Origin: Clostridia bacterium
GTDB taxonomy: Bacteria > Bacillota > DTU025
NCBI GenBank assembly: GCA_034926675.1
Contig: JAYFQW010000017.1
Coordinates: forward strand, 1 to 62,259
Length of the DNA stretch: 62,259 nt
Direction of reading: 5' to 3'
Position 1 is the stretch's first letter; each line of letters opens with the position of its first letter. The notes beneath the pieces are model-generated. The model worked only from the letters and a program-made list of their open reading frames with translations, was not told where the DNA came from and made no database searches. Positions 1 through 62,259 of the stretch are shown one piece after another. Position numbers and translations under genes: made by a program.

Positions 1-27
1 GCGCCGCATCAGCGGCTGTAAACGGCA

Positions 28-128
28 TGCGAGACGTTGCCTTCCGCGATGCCAAGGCAATGCCCCAGTACAAAGTACCTAACGAGCTCAGGGCTGCAGC
101 GAAAACCGAGCGATTGAACGCCCAAGGG
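28..128. repeat. Dispersed repeat, left copy
   Basis: This roughly 101-bp stretch aligns to 61382-61483 near the other end of the window, in the same orientation. I count about 18 differences including two single-base indels, so roughly 83 percent identity. In the plus frame it can be read from ATG 28 to a TGA at 133. The right copy breaks that frame with one extra G, so a protein is not certain. Many differences are transitions, as in decaying repeats. I do not recognise the family. Confidence 0.75.
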
Positions 129-137
129 TGCTGAACA

Positions 138-287
138 TGGGCTGGAAGACTCCCCGAATGGAGTTCGTACGACTGAGATGCCCTCCCATGACCAGAGAAC
201 GCTGAAGATATCGAGAGACTGTGTTTCACCCACACCCCATTCTCGCCTAACCTGCGCGGCCAACTGCGTCGAATCAACCCGTGCCAT
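138..287 (-). pseudogene. Possible truncated ImmA/IrrE-like N-terminal fragment
   Basis: An ATG at 287 is preceded by AAGGAG at 11-nt spacing. The first 50 or so codons read like the start of ImmA/IrrE (DUF955) metallopeptidase-type proteins: an RREWGVG motif, then a segment resembling the usual LLE-x-x-GI-x-VV pattern (here SWEGISVV). The reading then enters the dispersed repeat at 28-128, and no HExxH zinc site follows. The ATG overlaps the stop of a 69-codon ORF (287-496) in a TGATG arrangement, which suggests former coupling. The resemblance rests on motif memory only. The rest of 1-655 shows no convincing intact gene. Confidence 0.3.
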
Positions 288-655
288 CAGCGCCCATGCT
301 CCTTGAGCGTAGCGTCGAGATCCGCAATGCCGCAGATCAGCCCTAGCCCGGGCGGCGCACCCGAGAGCAGGGATCCAGCCTGAGATGGCGTATTGTGCCA
401 GCACGCGAGTGGGGGCGCGCGACGCAGCTGATCCTGCATAGCTGCTTGCACTGCTCCTGTGATCCAAGTTATGGGGCGGCAAGCCCTCTTGAGCATCCTG
501 CCATGCCGGCAGGCTGAGCCTGGGCGGATGCGAAGCGCTCATCGAGGATGCCGCCCTCCACCAAGGCGCCGGATACCGGGTTGGGCCGGTCGAGGACATG
601 GGAAGCGAGCGGACAGCAGCCCGCTCGCTCACTAGACACTATGGCAAACAGCGAC

Positions 656-1528
656 CTACCACTTCCCGCCGGCTCCGCCCCCTCCGGACTTCCCTCCGCC
701 GAACCCGCCAAATCCACCGGACGACTTGCCGCTGAATCCCTTGGGAAGACCTCCGCCGAATCCTCCGAACCCACCCGGTGGGGGAGGAATGAACGGACCA
801 CGTCTCGTCCCGCGGGGGCCGCGCGGACCGCGGAAGATGGAGCTCAGCACGATCAGGCCGAGTATTATCACCGCGAATACCATCCCAGCGGCCTCATCAG
901 GCGACATCGTCGACTTGTGGATGGGTGTGCTCTTGGAGTCGGATGCAGAGAGCTGTTCCGCCCCGGAAAGCCTCGCGGTGATCCTGTCGGCCGCCTCGAG
1001 GATGCCATTCGCCGGGTTTCCATCGCGGAAATTCGGAACCAGCGCTTCATCAACCACTCGCCCTAAGTAGGAATCCGGCAGATCCCCTTCAAGGCCGTAG
1101 CCTGTCTCGAACTTCAGTTCATGCTCTTCCTCGGCGATAAGCAGGAGAAGACCGTTGTCCTTCCCCGACTCCCCGATTCCCCATTTCTCGAAGAGCGTAA
1201 CGGCGAACTCGTCTGCCGACACTCCTCCAAGGGACGGCACGGTCACCACCGTGAACTGCGCGCCGGTGGCCTGATTCAGGGCAAGCAGCCTGCTCTCTAT
1301 GCTCTCCCGTTCGGAGGATGTGAGCATACTCGCCGTGTCATTCATGAGGCGCGGGGGAACAGGTTTCGCCGGATATCGGGGAGCGCCCGCAACCGGCGCC
1401 GCCTGGAGCAGAACCCCCGCTATTGCAGCCGCCATGGCTATCACGGCGATTGCCATCAACGCCCTGCGGGCCATCTGAGCACCTGCCACTCTAACCTGGC
1501 GTGATGTTCGCGTTCTGGGAACAAGCAT
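656..1528 (-). CDS. TPM-domain (YgcG/Psb32-like) membrane protein
   Basis: The product has an N-terminal hydrophobic signal or anchor (ALMAIAVIAMAAAIAGVLL), then a TPM domain: a MLTSSERESIE segment, a TVVTVPSLGG strand, FEKWGIGESGKDNGLLLLIA, and an ETGYGLEGDLPDSYLGR motif. A second membrane segment (GMVFAVIILGLIVLSSIF) follows, and the tail is very rich in glycine with GGFGGFGGG runs. In this family the TPM domain faces the cell exterior. The function is not settled; some relatives act in membrane-protein quality control or as weak phosphatases. It lies directly downstream of lemA, a common pairing. I placed the start at ATG 1528 because GGGGGG lies 7 nt before it; ATG 1549 would add seven residues. 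Confidence 0.85.
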   Translation of the reverse strand: MLVPRTRTSRQVRVAGAQMARRALMAIAVIAMAAAIAGVLLQAAPVAGAPRYPAKPVPPRLMNDTASMLTSSERESIESRLLALNQATGAQFTVVTVPSLGGVSADEFAVTLFEKWGIGESGKDNGLLLLIAEEEHELKFETGYGLEGDLPDSYLGRVVDEALVPNFRDGNPANGILEAADRITARLSGAEQLSASDSKSTPIHKSTMSPDEAAGMVFAVIILGLIVLSSIFRGPRGPRGTRRGPFIPPPPGGFGGFGGGLPKGFSGKSSGGFGGFGGGKSGGGGAGGKW

Positions 1529-1610
1529 TTCTTCGCCCCCCATCCTCATGGTATCCCGCGGCCCAGCGGATCACTGATGTATGCCATCATTGCCGCGCGC
1601 TTGGCCCTAT

Positions 1611-2177
1611 CTAGAACTTCACCTGTGGTGCAGTCGTCGCTCCGGGCTGCGCCTCGAACATAGTCTTGGGAGTGAGGCCCTTCATCCCGGCCACGATTGA
1701 GTTCGGGAATGTGCGTATCTTGACGTTGAAGGATTGCACCGCTCCATTATACCTCTGCCGTGCGACCGCTATGCGATTCTCGGTTCCAGCGAGTTCGTAC
1801 ATGAGATCCTTGAACGCTGCATCAGCCTTCAGCTGCGGGTAGTTCTCAACCACCATTAGGAGTCGGGACAGTGCGCCTTCCATCTGGCCCACGGCCTCGT
1901 TCGTCTCCTCGACGGTGCGCGCCCCGCCCATCTTGGCGCGGGCTTCAGCTATTGCCGAGAACACGCCCTCCTCGTGAGCGGCATATCCCTTCACAGTTTC
2001 CACAAGGTTCGGAATTAGGTCATATCTCCGCTGCAGCTGGTTCTGCACTTCGGCCCACGCGCCGTTCACGTTCTCCTCCGACGTGACCATGGAGTTGGAA
2101 ATGCTCACATAGCTCGCACCGAGTAGAACGATTACCACCAGGACGACGATCAGTGCGAAAAGACCAGACCTCTTCAA
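1611..2177 (-). CDS. lemA: LemA family protein
   Basis: LemA proteins carry an N-terminal membrane helix and a cytoplasmic or extracytoplasmic helical bundle of unknown biochemical role. Here the helix is FALIVVLVVIVLLGASYVSI. It is followed by the family signatures AWAEVQNQLQRRYDLIPNLV and ENYPQLKA, and by ELAGTENRIAVARQRYN near the C-terminus. The length of about 188 residues is normal. The start is most likely TTG 2177, because GGGGAGG sits 8 nt upstream; TTG 2183 would be too close to that site. It is transcribed with the downstream TPM gene, 61 bp away from its first possible ATG. Confidence 0.93.
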   Translation of the reverse strand: MKRSGLFALIVVLVVIVLLGASYVSISNSMVTSEENVNGAWAEVQNQLQRRYDLIPNLVETVKGYAAHEEGVFSAIAEARAKMGGARTVEETNEAVGQMEGALSRLLMVVENYPQLKADAAFKDLMYELAGTENRIAVARQRYNGAVQSFNVKIRTFPNSIVAGMKGLTPKTMFEAQPGATTAPQVKF

Positions 2178-2239
2178 CGCCAATGCCTCCCCTCAAATGT
2201 GCATCCCCAGGTTGTGCTGCCGTGCAGCTGGACGCGCAT

Positions 2240-2268
2240 ACTATAACATCATAGCACATAGATCGCAA
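2240..2268 (-). promoter_or_regulatory. Sigma-A promoter of lemA-TPM operon
   Basis: On the minus strand TTGCGA (2263-2268) and TATAGT (2240-2245) are separated by 17 bp, about 60 bp before the lemA start. The fit is good at both boxes. No operator was seen. Confidence 0.65.
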
Positions 2269-2285
2269 TACCCATCTCCCACTGC

Positions 2286-3209
2286 CTACTCTGCCTTCGC
2301 CGGAATCTTCTTCGAGGACGCATTTCCAGGTCTCTTCTCCCTCGAGTAGACGTACAGCGCGATGATGGTGGCGATGTACGGGACCATCTGCGTGAACTGG
2401 GGAGGAATCGCCGTCCCCTGCAGGCTCAGGCCGAGGCCATCGAAGAACCCGAACATGAGCGACATCAGGAGAAGCTCCAGTGGCCGCCCACGGGTGAGTA
2501 TTATCACCGCAAGCGCGATCCACCCCCTGCCGTTCGACATGTTCTCGGCAAATAAGGTCACATAGCCGAGGGAAAGGTATGCCCCTGCCAGTCCGCACAG
2601 GACGCCAGACGCCAGTATGGCCTGGGCCTTGATCCGATCAGAACTCACCCCTACCGAATCAACAGCCCTGGAGTCCTCACCCGCCGCACGAAGCCGCAGC
2701 CCGAACCTTGTTCGGAATATGTGCCACTCAGTGAATACCGCCATGGCCAGCGCGACATAGACGATGAACGGATGCCCACTCACGATAGGGCCGAGAACAG
2801 GAACAGAATCGAGCAGCGGAATGCGCCACCGCGGAATAGCGACGATCCGAGGCGACATGAAGGCGCCCTTCACGTGGAACAACTGCCTGAGAGAGTAGGT
2901 GGTTCCCCCAAGGGCCAACATGTTCAGGGCAGTGCCGGTCACGAACTCGTCAGTCTTGAGCCCGACCGAGAAAATCGCGAACACCACTGCCGCCAACAGT
3001 CCGCCGACCATACCGGAAACCATGCCTACAAGCCACGATCCACACAGATAGCTCCCTGCGACCGCCATGAATGCGCCGATCAGCATCATGCCTTCCATGG
3101 CTATATTGAACACGTTGGCATAGTAGGTGTATGTGCCTCCGAGCCCCGCAAGAAGCACCGGAGTGGCCGCGAGCACACTCGATCTCAGCATCTCAATTGC
3201 CAGGTGCAT
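2286..3209 (-). CDS. Nucleoside ABC transporter permease (BMP-type, NupQ-like)
   Basis: This is an integral membrane subunit of the branched-chain-type permease family (BPD_transp_2), used by BMP-type purine nucleoside importers. About eight or nine hydrophobic segments are visible. Family hallmarks are the early NVFNIAMEGMMLIGAF motif and the cytoplasmic loop RLRAAGEDSRAVDSVGVSS that contacts the ATPase. It is the last gene of the four-gene unit and overlaps the preceding permease by 17 bp with this start. ATG 3209 lies 9 nt after GGAGG; the ORF could be extended to 3218, where the spacing would be zero. The substrate is inferred from the family and not shown by sequence. Confidence 0.9.
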   Translation of the reverse strand: MHLAIEMLRSSVLAATPVLLAGLGGTYTYYANVFNIAMEGMMLIGAFMAVAGSYLCGSWLVGMVSGMVGGLLAAVVFAIFSVGLKTDEFVTGTALNMLALGGTTYSLRQLFHVKGAFMSPRIVAIPRWRIPLLDSVPVLGPIVSGHPFIVYVALAMAVFTEWHIFRTRFGLRLRAAGEDSRAVDSVGVSSDRIKAQAILASGVLCGLAGAYLSLGYVTLFAENMSNGRGWIALAVIILTRGRPLELLLMSLMFGFFDGLGLSLQGTAIPPQFTQMVPYIATIIALYVYSREKRPGNASSKKIPAKAE

Positions 3210-4275
3210 TTCGTCCATCCTCCGATGCTATGGTGATGCGTTCCGCCCTCCGCGCCCTCACCGCCCCGGCCAGACGATTCATGATCACTCCAGCCGATTC
3301 CCTGCTTGCCACGACAAACAGCACTGTGATCGCCTGCAGAACCAGGGTGAATTCGGATGGAACGCGCGTCTCCATCTCCATTCCCATAGCGCCAGTTTGA
3401 ATCGCCGCAAAGAACAGGGCGTAGAGGCCAGTGGGAAGCATGTCGCTATTCGCCACTATCGCGATCATCACCCCGTCCCAGGCATATCCGGCGCCCATGC
3501 CCTTCACGAATCGGTGCTGCATCCCACCCATGACCAAGAGCCCGCCCGCGAGGCCTGCTAGGGCTCCACTGAGCAGCATGGCCATTACGAAATTCGCATC
3601 ATTTCTGCATCCGCCCACCCTCGAGAACACCGGATTCCGCCCCATGACTCGCCACTCGTATCCCAGTTTCGATCTGTTCCACAGAACAAGAGTGACGGCG
3701 AATGCAGTCAGGGCCACGAAAAGCGCGGAACTCAGTCCCCCCCACATGGGAAGCCATGCAGATGGATTAGTCATCTTCGTCATCGGGGAATACGTGGTCC
3801 TATCCCACATCGGGCCGGATATGAGGTAGAGTGTGAAGTAGTCCGCGATGAAGTTCAGCATCAAAGTGGTGATGAACTCATCCATGTTGAACTTGCGCCG
3901 CAGACCTGCAGCGATTCCCGCGCATAGCGCGCCTGCCGCCATCGCTGCCGCAATCGAGAGCGGAATCATGGCCGCGGCAGGCAAGTTCACGTGAATGCCG
4001 AACGCAGCCACAGCCATCGCGCCAATCAGGAATTGCCCAGGCTGCCCCAAGTTCACTGAGTTGCTTCCGAAGGCCACAGCCGCGGAGAGTCCAGTAAGAA
4101 TCAACGGAGTGGCCTTCGACAGGGTGGACACGATGGCGAACTTCGAGAGGAGGCTGTATGAGAACAGCGCTGAGTAGCTCTCCAATGCGGGGTAGCCCTG
4201 AATCCACAGGATGAGCAGCCCGGCGATGAGCGATACTGCGACTCCGATGATTGCCGTGATGGCCTGCCTTCTCAT
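3193..4275 (-). CDS. Nucleoside ABC transporter permease (BMP-type, NupP-like)
   Basis: This is the second permease of the heterodimeric channel. The 360-residue product begins with a membrane segment (AIIGVAVSLIAGLLILWI) and has the family core VNLGQPGQFLIGAMAVAAFG plus the coupling loop YEWRVMGRNPVFSRVGG. GGAGG lies 7 nt before the ATG. The ATG overlaps the stop of the ATPase gene as ATGA, so the two are translationally coupled. Its C-terminal tail is hydrophilic. Confidence 0.9.
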   Translation of the reverse strand: MRRQAITAIIGVAVSLIAGLLILWIQGYPALESYSALFSYSLLSKFAIVSTLSKATPLILTGLSAAVAFGSNSVNLGQPGQFLIGAMAVAAFGIHVNLPAAAMIPLSIAAAMAAGALCAGIAAGLRRKFNMDEFITTLMLNFIADYFTLYLISGPMWDRTTYSPMTKMTNPSAWLPMWGGLSSALFVALTAFAVTLVLWNRSKLGYEWRVMGRNPVFSRVGGCRNDANFVMAMLLSGALAGLAGGLLVMGGMQHRFVKGMGAGYAWDGVMIAIVANSDMLPTGLYALFFAAIQTGAMGMEMETRVPSEFTLVLQAITVLFVVASRESAGVIMNRLAGAVRARRAERITIASEDGRNAPGN

Positions 4276-5852
4276 TCAGCCGCCTCCTCCCCTGTTCCCA
4301 TCCTTGCCCCGAGCATGTACTCACCGATCTCCTCGCGCGTGGCATCGCCCTGCGCCAGATCAGCTACGATCCTGCCATCGCGCATCACGAGTATCCTATC
4401 GGACAGGCTCTGGAGTTCATCGAGATCAGCCGAGATAAGCAGGCAACCAGCGCCTGCGTCGCGCCTTCGCACGATCTCGCTCTGTATGAACTCTATAGAC
4501 CCCACGTCGAGCCCGCGAGTGGGCTGATCCAGCAGGATCAAGCCCGTGTTGTGGGCGAACTCCCTGCCCACAATCATCTTCTGTTGGTTGCCTCCTGAAA
4601 GCGACGACATAGGCGCATCCGCCCCCGGCGCAATCACTCCGAACTCCTTTATCAGGCCGGACGTGAAGGCTCGACACCTGGGAGGGCTCAGAAACGGGGT
4701 TAGCGCTGCCTCACCATGGCCTGCGCCTGAACGCCTTCCTAAGCTCGGGTTCAGCCGGTGATGGGTCATGATGGAGTTGTCCACAAGGCTCATGCCCTGG
4801 GCGCTTCCGGATGTTTTTCTGTTCTGTGGGACATGACACATGAGCTTGCGTCGGGCCATCACATCCTCGGCTGTCACGTCGCGTCCGCCAATCGCCACCA
4901 CTCCCGATTCCGCGCGTATCAGACCCGTTATGAGCTGTACCAGCTCGAATTGGCCATTCCCCTCCACGCCGGCCACGCCCACAATCTCCCCGCGGCGAAC
5001 TGCGAAGGAGACCCGATCCAATCGCCGCTTCCCGTTCCGATCCACGAAGCTCAGGTCGCGCACTGAGAGCACCTCGTCCCCGGTGACGGCGGGAGGTTTC
5101 TCCACTCCGAACACGACCTCCCTCCCGATCATGGCTCTGGCGAGGTCTGCCTTCTGGATCCCGCGGTTGTCCACAGTAGTAATGCGTTTGCCCTTGCGCA
5201 TCACCGTGATCCGATGTGACAGCTCGATCACCTCATCGAGCTTGTGGCTTATGAAGACGATGGTCTTGCCTGCCTCGTTGAGCTTCCGAAGACGTTTGAA
5301 AAGCTCGCCAGTCTCCTGAGGAGTGAGGACTGCCGTGGGCTCGTCCATGATCAGCACATCCACATCTCTGTAGAGGAGTTTGAGAATCTCAACCTTCTGC
5401 TGCGCCCCTACGGAGAGGGCGCCGGCCCGGTCGTCGATTGAGAGGTTCAGCCCGTATCTATCCACCAGGGACTCAACCTTAGCCCGGGCCTCGGAGTTCG
5501 CAAGTGCTCCGAACCTGCCGACCGGTTCGGCGCCGAGTATCACGTTCTCGTACACCGTGTAGGAGGGGATGAGCATGAACTCCTGGTGGACCATGCCTAT
5601 CCCAGCTGCTGCCGCGTCGCGTGGAGTGGAGAACTTGATCCGCTTCCCTCTGAAGTAGATGTCTCCGCTGTCAAACGGGGTCATCCCATAGAACACCTTC
5701 ATCAGCGTTGACTTGCCCGCGCCGTTCTCACCGATTACCGAGTGAATCTCGCCTTCAACGATGGATATGTCGGCCCGATCCAGGGCAAGCGTATCCGGAG
5801 GATACACCTTGATCAGCGAGACCATGCGCACCATGATGCCGGAGTCTTCCAA
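4272..5852 (-). CDS. Nucleoside ABC transporter double ATPase (NupO-like)
   Basis: This subunit powers the importer and carries two ABC domains in one chain. Domain 1 has Walker A GENGAGKST, the signature-region ALSVGAQQKVEI and Walker B VLIMDEPTAVL. Domain 2 has the degenerate Walker A GVEGNGQ usual for this subfamily, then LSGGNQQK and LILLDQPTRGLD. Between Walker A and the signature of domain 2 is a Gly/Pro-rich stretch (near 4660-4740) that looks longer than usual. I chose TTG 5852 because GGAGG lies about 11 nt upstream; ATG 5870 begins inside that site, and ATG 5834 is also possible. It sits between the binding protein and permease genes. Confidence 0.9.
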   Translation of the reverse strand: MEDSGIMVRMVSLIKVYPPDTLALDRADISIVEGEIHSVIGENGAGKSTLMKVFYGMTPFDSGDIYFRGKRIKFSTPRDAAAAGIGMVHQEFMLIPSYTVYENVILGAEPVGRFGALANSEARAKVESLVDRYGLNLSIDDRAGALSVGAQQKVEILKLLYRDVDVLIMDEPTAVLTPQETGELFKRLRKLNEAGKTIVFISHKLDEVIELSHRITVMRKGKRITTVDNRGIQKADLARAMIGREVVFGVEKPPAVTGDEVLSVRDLSFVDRNGKRRLDRVSFAVRRGEIVGVAGVEGNGQFELVQLITGLIRAESGVVAIGGRDVTAEDVMARRKLMCHVPQNRKTSGSAQGMSLVDNSIMTHHRLNPSLGRRSGAGHGEAALTPFLSPPRCRAFTSGLIKEFGVIAPGADAPMSSLSGGNQQKMIVGREFAHNTGLILLDQPTRGLDVGSIEFIQSEIVRRRDAGAGCLLISADLDELQSLSDRILVMRDGRIVADLAQGDATREEIGEYMLGARMGTGEEAAE

Positions 5853-5987
5853 CGGCCATCGCACCTCCATGATGATACAAGCAAACCGGGAGGGCGGCGC
5901 GGCGCCCCCGCGAAACCACCCTCCCGAGCGGACACAGCCGCGAAATAGCGGATGCTGCAAACAAGTTACATAGTCCGGCGCGACAGC

Positions 5988-7007
5988 CTACTGGTACTTC
6001 TTCACCAGTATCTGACCTGCCTTAACCTTCTGCTCGATATCGAGGATCCTCTGAATGGTCTTGGCCGGCAGTATTCCCTTCGTGTACTCATCGATGGCAA
6101 GGCCCACCCCACCGGTTTTCAGACCATACTCAAGCACCTCGCCCGGCTTGTACTTGCCGTCGAGAATGCTGCTGTACACATCGTAGATGGCCTGGCCGAC
6201 GTCTTTCAGATCCGACGTGATCACATGCCCCGGCTGCAGTCCATTCTGGTTGGAGTCGACGCCTATGGCGTATTTGCCCTCTTCTTTAGCGGCTTCAAGC
6301 ACACCAGAGCCTGTAAGCGCTGCGATTTGGAACACCACATCGGCCTTCTGGGAGTAGAGCTGTTTCGCGGCTTGCTTGCCGCGGACAGGATCATCCCAAG
6401 TGCCCGCGAACACCGATTTCACTACGATGCTCTTGTCGATATAGTGCGCGCCCTGCTCGTAACCGTAGATGAACGCCCGGATCACAGGGTCATCCTCGCC
6501 GCCTACAGCGCCGATGATCTTATCTGCGTTGATCCCGGGAATCGATGTGTCGGTGGTAGCCAGGGCAGCCGCGACGCCGGCCATGAAAGCCCCTTCCTCC
6601 TCCACAAAGTCCACGCTGGTGATGGTCTTCTTGCTGTTTGTCACCACGGTGTCGATGTTGACCCACTTCTTGGTTGGATAGTTGTCGGCGTACTGCTGAA
6701 GCAGGTCCTCGTAGCCGTAGGAGATAACGAAGATGACGTCGGCATTCCACTGGACCGCAGATTGAAGTGCCTGAGGATACTTGGCCGTGTCGAAGTTGCA
6801 CTCTATTGTGGTTGTTTTCGCCCCGAACTCCTTCTTGATCCTATCGATGCCAGACTGCCCCGAATCATAGAAAGATTGGTCGCCCAGTGCGCCATTGATG
6901 ATGTAAGCGACCTTGAGCGGCGCCGGCGCCGCGGCAGCGATACCGGAAGCGAACAAGGGCAACAGCATGAGAGAGACTAGAACCATAGCTATCAGACGTT
7001 TCCTCAT
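5988..7007 (-). CDS. BMP family substrate-binding protein
   Basis: This is the extracytoplasmic receptor that captures the ligand, usually a purine nucleoside, for the importer encoded downstream. A signal peptide (LIAMVLVSLMLLPLFASGIAAAA) is followed by a PnrA/Med-type fold: YIINGALGDQSFYDSGQ, FVISYGYED, WVNIDTVV, SVDFVEEEGAFMAGVAAAL and GVDSNQNG. The nucleoside-binding residues appear conserved in type. Unlike most Gram-positive members it has no lipobox cysteine at the signal cleavage region. ATG 7007 lies 11 nt after GGAGG; ATG 7025 begins at that site and is less likely. It is the first gene of the transporter unit. Confidence 0.92.
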   Translation of the reverse strand: MRKRLIAMVLVSLMLLPLFASGIAAAAPAPLKVAYIINGALGDQSFYDSGQSGIDRIKKEFGAKTTTIECNFDTAKYPQALQSAVQWNADVIFVISYGYEDLLQQYADNYPTKKWVNIDTVVTNSKKTITSVDFVEEEGAFMAGVAAALATTDTSIPGINADKIIGAVGGEDDPVIRAFIYGYEQGAHYIDKSIVVKSVFAGTWDDPVRGKQAAKQLYSQKADVVFQIAALTGSGVLEAAKEEGKYAIGVDSNQNGLQPGHVITSDLKDVGQAIYDVYSSILDGKYKPGEVLEYGLKTGGVGLAIDEYTKGILPAKTIQRILDIEQKVKAGQILVKKYQ

Positions 7008-7149
7008 CGGCTTACGACCCTCCATAGTGATATGTGGAACCAGGATTGCCTTTCAGAATCGCGGCCTTCTGAGCAGGCCGGTAAGTTTGCCTCCCAGCCG
7101 AAACTGGCTCACCATGGTCTTATTCGTCACGAGCTAGCCAACTCCTGTT

Positions 7150-7182
7150 GCCTAACCGCATATGCCTGGCGCATCGTTAGGC
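7150..7182 (-). terminator. Stem-loop between GRIGG-repeat gene and bmp operon
   Basis: GCCTAAC (7150-7156) pairs perfectly with GTTAGGC (7176-7182) around a 19-nt loop, just downstream of the gene ending at 7194 and upstream of the bmp gene. No long T-run follows, so termination is only one reading. It could also be an operator or leader structure for the transporter operon. Confidence 0.35.
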
Positions 7183-7193
7183 GCATATCGCCA

Positions 7194-7709
7194 TCATGAG
7201 TTGTGCGACCCACCGTGACTGCCGGATGATGCACGCTCCTCCATCTCCTTGTGATAGTAATGAGTCAGCACGGCGATTAGCGCCGTCACCACCGGAGGGA
7301 GATCCTCTGCAAGGTTCACCGAGACGGAGTTGCCTATAATCCTGCCGCCCAAACGGCCGGCAATCATGCCACGATCGACGGCGAGATCGGCGTCGAACCC
7401 GATCACGCCCCCTCCGCACCTGCCTGTGATGGAGTCAACGCCATTGAGATTCAGGTCGATCCCGTCGATCGCGCCGCCTACTCTGCCGTGGACATAGTCG
7501 GGTCCGTATTCCATGTCCACCGATTTTCCGATCATGGCGCCGCCGATACGCCCGCTGATTGTGCCCGAAACCTCGTCGATTATGAGGTTGAGATCTCCAC
7601 CACTGATCAGCCCGCCTATGCGACCATAGACACGACCTTGATCAATAGTCGCAGAAACATCGAAGCCGTCGATAACTCCGCCTATTCTGCCGTGGACCTG
7701 CGAAGGCAT
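7194..7709 (-). CDS. GRIGG tandem-repeat protein, unknown function
   Basis: This protein of about 171 residues is built from six imperfect repeats of 20-24 residues. Each is centred on GR-[IVLC]-GG followed by a short I-x-G-x-[DS] turn and alternating hydrophobic strands: GRIGGVIDGFD, GRIGGLISGGD, GRIGGAMIGKS, GRVGGAIDGID, GRCGGGVIGFD and GRLGGRIIGNS. Such periodicity is typical of a beta-solenoid. The C-terminus is hydrophilic with Gly, Ser and His (GSHGGSHNS). No signal peptide or membrane segment is seen. ATG 7709 is preceded by GGGGAG at 9 nt. It is a single gene divergent from the SOS cassette, and I do not recognise a named family. Confidence 0.75.
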   Translation of the reverse strand: MPSQVHGRIGGVIDGFDVSATIDQGRVYGRIGGLISGGDLNLIIDEVSGTISGRIGGAMIGKSVDMEYGPDYVHGRVGGAIDGIDLNLNGVDSITGRCGGGVIGFDADLAVDRGMIAGRLGGRIIGNSVSVNLAEDLPPVVTALIAVLTHYYHKEMEERASSGSHGGSHNS

Positions 7710-7822
7710 CGAAATCATCTCCCCTCAGCCTCAAATGGTGTCGGAATGCCAAAGCCCCGCTTCTTAGTGGCAATTATAGACCATAGAGAGCCTGAAGGGA
7801 ACATGCCCGGCCATCTGCTTCC

Positions 7823-7851
7823 TTGACTTCCCATCCTGCCCGCGCTATAAT
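7823..7851 (+). promoter_or_regulatory. Sigma-A promoter of imuB-dnaE2 cassette
   Basis: TTGACT (7823-7828) and a perfect TATAAT (7846-7851) are spaced by 17 bp, 41 bp before the imuB ATG. The expected start point falls in or next to the LexA box at 7860-7873. Confidence 0.9.
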
Positions 7852-7859
7852 GGCTCTAC

Positions 7860-7873
7860 CGAACATATGTTCG
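7860..7873. promoter_or_regulatory. LexA (DinR) SOS box
   Basis: The palindrome CGAACATATGTTCG matches the Bacillus-type LexA consensus CGAACRNRYGTTYC at every constrained position except the last, where the 14-bp core is a perfect inverted repeat. It starts 9 bp after the -10 box, so LexA bound here would block transcription start. This ties the ImuB/DnaE2 genes to the DNA-damage response. Confidence 0.92.
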
Positions 7874-7892
7874 AGTATGGAGGCGAACGCCA

Positions 7893-9086
7893 ATGCGCGC
7901 AATCGCTTATATACACATCCCGTTCCTTTACGCCGCCGTTCATGCAAAACTCGATCCTGGCATTGCCGGCCGGCCACTTGCTGTCGTTAACAAGAATACG
8001 GTGGTTGGAGTGTCGCCGGAGCTTGCGGCAGTCGCACCCAGCGCAGCTCCTGGATGCACTCGCCGGCACGTGCGACAGTCCTGTCCGGATGCGGTCATCG
8101 TCGAATACTCCCCAGAGCTTTACGCCGAGTTCTCAAATGCCATCTTGGATATATGCGCCGATTACACCCCTTTGGTGGATCCAGATTCCATGCTGAGCGC
8201 TTTTGCCGATCTCACAGGGTGCGGAGATCCTGAAGCCATATGCCAGGCCATACTCAGCCGCGCAAGCGAAGGCGCCGGGCTTGATATCGGGGTGGGGCTC
8301 GCAGGATCACGCCTCATCGCGAAAATGGCCGTCCCCACCAAGGAATGCGCGATCATAACTCCAGGCGCGGAGGCGCAATTCCTCGCCAGAATGCCAGTAC
8401 GCTCCATATGGCCACTTTCCCTGCAAGTGCTTGATAGGCTCGAAAAGCTCGGGGTTAGAACAATTGCCCAGCTTGCCGCCATTCCAACAGGCGAGCTCAC
8501 ATCTCAACTGGGTGAAGCAGGCCTCGAGGCCCACCTTCTGTCCATGGGAATCGACAGATCGCCTGTTCGGGCAGGATACCCTCCTGAGTCTATAGAGTGT
8601 TCAGTATCATTCGAGGCGCCCGTGGGTGAATGGTCGGATATCCTCCAATGCTTGGAGGCATGTGCAGCCGAAATCGGTTCGAAACTCCGTTCATCTGCCC
8701 GTGCGGCCTCATGGATTGAGGCATCCTTGGAACCTACCGGAGGCTCCGCGGCTGTATGTACCGCCTGCATCGTTAGAAGGCATTCATTTCACACTCCGTC
8801 AAGCTCCACCACGCAGATCTCTCGGGCATTGGTTCACATCGCTACAATGGCACAGAATAGGTCGTCATCGCCGATTGCAGGTATTCGATTACGCGCAGGT
8901 AGCCTGGTCTCCCCTTCCGGAGTACAGCTTTCCATGTTCGATCCAGCATCAGCCGGCATCGGTTCGGATAGTCTCGAAGAGGCGCTGAAGTATGTGCGAA
9001 AGCGCTTCGGAATGCACAGCCTGATCACAGCGAACGCGCTTGTGCGTTCGAGGCGTGATCGGATGATCGCAGAGTCACTGCTATAA
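7893..9086 (+). CDS. imuB: ImuB-like inactive Y-family DNA polymerase
   Basis: ImuB proteins are catalytically dead Y-family polymerases that tether the mutagenic polymerase ImuC/DnaE2 to the sliding clamp. The 397-residue product aligns with the Pol IV fold, with DPGIAGRPLAVV, YSPELYAEFS, GLAGSRLIAKMA, a helix-hairpin-helix LEKLGVRTIAQLAAI and a C-terminal little-finger region. Active-site acids are lost. The usual VDMDAF near the start is IHIPFL, and the usual SIDEA is SMLSA. A clamp-binding pentapeptide QLSMF lies near residue 350. GGAGG precedes the ATG by 9 nt. It is the first gene of the SOS-boxed cassette; no imuA precedes it. Confidence 0.88.
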   Translation: MRAIAYIHIPFLYAAVHAKLDPGIAGRPLAVVNKNTVVGVSPELAAVAPSAAPGCTRRHVRQSCPDAVIVEYSPELYAEFSNAILDICADYTPLVDPDSMLSAFADLTGCGDPEAICQAILSRASEGAGLDIGVGLAGSRLIAKMAVPTKECAIITPGAEAQFLARMPVRSIWPLSLQVLDRLEKLGVRTIAQLAAIPTGELTSQLGEAGLEAHLLSMGIDRSPVRAGYPPESIECSVSFEAPVGEWSDILQCLEACAAEIGSKLRSSARAASWIEASLEPTGGSAAVCTACIVRRHSFHTPSSSTTQISRALVHIATMAQNRSSSPIAGIRLRAGSLVSPSGVQLSMFDPASAGIGSDSLEEALKYVRKRFGMHSLITANALVRSRRDRMIAESLL

Positions 9087-9121
9087 CTGATGAATTTCTT
9101 TGGCCCGGGAGGTGATCTCCA

Positions 9122-9367
9122 ATCAGCCGTCGCGTATGTGCACACGTACGGGTCGTAGAAGGCTCAACCGGCGCCCCATCAGGCTTCTACTGGGCGAATA
9201 GATGGCGCCAAGTAGCTTGTATCGTCGACCGGTGGCGCGAATGCGGAGAGTGGTGGGATGGCGATGCAGAAAGGGATTACTATCTCATAGCCTCCACGCA
9301 AGGCGGATGTTACGAGCTATGTCGGGAATCGCCAGGCGAGTGGATGCTATCGCGGGTAATTGATTGA
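9122..9367 (+). CDS. DUF6504-like small protein with non-standard start
   Basis: An open frame of 81 codons ends at TGA 9365-9367. Its second half resembles the DUF6504 domain found beside imuB/dnaE2 in other bacteria: DRWRECGEWWDGDAERDYY, then GGCYELCRESPGEW and the end LSRVID. No ATG, GTG or TTG occurs in frame between the upstream stop (TGA 9113) and the conserved part. The ATC at 9122 is well placed after GGGAGGTGATC, and a GTG at 9112 lies in another frame. Use of ATC, or a +1 shift, is inferred. It sits between imuB and dnaE2, so a role in the mutasome is likely. Confidence 0.65.
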   Translation: MSRRVCAHVRVVEGSTGAPSGFYWANRWRQVACIVDRWRECGEWWDGDAERDYYLIASTQGGCYELCRESPGEWMLSRVID

Positions 9368-9412
9368 GGCGTGAGGGCTATCGGGAATATCGCAGAAAGG
9401 CGGCAGTGCCAT

Positions 9413-12400
9413 ATGACTGGTCAGTGTAGGCGAGTGGAGGGGCCTAGCGAATTGGGGCGCTTCGTCCACCTGCATGTGCACTCCCAATACTCATTCCTCG
9501 ATGGAGCGGATACCGCAACCTCCCTCGTCTCACGTGCCGCCGCCCTCGGAATGGGCGCAATCGCCATAACAGACCACAACAACGTGAGTGCCGCGGTGGA
9601 GCTGTCTAGGGCAGCGGCGGAATTCGGCATAAGGCCGATCCACGGAGTGGAGCTAGACATAGCCTCTCATCCTAGGCTTCCCGATCCGCACGCCTACAAG
9701 GCCTCCGCGCGCTCCGCTCCTTCTCACCTAACCCTCCTCGCCCAAGGCCATGAGGGCTACTCGAACTTGTGCCGAATTATAACAGAAGCCCACCTGTCTT
9801 CGGAGCGCCACGCCGCAGAAGCTACCCTGGAGATGCTCGAAAACTACTCTCACGGCCTCATCGCACTTTCCGGGTGTAAGAGAGGGGCGATACCATCCCT
9901 CGTAGCCGCGCGCAGGTTTGATGATGCGCTCGCAGTCGCCAGGGAGCTTGTCCGCATATTCGGGCGCAGCAACCTCTACATCGAACTGCAGAACACCCTC
10001 ACCCCAGGCGCGTCCGCTGCAAACTCAACCCTGGCAGAGCTCGCGCAGCGCTTAGGCGTTGGCATAGTCGCCACGAACAACGTTCATTATGCTAATAAGG
10101 AACGTTTCCAGGTACATGATGCTCTCACATGTGTTCGCACACTCACAACCCTCGATGATATCCACCCAGAGCGACACATTAACGCGGAGAACTATCTCAA
10201 GGCGCCTGCGGAAATGGCAGATATCTTCGCCGGCTTCCCTGAGGCCATAGCGAGTTCCACGGAGATCGCAGAGAGATGTTCCCCCGGTCTAGATCTATCG
10301 CTCCAGCTGTTTCCGAAGTTCCAAGCCACGCACGGAGAGCCATCGGCCCAATGTCTGAGGCGCCTTGCCATGGAAGGCGCACTTGATCGATACGGCGCTA
10401 TCACCCCGAAGATCCAATCCAGGCTCGAGCACGAACTGAACATCATAACAGCCCTGGGCTTCGAGGACTATTTTCTTGCAGTGTGGGATGTTGCGTTATG
10501 GGCGCGCTCCCGCGGCATACGTTATGCGGGCCGCGGTTCCGCAGCCGATTCTGCAGTCGCCTATTGCCTGCGCCTTACGAATGTGGATTCCATCGCCCGC
10601 GGCCTTCTGTTCGAAAGGTTCATGAGCATTGAACGCGCTCAGAAGCCAGATATCGACATCGACTTCGATGCACGCAAGCGCGATGATGTAGCAAATTACG
10701 TGTATGAACGATACGGAAAAGGTCATGTTGCAACCGTATGCACCTTCAGTGCCTTCAGAGGAAGGTCCGCTGTTCGCGACTTTGGAAAGGCACTCGGCTT
10801 TCCAAATGAGGATATCGACAGGTTCGCGAAACTCCTCCCCCACGTCCCCGCCGATGGCATCCGCGCTGCCTTTTCCCGATATCCGGAGATGCGCGATTCA
10901 GGAATACCTGCGTGGAAATTCGAGCTTCTGCTCACGCTTGGAGAGTCTGTGGCGGGATTTCCACGGCATATCGGCACACACCTAGGCGGCGTCGTAATAT
11001 CGAGCAAACCCCTCACCTGCGCAACCCCGCTCCAAATGGCAGCGAAAGGGGTGGAGATCATCCAATTCGACAAAGATTGCATCGAGGATCTCGGCCTCAT
11101 CAAACTCGACCTCCTCTCACTCCGAACCCTCTCCGCTGTGGAGCAGGCAGTCACTACAGTGCGCGAGGCAAGCCCGGGATTCAGCTACGATTCCATCCCC
11201 CAGGATGATCTCGCCACATATCAGATGCTGAATCGCGGTGAAACTGTGGGCGCGTTTCAGCTTGAAAGCCCTGCGCAGCACGGCCTGCAGACGCGGCTAG
11301 GCGCCGATTGCATCGAAGATATCGTGGCGAGTGTAGCGCTTATCCGCCCAGGGCCAATCCAGGGTCAAATGGTCGAGCCGTTCATCGCCCGCAGAACAGG
11401 AAAGGAAAAAGTCACATACATCGACCCTCGGCTCGCCCATATACTCGACAAAACCTACGGGGTAGTCCTCTACCAGGAGCAGGTCATAGAGATCGCGACG
11501 GCCATCGCCGGATTCACGCCAGGTGAATCGGATAGGCTGCGCAAGGTGATGACTCACTTTCGCTCCGTTCGGGAGATGGAGGAGATTGGCCGCGACTTTG
11601 TGGCCAAAGCCGTAGCTCATGGCGTCGAACAGAAAACAGCTGAGGCTGTGTTCTCCTACATAGTGGGCTACGCCGGATACGGGTTCTGCGAGGCCCATGC
11701 GGCAGCATTTGCCGACACCTCTTACAAAACCGCATACATGATCCGCCATTTCCCCGCGCACTTCTACGCAGCAGTCCTGAGCGCTCAGCCCATGGGGTTC
11801 TATCCTCCCCGCACTCTCCTAGTGGAGGTGGGAAGGCGCGGCGTGAAGGTGATGCCGCTCGACATAAACCTGAGCCATGAAAGGTACACGGTGGAAAACA
11901 AGCCGGGCTCGGAAACCGGCGCCATCAGAGTAGGGCTTATGCAAGTAGGCGGGGCGCCGAAAGATGTGATCCACAGGATAATCTCCGTCCGCGATGAAGG
12001 CGGGCCTTTCCGGAGTCCGTTCGATTTTGTATGCCGTGTGGATCCTCCGCGCCCTGCACTTCAAAACCTGGCGCTCACCGGGGCGTTCGATTCCATAGCG
12101 CCAAATAGGAGGGCCATTCTGTGGCGCCTTTCCAGGATAATCGCGACCGCATCTTCCTATAAGACGATCTCCGCCTCCGATGGGATGGCCGGGCAAGAGA
12201 GACTGCTCGGGCTGGATTGTGGAGTTGGAATCGGCACAAGCCCAGATGAACAAGCAGACGGCATGGATCTGGAAGGGCTTCCCGAGGGATTTGCTGACTT
12301 CACGCCAGTGGAGAAGTTCAAATACGAGACATCTATTCTCGGATTCTGCGTTGCGCACCACGCAATGGATTTTTTCCGCCCTGCCCTGTCCCGCGCGGGA

Positions 12401-12835
12401 GTAATCACCTCGCAGGATCTCGCCGGGGCCCAGGACGGCCAGGCGGTTCAGCTAGCAGGCCTAGTAGTCCGCCCACACCGACCACCAACGAAAAGTGGGA
12501 AGATCATAGTTTTTCTCTCCCTCGAAGACGAATTCGGCCTCTCCGACGTTACTATATTTGAGAACGTTTATCAGAAGTACGGCAGCGCGATATTCGGGAG
12601 CCCCGCACTTCTCGTAGCCGGGATCGTATCTCGACGCGGCAACGGGGTATCTGTAACCGCAAGGCAGGTGCAGCCCCTGTCGAAGAACTCCATGCCGCGC
12701 CCTGATGCTTCTAGGACCCAGCCGGAGCGAACACCATCGTCTCTTTGCCGATCTCAGGCTCGAACGCCCCGTGAAGAAGGTCGCGCATTCGAGCCTCAAA
12801 ACGGCCAATGTCATCAGACGGCAGCATCACCGTGA
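9413..12835 (+). CDS. dnaE2: Error-prone DNA polymerase III alpha subunit (DnaE2/ImuC type)
   Basis: This is a C-family replicative-type polymerase of about 1140 residues. The N-terminal PHP domain begins HLHVHSQYSFLDGA. The palm has the catalytic PDIDIDFD motif, followed by RGRSAVRDFGKALG, fingers with HIGTHLGGVV and DYLGLIKLD-like DLGLIKLDLLSLRTL, then helix-hairpin-helix and an OB fold near the C-terminus. It lacks the proofreading domain of PolC. Assignment to the mutagenic ImuC group rests on its place after imuB and the DUF6504-like gene under a LexA box. ATG 9413 has AAGGCGG about 9 nt upstream; a GTG at 9371 would add 14 residues. The last 41 codons overlap yigZ on the opposite strand. 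Confidence 0.85.
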   Translation: MTGQCRRVEGPSELGRFVHLHVHSQYSFLDGADTATSLVSRAAALGMGAIAITDHNNVSAAVELSRAAAEFGIRPIHGVELDIASHPRLPDPHAYKASARSAPSHLTLLAQGHEGYSNLCRIITEAHLSSERHAAEATLEMLENYSHGLIALSGCKRGAIPSLVAARRFDDALAVARELVRIFGRSNLYIELQNTLTPGASAANSTLAELAQRLGVGIVATNNVHYANKERFQVHDALTCVRTLTTLDDIHPERHINAENYLKAPAEMADIFAGFPEAIASSTEIAERCSPGLDLSLQLFPKFQATHGEPSAQCLRRLAMEGALDRYGAITPKIQSRLEHELNIITALGFEDYFLAVWDVALWARSRGIRYAGRGSAADSAVAYCLRLTNVDSIARGLLFERFMSIERAQKPDIDIDFDARKRDDVANYVYERYGKGHVATVCTFSAFRGRSAVRDFGKALGFPNEDIDRFAKLLPHVPADGIRAAFSRYPEMRDSGIPAWKFELLLTLGESVAGFPRHIGTHLGGVVISSKPLTCATPLQMAAKGVEIIQFDKDCIEDLGLIKLDLLSLRTLSAVEQAVTTVREASPGFSYDSIPQDDLATYQMLNRGETVGAFQLESPAQHGLQTRLGADCIEDIVASVALIRPGPIQGQMVEPFIARRTGKEKVTYIDPRLAHILDKTYGVVLYQEQVIEIATAIAGFTPGESDRLRKVMTHFRSVREMEEIGRDFVAKAVAHGVEQKTAEAVFSYIVGYAGYGFCEAHAAAFADTSYKTAYMIRHFPAHFYAAVLSAQPMGFYPPRTLLVEVGRRGVKVMPLDINLSHERYTVENKPGSETGAIRVGLMQVGGAPKDVIHRIISVRDEGGPFRSPFDFVCRVDPPRPALQNLALTGAFDSIAPNRRAILWRLSRIIATASSYKTISASDGMAGQERLLGLDCGVGIGTSPDEQADGMDLEGLPEGFADFTPVEKFKYETSILGFCVAHHAMDFFRPALSRAGVITSQDLAGAQDGQAVQLAGLVVRPHRPPTKSGKIIVFLSLEDEFGLSDVTIFENVYQKYGSAIFGSPALLVAGIVSRRGNGVSVTARQVQPLSKNSMPRPDASRTQPERTPSSLCRSQARTPREEGRAFEPQNGQCHQTAASP

Positions 12836-13349
12836 TCGTCACCCGCTCCGCGTACCCGATATCCTGCACGGAGAATCCCTCGCCTGTGAGGAAGTTCTGA
12901 ACCTTCCCCAGAGCCGGGTAGTCGATGGAGAACCGAACGCTCAGCATCGGCCGCATCAATCCTATTCCAGCCGCATGGAGGCCATCGCGGGCAGCGGCGC
13001 TGTAGGCCCTCACCAGGCCTGCCGCGCCGAGGAGAACCCCGCCGAAGTAGCGGGTCACCACCACCGAACAGCAGCGGACCCCCTCACGGCGGATCACCTC
13101 GAGCACAGGACGGCCAGCGGTTCCAGATGGTTCTCCGTCATCACTTGAGCGAACGATATCGTCATTCTCGCCCACAACGAACGCATACACGTTGTGGGAA
13201 GCGTTCCAAAATCCCTTGCGGACCCGCTCAATGGCCTGCTGAGCCTGGTCTTCCGTGAAGGCTGGAAACGCAGATGCGATGAATTTGCTCTTCTTTACGA
13301 CAAGCTCCGCGCGGCCCTCTCCGCGGAGGGTCAGATATGCTTTGGCCAT
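12711..13349 (-). CDS. YigZ/IMPACT family protein
   Basis: UPF0029 proteins have an N-terminal IMPACT domain and a C-terminal DUF1949 ferredoxin-like domain. Visible here are KSKFIASAF, ASHNVYAFVVG, SDDGEPSGTAGRP and TRYFGGVLLGAAGLVRAY, then an EF-G-domain-IV-like C-terminal half. Eukaryotic relatives regulate translation through GCN1, while the bacterial role is not established. ATG 13349 follows GGGGGTG; GTG 13358 is an alternative. The 3' end overlaps the end of dnaE2, so the two genes converge through each other. The start is divergent from the alaX-type gene. Confidence 0.9.
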   Translation of the reverse strand: MAKAYLTLRGEGRAELVVKKSKFIASAFPAFTEDQAQQAIERVRKGFWNASHNVYAFVVGENDDIVRSSDDGEPSGTAGRPVLEVIRREGVRCCSVVVTRYFGGVLLGAAGLVRAYSAAARDGLHAAGIGLMRPMLSVRFSIDYPALGKVQNFLTGEGFSVQDIGYAERVTITVMLPSDDIGRFEARMRDLLHGAFEPEIGKETMVFAPAGS

Positions 13350-13451
13350 GTGCACCACCCCCGAATACTAAGAGGGAATCCAATCCCGCAGTCGAACTAA
13401 TCAGGTGTTGTGAGACTCGATCAGCACCCAAGGAGGCGAGTTCAAAACGTG

Positions 13452-14693
13452 CCTACAGAGCGACTTTACTACGCTGAACCTTATCTGAGAGACTTCACTT
13501 GCCAGGTTCTCCAATGCAACCCGGCTGCCAGGAACTCCTCCCCGACCCCTCTCAACGAGGTCATCACCGATGTGACTGCCTTCTACCCGAACTCGGGAGG
13601 GCAGCCGTCCGACAGGGGAACTCTGGGCGGAGCAGATGTAGTAGATGTCATCGAGCGAGGCGATGAGATCATTCACCTCACAGTAGCGTCGGTCCCTCCA
13701 GGCCCGGCCACGGGGAGAGTCGACATCGAGCGTCGCTTCGATCATATGCAGCAGCACACAGGCCAGCATATCCTGTCAGGCGCATTCTCAAGCCTGTTCG
13801 GGCTTGACACAGTCGGCTTCCATCTTGGGGATGAGACCGTAACCATAGATCTGAATGCTCCTGATGTAAGCTACGATCAAACCGCTGCGGCAGAGCGGCT
13901 TGCGTGTGAGGTCATCTTCCAGAACCGGCCGATCAACGCGGCTTTCTGGGGCCGTGAAGCAATCGACACATCGCGATTGAGAAAAATGCCGACGAGAACA
14001 GAGAACATTCGCCTAGTCGACATAACTGGATTCGACCTCAGCCCGTGCGGAGGAACCCACACTAGGGCGACAGGCGAGGTCGGACTCATCAAGATCACAC
14101 GGACCGAACGGATACGCGGCACAACCAGGGTGGAGTTCGTGTGCGGCAGGCGCGCCCTGGCCGACTATCGCTGGAAGAACGATGTGGTGCATGTGTCTTC
14201 CTCGCTGCTGTCGGTCCATGGCCGCGAGCTTGCCGATGCCATAGACCGTCTCCAAACCGGACTCCGCGAGGCACGCAAGGAGGCCGAGACCGCGGCAGAC
14301 CTCCTCCGAGACGTGCAGGCATCTCAGATGTATGATAGCGCGGAACCCATCGGCTCGCTGGGGATCAAGCTGATCGTCCGCGCCTACGATGGCGAAGGGA
14401 TAGATCACCTAAAAGCCTTGGCCCACAGGCTGTGTGAACGTCCGCTCGCAGTGGCGCTCTTGGGCTCATCAAGCGGGGCATCTGCGCACCTGGTGTTCGA
14501 GAAGTCTCACGATGTGCCTGTGGACGTGTCGAACCTGCTTCGCCAAGTTCTGCCCACAGTGGACGGCAAGGGTGGTGGAACCCAGCTCATCGCTCAGGGA
14601 GGCGGCAGGAACCCAGCCGCACTGCCGGAGGCACTGTCGAGCGCTGCAGCTCTAGCCTCCCGTTTCCTCGAAGAAGCCGGGCTCCACCCGTGA
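13452..14693 (+). CDS. Alanyl-tRNA editing protein (AlaX-L type) with DHHA1 domain
   Basis: The product hydrolyses mischarged tRNA-Ala (Ser or Gly) as a free-standing editing enzyme. It has the AlaRS-like second-domain start TAFYPNSGGQPSDRG, the zinc ligands HMQQHTGQH and CGGTH, and a C-terminal DHHA1 domain ending in DGKGGGTQLIAQGGG. The aminoacylation core is absent, so it is not alaS. I chose GTG 13452, preceded by AAGGAGG at about 12 nt. The frame is open back to GTG 13410, which would place that ribosome site inside the gene. It is transcribed away from yigZ. Confidence 0.9.
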   Translation, partial: PTERLYYAEPYLRDFTCQVLQCNPAARNSSPTPLNEVITDVTAFYPNSGGQPSDRGTLGGADVVDVIERGDEIIHLTVASVPPGPATGRVDIERRFDHMQQHTGQHILSGAFSSLFGLDTVGFHLGDETVTIDLNAPDVSYDQTAAAERLACEVIFQNRPINAAFWGREAIDTSRLRKMPTRTENIRLVDITGFDLSPCGGTHTRATGEVGLIKITRTERIRGTTRVEFVCGRRALADYRWKNDVVHVSSSLLSVHGRELADAIDRLQTGLREARKEAETAADLLRDVQASQMYDSAEPIGSLGIKLIVRAYDGEGIDHLKALAHRLCERPLAVALLGSSSGASAHLVFEKSHDVPVDVSNLLRQVLPTVDGKGGGTQLIAQGGGRNPAALPEALSSAAALASRFLEEAGLHP

Positions 14694-14731
14694 TCGAAGC
14701 TCACTCCATGGGCCGCATTCAGCCGGGACGC

Positions 14732-15535
14732 TCACATCCTGGCCGATAGCAAGTTGCCGGATTCATAACGAGTGAGGCCGACGCGGAATACCCAGGCCGC
14801 GAGGCAGGCAATTCCGATGGAGAAGGCAACAAGCCCCGCGAATAGCGGCAGGCTGAACCGCCGCAGCAGCTCAACTGGGATGAAGGCAGCGAAGCCAGCC
14901 GGCAGAAGTGTGTATAGAACCGCCCGGGCCGCGCCTCTGAACATGGAACCAGGGTACCCAGAAAACACAGTGAGGGCCTCGGTGAGTTCAGAGCTCAAAG
15001 CCTGGGCGTTTCCAATGAAGAACGCAAGGCTGCCCACTATGGCCTCGAAAGCCGTGTAGATGGCGCACGATGCGAGGCACACCACCGCGAACAGAATCAC
15101 TCGGCCTAAGGTCACGCGAGTGAACAGTGCGAACACCGCCACCCCGAAGGCCACATCGCCAATGCCCGATATGTCCGACCGGCTGACTATCACATGCAGC
15201 AGGGGATCTCTGGGAAGCAGCAGGTAGTAGTCGAGCTGGCCCTCGGATATTACACGGGCAAGCCGGCGGGCGTTTCCGAACACCGATGCGGAGAGTCCAA
15301 AGGCAGTCGCGAACACCGCGTACAAAGTGATGATGTCCCGGAACTCCCATCCCGAGATGTCCTCCACTCGACCGTATATGACCCACCAGAAGAATAGAAG
15401 CATGAAGTCATTGGCCATCATGAACAGCACCTGGGAGATGAAACTCTGCCTGTACTCCATCGCTGATGCCACGTTGAACTTCACGTGCTCCCATATGAAC
15501 CGGGCCGTCCCTCGACCGCTACCCTCCGTTGACAT
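14732..15535 (-). CDS. ABC-2 type exporter permease (DUF990 family)
   Basis: This 267-residue membrane protein has about six hydrophobic segments, among them VLFMMANDFMLLFFWWVIYG and IITLYAVFATAFGLSASVFG. The ISEGQLDYYLLLPRDPLLHV segment is typical of the ABC2_membrane_6 (DUF990) group. It is the third gene of an exporter unit (ATPase, permease, permease) and overlaps the second by 17 bp. The substrate cannot be told from sequence. Confidence 0.85.
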   Translation of the reverse strand: MSTEGSGRGTARFIWEHVKFNVASAMEYRQSFISQVLFMMANDFMLLFFWWVIYGRVEDISGWEFRDIITLYAVFATAFGLSASVFGNARRLARVISEGQLDYYLLLPRDPLLHVIVSRSDISGIGDVAFGVAVFALFTRVTLGRVILFAVVCLASCAIYTAFEAIVGSLAFFIGNAQALSSELTEALTVFSGYPGSMFRGAARAVLYTLLPAGFAAFIPVELLRRFSLPLFAGLVAFSIGIACLAAWVFRVGLTRYESGNLLSARM

Positions 15536-16376
15536 TGAGCCGTTTCACCCCCAGCCCATAGAGGCCAAATGCAATGGATGCAGCCACAACGATCCACACC
15601 GCCTGGCCCGCCAGCACCCTCCAGAACAGGCCTATCTCAAACCGTATGAACAGCCTCGCGGGCCCATAGATCACATGGTTGAACGGCGTTGCCCTGGCAA
15701 TGCCGGCGAGCCTAGCAGAGTATATCTCAATCGGCGCGAACAACCCACCGAAGATGAACAGGAGCTTGCCGTAGATCCAAAAGAACGGCAGGGTATCCTC
15801 TACCCAGAACGCCAGCATACATATGCTCATTTTGATGAAGAAATCGAGGACAAGCCCCAGGCCGATCAGCAGGATCACGCCTGCCAGGTTCAGGCCTTGA
15901 ACGGCCACAGGACCCACCAGTAGAAGAGCGACCACGCTTCCTATAGCCGTATTCAGCAGGAGTTTGAGTCCAGTCTCGCCCCAGTAGGCCGCAAACTTGA
16001 ACCACACGTAGTGGTACGGTTTGTTAAGCGCGTACGCAATCGAACCGTTCTTGACCTCCTCATCAGTCTCGCTCTCGATTCGCGCGCGGCCTATCATGAT
16101 CCCCTCGCTAACGACCATGTACCAAACCATCTCGCGCACACCGAATCCCTCGACGCGAAGCTTGCCTGAGCCAATCAGGACAGTCCACAGCTGCACGAAG
16201 ATGAAAAGGATCAGCGCGTAGAACACGGATGCGCCAAGGACATCAAGGATGTACGCGGTCTTGTTCCGAAAGCTCACCAGAGCTACGTACATGTACTTGG
16301 ACCCAGACCACGATGCTCTCTGCGCTGGCTCCAGGAGAGCGTTCGCCGCCCCCTGCGCTCTCCGCACCGCTCTCAA
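15519..16376 (-). CDS. ABC-2 type exporter permease
   Basis: This is the partner permease of the exporter. It has a hydrophilic start, then about six membrane segments (for example VFYALILFIFVQLWTVLIG and LKLLLNTAIGSVVALLLVG). A conserved-looking loop, NGSIAYALNKPYHYVWFKFA, parallels the GQLDYYLL loop of its partner. It lies 6 bp downstream of the ATPase gene and overlaps the next permease. Together they probably form a heterodimer. Confidence 0.85.
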   Translation of the reverse strand: MRAVRRAQGAANALLEPAQRASWSGSKYMYVALVSFRNKTAYILDVLGASVFYALILFIFVQLWTVLIGSGKLRVEGFGVREMVWYMVVSEGIMIGRARIESETDEEVKNGSIAYALNKPYHYVWFKFAAYWGETGLKLLLNTAIGSVVALLLVGPVAVQGLNLAGVILLIGLGLVLDFFIKMSICMLAFWVEDTLPFFWIYGKLLFIFGGLFAPIEIYSARLAGIARATPFNHVIYGPARLFIRFEIGLFWRVLAGQAVWIVVAASIAFGLYGLGVKRLNVNGG

Positions 16377-16382
16377 CCCCGG

Positions 16383-17417
16383 TCACTCCTTCGTTCCGTT
16401 CGTTCCGTTCAGGCCCTCCCGCTCATATATGCCTGCTATCACCTGCTCTGTGGGAGGATCGGAAATCGTGATATCCTCAATGCGGCCGTGGCGCATGAGC
16501 TCGGTCAGGACCTCATCTATCGATGTCAGCCTCACATCAACCGAGAGCTTCAGATTGGCGCTCTTGTGTTTCAAGAGAGTCACCCCGGGAATGCACGGCA
16601 GGTCCATCGGCTCAGAAAGCCTTGCGCGGACGATCTTGAACCTCAGATAATCGCGGCGAAGCGCCGAAACCGATTCATCAAGGATCAGTTCGCCGTTGTT
16701 GATTATCATCACCCGCCGGCACAGCTCCTCGATATCCCCCACATCATGAGAAGTCAGAAAGACCGTGAGCCCCTCTGCCTGGTTCATCTCTCGGATGAGC
16801 TCGCGGATCCTCCGCTTCGCCACAACATCCAGGCCAATTGTAGGCTCATCCAGGAACAACAAGCGAGGCGAATGAAGCAGTGATGATGCTATCTCGCATC
16901 TCATCCTCTGACCCAGGGAGAGCTTTCGCACAGGTGTGGACATGAACTCGCCCAGCTCGAACAGGTCGGACAGGGTCTGGAGCCTACTCCGGTACTGTCC
17001 GGTCGGAATGTCATAGATCCGTTTGAGAAGGTCGAAGGTATCGCGCGGAGGCAAGTGGTACCAGAGTTGAGACTTCTGGCCGAATACGCTGCCGATCTGC
17101 CTCGCCAGCTTCTGCCTTTCATCCCATGGGGCAACGCCAAGAACAGACGCCCTCCCGGAAGTGGGGTGCAGTATCCCTGTGAGCATCTTGATGGTGGTGG
17201 ACTTCCCGGCCCCGTTTGGGCCGATGAAGGCCAGGATCTCTCCTTCGTCCACTGAGAAGGTCACGTTCCGGACAGCCTCAACCCTTCTGACCGAGGGCCG
17301 CACCATCGCTCTGAAGCTCCCGGAAAGGCCAGGCGGCTTCTGGTGCACATCGAAGGCTTTGCTCAGTGAGTTGACAACTATGGCCTGAGCCCCGCTGCAT
17401 CTATCGTTCATTGACAT
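16383..17417 (-). CDS. ABC exporter ATPase
   Basis: This is the energy-coupling subunit for the two permeases downstream. Walker A is GPNGAGKSTT, the Q-loop region is SVFGQKSQLWYHLPP, the signature is LSLGQRMRCEIA, Walker B is LLFLDEPTIGLD and the switch histidine is in LTSHD. An extension after the ATPase core (from about residue 245) resembles the regulatory tails of ABC-2 ATPases. ATG 17417 has GGAGG 6 nt upstream; the open frame extends to 17471 but overlaps the divergent gene's promoter region. It is the first gene of its operon. Confidence 0.9.
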   Translation of the reverse strand: MSMNDRCSGAQAIVVNSLSKAFDVHQKPPGLSGSFRAMVRPSVRRVEAVRNVTFSVDEGEILAFIGPNGAGKSTTIKMLTGILHPTSGRASVLGVAPWDERQKLARQIGSVFGQKSQLWYHLPPRDTFDLLKRIYDIPTGQYRSRLQTLSDLFELGEFMSTPVRKLSLGQRMRCEIASSLLHSPRLLFLDEPTIGLDVVAKRRIRELIREMNQAEGLTVFLTSHDVGDIEELCRRVMIINNGELILDESVSALRRDYLRFKIVRARLSEPMDLPCIPGVTLLKHKSANLKLSVDVRLTSIDEVLTELMRHGRIEDITISDPPTEQVIAGIYEREGLNGTNGTKE

Positions 17418-17489
17418 CGTCCGCCTCCATTGGGCGCATACTATCGCGGGAAGGCACATGAACGCCGCCATGGCAAGGAGGTATGTCCT

Positions 17490-17711
17490 TTGAGACGCCG
17501 GGAGACGCCCAAAGGAGGGAAGCTCACTCCCTCTGCTTCGAATACGTCGAGAAGCTTCAAGTGCAGTCGCTGCGGAATTACTTATCCCACACCAGAGGCA
17601 TCAGAGCCGCAGGATGCCGGTTCATCAGGATGCATGGTCTGCCCAAACTGCGGGTTTGACAACTGCACGGACCAATCCACGGTAGTCGATGTCTCGAACG
17701 AGGAATACTGA
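17490..17711 (+). CDS. Small zinc-ribbon protein, unknown function
   Basis: This 73-residue basic protein has two CxxC pairs, FKCSRCG and CPNCG, separated by about 30 residues, which is the pattern of a rubredoxin-like zinc ribbon. The tail is acidic and polar. I chose TTG 17490 because AAGGAGG lies 7 nt upstream; the frame is open further back to 17430, but that would put the ribosome site inside the gene. It is divergent from the ABC exporter and convergent with the next gene. No named family is recognised. Confidence 0.7.
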   Translation: MRRRETPKGGKLTPSASNTSRSFKCSRCGITYPTPEASEPQDAGSSGCMVCPNCGFDNCTDQSTVVDVSNEEY

Positions 17712-17720
17712 TGGCTGCAT

Positions 17721-17749
17721 CGGCGCCCGGGCGTTTCGCCCGGGCGCCG
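17721..17749. terminator. Bidirectional terminator-like hairpin
   Basis: A 13-bp perfect GC stem (CGGCGCCCGGGCG with its complement) closes on a TTT loop, exactly between the ends of two convergent genes (17711 and 17784). There is no T-run on either side, so it may work with Rho or as an RNA end-stabilising structure. Confidence 0.6.
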
Positions 17750-17783
17750 GCTGATTGAGAGGCCAGGCGCCGCGCCGCCAAGG

Positions 17784-18488
17784 CTACACCGCGCCGCCGA
17801 TGGATATGGACTCCACCTTCCAACCGAATACCCCAGTGATAAGCGGAATGCCAATTGGTTGGTACTCGAGGACCAGCGGGTTCTGGGAGTTGTTCCAGAT
17901 CGTCAGCTGCCCTCTCATGCACCTGTAGGCGGGAAGGTACACGCGCTTGCCATTCACCTCGACGGGAAAGAGAATCTCCTCTTCCACCCTCAGATCACCT
18001 GCGAAAACCCCTGTAAGGCTCAGGTTGCCCACGCGGAAGTTGTACGCCACGCCGCCGGTTCGCAATTCGTGCAGAACCTCTTTCGACACCCACGGGGCAG
18101 TCCAATCCGTCTCCTTAGGGTCTCTCTGTCCGAAGTTGGGTCCGAACGTACGCCCTCTGGAGAGGCTCTTGAGCCTGCGCGTTCCTGCAGGCCCAAGCGA
18201 ACCGTCTGCAAGCGACCACACCCAGCCGATATCGGCCCAATCAGGGTATTTCGCGTCATGCACGGTAACCTGCCAGGTGTAGTCGGTCACAGCATGCTCA
18301 ATGGTGCGCCTGAACGACATGTACATGCCAGAGTGCATCGGAAGCTCAGTAGTCATAACCTCGTATTCGTATCTGCCGGGCGCCTGTGCCGGGCCGGGCC
18401 CTGATGCGCCCGCACGCGCAACCCAAACCCCGCCTGCCATACAGACCAGGATCAACAGAACGATACCGCATGCGATTTTCCTCGGCAA
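17784..18488 (-). CDS. Exported protein of unknown function
   Basis: This 234-residue product has a clear signal peptide (IACGIVLLILVCMAGGVWVARAGA). The rest is a soluble, beta-rich looking domain with many aromatic residues: YEYEVMTTELPMHSGMYMSF, WQVTVHDAKYP and a C-terminal GIPLITGVFGWKVESISIGG. I see no catalytic motif and do not recognise the family. It ends near a strong hairpin and lies downstream of the amidohydrolase gene on the same strand, 71 bp away, so it may share its transcript. Confidence 0.7.
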   Translation of the reverse strand: MPRKIACGIVLLILVCMAGGVWVARAGASGPGPAQAPGRYEYEVMTTELPMHSGMYMSFRRTIEHAVTDYTWQVTVHDAKYPDWADIGWVWSLADGSLGPAGTRRLKSLSRGRTFGPNFGQRDPKETDWTAPWVSKEVLHELRTGGVAYNFRVGNLSLTGVFAGDLRVEEEILFPVEVNGKRVYLPAYRCMRGQLTIWNNSQNPLVLEYQPIGIPLITGVFGWKVESISIGGAV

Positions 18489-18559
18489 CCTAGAACCACC
18501 TCTCTAGCACACTCAGCTCGTGAACGCGCACAGTCCCCAGGGTAACTGCCATGAGCGCG

Positions 18560-20152
18560 TCATATCCCCTCGCGATACACGAACTCCCCGCCCACCATAG
18601 TGGCCACGACTCTAGCCTCCAGTATCTCCGCAGCAGGTATGGAGAAGATGTCGCGGGAGAGTATGGCGAGATCCGCAAGTGCACCGCGGGATAGTGCGCC
18701 TCTGGTGAGTTCATCCCCGGAGGCCATCGCCGCTCCTGCTGTGTACGCCCTCACGGCCTCCTCCACTGTGAGCCGTTCCTCCAGATACCACCCAGCCTCT
18801 GGCGTGCCATCGAGTTGCCTTCTCACGACCGCCCCGTAGATCCCGCGAATGGGATCTGGAGTCTCCACTGGGGCATCGGAACCGAAAGCCAGAGTCGCAC
18901 CGCTCTTCGCAAGCGAGCGGAATGCATACGCCCACCTGCTTCTCTTCCCCCAGTTCCTGTCGGCGACTGGAATATCGCTCACCACATGGATCGGCTGCAT
19001 GGAAGCTACGACCCCCAGATCCGCGAACCGGCGCACGTCCTCCGGATGAAGCAACTGTGCATGCTCGATCCTATGACGCAGGCGCCTTCGGGCGCTCTCC
19101 TCCTTCACGGTCTCCAGGATGTCCAGGACGTCCCGATTCGCTCTATCCCCGATGGCGTGCACGGCGCAGGATATTCCAGCCAGGACGGCCCTGCCCACAA
19201 GCTCAGCGATCTCCTCTTTGGACGTCACCTCAATTCCGGTGTTCCTCGGGTTGCCCTCATATGGCCTGAGGAGACGCGCCGTCTGAGACCCCAAGGCCCC
19301 GTCGGCGAACAGCTTGAGGGAGCCGATCTTGAGCCATTCGTCGCCGAAGCCAGATGACAGGCCCATGTCGATAGCGTCATCCAGGTTGTCCTTGGCAATC
19401 CCGTGGACAACCCGAAGCTTCAGGCGCCCGGTAGTTCGCAGCAACTGCAGAGCCTCGAAGGCCCCGGCTCCTTCCATGTTATGGATCCCCGCGATCCCCA
19501 TCCGGTGAAGCCCTGCCTGTGCCCTCTCCATAGCATCGGCAGAGGCCTCGCACCCCGGATCTGGTATTACCCTCTCCACTAGTTGCGAGGCGGTCTCACG
19601 AAGGATTCCAGAGGCCTGCCTCGATTCGTCGTCGCGGACTATCTCCCCACCCTCTGGATTTGGAGTATCGATTCCGACGCCCGCAAGGCGAAGCGCTGCG
19701 GTATTCACCCACATCGCGTGCAGATCCTTGCTATACAGTGCGACTGGGTTGCGCGGCGCCACGGAATCCAGATATGATCTGTCGGGGAGTCCGGCGCCGG
19801 GCCAGATGTTCTTGTTCCATCCTCGTCCAACGATCCATGCGCCAGGCTTTACATGTTCCACTGCCTTCTCGACTGCAGACGCAGCCTCTTCTGGGGCTTT
19901 AGCCTTCTCCACGTCGATGCTGTCCAGCCCGATGGAGAATAGCTTGAAATGAATGTGGGAGTCGGTGAACGCGGGAACAAGAACCTTCCCGCCCAGGTCA
20001 ATTCGTTCGAAACTATCATCCACCGCTGACGCGGCTTCCGAATCAGTGCCACACGCGATGACTCGCTTCCCCACGCAGGCTAACGCTTGGCAGAACGGAC
20101 GCCGCCCAGACGCAGTGTACACCTTCCCGCCAGTGAACAAGTATCTTCCCAA
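18560..20152 (-). CDS. Amidohydrolase (YtcJ-like, Amidohydrolase_3 family)
   Basis: This metal-dependent hydrolase of the amidohydrolase superfamily is about 530 residues, normal for YtcJ-type proteins. Visible motifs are the metal site [16 protein letters not shown], the [13 protein letters not shown] strand end, HRIEHAQLL and the final [15 protein letters not shown]. Substrates of this group are mostly unknown. The start is most likely TTG 20152, with GGGAGG 7 nt upstream; the frame is open to 20179. It is divergent from the acyl-CoA dehydrogenase gene, with a 164-bp space showing no clear promoter. Confidence 0.88.
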
Positions 20153-20316
20153 AATGGTCCCTCCCAGCATCCTGCTCATCTTTGTCTATTTCAGCAACCC
20201 GCCCTCTTTTCCTGCCTAATGTGACCATTGAAGGAGTCGAACAGCCGTCATCGAAGTATCCATGTAGGAGAACCAATAGGTTGCGGCTCGGCTGCAGGCG
20301 AAGGGATGGTGGCGCT

Positions 20317-21171
20317 GTGTCGTCCATCGGGAGAGTTGCCGTTATCGGTGCTGGGCAGATGGGCTCCGGCATAGCTCAGGTGGCGGCTTCCGCCGGCATG
20401 GAGGTAGTCCTCCTCGATGTGTCGGTCGAGTGCGTCAAGCGCGGTATCGAGCGAATCGCCAAGAATCTGGCCAAGCTTGTTGAGAAGGCGCGCATCAGCG
20501 CCGACGAAAGCGATGCCATTCGCAGAAGGGTGACTACGGCTCTCGATCTGGGCGAAGCGAAAGATGCAGACCTGGTGATCGAAGCAGTGGTCGAGGATCC
20601 GAAAGCCAAGGCTGAGCTGTTCCGCAGGCTCGCGATGATCTGCGCCCCTGAGGCCATCTTCGCATCGAACACATCGTCCATATCAATTACATCCTTGGGC
20701 CGGGATTCGGGACGTCCAGATCGCTTCATCGGAATGCACTTCATGAACCCCGTTCCAGTCATGCAGCTCGTGGAGGTCGTTCGTGGGCTCGAGACGTCCG
20801 ACGAGGTGTGCCGGACCATCGTGGACCTGGCGCGCAGGATGGGCAAGGAGCCTGTGGTCGTTCGCGATTCCGCCGCGTTCGTGGTGAACAGGATAGCCAT
20901 ACCCATGATCAATGAGGCAGTGTACTGCTTGATGGAAGGGGTATCGGACGCAGCGGGCATTGATGCCTGCACCAAACTGGGGCTCAACCATCCCATGGGG
21001 CCGCTCGCCCTCGCGGATCTGATCGGCCTCGACACAGTTCTTTCAATCCTGGAAGTCATGGTGGCTGAGACTGGCGACCCGAAGTACCGGCCATGTCCAC
21101 TCCTGAGAAGGATGGTTGCAGCTGGTCACCTTGGAAGGAAGTCTGGGCGCGGCTTCTACGCGTACTCCTAA
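20317..21171 (+). CDS. 3-hydroxybutyryl-CoA (3-hydroxyacyl-CoA) dehydrogenase
   Basis: The enzyme oxidises or reduces 3-hydroxyacyl-CoA with NAD(P). A Rossmann site [15 protein letters not shown] begins the protein. [11 protein letters not shown] and the catalytic-histidine segment [15 protein letters not shown] follow, then the C-terminal helical domain with [18 protein letters not shown]. The length of 284 residues matches stand-alone Hbd enzymes. GTG 20317 fits the family's usual start; the frame is open to 20182 but that extension has no family resemblance. The stop overlaps the ATG of the crotonase frame (TAATG), so the pair is coupled and probably catalyses sequential steps. Confidence 0.93.
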
Positions 21172-21188
21172 TGGCGGAGGTGAGCGAT

Positions 21189-21953
21189 TTGGCGGATGAA
21201 ACCGTTATCCTCCATGTAGATCAGGAGATTGCGGTCATCACGATATCCGGGCCGGCATCGCTGAACGCCCTGGGCAGCACGGTCCTGGCGGAACTCGGCC
21301 AAGCCCTCGCGCAGGTTCGAATCAACAGGGCGATTCGCGCCCTCATCATCACCGGCGCCGGCAGTCGAGCCTTTGTGGCAGGCGCCGACATCGCAGAGAT
21401 GAGGGATCTCACTCCAGAGGGCGCCGTCGCTTTCTCCCGACGCGGACAGGCGGTGTTCGCGGCAATCGAGGAGTTGCCTATGCTATCCATCGCGGCCGTG
21501 AACGGGTACGCCCTGGGCGGAGGGTGCGAGCTTGCACTGGCATGCGATATCCGGATAGCATCGTCAAATGCTCAGTTCGCCCAGCCTGAGACTGGTCTGG
21601 GCATAATCCCGGGCTTCGGCGCCACAGTTAGGCTGCCGCTCGCCGTGGGACGGTCAAGAGCAGCCCAGATGATACTAACGGGCAGGAAGCTGAATGCCGA
21701 TGAGGCATTGTCGGCGGGGCTCGTGTCGGAGGTAGTAGCACAGGATGCCCTGCTCGCCAGGGCACTCGAGATAGCGCGGGACGCCGCGGCGAAGAGCCCG
21801 ACAGCCATTGCCCACGCGAAGCGATGCCTGGCTGCGAGCGCGGAGCTATTCGAGCGTGAGGCCGAGGAGTTCGGGAAGTGCTTCGAGACAGATCAGCCAC
21901 GAGAGGGAATGTCCGCATTTCTGGAGCGTCGAAGGCCTGAATTCTCAAGGTAG
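21189..21953 (+). CDS. Enoyl-CoA hydratase/isomerase (crotonase family)
   Basis: The enzyme hydrates 2-enoyl-CoA or performs a related crotonase reaction. It has the oxyanion-hole segments AFVAGADIAEM and NGYALGGGCELALACD, and the catalytic glutamate region FAQPETGLGIIPGFG. The second glutamate of hydratases is visible in the ETGLG strand. TTG 21189 is preceded by GGAGGTGA at 5 nt and is the best start; ATG 21171, overlapping the previous stop, would add six residues. With the dehydrogenase it gives half of a beta-oxidation or butyrate-type cycle; thiolase and acyl-CoA dehydrogenase are not in the window. Confidence 0.92.
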   Translation: MADETVILHVDQEIAVITISGPASLNALGSTVLAELGQALAQVRINRAIRALIITGAGSRAFVAGADIAEMRDLTPEGAVAFSRRGQAVFAAIEELPMLSIAAVNGYALGGGCELALACDIRIASSNAQFAQPETGLGIIPGFGATVRLPLAVGRSRAAQMILTGRKLNADEALSAGLVSEVVAQDALLARALEIARDAAAKSPTAIAHAKRCLAASAELFEREAEEFGKCFETDQPREGMSAFLERRRPEFSR

Positions 21954-21994
21954 GGTCGGATCTTCGGCCAGCAGTTGAGATGAGGTTTCCACAC

Positions 21995-24994
21995 ATGCAA
22001 GTGTCTCTCCAGATCCGAGAGCGGCGACCTGCAGTCGCTGGCCGCAAACTCGCCGCCTTCACAACAGCAATGCTACTAGTATTCGCAGCGCTCGCATGCG
22101 CTCAAACCGGGGGTGATGTGGGCGATGTTCTTATATCGAAATCCACGATCATCCCATTGGGCCCTGGGGTTACCCTGGAACGCCGGAATTCACTCACGGC
22201 TGCGGGCTGGCTGCAGATGTCCATTATCATGGCGGACCTGTCGTCCCCCTACGTCACGGTCGCCCCATTTCTGGCAGGCAATGTGCTTACATCTCCCGCC
22301 AGAGTAACGTCGATCGCCTCCAGCTGGGGCCTGGCAGCCGCCGTAAATGGGGATTTCTTCGACATGGGCGCGACCGGAGCGCCTCTCTCATTTGCGGCCG
22401 CTGGCGGCGACATGATCCGATCCCCCCGAGTCGACCCGGACTTCGCCTCTATCGCAGTACTCAGCTCTGGCACAGGGATTCTCGGCGAGTGGCGATGGCA
22501 GGGTTCGCTTGTGCGGATCGACGCTCAGGGCAGCACCGCCTCGGATCCCAATCTAGAGGCGCCGGCAGACTGTACTGCGGATTCCTCCACAGGGACGGTC
22601 GCTCTCGCAACGCCAAGCAATGCGTCGATGGCCCTCTCCGGGATGAACGAGGTATCCGTGCCCGCCAACGGCGCCATACTCTACGATCACCGATGGGCTC
22701 AGAACCAACGCCCGGTCAGGAATGACATATCCTACATCCGAATCAGACACGGGGTCATCGAATCCCGCGGGACCGGCTGGCCGCCCCCAGACACTCCGCC
22801 GCCGCCGAAAGCAGCGCCCGATCCCGTTATCGCTCCAGAATCATATCCCCCTGTGCCCCAACCTGAACAGGAGACCTTCACGAGGGCGCCTGCGCAGGAG
22901 TGGGAACCTGCGGTGGACATAGTAATGCGCGGCGCCGCGAACGATGCCTCCAAACCATTCTCTATAGGAGATTCAGTGATGATCGAAGGGCGGTTCCTGC
23001 CGGACCTTCCGGACCTCAGTTCGGCATTCTCCGGAAAGCCGGTACTGGTGCGAAGTGGGCTTGTCCAGCCGAACCTCGACCGACACACGGGCATTCAGGG
23101 CGGACAGCCGGCGCCTCGAACAGCTGCGGGTCTGTCGTGCGATGGAAGGGTCCTGATACTGGTGGCAGTAGATGGCAGGGTCCAGGGATCAAGGGGTGTG
23201 ACACTACCCGAACTGGCGAGGATCATGGTCTCACTCGGTGCGCAGGACGCTCTGAATCTCGATGGAGGAGGTTCAACCGCTGCAGCAGTCCGAAACCCCA
23301 CTCAGAACACGGTGTCCCTGGCAAGCCGTCCATCCGGAGGAGCGGAAAGGCCAGTGCCCTATGCAGTTGGAGTGCAGACAGCGGAGGGCGTCGCGGTGAA
23401 TGCCGTCGATTCCAGGGGTTCAATTGCGGTATTCGTGTGGGTATCAGTGTACGACACACAGTCGTATGCCTCCTCCGGCAGGCCGCTCGGCACGTTCCCA
23501 TCTCTTGCAGCCGCGGTGAATGGGGGCGCCTCAGCCTTCGTAGCGCCAGAGGTGACCATCCCCGTGGGCGGGCAGGCCTTGCTCGCAGCCGAGCTGCTCG
23601 ACTCCTCGGCGCGAGTGGTGTCGCCTGATTCTTTAGGCACGGTCCCAGTGGAGTGGTCAGTCACTCCTCCCAAAGGCACGCCGCAGGGCGCCGAGGCCGC
23701 GAGCCTGCTCTCGGTGTCTTCCGACACCCTGACTGCCATTCTGGCGCCACCCCGCGAAGGTCGATATGAAGTGAAGGCCACCGGCGCTGGGCTCAACAGA
23801 GTGCTGTTTGCAGTGAGAGCGCAGCGTCGCGATGACGCGCCAACACTGCCTCTATCATCGAACGGCACGGGATCGGCAGGGTCTGTGAAGCGGATATTGA
23901 TGGAAACGTTCGAGACGGGCAATGGATGGTGGGGGGCTGGCTCCCCTTCGGCGATGGCCTCTCGCGCATGGACATCCACTCCTCCGGATACGACTTACGC
24001 GGCGCTGCCTCCATCGGCGCCCTCATCATCCTACACTGCTGTCCCAGTCGGAAAGCCATTCGGGCAAGCCGCCGCCCTGGCCTACGATTTCACATCTCCA
24101 GAAGGCACTCGCGCCGCCTATCTGAGGCCCCCAGCGCAAGTGAGACTGCCCGCAGGCAGTGTCGCGCTGGGCCTGTGGGTCTACGGAGACTCAGGAGAGC
24201 ACTGGCTTCGAGCAACACTCGCTGACAGTACAGGCCAAAGGATGCCGATAGACTTCCCGAGGATAAGCTGGAACGGGTGGAGGTATGTTGAGGCGACTAT
24301 TCCGGCAGCCCTGGCGCAGCCAGTCACCCTTGAGCAAGTGTATCTCGTGGAGTTCAGGCCGGAGCTTGTTGGAGCAGGGGTGATCTACATCGACGATATT
24401 CAGCTGATGGTTGCTTCAGCGGGTCCGTGGCCAGTCGGCGCCGATCTAGCGGCAACGATCGAGGCCGCCGCGGCGCTCACACTCACAGCAGCGCCAACTG
24501 AGGTTGGCGCGCCGCTTTCGGCAAAGTCCTCCGGAGGTCATCGGGCAATCGAGGTGGATGTCTCGCGGTCTCCGCTTCCATGGCGCGAGCTCATCGCAGA
24601 GCTCGAGTCGTTCAGATCGTCAGATGATGTGCAGCTCACAGTGGTCCTCCAAGGCGGATTCGCAGTCGATCCAGCTACCCGGACGCCTGGAGGATCGTTC
24701 AAGGATCCTCTCGAAGCAGAATTGCTCCTGCGATCGCTATCAGCCTGTGCGGATGGATCCACCCAGGTCACCCTCGTCCAGACTGCCCCGATAGCCTCTG
24801 GCGACAGCTGGATATCGGTTGATGGTGTGACAGTCGTGTTCCTGGCCCGCCCAAATGCAACAGGGAACGGCCCGCGCGCCGCCGCGCAGCCGTCCCCTAG
24901 TCAGCAGGTTCAGCCTCTCGTTACCTCTTGGAGAACTGAGGCGCCTTGCGGGCCTTCTTCAGCCCGTACTTCCTGCGCTCTTTCATCCTAGGGT
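21995..24994 (+). CDS. Large exported phosphodiester glycosidase (NAGPA) family protein
   Basis: The product is close to 1000 residues and has an N-terminal signal region ([16 protein letters not shown]). The NAGPA-type domain shows [11 protein letters not shown] and later [13 protein letters not shown] with VPYAVGVQ, the catalytic core of phosphodiester glycosidases. A Pro-rich linker ([10 protein letters not shown]) interrupts the domain near residue 270. Downstream are an Ig-like stretch and a jelly-roll-like region ([17 protein letters not shown] to [10 protein letters not shown]) that may bind carbohydrate. ATG 21995 has GAGG 9 nt upstream; ATG 21980 is an alternative. The last 25 codons run over the 3' end of rpsI on the other strand. 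Confidence 0.85.
24863..24897 (-). terminator. Terminator hairpin after rpsI
   Basis: In minus-strand RNA a 9-bp stem (24863-24871 with 24889-24897) forms, including one G-U pair, 24 nt after the rpsI stop. The loop is GC-rich and a weak T-rich stretch follows. The same bases code for the tail of the convergent glycosidase gene, where the plus-strand RNA would have an A-C mismatch. This suggests the structure serves rpsI. Confidence 0.6.
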
Positions 24995-25313
24995 CACGTG
25001 TGAGGAAGCCAGCCTTCTTCAGCGCCGATCGCAGATCCGGATCGGCCTCGATGAGCGCCCTGGCTATGCCATGGCGCACAGCGCCGGCCTGCCCTGCGAC
25101 TCCTCCGCCCTCCACATCGGCGATGACGTCGTACTTTCCGACGGTCTCAGTCACTGCGAACGGGCCATTCACAACCAGCTCAAGAGTGCGTCGGCCGAAA
25201 TACGCGTCGATCGGCTTTTCATTGACCAGAATGCTGCCGCTCCCCGGCAGGATTCTCACACGGGCGACCGAGCACTTCCGCCTGCCCGTTGCCATGTACT
25301 GCAACTGCGCCAC
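24921..25313 (-). CDS. rpsI: Ribosomal protein uS9
   Basis: This 30S subunit protein has a C-terminal tail that reaches the P-site t[15 protein letters not shown] starts the domain, [19 protein letters not shown] is the conserved core, and the tail ends [11 protein letters not shown] as expected. GTG 25313 gives the usual 130-residue length and has AAAGGGG upstream; the open frame to 25343 overlaps rplM. It is the last gene of the whole minus-strand cluster and is co-transcribed with rplM. Confidence 0.97.
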
Positions 25314-25339
25314 AGAATTATCCCCTTTCCTCGCCCGGA

Positions 25340-25777
25340 TCAAACCGTTATTTCGAGCGGCTCAGGTTTCTGCGCCGCGTGCGGATGCTCTGACCCAGCG
25401 TACACCTTCAGCTTCATGCCCATCTTACGACCTAGCCTGGTGTGGGGAAGCATCCCCTTCACGGCTTTCTCGATCACTCGCTCTGGCTTGGTCGCAAGGA
25501 ACTTCTCATAGGTAATCTGTCGAATTCCGCCTGGATAGCCAGTGTGCCAGTAGTGGATCTTCTTCTCCAGCTTGTTCCCTGTGAGCACTATCTGCTCGGC
25601 GTTGATGACTATCACGTGGTCTCCAACATCGATGAATGGCGTGTACATCGCTTTGTGCTTGCCCTTCAAGACCTGGGCTACCTCACTTGCGAGCCTGCCC
25701 AGAGGCTTCCCGGCAGCATCCACCACAAACCACTTGCGGGTTATATCCTCCGGACTCGGAGTGAATGTGGCCGACAT
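25340..25777 (-). CDS. rplM: Ribosomal protein uL13
   Basis: This is a 50S assembly protein. [21 protein letters not shown] opens the fold; [17 protein letters not shown] and [25 protein letters not shown] are diagnostic. ATG 25777 lies 7 nt after GGGAGG. The rplM-rpsI pair has its own promoter inside the end of truA. Confidence 0.97.
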
Positions 25778-25817
25778 CCAGTTCCCTCCCAGCTTCAACT
25801 GCTCGTCTGAGTATGGT

Positions 25818-25845
25818 CAGTGGGTCCGGGGTTAAGGCGCCACTG
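25818..25845 (-). promoter_or_regulatory. rplM leader stem-loop (candidate L13 leader)
   Basis: CAGTGG and CCACTG pair over 6 bp around a 16-nt loop in the roughly 80-nt leader between the promoter and rplM. L13 leaders with autoregulatory roles are known in Firmicutes. I cannot confirm the consensus, so this is a candidate only. Confidence 0.35.
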
Positions 25846-25864
25846 GTACAAAACTCACGAGGCA

Positions 25865-25893
25865 ATTCTAATATAGCAGCAATACACTGTCAA
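25865..25893 (-). promoter_or_regulatory. Sigma-A promoter of rplM-rpsI
   Basis: A perfect TTGACA (25888-25893) is spaced 17 bp from TAGAAT (25865-25870) on the minus strand. The -35 overlaps the truA stop codon, so the promoter is internal to the cluster. Confidence 0.85.
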
Positions 25894-26720
25894 GGACGGG
25901 CAAGGTCCGCAAGGGGTTCGGGATACGCCACCCGAACCAGATACAAACCATCTGGCGGAGCAGTTGCGGGGCCTAGCGACCTATCGCGCGAAGCAAGAAG
26001 CCGCGCTGGCGCCTCCATGTCCGTCCGTCCGCTGCCCACATCGAGCAGCGCCCCGACGATTATCCGCACCATTTTGTAAAGAAACCCATCCGCCTCTGCC
26101 TCAACTACTATGAGTCCGAGGTCTAGTGCGCCTAGCTCCTCCGTGCGCACTTCCAGGCGGTTCACCGTCCGGACGGTGGTCTTAGCGGACGACCCAGTGG
26201 CTGAGAATGCCGCGAAGTCGTGCCTGCCAACCAGAACAGCCCCTGCCATGGCCATGGCATCAGCCGATAGGCTGCCTCGGGTCGCCAGGGCCCTGCCCGA
26301 AAGGACCGCCGCCCCACGTCGAGCCGCTGGGCTCTCGCCTCCGCCAGGGACTATGAGGTACCTGTATACCTTGGAGATCGCATCGTACCTCGCGCTAAAG
26401 CCTGGCGGCGACTCAAATGACCTCAAGATCCGTATGTCTTTCGGCAACGCCGTGTTGAGAGCTGGGGCGTACCTGTCCGCCGGTATTCGCGATTCTGTGT
26501 GGAAGTTCGCAACCTGCCCCAGCGCATGGACCCCTGCGTCGGTCCTCCCCGCCCCAGTGATCCTGGCGCGCTCTCCCGTCACGCACGCAATTGCCTGCTC
26601 CAGTTCGCCCTGGATGGTCCGTGGCGGCGCCCCCGCGCCGCACTGCCCACCAGAGGTCTGGATCTGGAATCCCCGATACCCAGCGCCCACATACTCAACC
26701 ACCAGCCCAATGTTGCGCAT
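25890..26720 (-). CDS. truA: tRNA pseudouridine(38-40) synthase
   Basis: TruA converts uridine to pseudouridine in the tRNA anticodon stem-loop. The catalytic Asp is in GAGRTDAGVHALGQVANF. YRGFQIQ, FSARYDAISKVYRYLI and FLYKMVRIIVGALLDVG follow in the right order. At 276 residues it is slightly long because of a Gly-rich insertion after FQIQ. It starts 1 bp after the ecfT stop, as in many Firmicutes, where ecfA1-ecfA2-ecfT-truA-rplM-rpsI is a standard order. Confidence 0.95.
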   Translation of the reverse strand: MRNIGLVVEYVGAGYRGFQIQTSGGQCGAGAPPRTIQGELEQAIACVTGERARITGAGRTDAGVHALGQVANFHTESRIPADRYAPALNTALPKDIRILRSFESPPGFSARYDAISKVYRYLIVPGGGESPAARRGAAVLSGRALATRGSLSADAMAMAGAVLVGRHDFAAFSATGSSAKTTVRTVNRLEVRTEELGALDLGLIVVEAEADGFLYKMVRIIVGALLDVGSGRTDMEAPARLLASRDRSLGPATAPPDGLYLVRVAYPEPLADLARP

Positions 26721-26721
26721 G

Positions 26722-27516
26722 TCAGAAGGCCACTACTGCGACAACGGCGTACGCGACTGTCCCGGCGATCACTGCATAGTCCGAAACCGTCATCTTCAGT
26801 TGTCGCATCCTCGTCCTGCCCTTGCCGCCCCGGTAACACCTGGACTCCATCGCCATGGCCAGTTCGTCTGCACGCCGGAAGGCAGACACGAACAGAGGAA
26901 CAAGCACCGGTATCATGGCCTTGGCGCGCCGTGCGATATTTCCGGATTCGAAGTCAGCGCCCCGCGCCATCTGCGCCTTCATTATCTTGTCCGTCTCTTC
27001 AAGAAGAGTGGGAATGAAGCGAAGCGCTATGGTCATCATCATGGCGAGTTCGTGAGCTGGCAAGCCTACCACAGCGAACGGACGGAGAAGGCTCTCCAGG
27101 CCGTCGGTGAACGCGATCGGAGAGGTCGTGAGCGTCACACTCGAGGTCGTCATGATGAGCAGAACCAGCCTTACGACGGTGATCAGGCCTTCGCGAAGTC
27201 CTCTATCAGTGGCTGTCAGCTTCCAGATCCGGAAGATGGGCTCTCCGGGATCCATGAACAAGTGCAGACCGAAGGTCGCCACGATCACAAACAGCAAAGG
27301 CCGCAGTCCCCTGAGCACGTATCCAAGATGCACTCGGGATATGAGGATGGCGCCGATTATCAGACCGGCCAGCATCAGATACGCCCCCGGACGCCTGGCC
27401 ACAAACAGGGCTGCCACAACCACCAGCGAAAGCAGAATTTTCGTGCGCGGGTCCAACCTGTGCACGATGGATTCGCCGGGTATGTATTGCCCCACCGTGG
27501 AAAAGGGTATGCTCAC
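26722..27516 (-). CDS. ecfT: Energy-coupling factor transporter transmembrane protein EcfT
   Basis: EcfT links the two ATPases to interchangeable substrate-binding S components for vitamins and metal ions. The 264-residue protein has about five membrane segments. The coupling helices carry MARGADF and, near residue 225, the SRCY motif. FAVVGLPAHELAMMMTIALRFIPTL is highly typical. The start overlaps the ecfA2 stop by 4 bp (ATGA). No S component is in the window, as expected for a shared group II module. Confidence 0.94.
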   Translation of the reverse strand: MSIPFSTVGQYIPGESIVHRLDPRTKILLSLVVVAALFVARRPGAYLMLAGLIIGAILISRVHLGYVLRGLRPLLFVIVATFGLHLFMDPGEPIFRIWKLTATDRGLREGLITVVRLVLLIMTTSSVTLTTSPIAFTDGLESLLRPFAVVGLPAHELAMMMTIALRFIPTLLEETDKIMKAQMARGADFESGNIARRAKAMIPVLVPLFVSAFRRADELAMAMESRCYRGGKGRTRMRQLKMTVSDYAVIAGTVAYAVVAVVAF

Positions 27517-28409
27517 CGTTGCATCCCCTCTCTGGCCCTGGTCGACTCCGCTGCCTTCAGCCGAGGAAGAAGAGCCTGAACCGCCTCGTCCACGGTGATG
27601 GCGCTGGTTCCGAAATCATATCCGCACTCGGCCAACTCCGCCATAACGTCAGTCACCTGAGGCACTCCCAGGCCGATCCGCACCAGCTCCTCGCGGGCAC
27701 GGAACACCTCTCTCGGCGTTCCCTCCATGGAGATTCTGCGGTCGTCCATCACTATGAGCCTCTCAGCGAAGCGGGCAACGTCTTCCATACTGTGAGACAC
27801 CAGCACGATGGTGTAGCCGTGCTCCTCGTGAAGACGCCTTATCTCATCGAGCACTTCCTCGCGGCCACGCGGATCCATCCCAGCCGTGGGCTCATCCAGA
27901 ACGAGAACCTTGGGGCGCATCGCGAGCACGCCGGCGATGGCCACTCGCCTCTTCTGCCCACCTGAAAGCTCGAACGGGGATCTCGAACCCATGGATTCGA
28001 AGTCAAGGCTGACGATGCGCATCGCCTCACGCACTGCGTCATCCACGAGAGCCTCTGAGAGCCCCGCGTTTCTCGGTGCAAAAGCCACGTCGGCGTAGAC
28101 GGTCTCTTCGAAAAGCTGATGCTCAGGGTATTGGAATACCAGCCCGACCTTGCGCCTGATGTCGCGGAGCACCACGCCTCTTCCCCATATGTCCACCCCA
28201 CCGACCAGCACCTGCCCTGAGTTGGGCCTCAGAAGCCCGTTGAAGTGCTGAATGAGAGTGGACTTGCCTGATCCCGTCCTTCCAATAATGGCCGCAAGCT
28301 CGCCTTCGGCTATTGCGAGGCTCACATTCTCCAATGCCGAATGGGCGAGGGGCGTGCCCTTCATATAGGTGTAGCTAAGATCTCGCACCTCTATGATCGC
28401 TTCTGTCAA
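27513..28409 (-). CDS. ecfA2: ECF transporter ATPase EcfA2
   Basis: This is one of two paired ATPases of the ECF module. Walker A is GRTGSGKSTL, the Q-loop segment FQYPEHQLFEETV, the signature ELSGGQKRRVAIAG, Walker B VLVLDEPTAGMDP, and the switch His is in VSHSMED. The start is TTG 28409, which overlaps the ecfA1 stop as TTGA and has a G-run about 10 nt upstream. The longer frame to 28478 would lie inside ecfA1. The C-terminal domain after residue 225 is normal for EcfA. Confidence 0.94.
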   Translation of the reverse strand: MTEAIIEVRDLSYTYMKGTPLAHSALENVSLAIAEGELAAIIGRTGSGKSTLIQHFNGLLRPNSGQVLVGGVDIWGRGVVLRDIRRKVGLVFQYPEHQLFEETVYADVAFAPRNAGLSEALVDDAVREAMRIVSLDFESMGSRSPFELSGGQKRRVAIAGVLAMRPKVLVLDEPTAGMDPRGREEVLDEIRRLHEEHGYTIVLVSHSMEDVARFAERLIVMDDRRISMEGTPREVFRAREELVRIGLGVPQVTDVMAELAECGYDFGTSAITVDEAVQALLPRLKAAESTRAREGMQR

Positions 28410-29266
28410 CTGCGCACTGCCCCCCCATCCAAGAGGGCCTTGATGTCGTCCACCATCTCCTCGACGGTGAGCGGGCACCGCGGCATGGACACTCCCGCCC
28501 GACGAAGCTCGTCAGCCAATTCCGTAACCTGGGGCACGTCGAGGTCGAGGGAGCGCAGCGTGGCTGGCTGGGAGAAAACCTCCCGGGGCGTCCCGGCGAG
28601 CGCGATTCGTCCATCCTCCATCACGATTACCCTATCGGCCTGAACGGCCTCGCTCATGAAATGGGTGATGTGAACGACTGCGATGCCTTCCACCGAGGCA
28701 AGAGTGCGAACTGTCCTGAGGACCTCGCGTCTGCCCACCGGGTCCAACATCGCGGTTGGCTCGTCAAGGACAATGCACCCAGGCCTCATCGCAATCACGC
28801 CCGCAATCGCCACCCGCTGTTTCTGACCTCCGGACAGCATGTGAGGCGCGGATTTCTCGTGCCCAGCCATGTCCACCAGTGCCAGCGCCTCGTCGACCCT
28901 CCGGCGAATCTCCGCCGGAGCAACTCCGAGGTTCTCTGGCCCAAACGCCACGTCTTCCTCGACCGTAGTGGCCACTATCTGATTATCGGGATTCTGGAAC
29001 ACCATGCCCACGACCTGACGTATATCCCACAGCCGGGATTCATCGCGAGTGTTGATTCCCTCGACATACACATTGCCTGTTGTGGGGATCAGGATCGCGT
29101 TGAGATGCTTCGCCAGGGTCGACTTTCCGGATCCGTTGTGTCCGATTATCGCGACGAACTCCCCGCCCCGAACCTCCAGATCGACGCCGAGAAGAGCTTC
29201 CACCTCGCCCGGACGGCCGTCGTCATATGTGTAGCTCACATTCTCGACGCGTATCACAGGTTCCAT
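28406..29266 (-). CDS. ecfA1: ECF transporter ATPase EcfA1
   Basis: This is the partner ATPase. Walker A is GHNGSGKSTLAKH, the Q-loop segment FQNPDNQIVATTVEEDVAFGPENLG is the classical EcfA1 form, the signature is MLSGGQKQRVAIAG and Walker B is CIVLDEPTAMLDP. It begins 6 bp after rplQ, so the module is joined to the ribosomal operon. Confidence 0.94.
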   Translation of the reverse strand: MEPVIRVENVSYTYDDGRPGEVEALLGVDLEVRGGEFVAIIGHNGSGKSTLAKHLNAILIPTTGNVYVEGINTRDESRLWDIRQVVGMVFQNPDNQIVATTVEEDVAFGPENLGVAPAEIRRRVDEALALVDMAGHEKSAPHMLSGGQKQRVAIAGVIAMRPGCIVLDEPTAMLDPVGRREVLRTVRTLASVEGIAVVHITHFMSEAVQADRVIVMEDGRIALAGTPREVFSQPATLRSLDLDVPQVTELADELRRAGVSMPRCPLTVEEMVDDIKALLDGGAVRS

Positions 29267-29272
29267 CTGAGG

Positions 29273-29662
29273 CTACTTCTTGGCCTTTTCCTTTGCTTCG
29301 GCCGCCGCGGCCTTGGGTGTCGTCCCAACGAGTTCAATCAGGGCCAGGGGCGCTGCGTCGCCGCGCCTCGACCCCAGCTTGATTATGCGGGTGTACCCGC
29401 CTGGCCTCTCGGCAAATGCAGGGCCGATCTTATCGAACAGCCGCTTCAGCGCCTCAGGCTCGAGAACATACTCAGCAGCAAGGCGCCTATGGTGGAGGTC
29501 GCCTGCCTTGGCCCATGTTATCAGCCGCTCTGCTATGGGGCGCATCTCTTTCGCCTTCGACTCGGTGGTCACTATTCTGTCATGGGTGAACAGGGACGTC
29601 ACCGAGCTGCGGAAGAGCGCACGCCGTGCCTGCGCAGTGCGGCCTAGCTTCCCTTGCCTCAC
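29273..29662 (-). CDS. rplQ: Ribosomal protein bL17
   Basis: This 50S protein at the exit-tunnel rim has [20 protein letters not shown], the [14 protein letters not shown] motif and [26 protein letters not shown]. The C-terminus is a short Ala/Lys-rich tail. It follows rpoA by 40 bp, the normal end of the alpha operon. Confidence 0.97.
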
Positions 29663-29702
29663 TTGCGGTCTCCTCCTTTGTCCTACTCCGTCTTGGCCCG
29701 CC

Positions 29703-30656
29703 CTACTCCTCGGGCTGCTTCAGTGAGAGCCCCAGAGACTCAAGCTTCTGCTTGACCTCCTCAAGGGACTTCCTTCCGAGGTTCCTGACCTTCATCATGT
29801 CGTCCTCGGTCTTTCTGGTCAGTTCCTCAACAGTGTTGATGCCTGCCCTCTTGAGGCAGTTGTAGGAGCGCACCGAGAGGTCGAGATCCTCTATGCTCTT
29901 CTCAAGCACGCGGACCTTCTCGTCCTCGCCCTTCTCAGGCTCAACAGGCTCCTCAGCCGGGGGTTCCGAAAGGTTAATGAACAGCCTCAGATGGTCGCTC
30001 ATCATCGAAGCCGCCTTGCCAACAGCCTCTTTCGGCCTGACGGTGCCGTGCGTCCAGACCTCAAGCACCAGCCTGTCATAGTCGGTCACTCCGCCGACTC
30101 TCGCATTCTCCACCGTGTAGTTCACTCTATCCACAGGGGTGAATATGGAGTCCATTGGTATTACACCAATGGGCTGATCAGGCTTCTTGTTCTTCTCCGC
30201 GGGCAGGTAACCCCTGCCCTTCTCGAGCGTGACCTCCATCGAGAGCTCGCCATCTTTGCCCCCCACCTTGCCAAGCGTGGCAATGTGGAGCTCAGGGTTG
30301 AGAATGTCCACGTCAGCGTCGGGAGCGAAGTCAGCCCCTGTGACGTCCCCCTCGCCCTGGGCGCGAAGGTAGATGATCTTGGGCTCGTCGGTATGAAGCC
30401 TCACGAGAAGGCTCTTGAGGTTCAGGATCACGTCAGTGACGTCCTCGAAAACCCCGGGGATCGTCGAGAACTCGTGCAGCACACCGTCGATCTTGACCGA
30501 GGTAGCCGCCGCCCCAGTAAGGGAGGACAGAAGGATCCTGCGCAAGGAGTTGCCCAGAGTGATGCCATATCCTCTCTCGAGGGGCTCTACGACGAACTTG
30601 CCGTACCTGTCGCCATCCTCCTGGCAGTCGATCCTAGGCCTTGGAGATTCGATCAT
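29703..30656 (-). CDS. rpoA: RNA polymerase alpha subunit
   Basis: Alpha nucleates polymerase assembly and contacts promoter UP elements. The N-terminal domain has [21 protein letters not shown] and [19 protein letters not shown]. The C-terminal domain has [22 protein letters not shown] and [20 protein letters not shown] short acidic linker ([12 protein letters not shown]) joins them. At 317 residues it is of normal length. Confidence 0.98.
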
Positions 30657-30692
30657 GACGCGCTCAGCACCCTCCTTCTTCTGTAGACGGCA

Positions 30693-31316
30693 TTACTTCG
30701 AGTACAGCTCGACGATCAAGTGCTCCTGGATATCCAGATCAATCTGCTCTCTCGTCGGGGCAGATATGACCTTCGCGCTCAGATGATCCTCGCCAAGGAT
30801 AAGCCAGGCTGGCACGTTCGGAGGCGCCGCCTCGGCTGCTGCCTTGAAGTTGAAGAGACTCCTGCTGTTAGGCCTTACGGAGATCTCGTCGCCCGGGCGA
30901 ACCTGAGCCGAAGGAATAGATACCTTCTTGCCGTTCACCGCGAAATGCCCATGCCGAACCATCTGCCTGGCCTGTGCCCTTGATTCCGCAATGCCAAGCC
31001 TGAAGACGACATTGTCGAGCCTGGTCTCCAGCAACGAGAGGAGGTTCTCACCGGTGACGCCCCGCTTGCGCTCGGCGATGTCGAAATACCTCGCGAACTG
31101 TGCTTCCAACACGCCGTAGATCCTTCGAAGCTTCTGCTTCTCCCGCAGCTGGGTGCCGTATTCCGAGGTCTTCTTGCGCCCCTGTCCGTGCTGCCCCGGA
31201 GGGAATGCCCTCCGAGCGACGCCGCATTTCTCGGTGTAGCACCGATCTCCCTTGAGATAGAGCTTAGTCCCCTCGCGGCGGCAAAGCCGGCAAACAGGGC
31301 CTGTATATCTTGCCAT
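30693..31316 (-). CDS. rpsD: Ribosomal protein uS4 (zinc-binding form)
   Basis: This primary 30S assembly protein is often the translational regulator of its operon. The N-terminus keeps four cysteines (CRLC and the CYTEKC pair), the zinc form. The S4 RNA-binding domain [30 protein letters not shown] follows. It lies between rpsK and rpoA as usual. Confidence 0.97.
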
Positions 31317-31341
31317 TATCGCACCTCCTGTTCACTCCGGG

Positions 31342-31731
31342 CTACACGCGCCGCCTCTTGGGAGGCCTGCAACCGTTGTGTGGTATCGGAGTGACGTCCT
31401 TTATCATGCTGACCTCGAGCCCGGCAGCCTGCAGCGATCTGACTGCAGCCTCTCGGCCTCCTCCCGGCCCTTTGACCAGCACCTCGATGGTGCGCATCCC
31501 ATGATCCATTGCAATGCGAGCCGCGATGTCCGCCGCCTGCTGAGCCGCAAACGGAGTGCCCTTGCGAGAGCCCTTGAACCCCTGCGCGCCAGAGGATGAC
31601 CAGGAAATGACATTTCCGTTTGTGTCAGTGATGGTCACCATGGTGTTATTGAAGCTCGACTTTATATGGGCAATGCCCGAATCGACATTCTTCCGTTCAC
31701 GTCGCTTCGGCTTAGCCTGCCTTTTAGCCAT
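31342..31731 (-). CDS. rpsK: Ribosomal protein uS11
   Basis: This protein of the 30S platform has [38 protein letters not shown] and the end [13 protein letters not shown]-like [17 protein letters not shown] 31731 has AAGGAGG upstream; a TTG one codon earlier is less likely. Confidence 0.97.
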
Positions 31732-31761
31732 CAACGCTCCTCCTTTCTGCAGTGCCCTGTG

Positions 31762-32133
31762 TTACTTGGCCTTCCTGACTCCGACCGTCTTCTTAGGTCC
31801 CTTTCGGGTCCTGGCATTTGTCCTCGTTCTCTGACCCCTAACCGGAAGCGAACGTCGGTGCCGAATCCCCCTGTAGGTCCCGATCTCAATGAGCCTCTTG
31901 ACGTTCTGGGCCTCCTCGCGGTGGAGATCGCCCTCGACCTTGTAGTCGCGGTCGATGACTTCGCGGAGCTTAGCCACCTCATCCTCAGTGAGATCCTTGA
32001 CCCTAGTGTCCGGGTTGATCCCCGTTTCCTTGAGGATCTTCTGGGAGGCGGTCAGCCCGAGGCCGTATATATACGTAAGTGAGATCTCTACTCGCTTGTC
32101 TCTGGGAAGGTCAACGCCTGAAATTCGCGCCAT
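31762..32133 (-). CDS. rpsM: Ribosomal protein uS13
   Basis: This 30S head protein contacts 50S and P-site t[26 protein letters not shown] opens it, and [24 protein letters not shown] is the conserved basic end. It has a normal length of 123 residues. Confidence 0.97.
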
Positions 32134-32148
32134 CCTGTGCTACACCTC

Positions 32149-32262
32149 CTAGCCCTGACGCTGCTTATGAGTTGGGTTCTCGCATATGACTCTTACGCGG
32201 CCTTTCCTCTTGACTATCTTGCACTTGTCGCACATCTTCTTCACGGACGGTCTTACCTTCAT
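32149..32262 (-). CDS. rpmJ: Ribosomal protein bL36 (zinc-binding form)
   Basis: The 37-codon gene reads [17 protein letters not shown] and ends with an [12 protein letters not shown] segment. The C, C, C, H zinc ligands are all present. AGGAGG lies before the ATG at 32262. It sits between infA and rpsM, its standard place, and is too short for ordinary ORF lists. Confidence 0.96.
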
Positions 32263-32273
32263 GCCAAGCCCTC

Positions 32274-32492
32274 CTACTTGTATCTCCACACGATCCTGCC
32301 ACGGGTGAGGTCATACGGCGACAACTCGATTGTGACCCTATCGCCGGGAAGAATCCTGATGAACCTCATCCGCATCTTGCCGGAAATGTGAGCCAAGACC
32401 TTGTAGCCGTTTTCAAGCTCCACCCTGAACATGGCGTTCGGCAGCGGCTCGATCACAGTCCCCTCAACCTCAACACAGTCTTCCTTAGACAT
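32274..32492 (-). CDS. infA: Translation initiation factor IF-1
   Basis: This 72-residue S1/OB-fold protein binds the ribosomal A site during initiation. [32 protein letters not shown] and [23 protein letters not shown] are diagnostic. The start overlaps the end of the KOW gene by 8 bp. Confidence 0.97.
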
Positions 32493-32790
32493 GAACCGGA
32501 TCGCCCCTCCTTTCGTCCTCGGGTCGATATACTCTCAATGCCGTAACAAGCTCGGGATCACTGACAGCCAGCCCGGCGCGGAGCCTAGCCGCGATTCCAT
32601 CATCGATCTGTCTCAGAAGAATGACGTGGCTCACGTTCTTCCGCTTCGGGCGGGCCGCCTTGTGCACGACTCCGTCGGCCACCAGCACTCGCCGGTCGTC
32701 GCCGATGCCTACCACAACGAACAGCCTTCCCCTGTCTCTTCCCATTTTCGATACTGCAAACTGTCCCAGTGATGGACCATCGGGAGACAC
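32485..32790 (-). CDS. KOW-domain RNA-binding protein (L14e/L6e-like)
   Basis: This small basic protein of 101 residues begins with a KOW motif ([30 protein letters not shown]). Such genes lie between map and infA in many Firmicutes and resemble eukaryotic/archaeal L14e-type proteins. The role is presumed to be ribosome-linked RNA binding but is not established. GTG 32790 has GGAAGG 9 nt upstream. Confidence 0.85.
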
Positions 32791-32812
32791 AGGCCTGCAC
32801 CTTCCTCACATG

Positions 32813-33559
32813 TTACGGGAGAGTCAGAACCTCGGGGCCATCGAGGGTCACGGCCACCGTGTGCTCGAAGTGAGCTGACAGTGATCCGTCCCGTGTTCGC
32901 GCGGTCCAGTTGTCGTCCAATATCTCGACTTCATACCCGCCCGCGTTCACCATGGGTTCGATAGCAAGCACCATCCCCGGCCTCAGCCTCAGCCCCACAC
33001 CGGGAGGGCCGTAGTTCGGGATCTGAGGCTCCTCATGCATGCTCCGTCCGATTCCATGCCCCACGAAATCCCGCACTACTGAGAAGCCCTCCGCCTCAAC
33101 ATGGGCCTGGACGGCGTGTCCGATGTCCCCAAGCCGCATCCCTGCTCGCGCCGCTGCGATGCCCGCCTCCAGGGCGCCCTTCGTAGCAGCCATCAGATGC
33201 TCCGCCTCGGGCGACACATCGCCCACAGGCACCGTTATCGCTGAGTCACCGTGGTAGCCGTCGAGAATGGCCCCAACGTCTATCCCCACAATGTCGCCCT
33301 CCTTGAGAGCGCGCCCTCCGGGGATCCCGTGGATTATCTCATCGTTAACGGATGCGCAGATCGAGGCGGGATAGCCCCTGTACCCTTTGAAAGACGGAAC
33401 GCCGCCGGCATCTCGTATGATGCCTTCAGCCAGCCTATCCAGAGAACCAGTGGCCACCCCGGGAGCGACCCTGGATCGGAGCGCTTCGAGAACGCGCCCA
33501 ACAAGAGCGCCAGCAGCGCGCATGCGGACTATCTCGGCCGGAGTCTTTAGAATGATCAT
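32813..33559 (-). CDS. map: Methionine aminopeptidase type I
   Basis: The enzyme removes N-terminal Met from nascent chains. The five metal ligands are visible: [17 protein letters not shown] (two Asp), [12 protein letters not shown] (His), IEPMVNAGG (Glu) and HFEHTVAVT (Glu). The start is ATG 33559, overlapping the adk stop as ATGA; upstream open frame to 33760 lies within adk and has no family match. The product is 248 residues, as expected. Confidence 0.97.
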
Positions 33560-34209
33560 TTCATGCACCTTCCGAAAGCCTTTACGATTCTGTCGTAGAC
33601 ATCGTCCACACCGCCACGCCCGTCCACCGCCACGAGCAGTCCACGAGAGGCGTAGTAGCTCTTTAGCGGTTCCGTCTGAGCGCGGTAAACAGCGAGCCTG
33701 GCGCGTACGGTCTCCGTCGAATCGTCGGCGCGGCGCGCGACAGTCCCACCACACGCGCACCCGCCACTAGGCCCGGTAGGCGGGTTATACTCAAGATGAA
33801 ACACCCGCCCGCACCTATTGCAAACTACGCGCCCAGCGGCGCGCTGTATAAGGATGTCGTCGGCCACTTCGATCAGGACCACTGCATCCAGTTCAGCGCC
33901 GCGATCCTTCAGGATCTGGGTCAGCCCCTCGCCCTGTGCGACAGTGCGGGGAAAGCCATCCAGGATGAACCCGGCTTTCGCATCAGGTTCCGATAGGCGT
34001 TCCCGGACAATCCCCAGCGTGACCTCATCCGGAACCAGCCTGCCTGCGTCCATGAAGCTCGTGGCGCGCCTGCCTATCTCCGATCCACTCGACACAGCCG
34101 CCCTGAACATGTCACCTGTTGAGACGTGCACCACGCCGAACTGAGCTGCAAGTCGGATGCTCTGAGTTCCCTTGCCTGCTCCCGGCGGACCCATCATGAC
34201 GACGCGCAT
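33556..34209 (-). CDS. adk: Adenylate kinase (zinc lid form)
   Basis: The enzyme interconverts ATP, ADP and AMP. The P-loop is [10 protein letters not shown], the AMP site includes STGDMFRAA and [10 protein letters not shown], and the lid has a four-cysteine zinc site (CNRCG and CACG), common in Gram-positive enzymes. At 217 residues it is typical. It lies 28 bp after secY in the spc operon. Confidence 0.97.
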
Positions 34210-34237
34210 CCTATGAACACCCCTAATAGGAACGTGA

Positions 34238-35500
34238 TTACTTCAAGAAGCCCTCATACTGCCTCATGATCAACTGGGCCTCTATCTGTTTCATCGTATC
34301 CAGAGCAACGCCGACGACGATCAGGACGCCCGTTCCACCGAAGGACAGGCTCTTGGATGTTATCGCCGACGTGATGCTCGGCAGCAGTGCGATGACCATG
34401 AGGAAGAGCGCACCCACTAGCGTCAGCCTCGTCAGGACCCTGTCGAGATACTCAGCCGTGGGCCTGCCAGGCCGAAACCCGGGGATGAACCCTCCGTACT
34501 TCTTCATGTTATCAGCGACTTCAACAGGGTTGAAGGTGATCCCAGTGTAGAAGTAGGTGAATACAATCACCAGTATGGCGTACAGAACATTATACACCCA
34601 TGGGTTGTAGAATACTCTGTTTACCCCGGCAGTGATAGCCGGAATGAACTGAGCGATAGTAGCCGGGAACGCCAGTACCGAGGAAGCGAAGATCACTGGG
34701 ATGACCCCGGCCTGGTTGAGCTTCATCGGGATGTGAGTGCTCTGCCCGCCGTACACTCGCCTGCCCACAACCCTCTTGGGATACTGCACTGGCAGCTTTC
34801 GCTGTGCCTCGGAAGTTGCGACCACCGCAATTACGAGTCCGAGGCTCAAGACAGCGTACACAAGAGCAATGACCAGGTTGAAGCCGCCTGACTTGATCAT
34901 CTTGAAGCCCTGCTCGACTGCTGCTGGGAACCTGGTTACGATGCCAGCGAAGATGATCAGCGAAATGCCGTTTCCGATTCCCTTTTCCGAGATCTTCTCC
35001 CCGAGCCATATCACGAAGGCTGTGCCTGCGGTCATCGTGGTGACTATGAGGATGGTCCACATAGCGCCGGGATTCACGGCGCCGCGGAACATCACGGTGT
35101 AGCCATAGGCCTGAATAACCGCGAGAGCCACAGCGAGGTACCTGGTGTACTGGCCCATCTTCTTCTGACCATCCGGGCCCTCTTTCTTCAGGGCCTCGAG
35201 GGCAGGAATCACCACTGCGAGCAGCTCAATAACGATCGATGCTGTGATGTAGGGGCCTACGTTGCACGCAAACACGGTCATTCGCGAAAGAGCGCCTCCG
35301 GCGAACATGTCGAGCATGCTCAGGAGGCCCGCGCCGGAGGCGCCGGCTGCCTTATGGAACTCCCCGACGACTTTTGCCGCATCCACGCCTGGGACCGGTA
35401 CGAACGATCCAAGCCTGTAGATCAGCAGCAGGAACGCCGTGTACAGGATCTTCTTGCGCAGATCCGGCACCCTGAAAGCGTTGACGAGAGCTGCAAGCAC
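34238..35500 (-). CDS. secY: Protein translocase subunit SecY
   Basis: SecY forms the protein-conducting channel with SecE, whose gene lies at the head of this cluster. The 420-residue protein has ten membrane segments. Key segments are GSFVPVPGVD near the N-terminus, EKGIGNGISLIIFAGIV, and the cytosolic loop QRKLPVQYPKRVVGRRVYGGQ that receives SecA or the ribosome. The GTG start overlaps nothing but adjoins the rplO stop. Confidence 0.97.
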   Translation of the reverse strand: MLAALVNAFRVPDLRKKILYTAFLLLIYRLGSFVPVPGVDAAKVVGEFHKAAGASGAGLLSMLDMFAGGALSRMTVFACNVGPYITASIVIELLAVVIPALEALKKEGPDGQKKMGQYTRYLAVALAVIQAYGYTVMFRGAVNPGAMWTILIVTTMTAGTAFVIWLGEKISEKGIGNGISLIIFAGIVTRFPAAVEQGFKMIKSGGFNLVIALVYAVLSLGLVIAVVATSEAQRKLPVQYPKRVVGRRVYGGQSTHIPMKLNQAGVIPVIFASSVLAFPATIAQFIPAITAGVNRVFYNPWVYNVLYAILVIVFTYFYTGITFNPVEVADNMKKYGGFIPGFRPGRPTAEYLDRVLTRLTLVGALFLMVIALLPSITSAITSKSLSFGGTGVLIVVGVALDTMKQIEAQLIMRQYEGFLK

Positions 35501-35944
35501 CTATACCACCTCCGCGGAGCCTCCCGCTTCCTTGATCTTCGTGACTGCGGTTTCGCTGAACTTGTCGACGCGAACGGCAAGGGACTTCGTGATCTCACCC
35601 TCACCGAGAATCTTGACCCGCACATCGTGGCCGCGAACAAGGCCCTTTGCCTTCAATGTATCCCTGGTGACCTCGTCGCCTGAGCTAAAGTGCTGCTCTA
35701 GGTCACCCACATTCACCACTGCGTACTCCACTCGGAACTTGTTGAAAAAGCCCCGTTTGGGAAGACGCCTTGCGAAAATCGTCTGTCCGCCCTCGAACCC
35801 GACGCCCTTGCCTCCGCCGGAGCGGGCCAGCTGTCCTTTGCTTCCGCGGCCGGCTGTCTTGCCATGCCCGGAGCCAGTTCCACGGCCCACCCTCTTCGGA
35901 TCCTTCTTGGCGCCGAACGGGGGCCGCAATTCATGCAACTTCAT
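35501..35944 (-). CDS. rplO: Ribosomal protein uL15
   Basis: This 50S protein has MKLHELRPPFGAKKDPKRVGRG, the Gly/Arg-rich GSGHGKTAGRGSKGQ segment and VGFEGGQTIFARRLPKRGF. It has a normal length of 147 residues. Confidence 0.97.
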   Translation of the reverse strand: MKLHELRPPFGAKKDPKRVGRGTGSGHGKTAGRGSKGQLARSGGGKGVGFEGGQTIFARRLPKRGFFNKFRVEYAVVNVGDLEQHFSSGDEVTRDTLKAKGLVRGHDVRVKILGEGEITKSLAVRVDKFSETAVTKIKEAGGSAEVV

Positions 35945-35957
35945 CGCTGCACCCCTC

Positions 35958-36143
35958 TCAGTCGATCTCTTTGACCTCGACCAGGTGGCGTACCTTATGA
36001 ACCATGCCCCTGATCACAGGGGTGTCGTCCTGTACGACCGTCTGGTTCAGTCTGCGAAGGCCCAGGGACCGCACCGTCGCCCGCTGGTCTTCTGGTTCGC
36101 CGATGGCGCTGACCTTCCAGGTAATCTCGAGTTTCTTTGCCAT
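35958..36143 (-). CDS. rpmD: Ribosomal protein uL30
   Basis: This short 50S protein of 61 residues reads [30 protein letters not shown] with the end [18 protein letters not shown] 36143 has GGAGGG at 7 nt; ATG 36149 would be too close. Confidence 0.96.
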
Positions 36144-36155
36144 CTGCATACCCTC

Positions 36156-36656
36156 CTACCTCGCAAGCTCCTCGGCGGACTTGCCGCGCGCAGAGGCCAC
36201 TTGGCCAACAGTGCGCAACGACGTAAGCCCAGCCATAGTTGCATTCACCATATTCAAGGGGTTATTCGACCCCAGCGACTTGGTGAGAATGTCGTGGTAG
36301 CCTGCAAGCTCCAGGACTGCCCTAACGGGCCCACCGGCAATCACGCCAGTTCCTGGACCCGCGGGCTTAAGCATAACACATCCCGCACCGAATGTCGCGG
36401 TGATCTCGTGGGGAATGGTCGTTCCCACCACCGGCACCTCGGTGAGGTTCTTCTTGGCATCATCGACGCCCTTCTTGATGGCCTCAGAGACTTCGTAAGC
36501 CTTGCCAAGGCCAGCGCCAACGTGGCCCGCGCCGTCTCCCACGACTACCAGTGCGCGGAAGCTACGCGTCCGACCGCCCTTGGTCGTCTTGGCCACGGGG
36601 TTGATGCTGACCACTTTCTCTTTAAGGTCGATACCCTCAGGGTCTATCCTCTTCAT
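36156..36656 (-). CDS. rpsE: Ribosomal protein uS5
   Basis: This 30S protein is important for decoding accuracy. The N-terminal dsRNA-binding-like domain is [19 protein letters not shown] and [16 protein letters not shown]. The C-terminal part holds [18 protein letters not shown] and [15 protein letters not shown]. It has the usual length of 166 residues. Confidence 0.97.
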
Positions 36657-36675
36657 GTCCTGCCCTCCCCCCTGC

Positions 36676-37041
36676 CTAGAAGCTCAGGCCGCCCTCACGT
36701 GCAGCCTCGGCCAATGCGGCTACTCTTCCATGGTATATATTGCCGCCTCGATCGAATACGACCTGTCGAATTCCCTTCTCGATCGCCCTCTGGGCCGCAA
36801 TCTTCCCAACTAGCTTAGCAGCTGCAGCGTTCCCGCCGTATCCCATAGCCTTCAACTCCGGCTCCACTGTGGATACGGAAACGAGCGTGCGTCCTGTCGT
36901 ATCGTCGATTATCTGGACGTACGTGTGGGCGAGGCTCCTGAACACAGCCAGCCTGGGCCGCTCGGGAGTTCCCGACACGCTCTTCCTAAGACGCCGGTGG
37001 CGGCGGGCGAGGGCCGCTTTCCTGTTAACCCTGTTGTACAT
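36676..37041 (-). CDS. rplR: Ribosomal protein uL18
   Basis: This 5S rRNA-binding 50S protein has [41 protein letters not shown] and [24 protein letters not shown]. It has a normal length of 121 residues. Confidence 0.97.
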
Positions 37042-37076
37042 TGCGAGTCGCTCCTTTCATACAGCCGTAGGCGCGG

Positions 37077-37625
37077 CTACTTAGCTCCAACTTTTCCAGT
37101 CTTGCCGGCCTTGAGCGTTACGCGCTCGCCAACGTACCGAATTCCCTTGCCGTGGTACACCTCAGGCTCCCTCACCGCCCGGATGTTGGCCGCCGTCTGT
37201 CCGACAAGCTCCTTGTCGATTCCTCTGACAGTGACCTTGCTCACAGCTGGAACATCGATGTGAATGCCCTCCGCCGGCACAATCTCCACTGGGTGAGAGT
37301 ACCCCACCTGGAGGACAAGGGTCTCGCCCTGCTTCGACGCCTTGTAGCCGGTTCCGACGATCTCGAGGGATTTCTCAAATCCCCGGGTCACGCCGTCAAC
37401 CATGTTGGCCACCAACGTGCGAGTTAGCCCGTGCAGCGACCTGTGGACCCTGTCGTCGGATGGGCGGCTCACATTAACTGCGCCCTCCGATACCTCGACT
37501 ATCATCTCGGACGGAAGCGACCGCGAGATAGTGCCCTTCGGTCCTGCCACGGTGATGTGATGTCCTTCCAGCGTAACCTTTACTCCGCTGGGGACGAGCA
37601 CTGGCTTTCTACCGATTCTCGACAT
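37077..37625 (-). CDS. rplF: Ribosomal protein uL6
   Basis: This 50S protein near the sarcin-ricin loop has [40 protein letters not shown] and [17 protein letters not shown] 37625 gives the normal family start; six codons upstream overlap rpsH. Confidence 0.97.
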
Positions 37626-37636
37626 AGCTACACCAC

Positions 37637-38035
37637 CTACCACATGTAGCAGATGACCTCGCCGCCAAGGCCCGCTTCCCTGGCCTGGCGATCGGTCATC
37701 AGCCCGCGAGACGTGGAGATCACAGCCACTCCCAGGCCGTTCAGGACCTTCGGAACCTCGTCCCTGCTTACATAGACTCGGAGGCCGGGCTTGCTTATCC
37801 GTTTGAGTCCGCGGATGACCTTCTGCTTGTTCGGTCCGTACCGCATCGATATCTTGATCACATTCTGAACGTCGCCGTGGACAATATCGAAGTCCCGGAT
37901 GTAGCCCTCCGCCTTCATTATGAGAGCGAGCTGCTCCTTAATCCGGGAGGCCGGCACCTCGACGACCTCGTGGTTGACGATGTTCGCGTTCCGGATTCGC
38001 GTAAGCATGTCCGCGATCGGGTCTGTCAATACCAT
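37637..38035 (-). CDS. rpsH: Ribosomal protein uS8
   Basis: This 30S assembly protein, and classical regulator of the spc operon in E. coli, has [17 protein letters not shown] near the start and [19 protein letters not shown] and [21 protein letters not shown] near the end. It has 132 residues. Confidence 0.97.
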
Positions 38036-38069
38036 CGTCCACTACCTCCTCTCGTGGCGTGCCTAGCTG

Positions 38070-38255
38070 CTACCAACTCGCCTTGGTCACGCCGGGGATC
38101 TCTCCCCTTGAGGCGAGGCTTCGGAAGCAGATCCTGCACATCTTGAACTTACGCATGTATCCCCTAGGCCTTCCACAGATGGAACACCTGCTGTACTCCC
38201 TGACCCGGAATTTCGGGCCTCGCTGCCACTTCTCTATCAGCGCTTTCCGTGCCAT
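38070..38255 (-). CDS. rpsN: Ribosomal protein uS14 type Z (zinc)
   Basis: At 61 residues with CSICGRPRG and CRICF pairs, this is the short zinc form of S14 typical of Firmicutes and thermophiles. The longer zinc-free form is absent from the window. Confidence 0.97.
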
Positions 38256-38267
38256 CCCTACCCCTCC

Positions 38268-38819
38268 CTACTGCGTTCTCACAGGCAAGCCCATTAGCTT
38301 CAAGAGCTCGAGCCCTTCTTCGTCGGTCTTGGCCGTGGTGACAATCGTAATGTCCATGCCGCGAACACGATCGACCTTGTCGTACACTATCTCAGGGAAT
38401 ACAAGCTGCTCCTTGAGGCCAAGCGTGTAGTTTCCCCTGCCGTCGAAGGCGTCCGACGGAACGCCCCTGAAGTCCCTGATCCTAGGGAGCGAAACGTTGA
38501 ACAACTTATCCAGGAAGTAGTACATCCGAGCGCCGCGAAGAGTCACCTTGCACCCGATGGGCATTCCCGTTCGGAGTTTGAACGCCGCAATCGACCTCTT
38601 CGCCCGGGTGACGAGGGCCTTCTGCCCCGTGATCTGCGCCATGTCCGATGCGGCCGCGTCGAGTGTCTTTGGGTCGCCGACAGCCTCGGACACACCCATG
38701 TTGACAACTACCTTCTCAACCTTAGGAACCTGCATGATGTTCTTGTATCCGAACTTCTGCATGAGCGCAGCCATGACTTCGTTCTTGTACTTCTCCTTGA
38801 GCCGCGGAGTCTTCTCCAT
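38268..38819 (-). CDS. rplE: Ribosomal protein uL5
   Basis: This 5S rRNA-binding protein has [59 protein letters not shown] and [26 protein letters not shown] 38819 is the family start; the frame is open seven codons more. Confidence 0.97.
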
Positions 38820-38852
38820 AATGCTGACCCCCTCCCACACCTACCGGCTCGC

Positions 38853-39182
38853 CTACTTGTCGAGCCCGGCGCCGCACTTCTTGCACACGCGTGCGTACTT
38901 GCCGGACTCAAGCTGTTTCATGCCAACCCTGGTGGGCTTGTTGCACTTTCCGCACACCACCATCACCTTGCCCAGCGGCATGGGCATCGGCTTCTCGACG
39001 ATGCCGCCCTGCGGGTTGTTGGTGCTGGGTTTGGTGTGCCGCTTCACTGTGTTGAGGTTCTCAACGAGCACCCTCTGGTCCTTCGGGAGAACCCGCAGGA
39101 CCTTCCCGCGCCTTCCCTCATCCTTGCCGGTGAGCACCGTAACGGTGTCGCCCTTCTTAACTTTCTTGATCACTTTCGTCAC
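38853..39182 (-). CDS. rplX: Ribosomal protein uL24
   Basis: This 50S assembly initiator carries the KOW motif VKKGDTVTVLTGKDEGRRGKV. The C-terminal half keeps four cysteines (CGKC and CKKC), consistent with the zinc-binding form seen in many Gram-positives. Confidence 0.97.
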   Translation of the reverse strand: MTKVIKKVKKGDTVTVLTGKDEGRRGKVLRVLPKDQRVLVENLNTVKRHTKPSTNNPQGGIVEKPMPMPLGKVMVVCGKCNKPTRVGMKQLESGKYARVCKKCGAGLDK

Positions 39183-39221
39183 GTTGGTTGCACCTCCTCA
39201 CTGGTCGGGATGGCCCGAAGC

Positions 39222-39590
39222 CTAGAGGACCTCCGGAGCGAGCGAGATGATCTTCATGAAGTTCCTATCACGAAGCTCGCGCGCTACGGGCCCGAAGATG
39301 CGGGTCCCGCGCGGGTTGTTCTGGGCGTCTATGATCACAGCCGCGTTCTCGTCGAATCGAATGTAGGAACCATCCGACCGTCTGAGCTCTTTCCTTGTGC
39401 GGACAATGACCGCCTTCACGATCTCGCCCTTCTTGACAACGCCTCCGGGCGTAGCCTCTTTAACAGCCGCAACGATGATGTCGCCGATCTGCGCGGTCTT
39501 GCGGTTCGATCCGCCCATGAGCCTGAAGCACATGACCTTCTTCGCGCCAGTGTTATCAGCAACGTTCAGCATAGACTGGGGCTGTATCAC
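39222..39590 (-). CDS. rplN: Ribosomal protein uL14
   Basis: This 50S interface protein has [35 protein letters not shown] and [31 protein letters not shown]. It has a normal length of 122 residues. Confidence 0.98.
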
Positions 39591-39620
39591 GTAGTGTACC
39601 TCCCTTCGCTCGCTCGCGCG

Positions 39621-39881
39621 CTACTTGGCCTTCTCGATGATCTCCACAAGCCTCCAGCGCTTATCGTGGGAAAGCGGCCGGGTCTCCATTATGCGGACCT
39701 TGTCGCCGACCTTGCTCTCGTTGCTCTCGTCGTGGATCTTCACTCTCGTGGTCCGCCTGATGGTCTTTCCGTAGGTGGAATCTCTGAAGGTTCGCTCCAA
39801 GGCTACCACGCGAGTCTTGTTCATAGCATCGCTCACCACGACGCCCAGCCTCTCCTTGCGCTGGCCCCTCGCAATCTCCAT
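39621..39881 (-). CDS. rpsQ: Ribosomal protein uS17
   Basis: This OB-fold 30S protein has [41 protein letters not shown] and [13 protein letters not shown]. It has 86 residues. Confidence 0.97.
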
Positions 39882-39896
39882 GACCTGGCCTCCTCT

Positions 39897-40100
39897 CTAG
39901 CCTCTCGCCATCCCGAGCTCGCGCTGCCTCATGACCGTTTTCACCCTAGCAATGTCGCGCCTCACGTCAGCGATCTTATGCGGGTTCTCGAGCTGGTTGG
40001 TTGCCAGCTGAAACCGGAGGTTGAAGAGCTCCTCCTTGAGGCCTGTCAGCTCCTTACCGAGGTCCTCGGAAGACATCTCCTTGAACTCTTTACCCTTCAT
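39897..40100 (-). CDS. rpmC: Ribosomal protein uL29
   Basis: This short helical protein at the exit tunnel has [32 protein letters not shown] split around the characteristic NLRFQ core. ATG 40100 overlaps the rplP stop by 11 bp; a GTG at 40109 would add three residues. Confidence 0.95.
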
Positions 40101-40518
40101 CAGCTTCACCGCCCGCTTCTTGTCTCTTGATGAACTTGGTCCTGATGGGCAGCTTGTGCCCTGCTAGCCGCATTGCCTCCCGTGCTAAGTCCTCCGGGAC
40201 TCCGGCAATCTCGAACATCACGCGGCCAGGCCTCACGACCGCCACCCAGTACTCGGGAGCGCCCTTTCCGCTTCCCATACGCGTTTCGGCGGGCTTCTTG
40301 GTCACAGGCTTATCCGGGAAGATCCTGATCCATACGTTGCCGCCGCGCTTGATGTACCGGGTCATCGCAATACGGGCCGCCTCGATCTGCCGGTCAGTAA
40401 CCCACCCGGCCTCCAAGGCCTGAAGGCCAAATTCGCCCATCGACACCTCAATGCCCCGATAGGCTTTGCCCCTCATCTTGCCCCTCTGCTGCTTTCGATA
40501 CTTGACCCTCTTCGGCAT
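40090..40518 (-). CDS. rplP: Ribosomal protein uL16
   Basis: This protein near the peptidyl-transferase centre has [56 protein letters not shown] and [23 protein letters not shown] 40518 is the family start. Confidence 0.97.
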
Positions 40519-40524
40519 CAACAT

Positions 40525-41190
40525 TTACTGAGCCCCTCCCTCCGACCGGGTCCTGCCGGCTCTCTTGGGGAGTATGTCGCCCTTGTACACCCACACCTTC
40601 ACGCCGATCCTGCCGTAGGTAGTTTTCGCCTCGGCAAATCCGTAGTCGATGTCGGCCCTAAGGGTGTGCAGGGGGAGCTTCCCGTGGCTGTAGCCTTCGG
40701 TTCTCGCGATCTCGGCTCCACCCAGCCTCCCGCTGGTCTTCATGCGTATGCCTAGCGCTCCGAGCTTCTCCGCTCGCATCATGCCCTGCTTCATCGCGCG
40801 CCTAAACGATATCCTCTTCTCAAGCTGCGCTGCAACGTTCTCGGCGATGAGCTGCGCGTCGACCTCGGGGTGCTTGATCTCTATGATGTTCACCGAGACC
40901 TGCTTGCCGCTCATCTTCTCAAGCTGCTTTCGGAGGGAATCCGCCTCGGCGCCGCCGCGTCCGATCACCATTCCCGGCCTCGCCGTGTGGATGGTGACAC
41001 GGATCCTGTTGGCCGCTCGCTCTATCTGTATCCGAGCAACTCCCGCAGCGTACAGTCGGTTCTTGATGTACTTGCGGAGCTTCAGATCCTCGTGGAGGAA
41101 ATCGGCGTACTTCTTATCAGCGTACCAAGTGGAATCCCACGTTCGGTTGATTCCAAGCCTGAGGCCTATAGGGTTGACTTTCTGCCCCAC
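40525..41190 (-). CDS. rpsC: Ribosomal protein uS3
   Basis: This 30S protein lines the mRNA entry channel. The start [19 protein letters not shown], the KH domain with [10 protein letters not shown], and [26 protein letters not shown] are diagnostic. It has 221 residues. Confidence 0.98.
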
Positions 41191-41193
41191 GCG

Positions 41194-41532
41194 CTAACCC
41201 TCCCTTTCCCTCACGACGACTGTGATATGGCTCGTGCGCTTCATTATCCTGTCGGCCATGCCTCTCATGCGGGGGAGTATCCGCTTGAGCGAGGGCCCGG
41301 GATCCACATAAGCCTCAGCGATGTACAGTGTGTCTCTATTGAGATTCAGATTGTTCTCAGCGTTAGCAGCCGCTGACTGGATGACCTTGCTCACCGGCTC
41401 AGTCGCAATCTGCGGCGCGAATTTCAGAATGGTCAGGGCCTCGTCGACATTCTTCCCCCGGACCAGATCCACCACACGGCGGACCTTGCGCGGGGACATG
41501 CGCACGTAGCGCGCAATTGCCCTTGCTTCCAC
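41194..41532 (-). CDS. rplV: Ribosomal protein uL22
   Basis: A loop of this protein lines the exit tunnel. [21 protein letters not shown] opens it, [12 protein letters not shown] and [18 protein letters not shown] close it. It has 112 residues. Confidence 0.97.
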
Positions 41533-41580
41533 TTGTGCCCGACCTCCCTCCTGCCATTTCTCCCGTATGCTTCTGCCCTG

Positions 41581-41865
41581 CTATTTGACGACAGCGGGCT
41601 TGTCGGTATTCCGACGGTGGCCCCTGAACGTCCTAGTGGGAGCGAACTCCCCAAGCCTGTGTCCCACCATGTCCTCAACGATGTAAACCGGGATATGCCT
41701 CCGTCCATCGTGCACAGCGATGGTGTGGCCCAGCATCTCTGGGGTGATCATTGACGCCCTAGCCCACGTCTTGACTATCTCTTTCTTGCCGACCGAGTTC
41801 ATGCTCGCGATCTTCTCAGCCAATGCCGGATAGACGTACGGCGCCTTCTTAAGCGACCTGCTCAT
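41581..41865 (-). CDS. rpsS: Ribosomal protein uS19
   Basis: This 30S head protein has [42 protein letters not shown] and [17 protein letters not shown]. It has 94 residues. Confidence 0.98.
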
Positions 41866-41897
41866 TGATGGGAGCGCCTCCTTTCAGAACCAGCTTG

Positions 41898-42728
41898 CTA
41901 CTTCGCGCCCCGGCGTCTGACGATAAGCCGGTCCGATGCCTTGGGCCTCCTAGTCCGGTATCCCAGCGTGGGCTTGCCCCACGGGGTGAGCGGGCCAGGA
42001 TGGCCGATAGGCGCTCTGCCCTCGCCGCCGCCGTGCGGGTGATCCACAGGGTTCATGACCACGCCGCGGTTATGCGGCCTTCGGCCTAGCCATCTCTTGC
42101 GCCCGGCCTTGCCAATCTTGATGTTCTCATGGTCTAGGTTGCCAACCTGCCCGATGGTGGCCCTGCACTCCGCACGGACCATGCGCATCTCAGTCGACGG
42201 CAGGCGGAGGGTGACATAGTCGCCTTCCTTGGCCATGATCTGAGCCCCTGCTCCGGCTGAACGCGCGAGCTGCGCGCCCCTCCCGGCCGTGAGTTCAATG
42301 GCGTGAACCACAGTTCCCATCGGGATGTTAGCCAAGGGAAGCGCGTTCCCGGTCTTGATGTCGGCGCCTGGCCCAGACACGATCTGATCGCCCACATTGA
42401 GACCGTTTGGCGCCAGGATATACCGCTTCTCGCCATCTCTGTAGAACACCAGGGCGATGCGGGCGGATCTGTTGGGATCGTACTCGATCGAAGCGATCCG
42501 GCCAGGCACTCCGTCCTTATCCCGCTTGAAATCGATGATCCGGTATGCCCTCTTGTGCCCTCCGCCCCGAAACCTCAAGGTTATCCGGCCGTTAACATTC
42601 CGCCCACCACTCCTGCGAAGCGGAGCGAGGAGGGACTTTTCAGGCTTGGAGCGAGTGATTTCGTCGAATGTAGCGACAGTCATCTGCCTGCGCCCAGGCG
42701 ATGTAGGCTTAAACGCCTTAGTTGTCAT
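41898..42728 (-). CDS. rplB: Ribosomal protein uL2
   Basis: This central 50S protein is needed for subunit joining and peptidyl transfer. [41 protein letters not shown] and the catalytic-centre-proximal [15 protein letters not shown] are intact. It has 276 residues. Confidence 0.98.
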
Positions 42729-42752
42729 CCCGCTTACCTCCTTCGCTTATTC

Positions 42753-43040
42753 CTAGGCGCCCTCGAAGAGTGCGATGCGGTCCCCGTCCTTCAGGGTGAT
42801 CATGGCTTTCTTCCAGGCTGGCGTCATGCCTTGCGACTTACCCTGCCTCTTCAGCTTCCCGGGCACAATAAGGGTATTGACGCTCACAACCTTCACCTTA
42901 AAGATGTCCTCGATAGCCTGAGCTATCTCAATCTTGTTGGCATCGCGTCTCACCTTGAAGACATAGCGATTCGCCTCTGCCATAGCCGTGCTCTTCTCGG
43001 TGATGATCGGCTTTATGATGATATCCTGCGGATGTGCCAT
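42753..43040 (-). CDS. rplW: Ribosomal protein uL23
   Basis: This exit-tunnel protein docks trigger factor and SRP. DIIIKPIITEKSTAMAEANRYVFKV and the VVSVNTLIVPGKLKRQGK strand are diagnostic. ATG 43040 overlaps the rplD stop; GTG 43043 is possible. Confidence 0.96.
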   Translation of the reverse strand: MAHPQDIIIKPIITEKSTAMAEANRYVFKVRRDANKIEIAQAIEDIFKVKVVSVNTLIVPGKLKRQGKSQGMTPAWKKAMITLKDGDRIALFEGA

Positions 43041-43660
43041 CACGCCAACGCCTCCTCTGCCTTGGAGACCGCGTCTCGCGTGATGACGAGCGCCGCGTGG
43101 TTCATCACATCGTAGACGTTGAGGCCGGCCACGCTCACCGAGAGGGCCTCCGGGATGTTCCTGGTGGACTTCTCCACCATCTCGTTGTTCTCGGCCGTCA
43201 CAACCAGTGGCTCAGCCGCCCCAATCGCCCGGAACAGCGCCGCCATCTGCTTGGTGTTGGGCTGCTCAGGGTTGAGCGCATCCACCACGAACACCGCATT
43301 CTCCTGCGCACGCGACGACAGCACCGAGCGCAAAGCCAGCCGGCGCACTTTTCTCGGAATGGAATAGCCGTAACTTCTCGGTGTCGGGCCAAACACGACT
43401 CCGCCTCCTCGCCAGATCGGCGAGCGCCTTGATCCCTGCCTGGCTCTTCCGGTGCCCTTCTGCCGCCACGGCTTCCTGCCGCCGCCTCTCACTTCTGAGA
43501 TGGTCTTCGTATCGTGGGTGCCCGACCTTCTGCTAGCGAGTTGCTGCACAACCGCCTCGTGGATTGCGTATTCATGGGGCTCTATTCCGAAGACGGCATC
43601 AGGAAGCTCGATCTCACCGAGCCTATTGCCTCTTGAATCGAACAGTGGTGCTACAGGCAT
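43040..43660 (-). CDS. rplD: Ribosomal protein uL4
   Basis: This 50S protein has an extended tunnel loop. EVRGGGRKPWRQKGTGRARQGSRRSP is the conserved loop, followed by VVFGPTPRSYGYSIPRKVRRLAL. It has 206 residues. E. coli L4 represses the S10 operon; no such leader was verified here. Confidence 0.97.
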   Translation of the reverse strand: MPVAPLFDSRGNRLGEIELPDAVFGIEPHEYAIHEAVVQQLASRRSGTHDTKTISEVRGGGRKPWRQKGTGRARQGSRRSPIWRGGGVVFGPTPRSYGYSIPRKVRRLALRSVLSSRAQENAVFVVDALNPEQPNTKQMAALFRAIGAAEPLVVTAENNEMVEKSTRNIPEALSVSVAGLNVYDVMNHAALVITRDAVSKAEEALA

Positions 43661-43673
43661 CTCCTTCGCCTCC

Positions 43674-44303
43674 TTACTTCGCCTTCACAGAGTCCCGGAC
43701 GATCACCAGTCCACCGTTTGCGCCAGGGACAGCGCCCCGGATCATCAGAAGGTTTCTCTCTGCGTCAACCCTGATTACCCTAAGCCCCTGCGTCGTTACC
43801 CTCTCCCCGCCGAGCCTTCCGGGCAGCTTGCGCCCCTTGAAAACCCTCGCCGGAGCGGTAGCGCCGAGTGAGCCGACTCTCCTGTGATACATCGAACCAT
43901 GGCTCATCGGCCCTCTGTGGAAGTTCCACCTCTTGATTGTGCCCGCGAACCCGCGGCCACGGGAGGCGCCGGTAACGTCGACAACGTCGCCCGCTGACCA
44001 CTGATCGGCCTTTATCTCCTGTCCGACCTGGAAGGCGTCGGCGGATTCGACCCGGAACTCCCTGAGATGCTTCTTCGGCTTCATCTTCGCCTTCGCGAAG
44101 TGCCCAGCTATCGGCTTGTTGGCAAGCCGCTCTCGCATCTCGCCGAAACCAACCTGGATGGCCTCATAGCCGTCGCTCGCGGTGTGCTTTCTCTGAACCA
44201 CGTAGCACGGTCCCGCCTCCACAACGGTAACCGGATGCACCCTGCCATCTTCCTCGAAGATCTGGGTCATCCCAATCTTTCTGCCGAGTATAGCCCTGCC
44301 CAT
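43674..44303 (-). CDS. rplC: Ribosomal protein uL3
   Basis: This 50S protein reaches the peptidyl-transferase centre. [29 protein letters not shown] opens it, and [20 protein letters not shown] with [23 protein letters not shown] is the conserved loop region. It has 209 residues. Confidence 0.97.
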
Positions 44304-44321
44304 GCGTTACACCCCCCGTCT

Positions 44322-44630
44322 CTATAGTTTGATCTCTATGTCTACTCCCGCCGGCAGGTCGAGGCGCATGAGGGCGTCGATAGTCTTGGGAGTGGGCTCG
44401 AGAATGTCAATCAGCCTCTTGTGAGTGCGCATCTCGAACTGCTCTCGGGAGTCCTTGTCGATGTTCACCGAGCGCAGCACGGTGTAGATGTTCTTCTCAG
44501 TGGGAAGCGGTATAGGCCCTGATACCTGGGCTCCCATCCGCTTTGCGGTTTCGACTATCCTCTCAGCGGACTGGTCGAGTATCTTGTGATCAAACGCCTT
44601 CAGCTTTATCCGGATTCTCTGTGTCGCCAT
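44322..44630 (-). CDS. rpsJ: Ribosomal protein uS10
   Basis: This 30S protein (NusE) also joins antitermination complexes with Nus[28 protein letters not shown] and [33 protein letters not shown] are diagnostic. It is the first gene of the S10 cluster, 188 bp after tuf. Confidence 0.98.
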
Positions 44631-44756
44631 GTTCTTCTCCCTCCTAGTCGCCCGATTGCCTACTCGGACATACTCCGCGGAAGTTTACTCCGCCCATCGG
44701 GGGTGGGCGCGACAACCTCCCGCATCATCGCGTTCTTGGCCATTGTGTGCAGGTTG

Positions 44757-44782
44757 GTGGGGGCGGACCTCCCCGCCCCCAC
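44757..44782 (-). terminator. Hairpin between tuf and rpsJ
   Basis: GTGGGGGCGG pairs perfectly with CCGCCCCCAC over 10 bp with a 6-nt loop, 36 bp after the tuf stop. No T-run follows. It could be a partial terminator, an attenuator for the S10 cluster or a processing site. No clear promoter was seen in the rest of the 188-bp gap. Confidence 0.5.
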
Positions 44783-44818
44783 AGCACCAAGGCTCTTGGG
44801 CCGACGACTCCTCGATTA

Positions 44819-46021
44819 CTACTCGATGATCGACGTGACTGCGCCAGCGCCCACGGTGTGGCCGCCCTCGCGGATGGCGAAGCGGAGACCAACCTCCATA
44901 GCAATCGGCGTGATCAGCGAGATCGTCATTACGGTGTTGTCGCCAGGCATGACCATTTCGGTTCCCTCAGCCAGCGCAACGTTTCCGGTAACGTCGGTCG
45001 TCCTGAAGTAGAACTGTGGACGGTAGCCGTTGAAGAACGGGGTATGCCGGCCGCCCTCCTCACGTGACAGGACGTACACCTGCGCCAGGAACTTGGTGTG
45101 AGGGGTGATCGATCCCGGCTTCGCCAGAACCTGACCACGCTCCACATCGTCCTTGTCGATGCCGCGGAGCAGGCAACCCACGTTGTCGCCGGCCTGGCCC
45201 TGATCGAGAAGTTTCTTGAACATCTCCACGCCGGTGACGACGGTCTTCTTGATCTCTGTGCTCAGCCCCACGATCGAAGTCTCGTCGCCGACCTTGATCA
45301 CGCCGCGCTCAATTCTGCCAGTCACAACAGTGCCACGCCCGGTGATGGTGAACACGTCCTCTATCGGCATCAGGAAAGGCTTGTCGATCTCACGGGCTGG
45401 CTCCGGGAAGTAGCTGTCGATCGCATCGACTAGCTTCCATACCTTGCCACACCACTCGCACTCACGCTTCCCGCACCCGCACTCGCCGGCCTTGATAGCC
45501 GACACGGGGATCACTGGGATCTCATCGCCAGGGAACTCGGCGGTGCTGAGCAGGTCGCGGACTTCCATCTCGACCAGCTCGAGAATCTCAGGGTCGTCAA
45601 CCATGTCGACCTTGTTCAGAGCCACGACGATCGAGGGAACTCCAACCTGACGGGCGAGCAGGATATGCTCACGGGTCTGCGGCATCGGGCCGTCGGCCGC
45701 CGATACCACTAGAATCGCTCCGTCCATCTGGGCCGCGCCTGTGATCATGTTCTTCACGTAGTCGGCGTGGCCAGGGCAGTCGACGTGGGCGTAGTGCCGC
45801 TTCGGCGTCTCATACTCCACGTGCGAGGTGTTAATGGTAATTCCGCGAGCCTTCTCCTCGGGCGCCTTGTCGATCTCGTCGAACTTCATCGCATGGGCAA
45901 GGCCCTGCTTCGCTAGGATATTGGTCATTGCCGATGTCAGGGTCGTTTTTCCGTGGTCAACGTGACCGATCGTTCCGATGTTAAGGTGGGGCTTGGTTCG
46001 CTCAAACTTCTGCTTGGCCAT
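44819..46021 (-). CDS. tuf: Elongation factor Tu with cysteine-rich insertion
   Basis: EF-Tu delivers aminoacyl-tRNA to the ribosome. The G motifs are [20 protein letters not shown] and NKVD. Domain 2 carries [18 protein letters not shown] and domain 3 [12 protein letters not shown]. At residues 181-191, where many EF-Tu proteins have an acidic helix (around EGDPEWE), this one reads [11 protein letters not shown], with four cysteines at 181, 183, 188 and 191. Length is 400 residues. ATG 46021 is the family start; three codons upstream are open. It is the only tuf in the window. Confidence 0.97.
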
Positions 46022-46045
46022 TTCCTTCAATCCTCCCTTGCGTTG

Positions 46046-48130
46046 TCAGGAGAGAACTCCCCGGTATCGCCGCATGATCTCCTCTGCTACGTGCGGCGGA
46101 ACCTGCTCGTACCTGAGAAAATGCATAGTGTGGTTCGCCCTTCCCTGCGACAGCGACCGCAGGGTTGTCGCGTAACCGAACATCTCGGCTAGAGGAACCT
46201 GAATCCTGATTGACTGGTGCGGGCCCGAGGCTTCCAACGCCGATACCTTGCCTCTACGGGCTCCGACATCGGCCAGGATGTCGCCGAGATAGCCCTCCGG
46301 CGTTGCTACCTCGACCTTCATAATGGGCTCAAGGAGCACCGGCGACGCTGCCTGCATGGCCTCCTTGAAGCACATCGATCCTGCGATCTTAAAAGAAAGC
46401 TCCGATGAGTCTACCTCGTGATACGATCCATCGACGAGAGCAACGACCACATCCACCACAGGGTATCCGGCAAGAACACCGCTTCCAGACGCTTCGCGCA
46501 CTCCCGTCTCCACGGCTGGCACGTACTCCTTGGGTATTGCCCCGCCGACGATCTTGTTCTCGAAGACCAGCCCAGACCCGGCAGCGCCAGGAGCGACCTC
46601 TAGGATCACGTGGCCGAACTGGCCTCGACCTCCGGACTGCCTGACGAACCTGGCCTCCCGCCTGACGGCCTTGGTAATCGACTCCCTGTACGCAACCTGC
46701 GGCTTTCCCACATTCGCAGCCACCTTGAACTCGCGGAGAAGCCTGTCGACGATGATCTCAAGGTGCAGTTCTCCCATGCCCTCGATGATGGTCTGGCCAG
46801 AATCCTGGTCAGTGTGCATCCGGAATGTGGGGTCTTCCTCCGACAATTTGATCAGGGATAGGGTGAGACGGTCCTCTTCGTTCTTGGTCTTGGGTTCAAC
46901 CGAGACCGATATCACCGGCTCGGGGAACTCCATTCTCTCGAGAAGAAGTGGATTTCTCTCATCACACAGGGTGTCGCCGGTTGTGGTGTCGCGAAGCCCG
47001 ACGGCTGCACATATGTCGCCTGTGGAGATCACGTCGAGGTCCTCGCGGTGGTTCGCGTGCATCCTAAGTATCCTGCCGAGGCGCTCGCGTTTGCCCTTCG
47101 ACGCGTTGAACACCACATCGCCCGCCTTGGCGACTCCTGAATACACTCGGAAGTACGCCAGCTTTCCTACATAGGGGTCGGTAGCGATCTTGAACGCAAG
47201 TGCGCAGAAAGGCTCGCTATCAGCAGGTTTCCGCGTGACCTGTCCGTGTCCGGAAGGCTCGATGCCCACGAGAGGCGGCATGTCGACTGGCGAAGGCAGC
47301 AGATCGATGATGGCGTCGATCAGTGATTGCACACCCTTGTTCTTGAACGACGTGCCACATAGAACCGGGGTCAACTTAGCCGCAATGGTGGCCCTGCGAA
47401 GCCCGGCCACGAGTTCCTCCTCGGTGATTCCCTCGCCGGCCATGTACTTCTCCATCAGTTGATCATCGTTTTCGGCTGCCCTCTCCACCATGAACTCCCT
47501 GGCCTTCCGCGCACGCTCCACGAGTTCAGCCGGGATCTCGATGATCTGCCTGTTCACACCCAGATCGTCCTGGTAGACTATGGCCTTCTGTGTCACTAGA
47601 TTGACCATGCCTCGGAAACTATCTTCCGCGCCTATGGGAATCTGCAGCGGCACGGCAACGGCGCCTAGTTTCTTCCGGATCGACTCGACCGCGAGGTCGA
47701 AATCGGCGCCCACCCGATCCATCTTGTTAACAAACGCTATCCTGGGAACGTGGTAGTGGTCGGCCTGCCGCCATACCGTTTCCGACTGGGGCTGAACCCC
47801 CTCCACTGCATCGAACACCGCAACTGCTCCGTCTAGGACTCTAAGGGATCTCTCAACCTCTACTGTGAAGTCCACGTGCCCGGGCGTGTCGATTATATTA
47901 ATCTGACACCCTCGCCACTCACAGGTGGTGGCGGCGGAGGTAATCGTTATGCCGCGCTCCTGCTCCTGAACCATCCAGTCCATGGTTGCTGTTCCGGAAT
48001 CCACCTCGCCCAAACGATGCACGCGCCCGGTGTAGAAGAGGATGCGCTCAGTCGTCGTCGTCTTCCCGGCGTCGATGTGGGCCATAATGCCGATGTTGCG
48101 GATGTTCTCTAGTGGAATCATGCCCAGCAT
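46046..48130 (-). CDS. fusA: Elongation factor G
   Basis: This GTPase drives ribosomal translocation. G motifs are [45 protein letters not shown] and [10 protein letters not shown]. The switch I region [11 protein letters not shown] is intact, and domain IV contains [13 protein letters not shown]. It has about 694 residues. ATG 48130 has GGAG 9 nt upstream and ATG 48121 has AGAGGA; either is possible. It follows rpsG by about 50 bp. Confidence 0.98.
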
Positions 48131-48179
48131 TCCTCTTCACTCCTTCCGCGGTGCAATGGTCCCCAAGTGCGCCTATGCG

Positions 48180-48653
48180 CTACCACCTGTAGTGCGCGAA
48201 GGCCTTGTTGGCTTCGGCCATCTTGTGCATGTCGTCCTTCTTCTTGACGGACGCACCGGTTCCGCTCGCGGCGTCCATTATTTCTGCTGCGAAACGCTCG
48301 CTCATGGTCTTTTCGGCCCGGCTCCTGGAGTTGCCGATTATCCACCTGAGCGCCAACGCCTTGCGTCTCTCCGGCCTTACTTCCACCGGCACCTGGTAGG
48401 TCGCACCGCCAACGCGTCGCGGCTTGACTTCGAGCAACGGCATTACATTTTTGAGCGCGTGATCAAAGGTCTCCAACGGGTCCTTGCCCGTCTTGGCCTC
48501 AATGATCCCAGCGGCTCCGTAGAAGATTCCCTCGGCTATGCTCTTCTGTCCGGAGAGCATAATCTTGTTGATGAACTCGGACACCATCTGGCTCCCGTAT
48601 ACTGGGTCAGGAGCCGCCTCGCGCTTCGCAATTGTGCCTCTCCTCGGCATCAC
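48180..48653 (-). CDS. rpsG: Ribosomal protein uS7
   Basis: This 30S head assembly protein and str-operon regulator in E. coli has [61 protein letters not shown]-type core (partly visible as [20 protein letters not shown]) and AHYRW at the end. It has 157 residues. Confidence 0.97.
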
Positions 48654-48685
48654 ATACCCTCCCCTCGGGCTCTTGCTTTGCTACA

Positions 48686-49099
48686 TTACTTCGGGCGCTT
48701 GGCCCCGTACTTGGACCGGCCCTGGCATCTGTTCGCGACCCCAGCGGAGTCTAGGGTGCCCCGAACGATATGGTACCTCACGCCCGGAACGTCCTTCACA
48801 CGACCGCCCCTGATGAGAACGACCGAGTGCTCCTGAAGGTTATGCCCCACGCCCGGAATGTAAGCTGTGACTTCTAGTCCGTTCGTGAGCCTGACCCTGG
48901 CGATCTTGCGAAGAGCCGAGTTGGGTTTCTTGGGCGTAGTGGTTCTTACCACTGTGCACACGCCCCTCCGCTGTGGAGCGCCCTCGCCATAATTGGACCT
49001 GCGATTGAGGGAGTTGTACTGGTATCTGAGAGCGGGCGCTTTCGACTTGCTCGAAGCAGTCGCACGCCCCTTCTTTACCAGCTGGTTGATTGTTGGCAC
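48686..49099 (-). CDS. rpsL: Ribosomal protein uS12
   Basis: This decoding-centre protein has [11 protein letters not shown], the streptomycin-region [19 protein letters not shown] with Lys at the usual susceptible position, and [19 protein letters not shown] 49099 has GGAGG 6 nt upstream; the frame is open to 49129. It has 137 residues. Confidence 0.97.
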
Positions 49100-49142
49100 A
49101 CGCGCCACCTCCTTCCTAGAGCCAGACATTGCGGACGCGATA

Positions 49143-49173
49143 CGCCCCTTCCACCATTGTGGTGCAAGGGGCG
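49143..49173 (-). promoter_or_regulatory. Hairpin in the rpsL leader
   Basis: Between the L7Ae-like stop and rpsL, CGCCCCTT pairs with AAGGGGCG, then one mismatch, then CACCA pairs with TGGTG around a 3-nt loop, for 13 bp in all. There is no T-run. It may be an RNA-processing or protein-binding site in the str transcript. Confidence 0.5.
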
Positions 49174-49177
49174 CGAT

Positions 49178-49426
49178 CTACTCGCGCAGTATGGCGGCCG
49201 AAGCCGCACCCACATCTATCCCGCACACCTTGCCAAGTTCATCCATGGACGAGACTGCGATGACCGGAATACCCTTGCTTGAGCAGAGTGCTTTGATGCC
49301 GCGAATAACCCGTTCTTCGGCATCCATGGCCACGTACACAGCCATTGCACACCCGCGCTCCAAGGCTCTCACCGTCTGCTTTGTGCCAATGACCCGGCTC
49401 TTCGCAGACGCGAGGTCCTCATACAT
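49178..49426 (-). CDS. L7Ae-like ribosomal protein (YbxF-type)
   Basis: This 82-residue protein of the L7Ae/L30e/Gadd45 fold typically binds kink-turn RNA. RVIGTKQTVRALERGCAMAVYVAMDAEE and IPVIAVSSMDELGKVCGIDVGAASAAIL show the family's glycine and charged pattern. In Firmicutes a gene of this type sits at this exact place between rpoC and rpsL. ATG 49426 has AAGGGG about 12 nt upstream. A strong promoter lies just before it. Confidence 0.92.
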   Translation of the reverse strand: MYEDLASAKSRVIGTKQTVRALERGCAMAVYVAMDAEERVIRGIKALCSSKGIPVIAVSSMDELGKVCGIDVGAASAAILRE

Positions 49427-49485
49427 AAGTGGCTTTCGCCCCTTTCGATACATGCCACAGACTGCAGTGGCTCAGACAGTTTTAC

Positions 49486-49514
49486 ATTCTACCATCAGCT
49501 GCTAAGTGTGTCAA
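49486..49514 (-). promoter_or_regulatory. Sigma-A promoter before L7Ae-like gene and rpsL
   Basis: TTGACA (49509-49514) and TAGAAT (49486-49491) are spaced by exactly 17 bp. The -35 overlaps the rpoC stop codon. It would drive the L7Ae-like gene, rpsL, rpsG, fusA and tuf independently of rpoBC. Confidence 0.87.
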
Positions 49515-52500
49515 GGCTGCGGCGCGAGCTTGCTCGCGAGGTCCGCCATGGGCGCTCCGAACTCTCCGGGCGGAAGCGCCGGAACCTCGATCTCCGCCAT
49601 TATCTCCACCTCGTCGCCTTTGGCAGCTATGGGCACTGGCCTGCTAGCCTCGTCGTTGGCGCCGGGCTCAACGGAAACTCTCACCATCCGGTACTTCGCC
49701 ATCCCAGTGCCAGCGGGGATGAGTTTCCCGATGATCACATTCTCCTTGAGTCCTATGAGCCGGTCCGCCTTGCCCTTTATGGCGGCTTCAGTGAGCACTC
49801 TTGTCGTCTCCTGGAACGATGCTGCAGAGAGGAAGCTATCAGTCTGCAACGACGCCTTAGTGACTCCTAGCAGAACTGGTTTGGCCTCCGCAATCGCAAG
49901 CCCATTCGCCTTCATCAGGTCATTGACCTCGTTGAGCTCGAATATGTCGACTACCTCGCCTGGCAGCCGGTCGGTGCCGCCCGAATCCTCCACCTTGACC
50001 TTGCGCATCATCTGCCGCACCACTACCTCGATATGCTTGTCGTTGATCTCAACACCCTGCGAGCGGTAGACGTCCTGCACCTCTCTGACCACATACTGCT
50101 GAACAGCTAGGGGGCCGCGAATCCGCAGAATGTCGTGGGGATTCAGGGAACCCTCAGTGATCTTGTCCCCAGCCTCCACTCGCTGGCCGTCGCGGACTTC
50201 CAACCTTGCTCCGAATGGCACCGTGTAGTCGTGGTGCTCACCTGAGTCGGTAGTGACCACGGTCTTTCGGTTTCCTTTCGATTCCACAATGGAAACAACG
50301 CCATCATGCTCTGTAACAACCGCCAGGCCCTTGGGCTTTCTGGCCTCGAACAGCTCCTCCACTCGCGGAAGGCCTCTCGTGATGTCGTCGCCTGCGACGC
50401 CCCCGGTGTGGAAGGTCCTCATCGTAAGCTGTGTGCCTGGCTCGCCGATGGACTGCGCAGCGATCGTTCCAACTGCCTCGCCCACCTCCACCAGGTTGCC
50501 AGTGGCCAAGTTTCGTCCATAGCACTTCGCGCACACACCATAGCGGGTTTTACACTTGAGAACCGAACGGATCATCCAGGACTTGAACCCCGCTGAGGCG
50601 ATCGCCTCAGCCTGATCCTCGTCTATCATCTCATTGGCGCGGACTATGACCTCACCCGTGCTGGGGGCGATGCAATCGGCCATACTCACCCTGCCAATAA
50701 GCCGCTCCGCGAAGGATTCAATCACGCTGTCGCCCTCGATAAGGTCAGTGGTTTCGATGCCCTCTGTTGTTCCGCAATCCTCTTCGCGGACGATTACGTC
50801 CTGCGCCACATCCACAAGCCTTCTGGTAAGGTACCCGGAGTCTGCGGTTCTGAGAGCCGTGTCTGCCAGGCCTTTGCGGGTTCCGTGCGTGGAGATGAAG
50901 TACTCCAGAACGTTCAGCCCTTCACGGAAGTTGGCCTTTATGGGCACGTCGATGGTGCGGCCCGACGGATCCGCCACAAGGCCCCTCATGCCAGCTAGCT
51001 GGTTGAGCTGCTGCACATTGCCTCGTGCTCCTGACGTGGCCATCATGTACACTGGGTTGATCTCTCTCACCTTGAACTCGGTAGGCGCGTCCGGGTTGCT
51101 CAGCTGCGCCTTCTGGAGTTTCTTCATGAGGATCTCCGGGTTGATGTTGTCTTCCATGGCCTTCTGGACCTTAGTGCGCGCCTCAGTCCAAGCATCGATG
51201 ATCAGATTGTACTTCTCGTCCTCGAGGAGCAGGCCACGCCTGTACTGGCTCTCGATCTGCTCCACTCGCTTCTCTGCCTCGCCGACGATCTCAGGCTTTG
51301 AGGGCGGTATGGCCACATCCTCAATTCCGACAGTGGTGCCTGACACGGTCGCATAGTGGAAGCCCAACCGCTTCACTGCGTCGAGCACATCCGCGGTCCG
51401 TGCATTCCCATACTTGCGCCTCACCGCTCCGACCAGTTTGTTCAGGAAGCCTTTCGTAGCGGGATCGCGCTTCCTGTCGCTCGTCCTGAGATACTCAGTG
51501 ATCGACACTCCCCTCTTCAGGAAGTCGCCCTCGGAAAGCTCAGGGCCGAACGTCTTCTTCGCCGAGTTCACATAGGGGAAATCGTCAGGAAGCACTTCGT
51601 TGAATATGAGCCTCCCCACGGTAGTGACCATCCTGCGAGTGCCGGCCTCTTCAGCTCCGTAGAGTAGTTTCTCCTTTGGGATCCGCACCACAATTCTGCT
51701 CTGTAGGGCCACAATCCCGGCATCGTACGCCGCCTTCGCGGCCTCAGGAGAGTGGAATGCCTTGCCCTCGCCCTTGGCTCCAATCCGCTCGAACGTCAGA
51801 TAGTAGCAACCGAGAACCATGTCCTGCGTGGGGGTTGCCACCGGACCGCCATGGGCAGGCGACAGGATATTGTTGACGGAGAACATCAGAAGCCTCGCCT
51901 CGGCCTGTGCTTCCGCGGAAAGAGGCACGTGCACGGCCATCTGGTCGCCGTCGAAGTCCGCGTTATACGCAGTGCATACCAACGGATGTATCTGTATGGC
52001 CCTGCCCTCCACCAGCACTGGTTCGAACGCCTGTATGCCCAGTCGATGAAGGGTGGGAGCACGGTTCAAAAGCACCGGATGCTCCGAGATGACCTCTTCG
52101 AGGACATCCCACACCTCAGGCCTCACCCTCTCAACCATCCGCTTCGCGCTCTTGATGTTGTGGGCATGGCCCCGGTCCACAAGGCGCTTCATCACGAAAG
52201 GCTTGAAAAGCTCCAACGCCATCTCTTTCGGAAGACCGCACTGGTGCAGTTTCAGAGACGGCCCTACCACGATCACGGAACGGCCGGAGTAGTCAACACG
52301 CTTGCCAAGGAGATTCTGACGGAAACGTCCCTGCTTCCCCTTGAGTAGGTCGGAGACGGACTTGAGCGGGCGGTTGCCCGGACCTGTTACTGGCCGGCCA
52401 CGGCGTCCGTTATCTATAAGGGCGTCGACTGCCTCCTGCAGCATGCGCTTCTCGTTCCGTACGATGATGTCAGGCGCCTGAAGCTCAAGCAGCTTCTTCA

Positions 52501-53302
52501 GCCTATTGTTTCTGTTGATGACTCGCCTGTACAGATCGTTCAGGTCGCTCGTGGCGAACCTGCCGCCATCTAGCTGGACCATGGGCCTGAGATCCGGCGG
52601 GATCACAGGAATCACCTCAAGGATCATCCACTCCGGCCGGTTCTGCGATTTCCTGAAGGCCTCCGCCACTTCAAGCCGCCTGATTGCCCTCACCCGTCGT
52701 TGCCCGCTGGTCTTGTCGGTCTCATCCCTCAGCTCCTGAGCGAGCTCAACTAGATCGATCTCGCGGAGGAGTTCCTGAATCGCCTCCGCGCCCATCATGG
52801 CCCTGAAAAGCTGCCCGTATTTCTCGCGGTACTCCCTGTACTCAGGCTCCGTGAGCAGCTGCTTCTTCGCAAGGGGAGTATCTCCAGGGTCGGTGACAAT
52901 GTACGAAGCGAAGTATATGACCTTCTCAAGGGCCCTTGGCGACATATCGAGCAGAAGGCCCATGCGGCTGGGTATTCCTTTGAAGTACCAGATGTGCGAC
53001 ACCGGCGCAGCAAGCTCAATGTGGCCCAGGCGCTCACGGCGGACCTTCGCCTTGGTTACCTCCACACCGCACCTATCGCACACTACGCCCTTGTATCTGA
53101 CTCTCTTGTACTTTCCGCAGTGGCACTCCCAGTCGCGCTGGGGGCCGAATATCTTCTCACAGAAGAGTCCCTCACGTTCGGGCTTGAGAGTTCGATAGTT
53201 GATGGTTTCCGGCTTCTTCACCTCGCCGCTCGACCACGCGCGGATCTGCTCCGGCGACGCCATCCCTATCCTGATCCGGTCAAAATCGTTGACGTCCAGC
53301 AT
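49511..53302 (-). CDS. rpoC: RNA polymerase beta-prime subunit
   Basis: This large catalytic subunit has 1263 residues. The N-terminal zinc site is [20 protein letters not shown], the catalytic Mg loop is [12 protein letters not shown], and the second zinc cluster is in [19 protein letters not shown]. The trigger-loop region [29 protein letters not shown] is intact (the long run is split here by function). It begins at an ATG overlapping the rpoB stop (TGATG). Confidence 0.98.
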
Positions 53303-56300
53303 CAGGCTCTCCCCCCTTCATCGCCGTCGGGTCCGATGTCGCCTGCGGAGTCAGTGCTCGGCTCCAGAGAGACATCGAGGATGTCATCTGCATCCTCCAC
53401 AGTCTCCTCCTCGGCATACTCCTCCTCCGAAGTTTTCACATCCGCTGCCGGCTCCTCATGCCTCGCCGTCTCAGAGCGGTTCTCGATCCGGTCGGACCTG
53501 TTGCCGATGTCTATTCCCAGCTCTCGTGCTGTCTTGTTTATGTCGTCGTCTGATACGTCGTCATCCGTCTCCCTGATCTCGATCTCTCGATCACCCTCGC
53601 CGAATACCTTCACGTCAAGGCACAGGCTCTGCAGTTCCTTGATGAGGACCTTGAAGGCCTCAGGCACGCCAGGCTCAGGCACGTTATCGCCCTTCACTAT
53701 CGCCTCGTAAGTTTTCACCCGGCCGACGATATCGTCGGACTTGACAGTGAGCAGTTCCTGCAGGGTGTAGGCAGCACCGTAAGCCTCGAGCGCCCAGACC
53801 TCCATCTCTCCGAACCTCTGGCCTCCGAATTGCGCCTTGCCCCCGAGGGGCTGCTGTGTGACCAGAGAGTATGGGCCAGTGGACCGAGCGTGTATCTTGT
53901 CGTCCACCAAGTGCAGGAGTTTCATCAGATACGAGTAGCCGACGGTGATCTCCCGGTCGAAGGGTTCACCAGTCCTTCCGTCGTACAACACGGTCTTCCC
54001 GCTTTCCGGAAGGCCCGCTTTCCTGAACATCTCGGTGATATCCGGCTCGTGTGCACCATCGAACACGGGGGTAGCCATGTAGACGCCCATAGCGCCCGCA
54101 GCCCACCCAAGATGGGTCTCGAGCACCTGGCCTATGTTCATTCGAGACGGAACGCCCAATGGGTTCAGCACCACCTGGATTGGCCGGCCATCAGGGAGGA
54201 ACGGCATATCCTCCTCTGGCATTATCCTGGCGATGACGCCCTTGTTTCCGTGGCGCCCCGCCATCTTGTCGCCTTCCGATACCTTGCGTTTCTGAGCAAC
54301 ATACACGCGAACAAGCTTGTTCACACCGGGGCCCAGCTCATCACCGTTCTCCCGGGAGAACACGTGGACTGCTACGACCTTGCCTGCCTCACCGTGGGGA
54401 ACCCGAAGAGATGTGTCCCGCACTTCGCGGGCCTTCTCTCCGAATATCGCCCGGAGAAGCCTCTCCTCTGGAGTAAGCTCCGTTTCACCCTTGGGTGTAA
54501 CCTTACCCACTAGGATGTCGCCGGTTCTTACCTCGGCTCCGACGCGGATAATGCCCCGCTCGTCAAGGTCCTTCAGAGCATCTTCTCCGGTGTTCGGTAT
54601 GTCCCTGGTGATCTCCTCAGGTCCGAGCTTGGTGTCACGGGCCTCTGATTCGTATTCCTCTATGTGGATGGACGTAAACACGTCCCCCATCACAAGCTTC
54701 TCCGAAATCAGGATAGCATCTTCGTAGTTGTAGCCTTCCCACGGCATGAAGGCCACCAGCACGTTGCGTCCTAGAGCCATCTCCCCGTGATCAGTGGATG
54801 GGCCATCGGCGAGCACGTCGCCGCGCTCCACCCGCTGCCCGCATGGAACCACGGGCTTCTGGTTCATGCATGTGCCCTGGTTGGACCGGGCGAACTTCAT
54901 GAGCCTGTACTCCTCGACACGCCCTTCATCAGTCACAACCCGCACGTAGTCGGCACATGCCTCACGCACATAACCTGAGTGTTTCGCGACGACCACTATT
55001 CCGGAGTCGACAGCAGCCTTGTATTCCATTCCCGTGCCTACATACGGCGCCTCGGTCCTGATCAGCGGGACCGCTTGGCGCTGCATGTTCGAGCCCATAA
55101 GGGCGCGTCCAGCATCATCATTCTCAAGGAACGGGATCAGGGCGGTGGCAATCGACACCAACTGCTTGGGCGCCACGTCCATGTAGTCGACTTGCTCTGC
55201 CGGCACGATCACGATGTCGTCTTTCAGCCGGCACGCAGCTCTCGGATTCACGAAGAACCCTTCATCGTCGAGGAGTTCGTTGGCCTGGGCTACTACGTAT
55301 CTGTCTTCAACGTCGGCCGTGAGATATCTGATCTCGTTCGTGGCTCGACCGTTCTCAACCTTGCGATATGGGGTCTCGATGAACCCATACTCGTTTATCC
55401 TGGCGTAAGTGCACAGCGAGCCGATCAGGCCGATGTTGGGGCCTTCAGGTGTCTCGATAGGGCACATCCGTCCATAGTGAGAGTGGTGCACGTCGCGGAC
55501 GTCGAACCCTGCCCGCTCTCGCGAAAGGCCGCCGGGCCCCAGAGCCGAGAGGCGGCGCTTGTGAGTGAGCTCTGCGAGGGGATTGGTCTGGTCCATGAAC
55601 TGCGAGAGCTGGCTTGACCCGAAGAACTCCTTGATCGACGCCACAACCGGCCTGATGTTGATCAGCGCCTGCGGAGTGACAGCCTCGACGTCCTGAATGG
55701 TCATGCGCTCCCGTATCACTCGCTCCATACGGGAAAGCCCTATCCTGAACTGGTTCTGGAGGAGCTCGCCTACTGACTTGAGCCTCCTGTTGCCAAGGTG
55801 GTCGATGTCGTCAGTGACACCGATGCCGTGCTGCAAGTTGATCAGATAGCTGACCGCGGCGACCACGTCCTGAGGAGTGATCACCTTGACGTCAGCAACC
55901 CTGTATCCGTTTCCAAGTATCTTGACTTCATCGCGGGATCCATCAGCCGGACCAACGTACGCCTCAGTGAAATGGATACGGTGCTCCAGGTCACGGATGA
56001 GTTCCGCTTTCCGCGCGGTAACGCGCTCCTCGGCTTCGACTACGTTTCCGGTCGGCGTTCCGAGGATCTCCCCGGTGTTTGGATCGATCCCGACGCCGCG
56101 GATCTCCCCGGTGTCGGTGTCAACCGAAAGGCCGGACGCAGGATCGCCTATCGCACGGGAGACAGTTTGCCCTATGAGCCTGTCAGCCAGCTCAAGTTTC
56201 TTGTTCAGCTTGTAGCGGCCTACGCCTGCCAGATCGTACCTCTTGGGGTCGAAGAAAAGCGACTCAAACAGGGATCTCGCACTCTCCACGGCAGGAGGCT

Positions 56301-57024
56301 CCCCTGGGCGCAGCCTCTTGTAGATCTCCACAAGGGCCTCATCTTCACTGTTCGAGCTGTCGCGCTCGAGCGTATTGAGGATGAACTCATTCTCGCCGAA
56401 CAGGTCCATGATCTTCTGGGTGGTGCCATATCCGAGCGCGCGCAGAAGCACCGTTACGGGGATTCTCCTGGTGCGGTCCACCTTAACCCATGCCACCCCC
56501 GACGCGTCAGTCTCAAACTCGAGCCACGCGCCGCGGTTGGGAATTATGCTGGCTGTGTAGATGGTCTTCCCGGAAGTGTCCTTTGCAGCATCGAAGTAGG
56601 CGCCAGGGGACCTAACAAGCTGGCTGACTATTACCCGCTCCGCCCCATTTATGACGAAGGTGCCCTTATCGGTCATTAGGGGGAAGTCGCCCATGAACAC
56701 TTCCTGTTCCTTGACCTCTCCAGTCTCCTTGTTGATGAGCCTTACCTTCACCTTCAAAGGAGCCGCAAACGTCACGTCCCGCTGCTTGCACTCTTCCTCT
56801 TCGTACTTAGGCTCCCCGAGCGAGTACCCGGTGAACTCAAGGACTAGGTTCCCGGTGAAATCCTGGACTGGCGAGATGTCATGAAACGTCTCTAGCAGCC
56901 CCTCATCGAGAAACCACCGGTAGGACTTCTGCTGGATCTCAATGAGGTTAGGAACCTCAAGCACGTCCGGTATCTTCGAAAACGAGTGCCTCTCCCGCCT
57001 CACCGGTCTCTCCGCAATGTCCAT
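53302..57024 (-). CDS. rpoB: RNA polymerase beta subunit with acidic C-terminal tail
   Basis: This catalytic subunit has about 1240 residues. The rifampicin pocket has [28 protein letters not shown], with the Asp, His and Ser positions that keep sensitivity. [12 protein letters not shown] and the clamp segment [24 protein letters not shown] are intact. After the conserved C-terminal end a tail of roughly 90 residues follows that is rich in Asp and Glu ([15 protein letters not shown]). ATG 57024 follows GGGTGG; GTG 57033 is possible. Confidence 0.98.
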
Positions 57025-57200
57025 GCTACCCACCCTGCTTCCTTGTATGATTCCCGGGCATAACGAATAGCGCGGACCTTGCTGACTTTTGGCTCCTCCC
57101 TCCAGTCATATCCGCGCTGAAAGAATTAGATCAAACCTCTAAGTAGCATGCGTGTTTCCTTGTCCCCTTATGCTTGATGATCCTAGGGGATCGACATGCT

Positions 57201-57241
57201 GTCCCCTTGTGACAATAACCTATGTTATCACAAACGGGGAC
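57201..57241. promoter_or_regulatory. Near-palindrome over the rpoB promoter -10
   Basis: The 41-bp segment has three nested inverted blocks: GTCCCC with GGGGAC, TTGTGA with TCACAA, and ATAAC or TAAC with GTTAT. Two-base offsets separate the blocks. It covers the -10 box and part of the spacer, and ends in the start region. An operator is the simplest reading, and an RNA hairpin is possible only in part because the promoter lies inside it. Confidence 0.6.
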
Positions 57242-57250
57242 GGCGGTCAA
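57222..57250 (-). promoter_or_regulatory. Sigma-A promoter of rpoBC
   Basis: TTGACC (57245-57250) and TAACAT (57222-57227) are spaced by 17 bp on the minus strand, giving a leader of almost 200 nt before rpoB. The remaining part of the 57034-57415 gap shows no convincing gene; an open frame at 57131-57406 crosses the promoter and is not supported. Confidence 0.8.
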
Positions 57251-57339
57251 CCCCAGGAACGTGACCCAAGGAACGGACAATTGCACGTTCCAGCCCCAAC
57301 TGAGCTCAGATCGACGCCAAACCAGAGGAAGTCGGGGGG

Positions 57340-57385
57340 GCTTCCGGACCATCTCCGAGCCGAAGCTGCAGTCTGGCCCGGAAGC
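57340..57385 (-). promoter_or_regulatory. Attenuator-like hairpin between rplL and rpoB
   Basis: GCTTCCGGGCC and GGTCCGGAAGC (minus strand) pair over 11 bp with one G-U around a 24-nt loop, 30 nt after rplL. No T-run follows. A partial terminator or RNase processing hairpin is known at this place in other bacteria. Confidence 0.5.
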
Positions 57386-57415
57386 AGCATCCCGACGCAT
57401 GCCCATGAGTGATGA

Positions 57416-57790
57416 TTACTTGATCTCGATCTGGGCCCCAGCCTCGGCGAGCTTCTTCTTTATCTCCTCGGCCTCTTCCTTCTTGACGCCCTCCTTCACG
57501 GGCTTGGGGGCGTTGTCGACTAGGTCCTTAGCTTCCTTCAGGCCGAGCCCGGTGAGCTCGCGGACGACCTTGAGCACGGGGATCTTCTTGTCTCCGGCAC
57601 TGATGAGGATCACGTCGAACTCGGTCTTCTCCTCCACCTCAACGGCAGGGCCAGCGGCAGCAGGGGCGGCGGCGACTGCCATCGGCATCGCGGCGCTCAC
57701 TCCGAACTTCTCCTCAAGGGCCTTCACCAGGTCGGAGAGCTCAAGAACGTTCATGGATTCAATAGCGGCAAGGATCTCTTCCATATTCAT
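57416..57790 (-). CDS. rplL: Ribosomal protein bL12 (L7/L12)
   Basis: This stalk protein recruits translation GTPases. The N-terminal dimerisation part [15 protein letters not shown] is followed by an Ala-rich hinge and the C-terminal domain [25 protein letters not shown] with [14 protein letters not shown]. It has 124 residues. GGAGG lies 9 nt before the ATG. Confidence 0.98.
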
Positions 57791-57807
57791 CGGGTGGTTC
57801 CTCCCTC

Positions 57808-58359
57808 TTACTGAGCCTCGACGGCAGAAGCTCCGCCGCCGGCCTCTTCCTTTTGCTTCCTAACAGCCTCTAGGGTCCATACTAGCTTACGCGCAGGGCC
57901 GGATAGCACGTTCACGAGCCCAGCCATGGGCGACTGCATCACTCCGAGGAGTGTCCCAATTAGCACCTCGCGCGACGGAAGCGCCGCAAGTTGCATCACC
58001 TGCTCCTTGCCGATGGCAGAACCCTTGAGGATTCCACCCTTTATGGCAAGGATCTTGGTCTCCTTGGCGAAGTCCACTAGGATCCTGGCTGGAGCCACTG
58101 GATCCTTATGACCGAAGGCCAATGCCGTCGGTCCCTCTAGATAGTGGTCAAGCCCGTTCACTCCGACCCTTCCGGCTGCGATCCGTATGAGGGTGTTCTT
58201 GTAGACCTTGTAGTCAACCCCGACCTCCAATAGCTTCCGCCGCAGCTTGGTGACTTGTCCAACGGAGAGCCCGCGAAAATCGGCCAGAACCGCACTACTA
58301 GCTGACGACAGCTTAGCTTCGAGCTCCTCGATGGTCTTGGCTTTCTCTGGTGTAGGCAC
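57808..58359 (-). CDS. rplJ: Ribosomal protein uL10
   Basis: This stalk base protein anchors L12 dimers and represses its own leader with L12. [32 protein letters not shown] and [13 protein letters not shown] are diagnostic. GTG 58359 has GGAGG 7 nt upstream. The gene is preceded by an L10 leader. Confidence 0.97.
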
Positions 58360-58389
58360 GTTTGCACCTCCATTCCATCCGCACAATTA

Positions 58390-58406
58390 CGGCAGCCTGA
58401 CTGCCG
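58390..58406 (-). promoter_or_regulatory. Small hairpin just before rplJ
   Basis: CGGCAG pairs with CTGCCG around a 5-nt loop, about 30 nt before the rplJ start, downstream of the leader terminator. It could affect ribosome access. Confidence 0.4.
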
Positions 58407-58417
58407 CCTACCTGGAC

Positions 58418-58576
58418 AACAGAAAGGGACCTCTGCACGTGCGGCCGGAGGTCCCGTGTGTGACGGGATATATCGCCATCCTCCGACCTCGGCAGGCGGA
58501 TCGCGCATCCAGTTGGACGCCGCATCCATTAAGCTGCGCCTCGGGGCATAGCCCCTGAGCACGTGCGCCTGCTGTC
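58418..58576 (-). promoter_or_regulatory. L10 leader with attenuation terminator
   Basis: The 5' part has GACAGCAGGCG (58566-58576) that pairs with CGCCTGCCGAGGT (58486-58498), the core of the L10-binding leader known from Bacillus. It is followed by GGGACCTC/GAGGTCCC (58426-58433 with 58448-58455), an 8-bp stem with TTTCTGTT after it, a classical intrinsic terminator. The segment CGAGGTCGGAGG lies between and could form the competing structure. L10-L12 binding should favour termination before rplJL. Confidence 0.85.
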
Positions 58577-58618
58577 TTGGGCCAGGTGCGTCTTTCTATT
58601 GTCATGGGCAAACGCCCG

Positions 58619-59329
58619 CTACTTCTCGACAGACATACCCGCGACCGACTGCGGGTTCACGTGAATCCCAGGGCCCATCGTGGACGCGATGGTCACGCTC
58701 TTCAGGTAAGTGCCTTTGGCCGCTGCAGGACGGGCCTTAACGATCGCCTCCATAAGGGTGGCGACGTTCGCGGTGAGTTTCTCCTCACCGAATGAAGCCT
58801 TCCCAACCGGCACATGCACGATCCCGGTCTTGTCGACCCTATACTCAACCTTGCCGGCCTTGATCTCGTTCACCGCTCTGGCGATGTCGAAGGTGACCGT
58901 GCCGGTTTTCGGGTTCGGCATGAGGCCCTTAGGGCCTAGGATCTTACCGAGCTTGCCGAGGACGCCCATGAGGTCGGGGGTTGCGACTGTCACGTCGAAG
59001 TCGAGCCATCCGCCTCTGATCTTCTCAGCCAGGTCTTCTGCACCCACGTAGTCGGCGCCGGCGTCCTCGGCCTCCTTGGCCTTCTCGCCCTTGGCGAAGA
59101 CCACAACCTTCTTGGACTTGCCGGTTCCGTATGGCAGCACTACCGCGCCTCTGACCTGTTGGTCAGACCGGCGGGGGTCGACCCCCAAACGAACGTGGGC
59201 TTCGATGGTCTCATCGAACTTCGCCTTAGCCACCTCCCCTAGGAGCTTGATGGCCTCAGCAGGTTCGTAGAGTTTCGCTCTGTCAACCAACTTGGATGCG
59301 TCCTGATACCGCTTGCCTCTGTTAGGCAT
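58619..59329 (-). CDS. rplA: Ribosomal protein uL1
   Basis: This L1-stalk protein helps release E-site t[28 protein letters not shown] opens it; [22 protein letters not shown] and [18 protein letters not shown] are diagnostic. It has 236 residues. Confidence 0.98.
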
Positions 59330-59388
59330 TCATGAATTCCCCCCTCGTGGTAGTAGCGGAGTTGATCCTCCCACGATCCGTGGCCTAC

Positions 59389-59817
59389 CTACTCATCGGC
59401 CACTTCGACGCCCATGCTTCGGGCGCTTCCAGCAACTAGGCTCATGGCTGCTTCGATGTCATTGGCGTTAAGGTCCTGCATCTTCACCTGGGCTATCTCT
59501 CTAACCTTCTCGCGGGAGAGCGTGCCCACCTTGGTTTTGTTGGGCTCACCGGAGCCTGACTCCACGCCCAACGCGCGCTTGATCAGGAACGACACCGGGG
59601 GAGTTTTCAGCACCAGTGTGTACGAGCGATCGTCGAACACGGTGACTTCCACTGGGATGATCGTCCCAACCTGGTCGGCAGTTTTTGAGTTAAAGTTCTT
59701 GCAGAACTCAACGATGTTGATGCCTGTAGGAGCAAGCACAGGACCTACTGGCGGAGCAGGAGTTGCCTTCCCCGCGTTCAGCTGCAGCTTAACCATGGCT
59801 GTGACTTTCTTCGCCAT
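59389..59817 (-). CDS. rplK: Ribosomal protein uL11
   Basis: This protein of the GTPase-associated centre has [35 protein letters not shown] and [25 protein letters not shown] 59817 has AAGGAGG 7-9 nt upstream; the frame is open to 59898 inside nusG. It has 142 residues. Confidence 0.98.
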
Positions 59818-59845
59818 ACGCTGACACCTCCTTTCGAAGTGAACG

Positions 59846-60400
59846 CTAGTACTTCTCCACCTGCGAAAAATCGAGTTCAACCGGGGTCTCGCGTCCAAAC
59901 ATGGACACAGCTACGCGCAGTTTGCCCCGTTCCTGGTTGACTTCCTGGACGGCGCCGGAGAAGTTCTGGAACGGACCGGACATCACCCGGACCGTCTCGC
60001 CCACCTCGAAATCCACCTTGGGCTTGACTTCTTCCATACCCATCTCCTGCAGGATCACATGGGTCTCACCGTCGGTAAGGGGAGTAGGCTTATTGCCTGA
60101 TCCGACGAATCCTGTGACCCCAGGAGTGTTTCTGACCACGTGCCACGAGTCATCAGTCATGAGCATCTCGACCAGCACGTACCCAGGGTATTTCTTGCGC
60201 TTGACGACCTTCTTCTTGCCGTCTTTGTACTCGACTTCGTCCTCAGTGGGTATGAGAACGCGGAAGATCTTATCTTCCTTCTCCATGGTCTTTACGCGGC
60301 GCTCGAGATTCGCCTTCACCTTGTTCTCATAGCCGGTGGCCGTGTGAACCACGAACCAAGCTACACCTTCGCCGGGCATGTCAGTGCTCATGTCGCTCAT
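59846..60400 (-). CDS. nusG: Transcription termination/antitermination factor NusG
   Basis: NusG binds the polymerase clamp and links it to Rho or ribosomes. The NGN domain has [23 protein letters not shown] and [31 protein letters not shown]. The KOW domain has [26 protein letters not shown] 60400 overlaps the secE stop as ATGA; ATG 60391 is an alternative. Confidence 0.97.
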
Positions 60401-60636
60401 GCAGCCGTCCCGAATACCCTGTTGACGAGGGCCGAGAGACCCAGATCGATAACCCCAAGGAACACTGCAACGATGAACACGTACACCACGACGGCGATGG
60501 TATAGGACATGAGTTCCTTCCTGTTCGGCCACTGTACTCGTTTGAACTCGGCCCGGACCTCCCTCAGGTACTTGCCGATCCCAGCGAACCAGCCCTGGGC
60601 GCGCGCGAGGAGAGTCGGTTTGGCCTCTGTAGCCAT
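60397..60636 (-). CDS. secE: Protein translocase subunit SecE
   Basis: This 79-residue single-span partner of SecY has the amphipathic [15 protein letters not shown] helix before one membrane segment ([18 protein letters not shown]). ATG 60636 has GGGAGGG upstream. The open frame upstream to 60921 crosses rpmG and is not part of the gene. Confidence 0.96.
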
Positions 60637-60669
60637 GGTTTGGATCCCTCCCCTGTGAAACACGTCTAG

Positions 60670-60699
60670 ATTATATCCTAGCGCGTTTCCTTGTGTAAA
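60670..60699 (-). promoter_or_regulatory. Promoter before secE-nusG
   Basis: A perfect TATAAT (60670-60675) and TTTACA (60694-60699) with an 18-bp spacer lie at the end of rpmG. It would give secE and downstream genes an extra start. Confidence 0.65.
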
Positions 60700-60827
60700 G
60701 TCTGCGCCCTGCAGAACTTGCAGTACTTCTTTCGCTCGATCCTGTCTGGGTCGTTCTTCTTGTTCTTTGTGGTCTGGTAGTTGCGGTTCTTGCACTCCGT
60801 ACACTGGAGGGTGATGCCTTCCCGCAT
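60678..60827 (-). CDS. rpmG: Ribosomal protein bL33 (zinc-binding form)
   Basis: The 49-codon gene reads [17 protein letters not shown], then TTKNKKN and a KKYCKFC pair. Two CxxC motifs make it the zinc form. GGGAGG lies 9 nt before ATG 60827. It is the first gene of the cluster and too short for ordinary ORF lists. Confidence 0.95.
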
Positions 60828-60937
60828 GTCGTTGGACCTCCCTCGTTTGAACCCTCGTCCGTGCTCCCCTTCCAGCTCGGGACCAGGGGCGCGAATAGCG
60901 CCCCTCAGCGTGGGGGCGCACTTTCAGTCACTTTTAG

Positions 60938-60966
60938 ACGTTACCACACCTGCGTTAGGCTGTCAA
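60938..60966 (-). promoter_or_regulatory. Sigma-A promoter of rpmG and the cluster
   Basis: A perfect TTGACA (60961-60966) and TAACGT (60938-60943) are spaced by 17 bp, about 110 bp before rpmG. From 60967 to 61381 I see no supported gene or RNA. Confidence 0.8.
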
Positions 60967-61381
60967 CGGCTGGGCGAGCGGCCGAGCGGCGCCGCGTCAA
61001 CCTACAGTCGGTCGATACCTCCTGTGGATCGCGCGCAGGGCGCACAGGACCGCCAACAATTCTGGCACTGCGATCCTCGAATCGCCATCGATGGAGCTTC
61101 GACGGCGTCGCACGCTGACACTGTTACCCATTCTCGCACCCTTGACTGAATAGAGACGCGAGTTCTTTCACTTGAACACAGGGCCCCATCTCAATTCCCT
61201 CTCGGATTCGCGCGCGTTGCACACCCAACACGGTATCCAAGTGCAAGCTGGACGCAGAGCGGTCCGAAACCTTGACTCCGGAGAAAACCTCATCACATCT
61301 CTGCGAGTCGTAGCGTATCGCAGTAATGCCCTAGTTTGCGCCCGTTTTCGAGCGCCTCCTGTTCGGCGACTTTCTCCCGGT

Positions 61382-61483
61382 GTGCGAGACGTTGCCCTAC
61401 GCGATGCCAGGGCAATGCCTCAGGTACAAAGTATCCAGCGAACTCTGGGCTGCAGCAAGAACTGAGTGGTTGAGCGCCCAGGG
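61382..61483. repeat. Dispersed repeat, right copy
   Basis: This is the counterpart of 28-128, in the same orientation. One inserted G after the CAG at 61421-61423 shifts the frame relative to the left copy. A frame open upstream (61172-61465) runs into it but has no recognisable family. Confidence 0.75.
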
Positions 61484-61498
61484 CCCCATATCCAGCAT

Positions 61499-62259
61499 CC
61501 GCCTGCGCTTGTACGGGCGAGCAATCGCGGGGGACGGGGTGGAATTCTCATTTTTGGGTAAATCGGAGATGCAGATTCTCATCCGTGAGGATTCTCCGGC
61601 GGCTCGCGCTCAAAAATGGGAAACTCCGCCCGGACCCAGGACGTGCACCGTCGAGGCGTGGCTGAGCGCCGTCAGTGGATCGCGAGCAGATCGCCGTTGC
61701 CAGGATGCCCGCGGGGGCACAACGCGCGTAGCTGGACGTAAAGGAAAGGCGGCGCGGCGGCGCCGCCTACCGACTATGCTCCCGCACTTGTTCGGGCGAG
61801 CAGTCGCGGACGGCTGCGCCGGGATTCTCATTTTTGTGCGAAACGACGGGTGGAGATTCTCATCCGTGAGGATTTTCCGGCGGCTCGCGCTCAAAAATGG
61901 GAAACTCCGCCCGGACCCAGGATGTGCACCGTCGAGGCGCGGCTGAGCGCCGTCAGTGGATCGCGAGCAGATCGCCGTCGCCAGGATACCCGGGGGGGGC
62001 ACAACGTGCGTAGCTGGACGTAAAGGAAAGGCGGCGCGACGGCGCCGCCTACCGACTATGCTCTCGCACTTGTTCGAGCGAGCAGTCGCAGGCAGCTGCG
62101 CCGGGATTCTCATTTTTGAGCGAAACGACGGGTGGAGATTCTCATCCGTGAGGATTTTCCGGCGGCTCGCGCTCAAAAATGGGAAACTCCGCCCGGACCC
62201 AGGATGTGCACCGTCGAGGCGCGGCTGAGCGCCGTCAGTGGATCGCGAGCAGATCGCCG
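61499..62259. repeat. Tandem array of about 282-bp units
   Basis: Three direct copies are present: one diverged (61499-61760), one full (61761-62042) and one cut by the window end (62043 on). The last two differ at about 6 of 217 shared bases. Each later copy has a hairpin GGCGGCGC/GCGCCGCC with a 4-nt loop (61748-61767 and 62030-62049). Each also has a longer inverted pair, CATTTTTGAGCG (62111-62122) with CGCTCAAAAATG (62170-62181), which is perfect in the last copy. Short GATTCTCAT and GAGGATTTTC words recur. Frames through it are not supported as genes. Confidence 0.85.

Follow-up and report, generated by a model that had tools for sequence, protein, structure and literature searches.

A standalone ImuB-C (DUF6504) gene with a putative AUC start codon in a mutasome cassette of a Clostridia bacterium

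The window, the 62,259-nucleotide stretch of DNA that was analysed, is one contig of a draft genome of a Clostridia bacterium of the DTU025 lineage (3.38 Mb in 90 contigs, 97% complete). It carries a mutasome cassette at 7893-12835, in which the genes are ordered iPolY, DUF6504 and DnaE2-type polymerase, as they are in relatives (Table 1). The first gene encodes a Y-family polymerase that has lost its catalytic acidic residues as judged by eye, with IHIPF replacing the metal-binding DxD (DMDxF) and SxDE being absent, and shares 45-50% identity with the corresponding cassette gene of relatives. The DnaE of the cassette is 62-66% identical to that of relatives, and its true start could be either GTG 9371 or ATG 9413. 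Between these two lies the DUF6504 gene, a placement that, together with its length of 81 codons and its conserved C-terminal tryptophan, identifies it as the standalone ImuB-C subunit, as defined previously (PMC3765255), of the known inactive-PolY/ImuB-C/DnaE2 cassette. The gene content and order match those of the Kyrpidia-type cassette (PMC6511836) and of the DnaE2X system (PMC12926913), whose published descriptions, in the parts consulted, make no mention of a non-canonical ImuB-C start. In modelled ImuA-ImuB-DnaE2 complexes, ImuB-C touches both DnaE2 and ImuA (PMC12926913). A search of solved structures (PDB) returned no relative of the DUF6504 protein.

Table 1. Position of the cassette genes and of the features around the proposed start codon
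Feature	Position	Strand	Basis
Inactive Y-family polymerase (ImuB-like iPolY), 397 aa, first cassette gene	7893..9086	+	Pfam IMS, IMS_C
Extended Shine-Dalgarno GGGAGGTGATC	9107..9117	+	11 contiguous pairs with 16S tail GAUCACCUCCU, -20.6 kcal/mol
In-frame TGA stop	9113..9115	+	two codons 5' of ATC; no upstream in-frame start possible
ATC, proposed AUC start codon	9122..9124	+	aligns with ATG/GTG starts of relatives; SD ends 4 nt before
DUF6504 / standalone ImuB-C gene	9122..9367	+	81 codons plus TGA stop (9365-9367); PF20114; homology
DnaE2-type (error-prone) DNA polymerase alpha subunit, third gene	9371..12835	+	Pfam, NCBIfam

Two further observations concern the surroundings of these genes. 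In the stretch 12690-12835, homology to DnaE gives out near residue 1107, but the frame has no stop at this point and continues for about 47 codons into a convergent YigZ-like gene (12711-13358, minus strand); in one relative (L309), the DnaE stop lies 37 bp before YigZ. The missing stop could reflect relaxed selection or local sequence trouble. Elsewhere in the genome there is another standalone paralog of DUF6504 (L052, G000:C42:36383-36610), which starts with ATG and lies outside any DnaE2 cassette within the surrounding DNA that was examined.

The DUF6504 product matches the PF20114 profile with 36.2 bits, above the Pfam cut-off of 24.2, and ends in GEWMLSRVID with the conserved C-terminal tryptophan present. 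With regard to a possible homology of DUF6504 to the C-terminal domain of true ImuB, a bare PF20114 profile match was also obtained among the control genomes in Caulobacter, which has ImuB. The start region of the gene reads GGGAGGTGA TCT CCA ATC AGC, and the frame continues after the in-frame TGA as TCT CCA ATC AGC CGT. No ATG, GTG or TTG occurs in this frame before residue 76, and a start further downstream was rejected for this reason. The GTG at 9112 lies in a different frame that closes after 29 codons. The initial annotation had described a DUF6504-like frame with a stop at 9113 and no usual start afterwards, and a GTG at 9112 opening another frame; both the frame with its coordinates and the placement of the GTG proved correct. 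Two features of a non-canonical AUN start are thus present at the locus: no canonical start is available in frame, and an ATN codon occupies the start column of the homologs at Shine-Dalgarno (SD) spacing.

The position of the start codon follows from comparison with eight relatives, all from the same family or order. At the site that aligns without gaps to ATC 9122, six of them have ATG and two have GTG; a DTU025 relative (L017) has GTG. Because the starts of the relatives align there, ATC 9122 can be placed at the start-codon position without relying on gene finders. The second codon of these genes is AGC, ACC, GCC or AGT. Several relatives read ATG AGC at this point, one base (G to C) away from the ATC AGC of the window. 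The protein is 50-68% identical to those of the relatives, and substitutions relative to L006 are distributed as 19, 13 and 51 over codon positions 1, 2 and 3. In the protein tree the window sequence sits among the ATG and GTG sequences of its own family; its end branch measures 0.31, and the path to the sister sequences L005 and L006 about 0.25. Relatives with a normal ATG had been named in advance as evidence against an AUC start; they are present, and the AUC start is not conserved among close relatives, which refutes an AUC start of the family as a whole and leaves that of this genome standing. The comparison is best read as a change of the start codon from ATG to ATC in the lineage of the window.

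The ATC codon is preceded by an extended SD sequence, and the near-ideal ribosome site noted there initially is borne out by uninterrupted pairing of 11 bases with the 16S tail, for which the usual bacterial tail was assumed and not taken from this genome. The calculated pairing is the strongest of nine homologs, the relatives ranging from -6.1 to -16.7 kcal/mol. Within the window, the site ranks second of 45 genes, only one of the 44 others being stronger when every other gene is allowed its best candidate start. Weak start codons are known to be accompanied by strong or extended SD sequences (PMC5622118, PMC13009471, PMC5472188), and the strong SD beside ATC 9122 agrees with this pattern. 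The compensating SD may be older than the change from ATG to ATC. A short hairpin, GGAG-GUGAU-CUCC at 9108-9120, is possible over part of the SD; no special RNA structure was detected at the DUF6504 start, where folding is no stronger than that of shuffled sequence.

The same genome provides a closely matching case in infC, the gene for initiation factor IF3. The infC gene is known to start with AUU, AUC or AUA and to be autoregulated by IF3. Here it reads GGGGGTGA-AGCACT-ATC followed by GGT, with an in-frame TGA two codons 5' of the ATC, and in 10 further nearby genomes the start is ATC in nine and ATA in one, with SD and spacing kept. The two genes of this genome have in common the layout GGRGGTGA-N6-ATC, both with TGA-N6-ATC, so that they share an extended SD, the spacing from the TGA and the ATC codon. 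They differ in that infC keeps its ATC throughout the clade, whereas the DUF6504 gene does not, and in that the DUF6504 product is a DNA-repair subunit, so that any control by IF3 would not be autoregulation. The suggestion that an AUC start is used as in infC is therefore well supported. A whole-genome scan for a strong SD followed by ATH (GGNGGTGA-N5-7-ATH) gave 65 matches, 38 for ATC and 27 for ATW; the reversed patterns yielded 18 and 14, respectively. Inspection of all matches left infC and the DUF6504 gene as the only start-like ones, with a stop codon in frame 5' of the ATH, a long frame that has homologs, and no ordinary start. One further candidate (L322) was rejected, since an ATG with a separate SD follows six codons downstream.

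To place this start in a wider context, about 98 other DUF6504 genes from a draw of Bacillota genomes were read at the start column. Nearly all have ATG, GTG or TTG, the exceptions being ATC in G110, ACG in G149 (L036) and GTA in G006 (L125), the latter two in single genomes each. In the family of G110, ATC occupies the column in all eight gene-bearing members and also in one genome of a neighbouring family, giving nine genomes of six genera and two families (f57 and f123; L175-L181, L183, L189), none of which has a canonical start at this column. Families near f57 and f123 have ATG or GTG there. The junction is GGGAG-N7-ATCTCTAR in all nine genomes (in f57 written as GGGAG-N7-AUCUCUAA), in which TAR is the codon that terminates the preceding iPolY gene. 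Since all nine genomes carry ATC on the column, AUC there is no accident of one assembly. The group lies apart from the window sequence in the DUF6504 tree, and the AUC start apparently arose independently in the two lineages; how many origins there were within f57 and f123 is unsure because the tree rests on few columns and leaves many forks open. For ruvC, used as a control in the same phylum, one non-canonical start was found in 90 genes, a gene (L225, G060) that apparently starts with CTG after GGGGGAGG. The difference in the frequency of rare starts between DUF6504 and ruvC is not significant (4/97 versus 1/90, P = 0.37), so that an enrichment in DUF6504 is not claimed.

An error in base calling or in the consensus could have produced the ATC, or the assembler could have picked a minority allele, the true codon being ATG. 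The genome is a draft in 90 contigs, the ATG of relatives is a single G to C change away, and the DnaE of the cassette likewise departs from its relatives in missing the usual stop. However, by our own estimate such errors would hit about 0.002 to 0.02 start codons per 60 genes, which is improbable, while roughly 0.1 true rare starts would be expected at the rate seen in Listeria (6 in 2265 genes; PMC13068326). Nor would an error explain why the SD is strong, why the layout resembles that of infC and why ATC recurs in another lineage, and we regard this explanation as unlikely. Also unlikely in our assessment is a real but recent and useless loss of the start codon, leaving a gene in decay towards a pseudogene, or a hypomorph, without regulatory meaning. 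This reading would account for the ATG and GTG starts of all close relatives, for the somewhat long end branch of the window sequence (0.31 versus about 0.25) and for the lost DnaE stop. That branch is, however, just slightly above the path to the sisters, and the DUF6504 frame is intact with a strong third-position bias, DnaE and iPolY are of intact length, and the SD ranks near the top of those in the window. Furthermore, an AUC start with an SD yields some protein in the bacteria tested (PMC13009471, PMC5472188).

A programmed frameshift into the DUF6504 frame was considered as well, entering from GTG 9112, which overlaps the SD and opens the 29-codon frame, or from ATG 9090, which opens 22 codons overlapping the DUF6504 start; in f57, a +1 shift at CUC-UAA would yield a fused ImuB. 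A true ImuB is normally a PolY fused with ImuB-C, which lends the idea some appeal. Nevertheless, no slippery site was seen, GTG 9112 lacks a separate SD, and the iPolY stop lies 35 nt 5' of the ATC, making a fusion impossible in the window. In f57, re-pairing from CUC to UCU would be poor and the 7-nt spacing from GGGAG suits initiation. The +1 shift offered by the initial annotation as the alternative to an AUC start does not hold, as the homologous N-terminus begins at the ATC, relatives initiate on this very column with ATG or GTG, and the upstream frame is not conserved among them. A +1 shift from GTG 9112 and a fusion with iPolY were rejected on frame positions and homology, and a frameshift of any of these kinds appears highly improbable.

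The best explanation of the sequence is that the DUF6504 gene is a working gene. We consider it probable that it encodes a functional ImuB-C whose start changed from ATG to ATC and which is translated by weak, IF3-sensitive AUC initiation with the help of the extended SD. The 30S subunit would be held by this SD (GGGAGGUGAUC), and initiation with fMet-tRNA would take place on the AUC at 9122. Judging from infC, from sigR and from the Staphylococcus aureus AUU and AUA genes, initiation would be weak, with a fraction on the order of 10% of that of an AUG start expected, and would be held down by IF3. The outcome would be a low and IF3-sensitive supply of the subunit linking iPolY and DnaE2, which may be of benefit to the cell. 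A low output of the mutagenesis subunit, suggested initially as a possible purpose, would agree with what is known of such starts.

Comparable starts have been described in other bacteria. In Listeria, the ATT start of infC and the ATC start of rnhC were confirmed (PMC13068326). The rnhC gene resembles the DUF6504 gene in being a nucleic-acid maintenance gene of a Bacillota genome with an AUC start, although its start is fixed and has been confirmed by experiment. In Streptomyces, infC starts with ATC and sigR with GTC after AGGAGGTG, and both are repressed by IF3 (PMC5472188). Like the DUF6504 gene, sigR is a stress gene with a non-canonical start and a near-perfect SD, and encodes one of two partner proteins in one operon, but its start is GUC instead of AUC and has been shown by experiment. 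In S. aureus, extended SD sequences combine with AUU and AUA starts that reach about 10% of AUG (PMC13009471). The genes cvfC1 (AUU) and ccpN (AUA) share with the present gene an extended, start-proximal SD, a weak start and a small, low-expressed product, but their starts are conserved in staphylococci and their output has been measured (PMC13009471).

Rare AUN starts with a strong SD are already known, and the DUF6504 gene adds a probable further case. A gene finder limited to ATG, GTG and TTG starts would overlook or shorten it; in f57 and f123 a conserved mutasome subunit would be overlooked altogether, so that the cassettes would seem broken. Should the AUC start be used, nature would here provide an example of an initiation codon that sets the dose of an error-prone repair subunit, with infC of the same genome as a matched comparison of like layout. 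Added interest comes from the AUC start of one mutasome subunit in a second, distant lineage, and f57 and f123, in which ATC is kept across six genera, form a ready comparative set. It is tentatively possible that the small mutasome subunit has repeatedly come under AUC initiation discriminated by IF3, in the window through an infC-like extended SD and in f57 and f123 through overlap with the iPolY stop; mutagenic repair would then be tied to the IF3 level or to termination-reinitiation.
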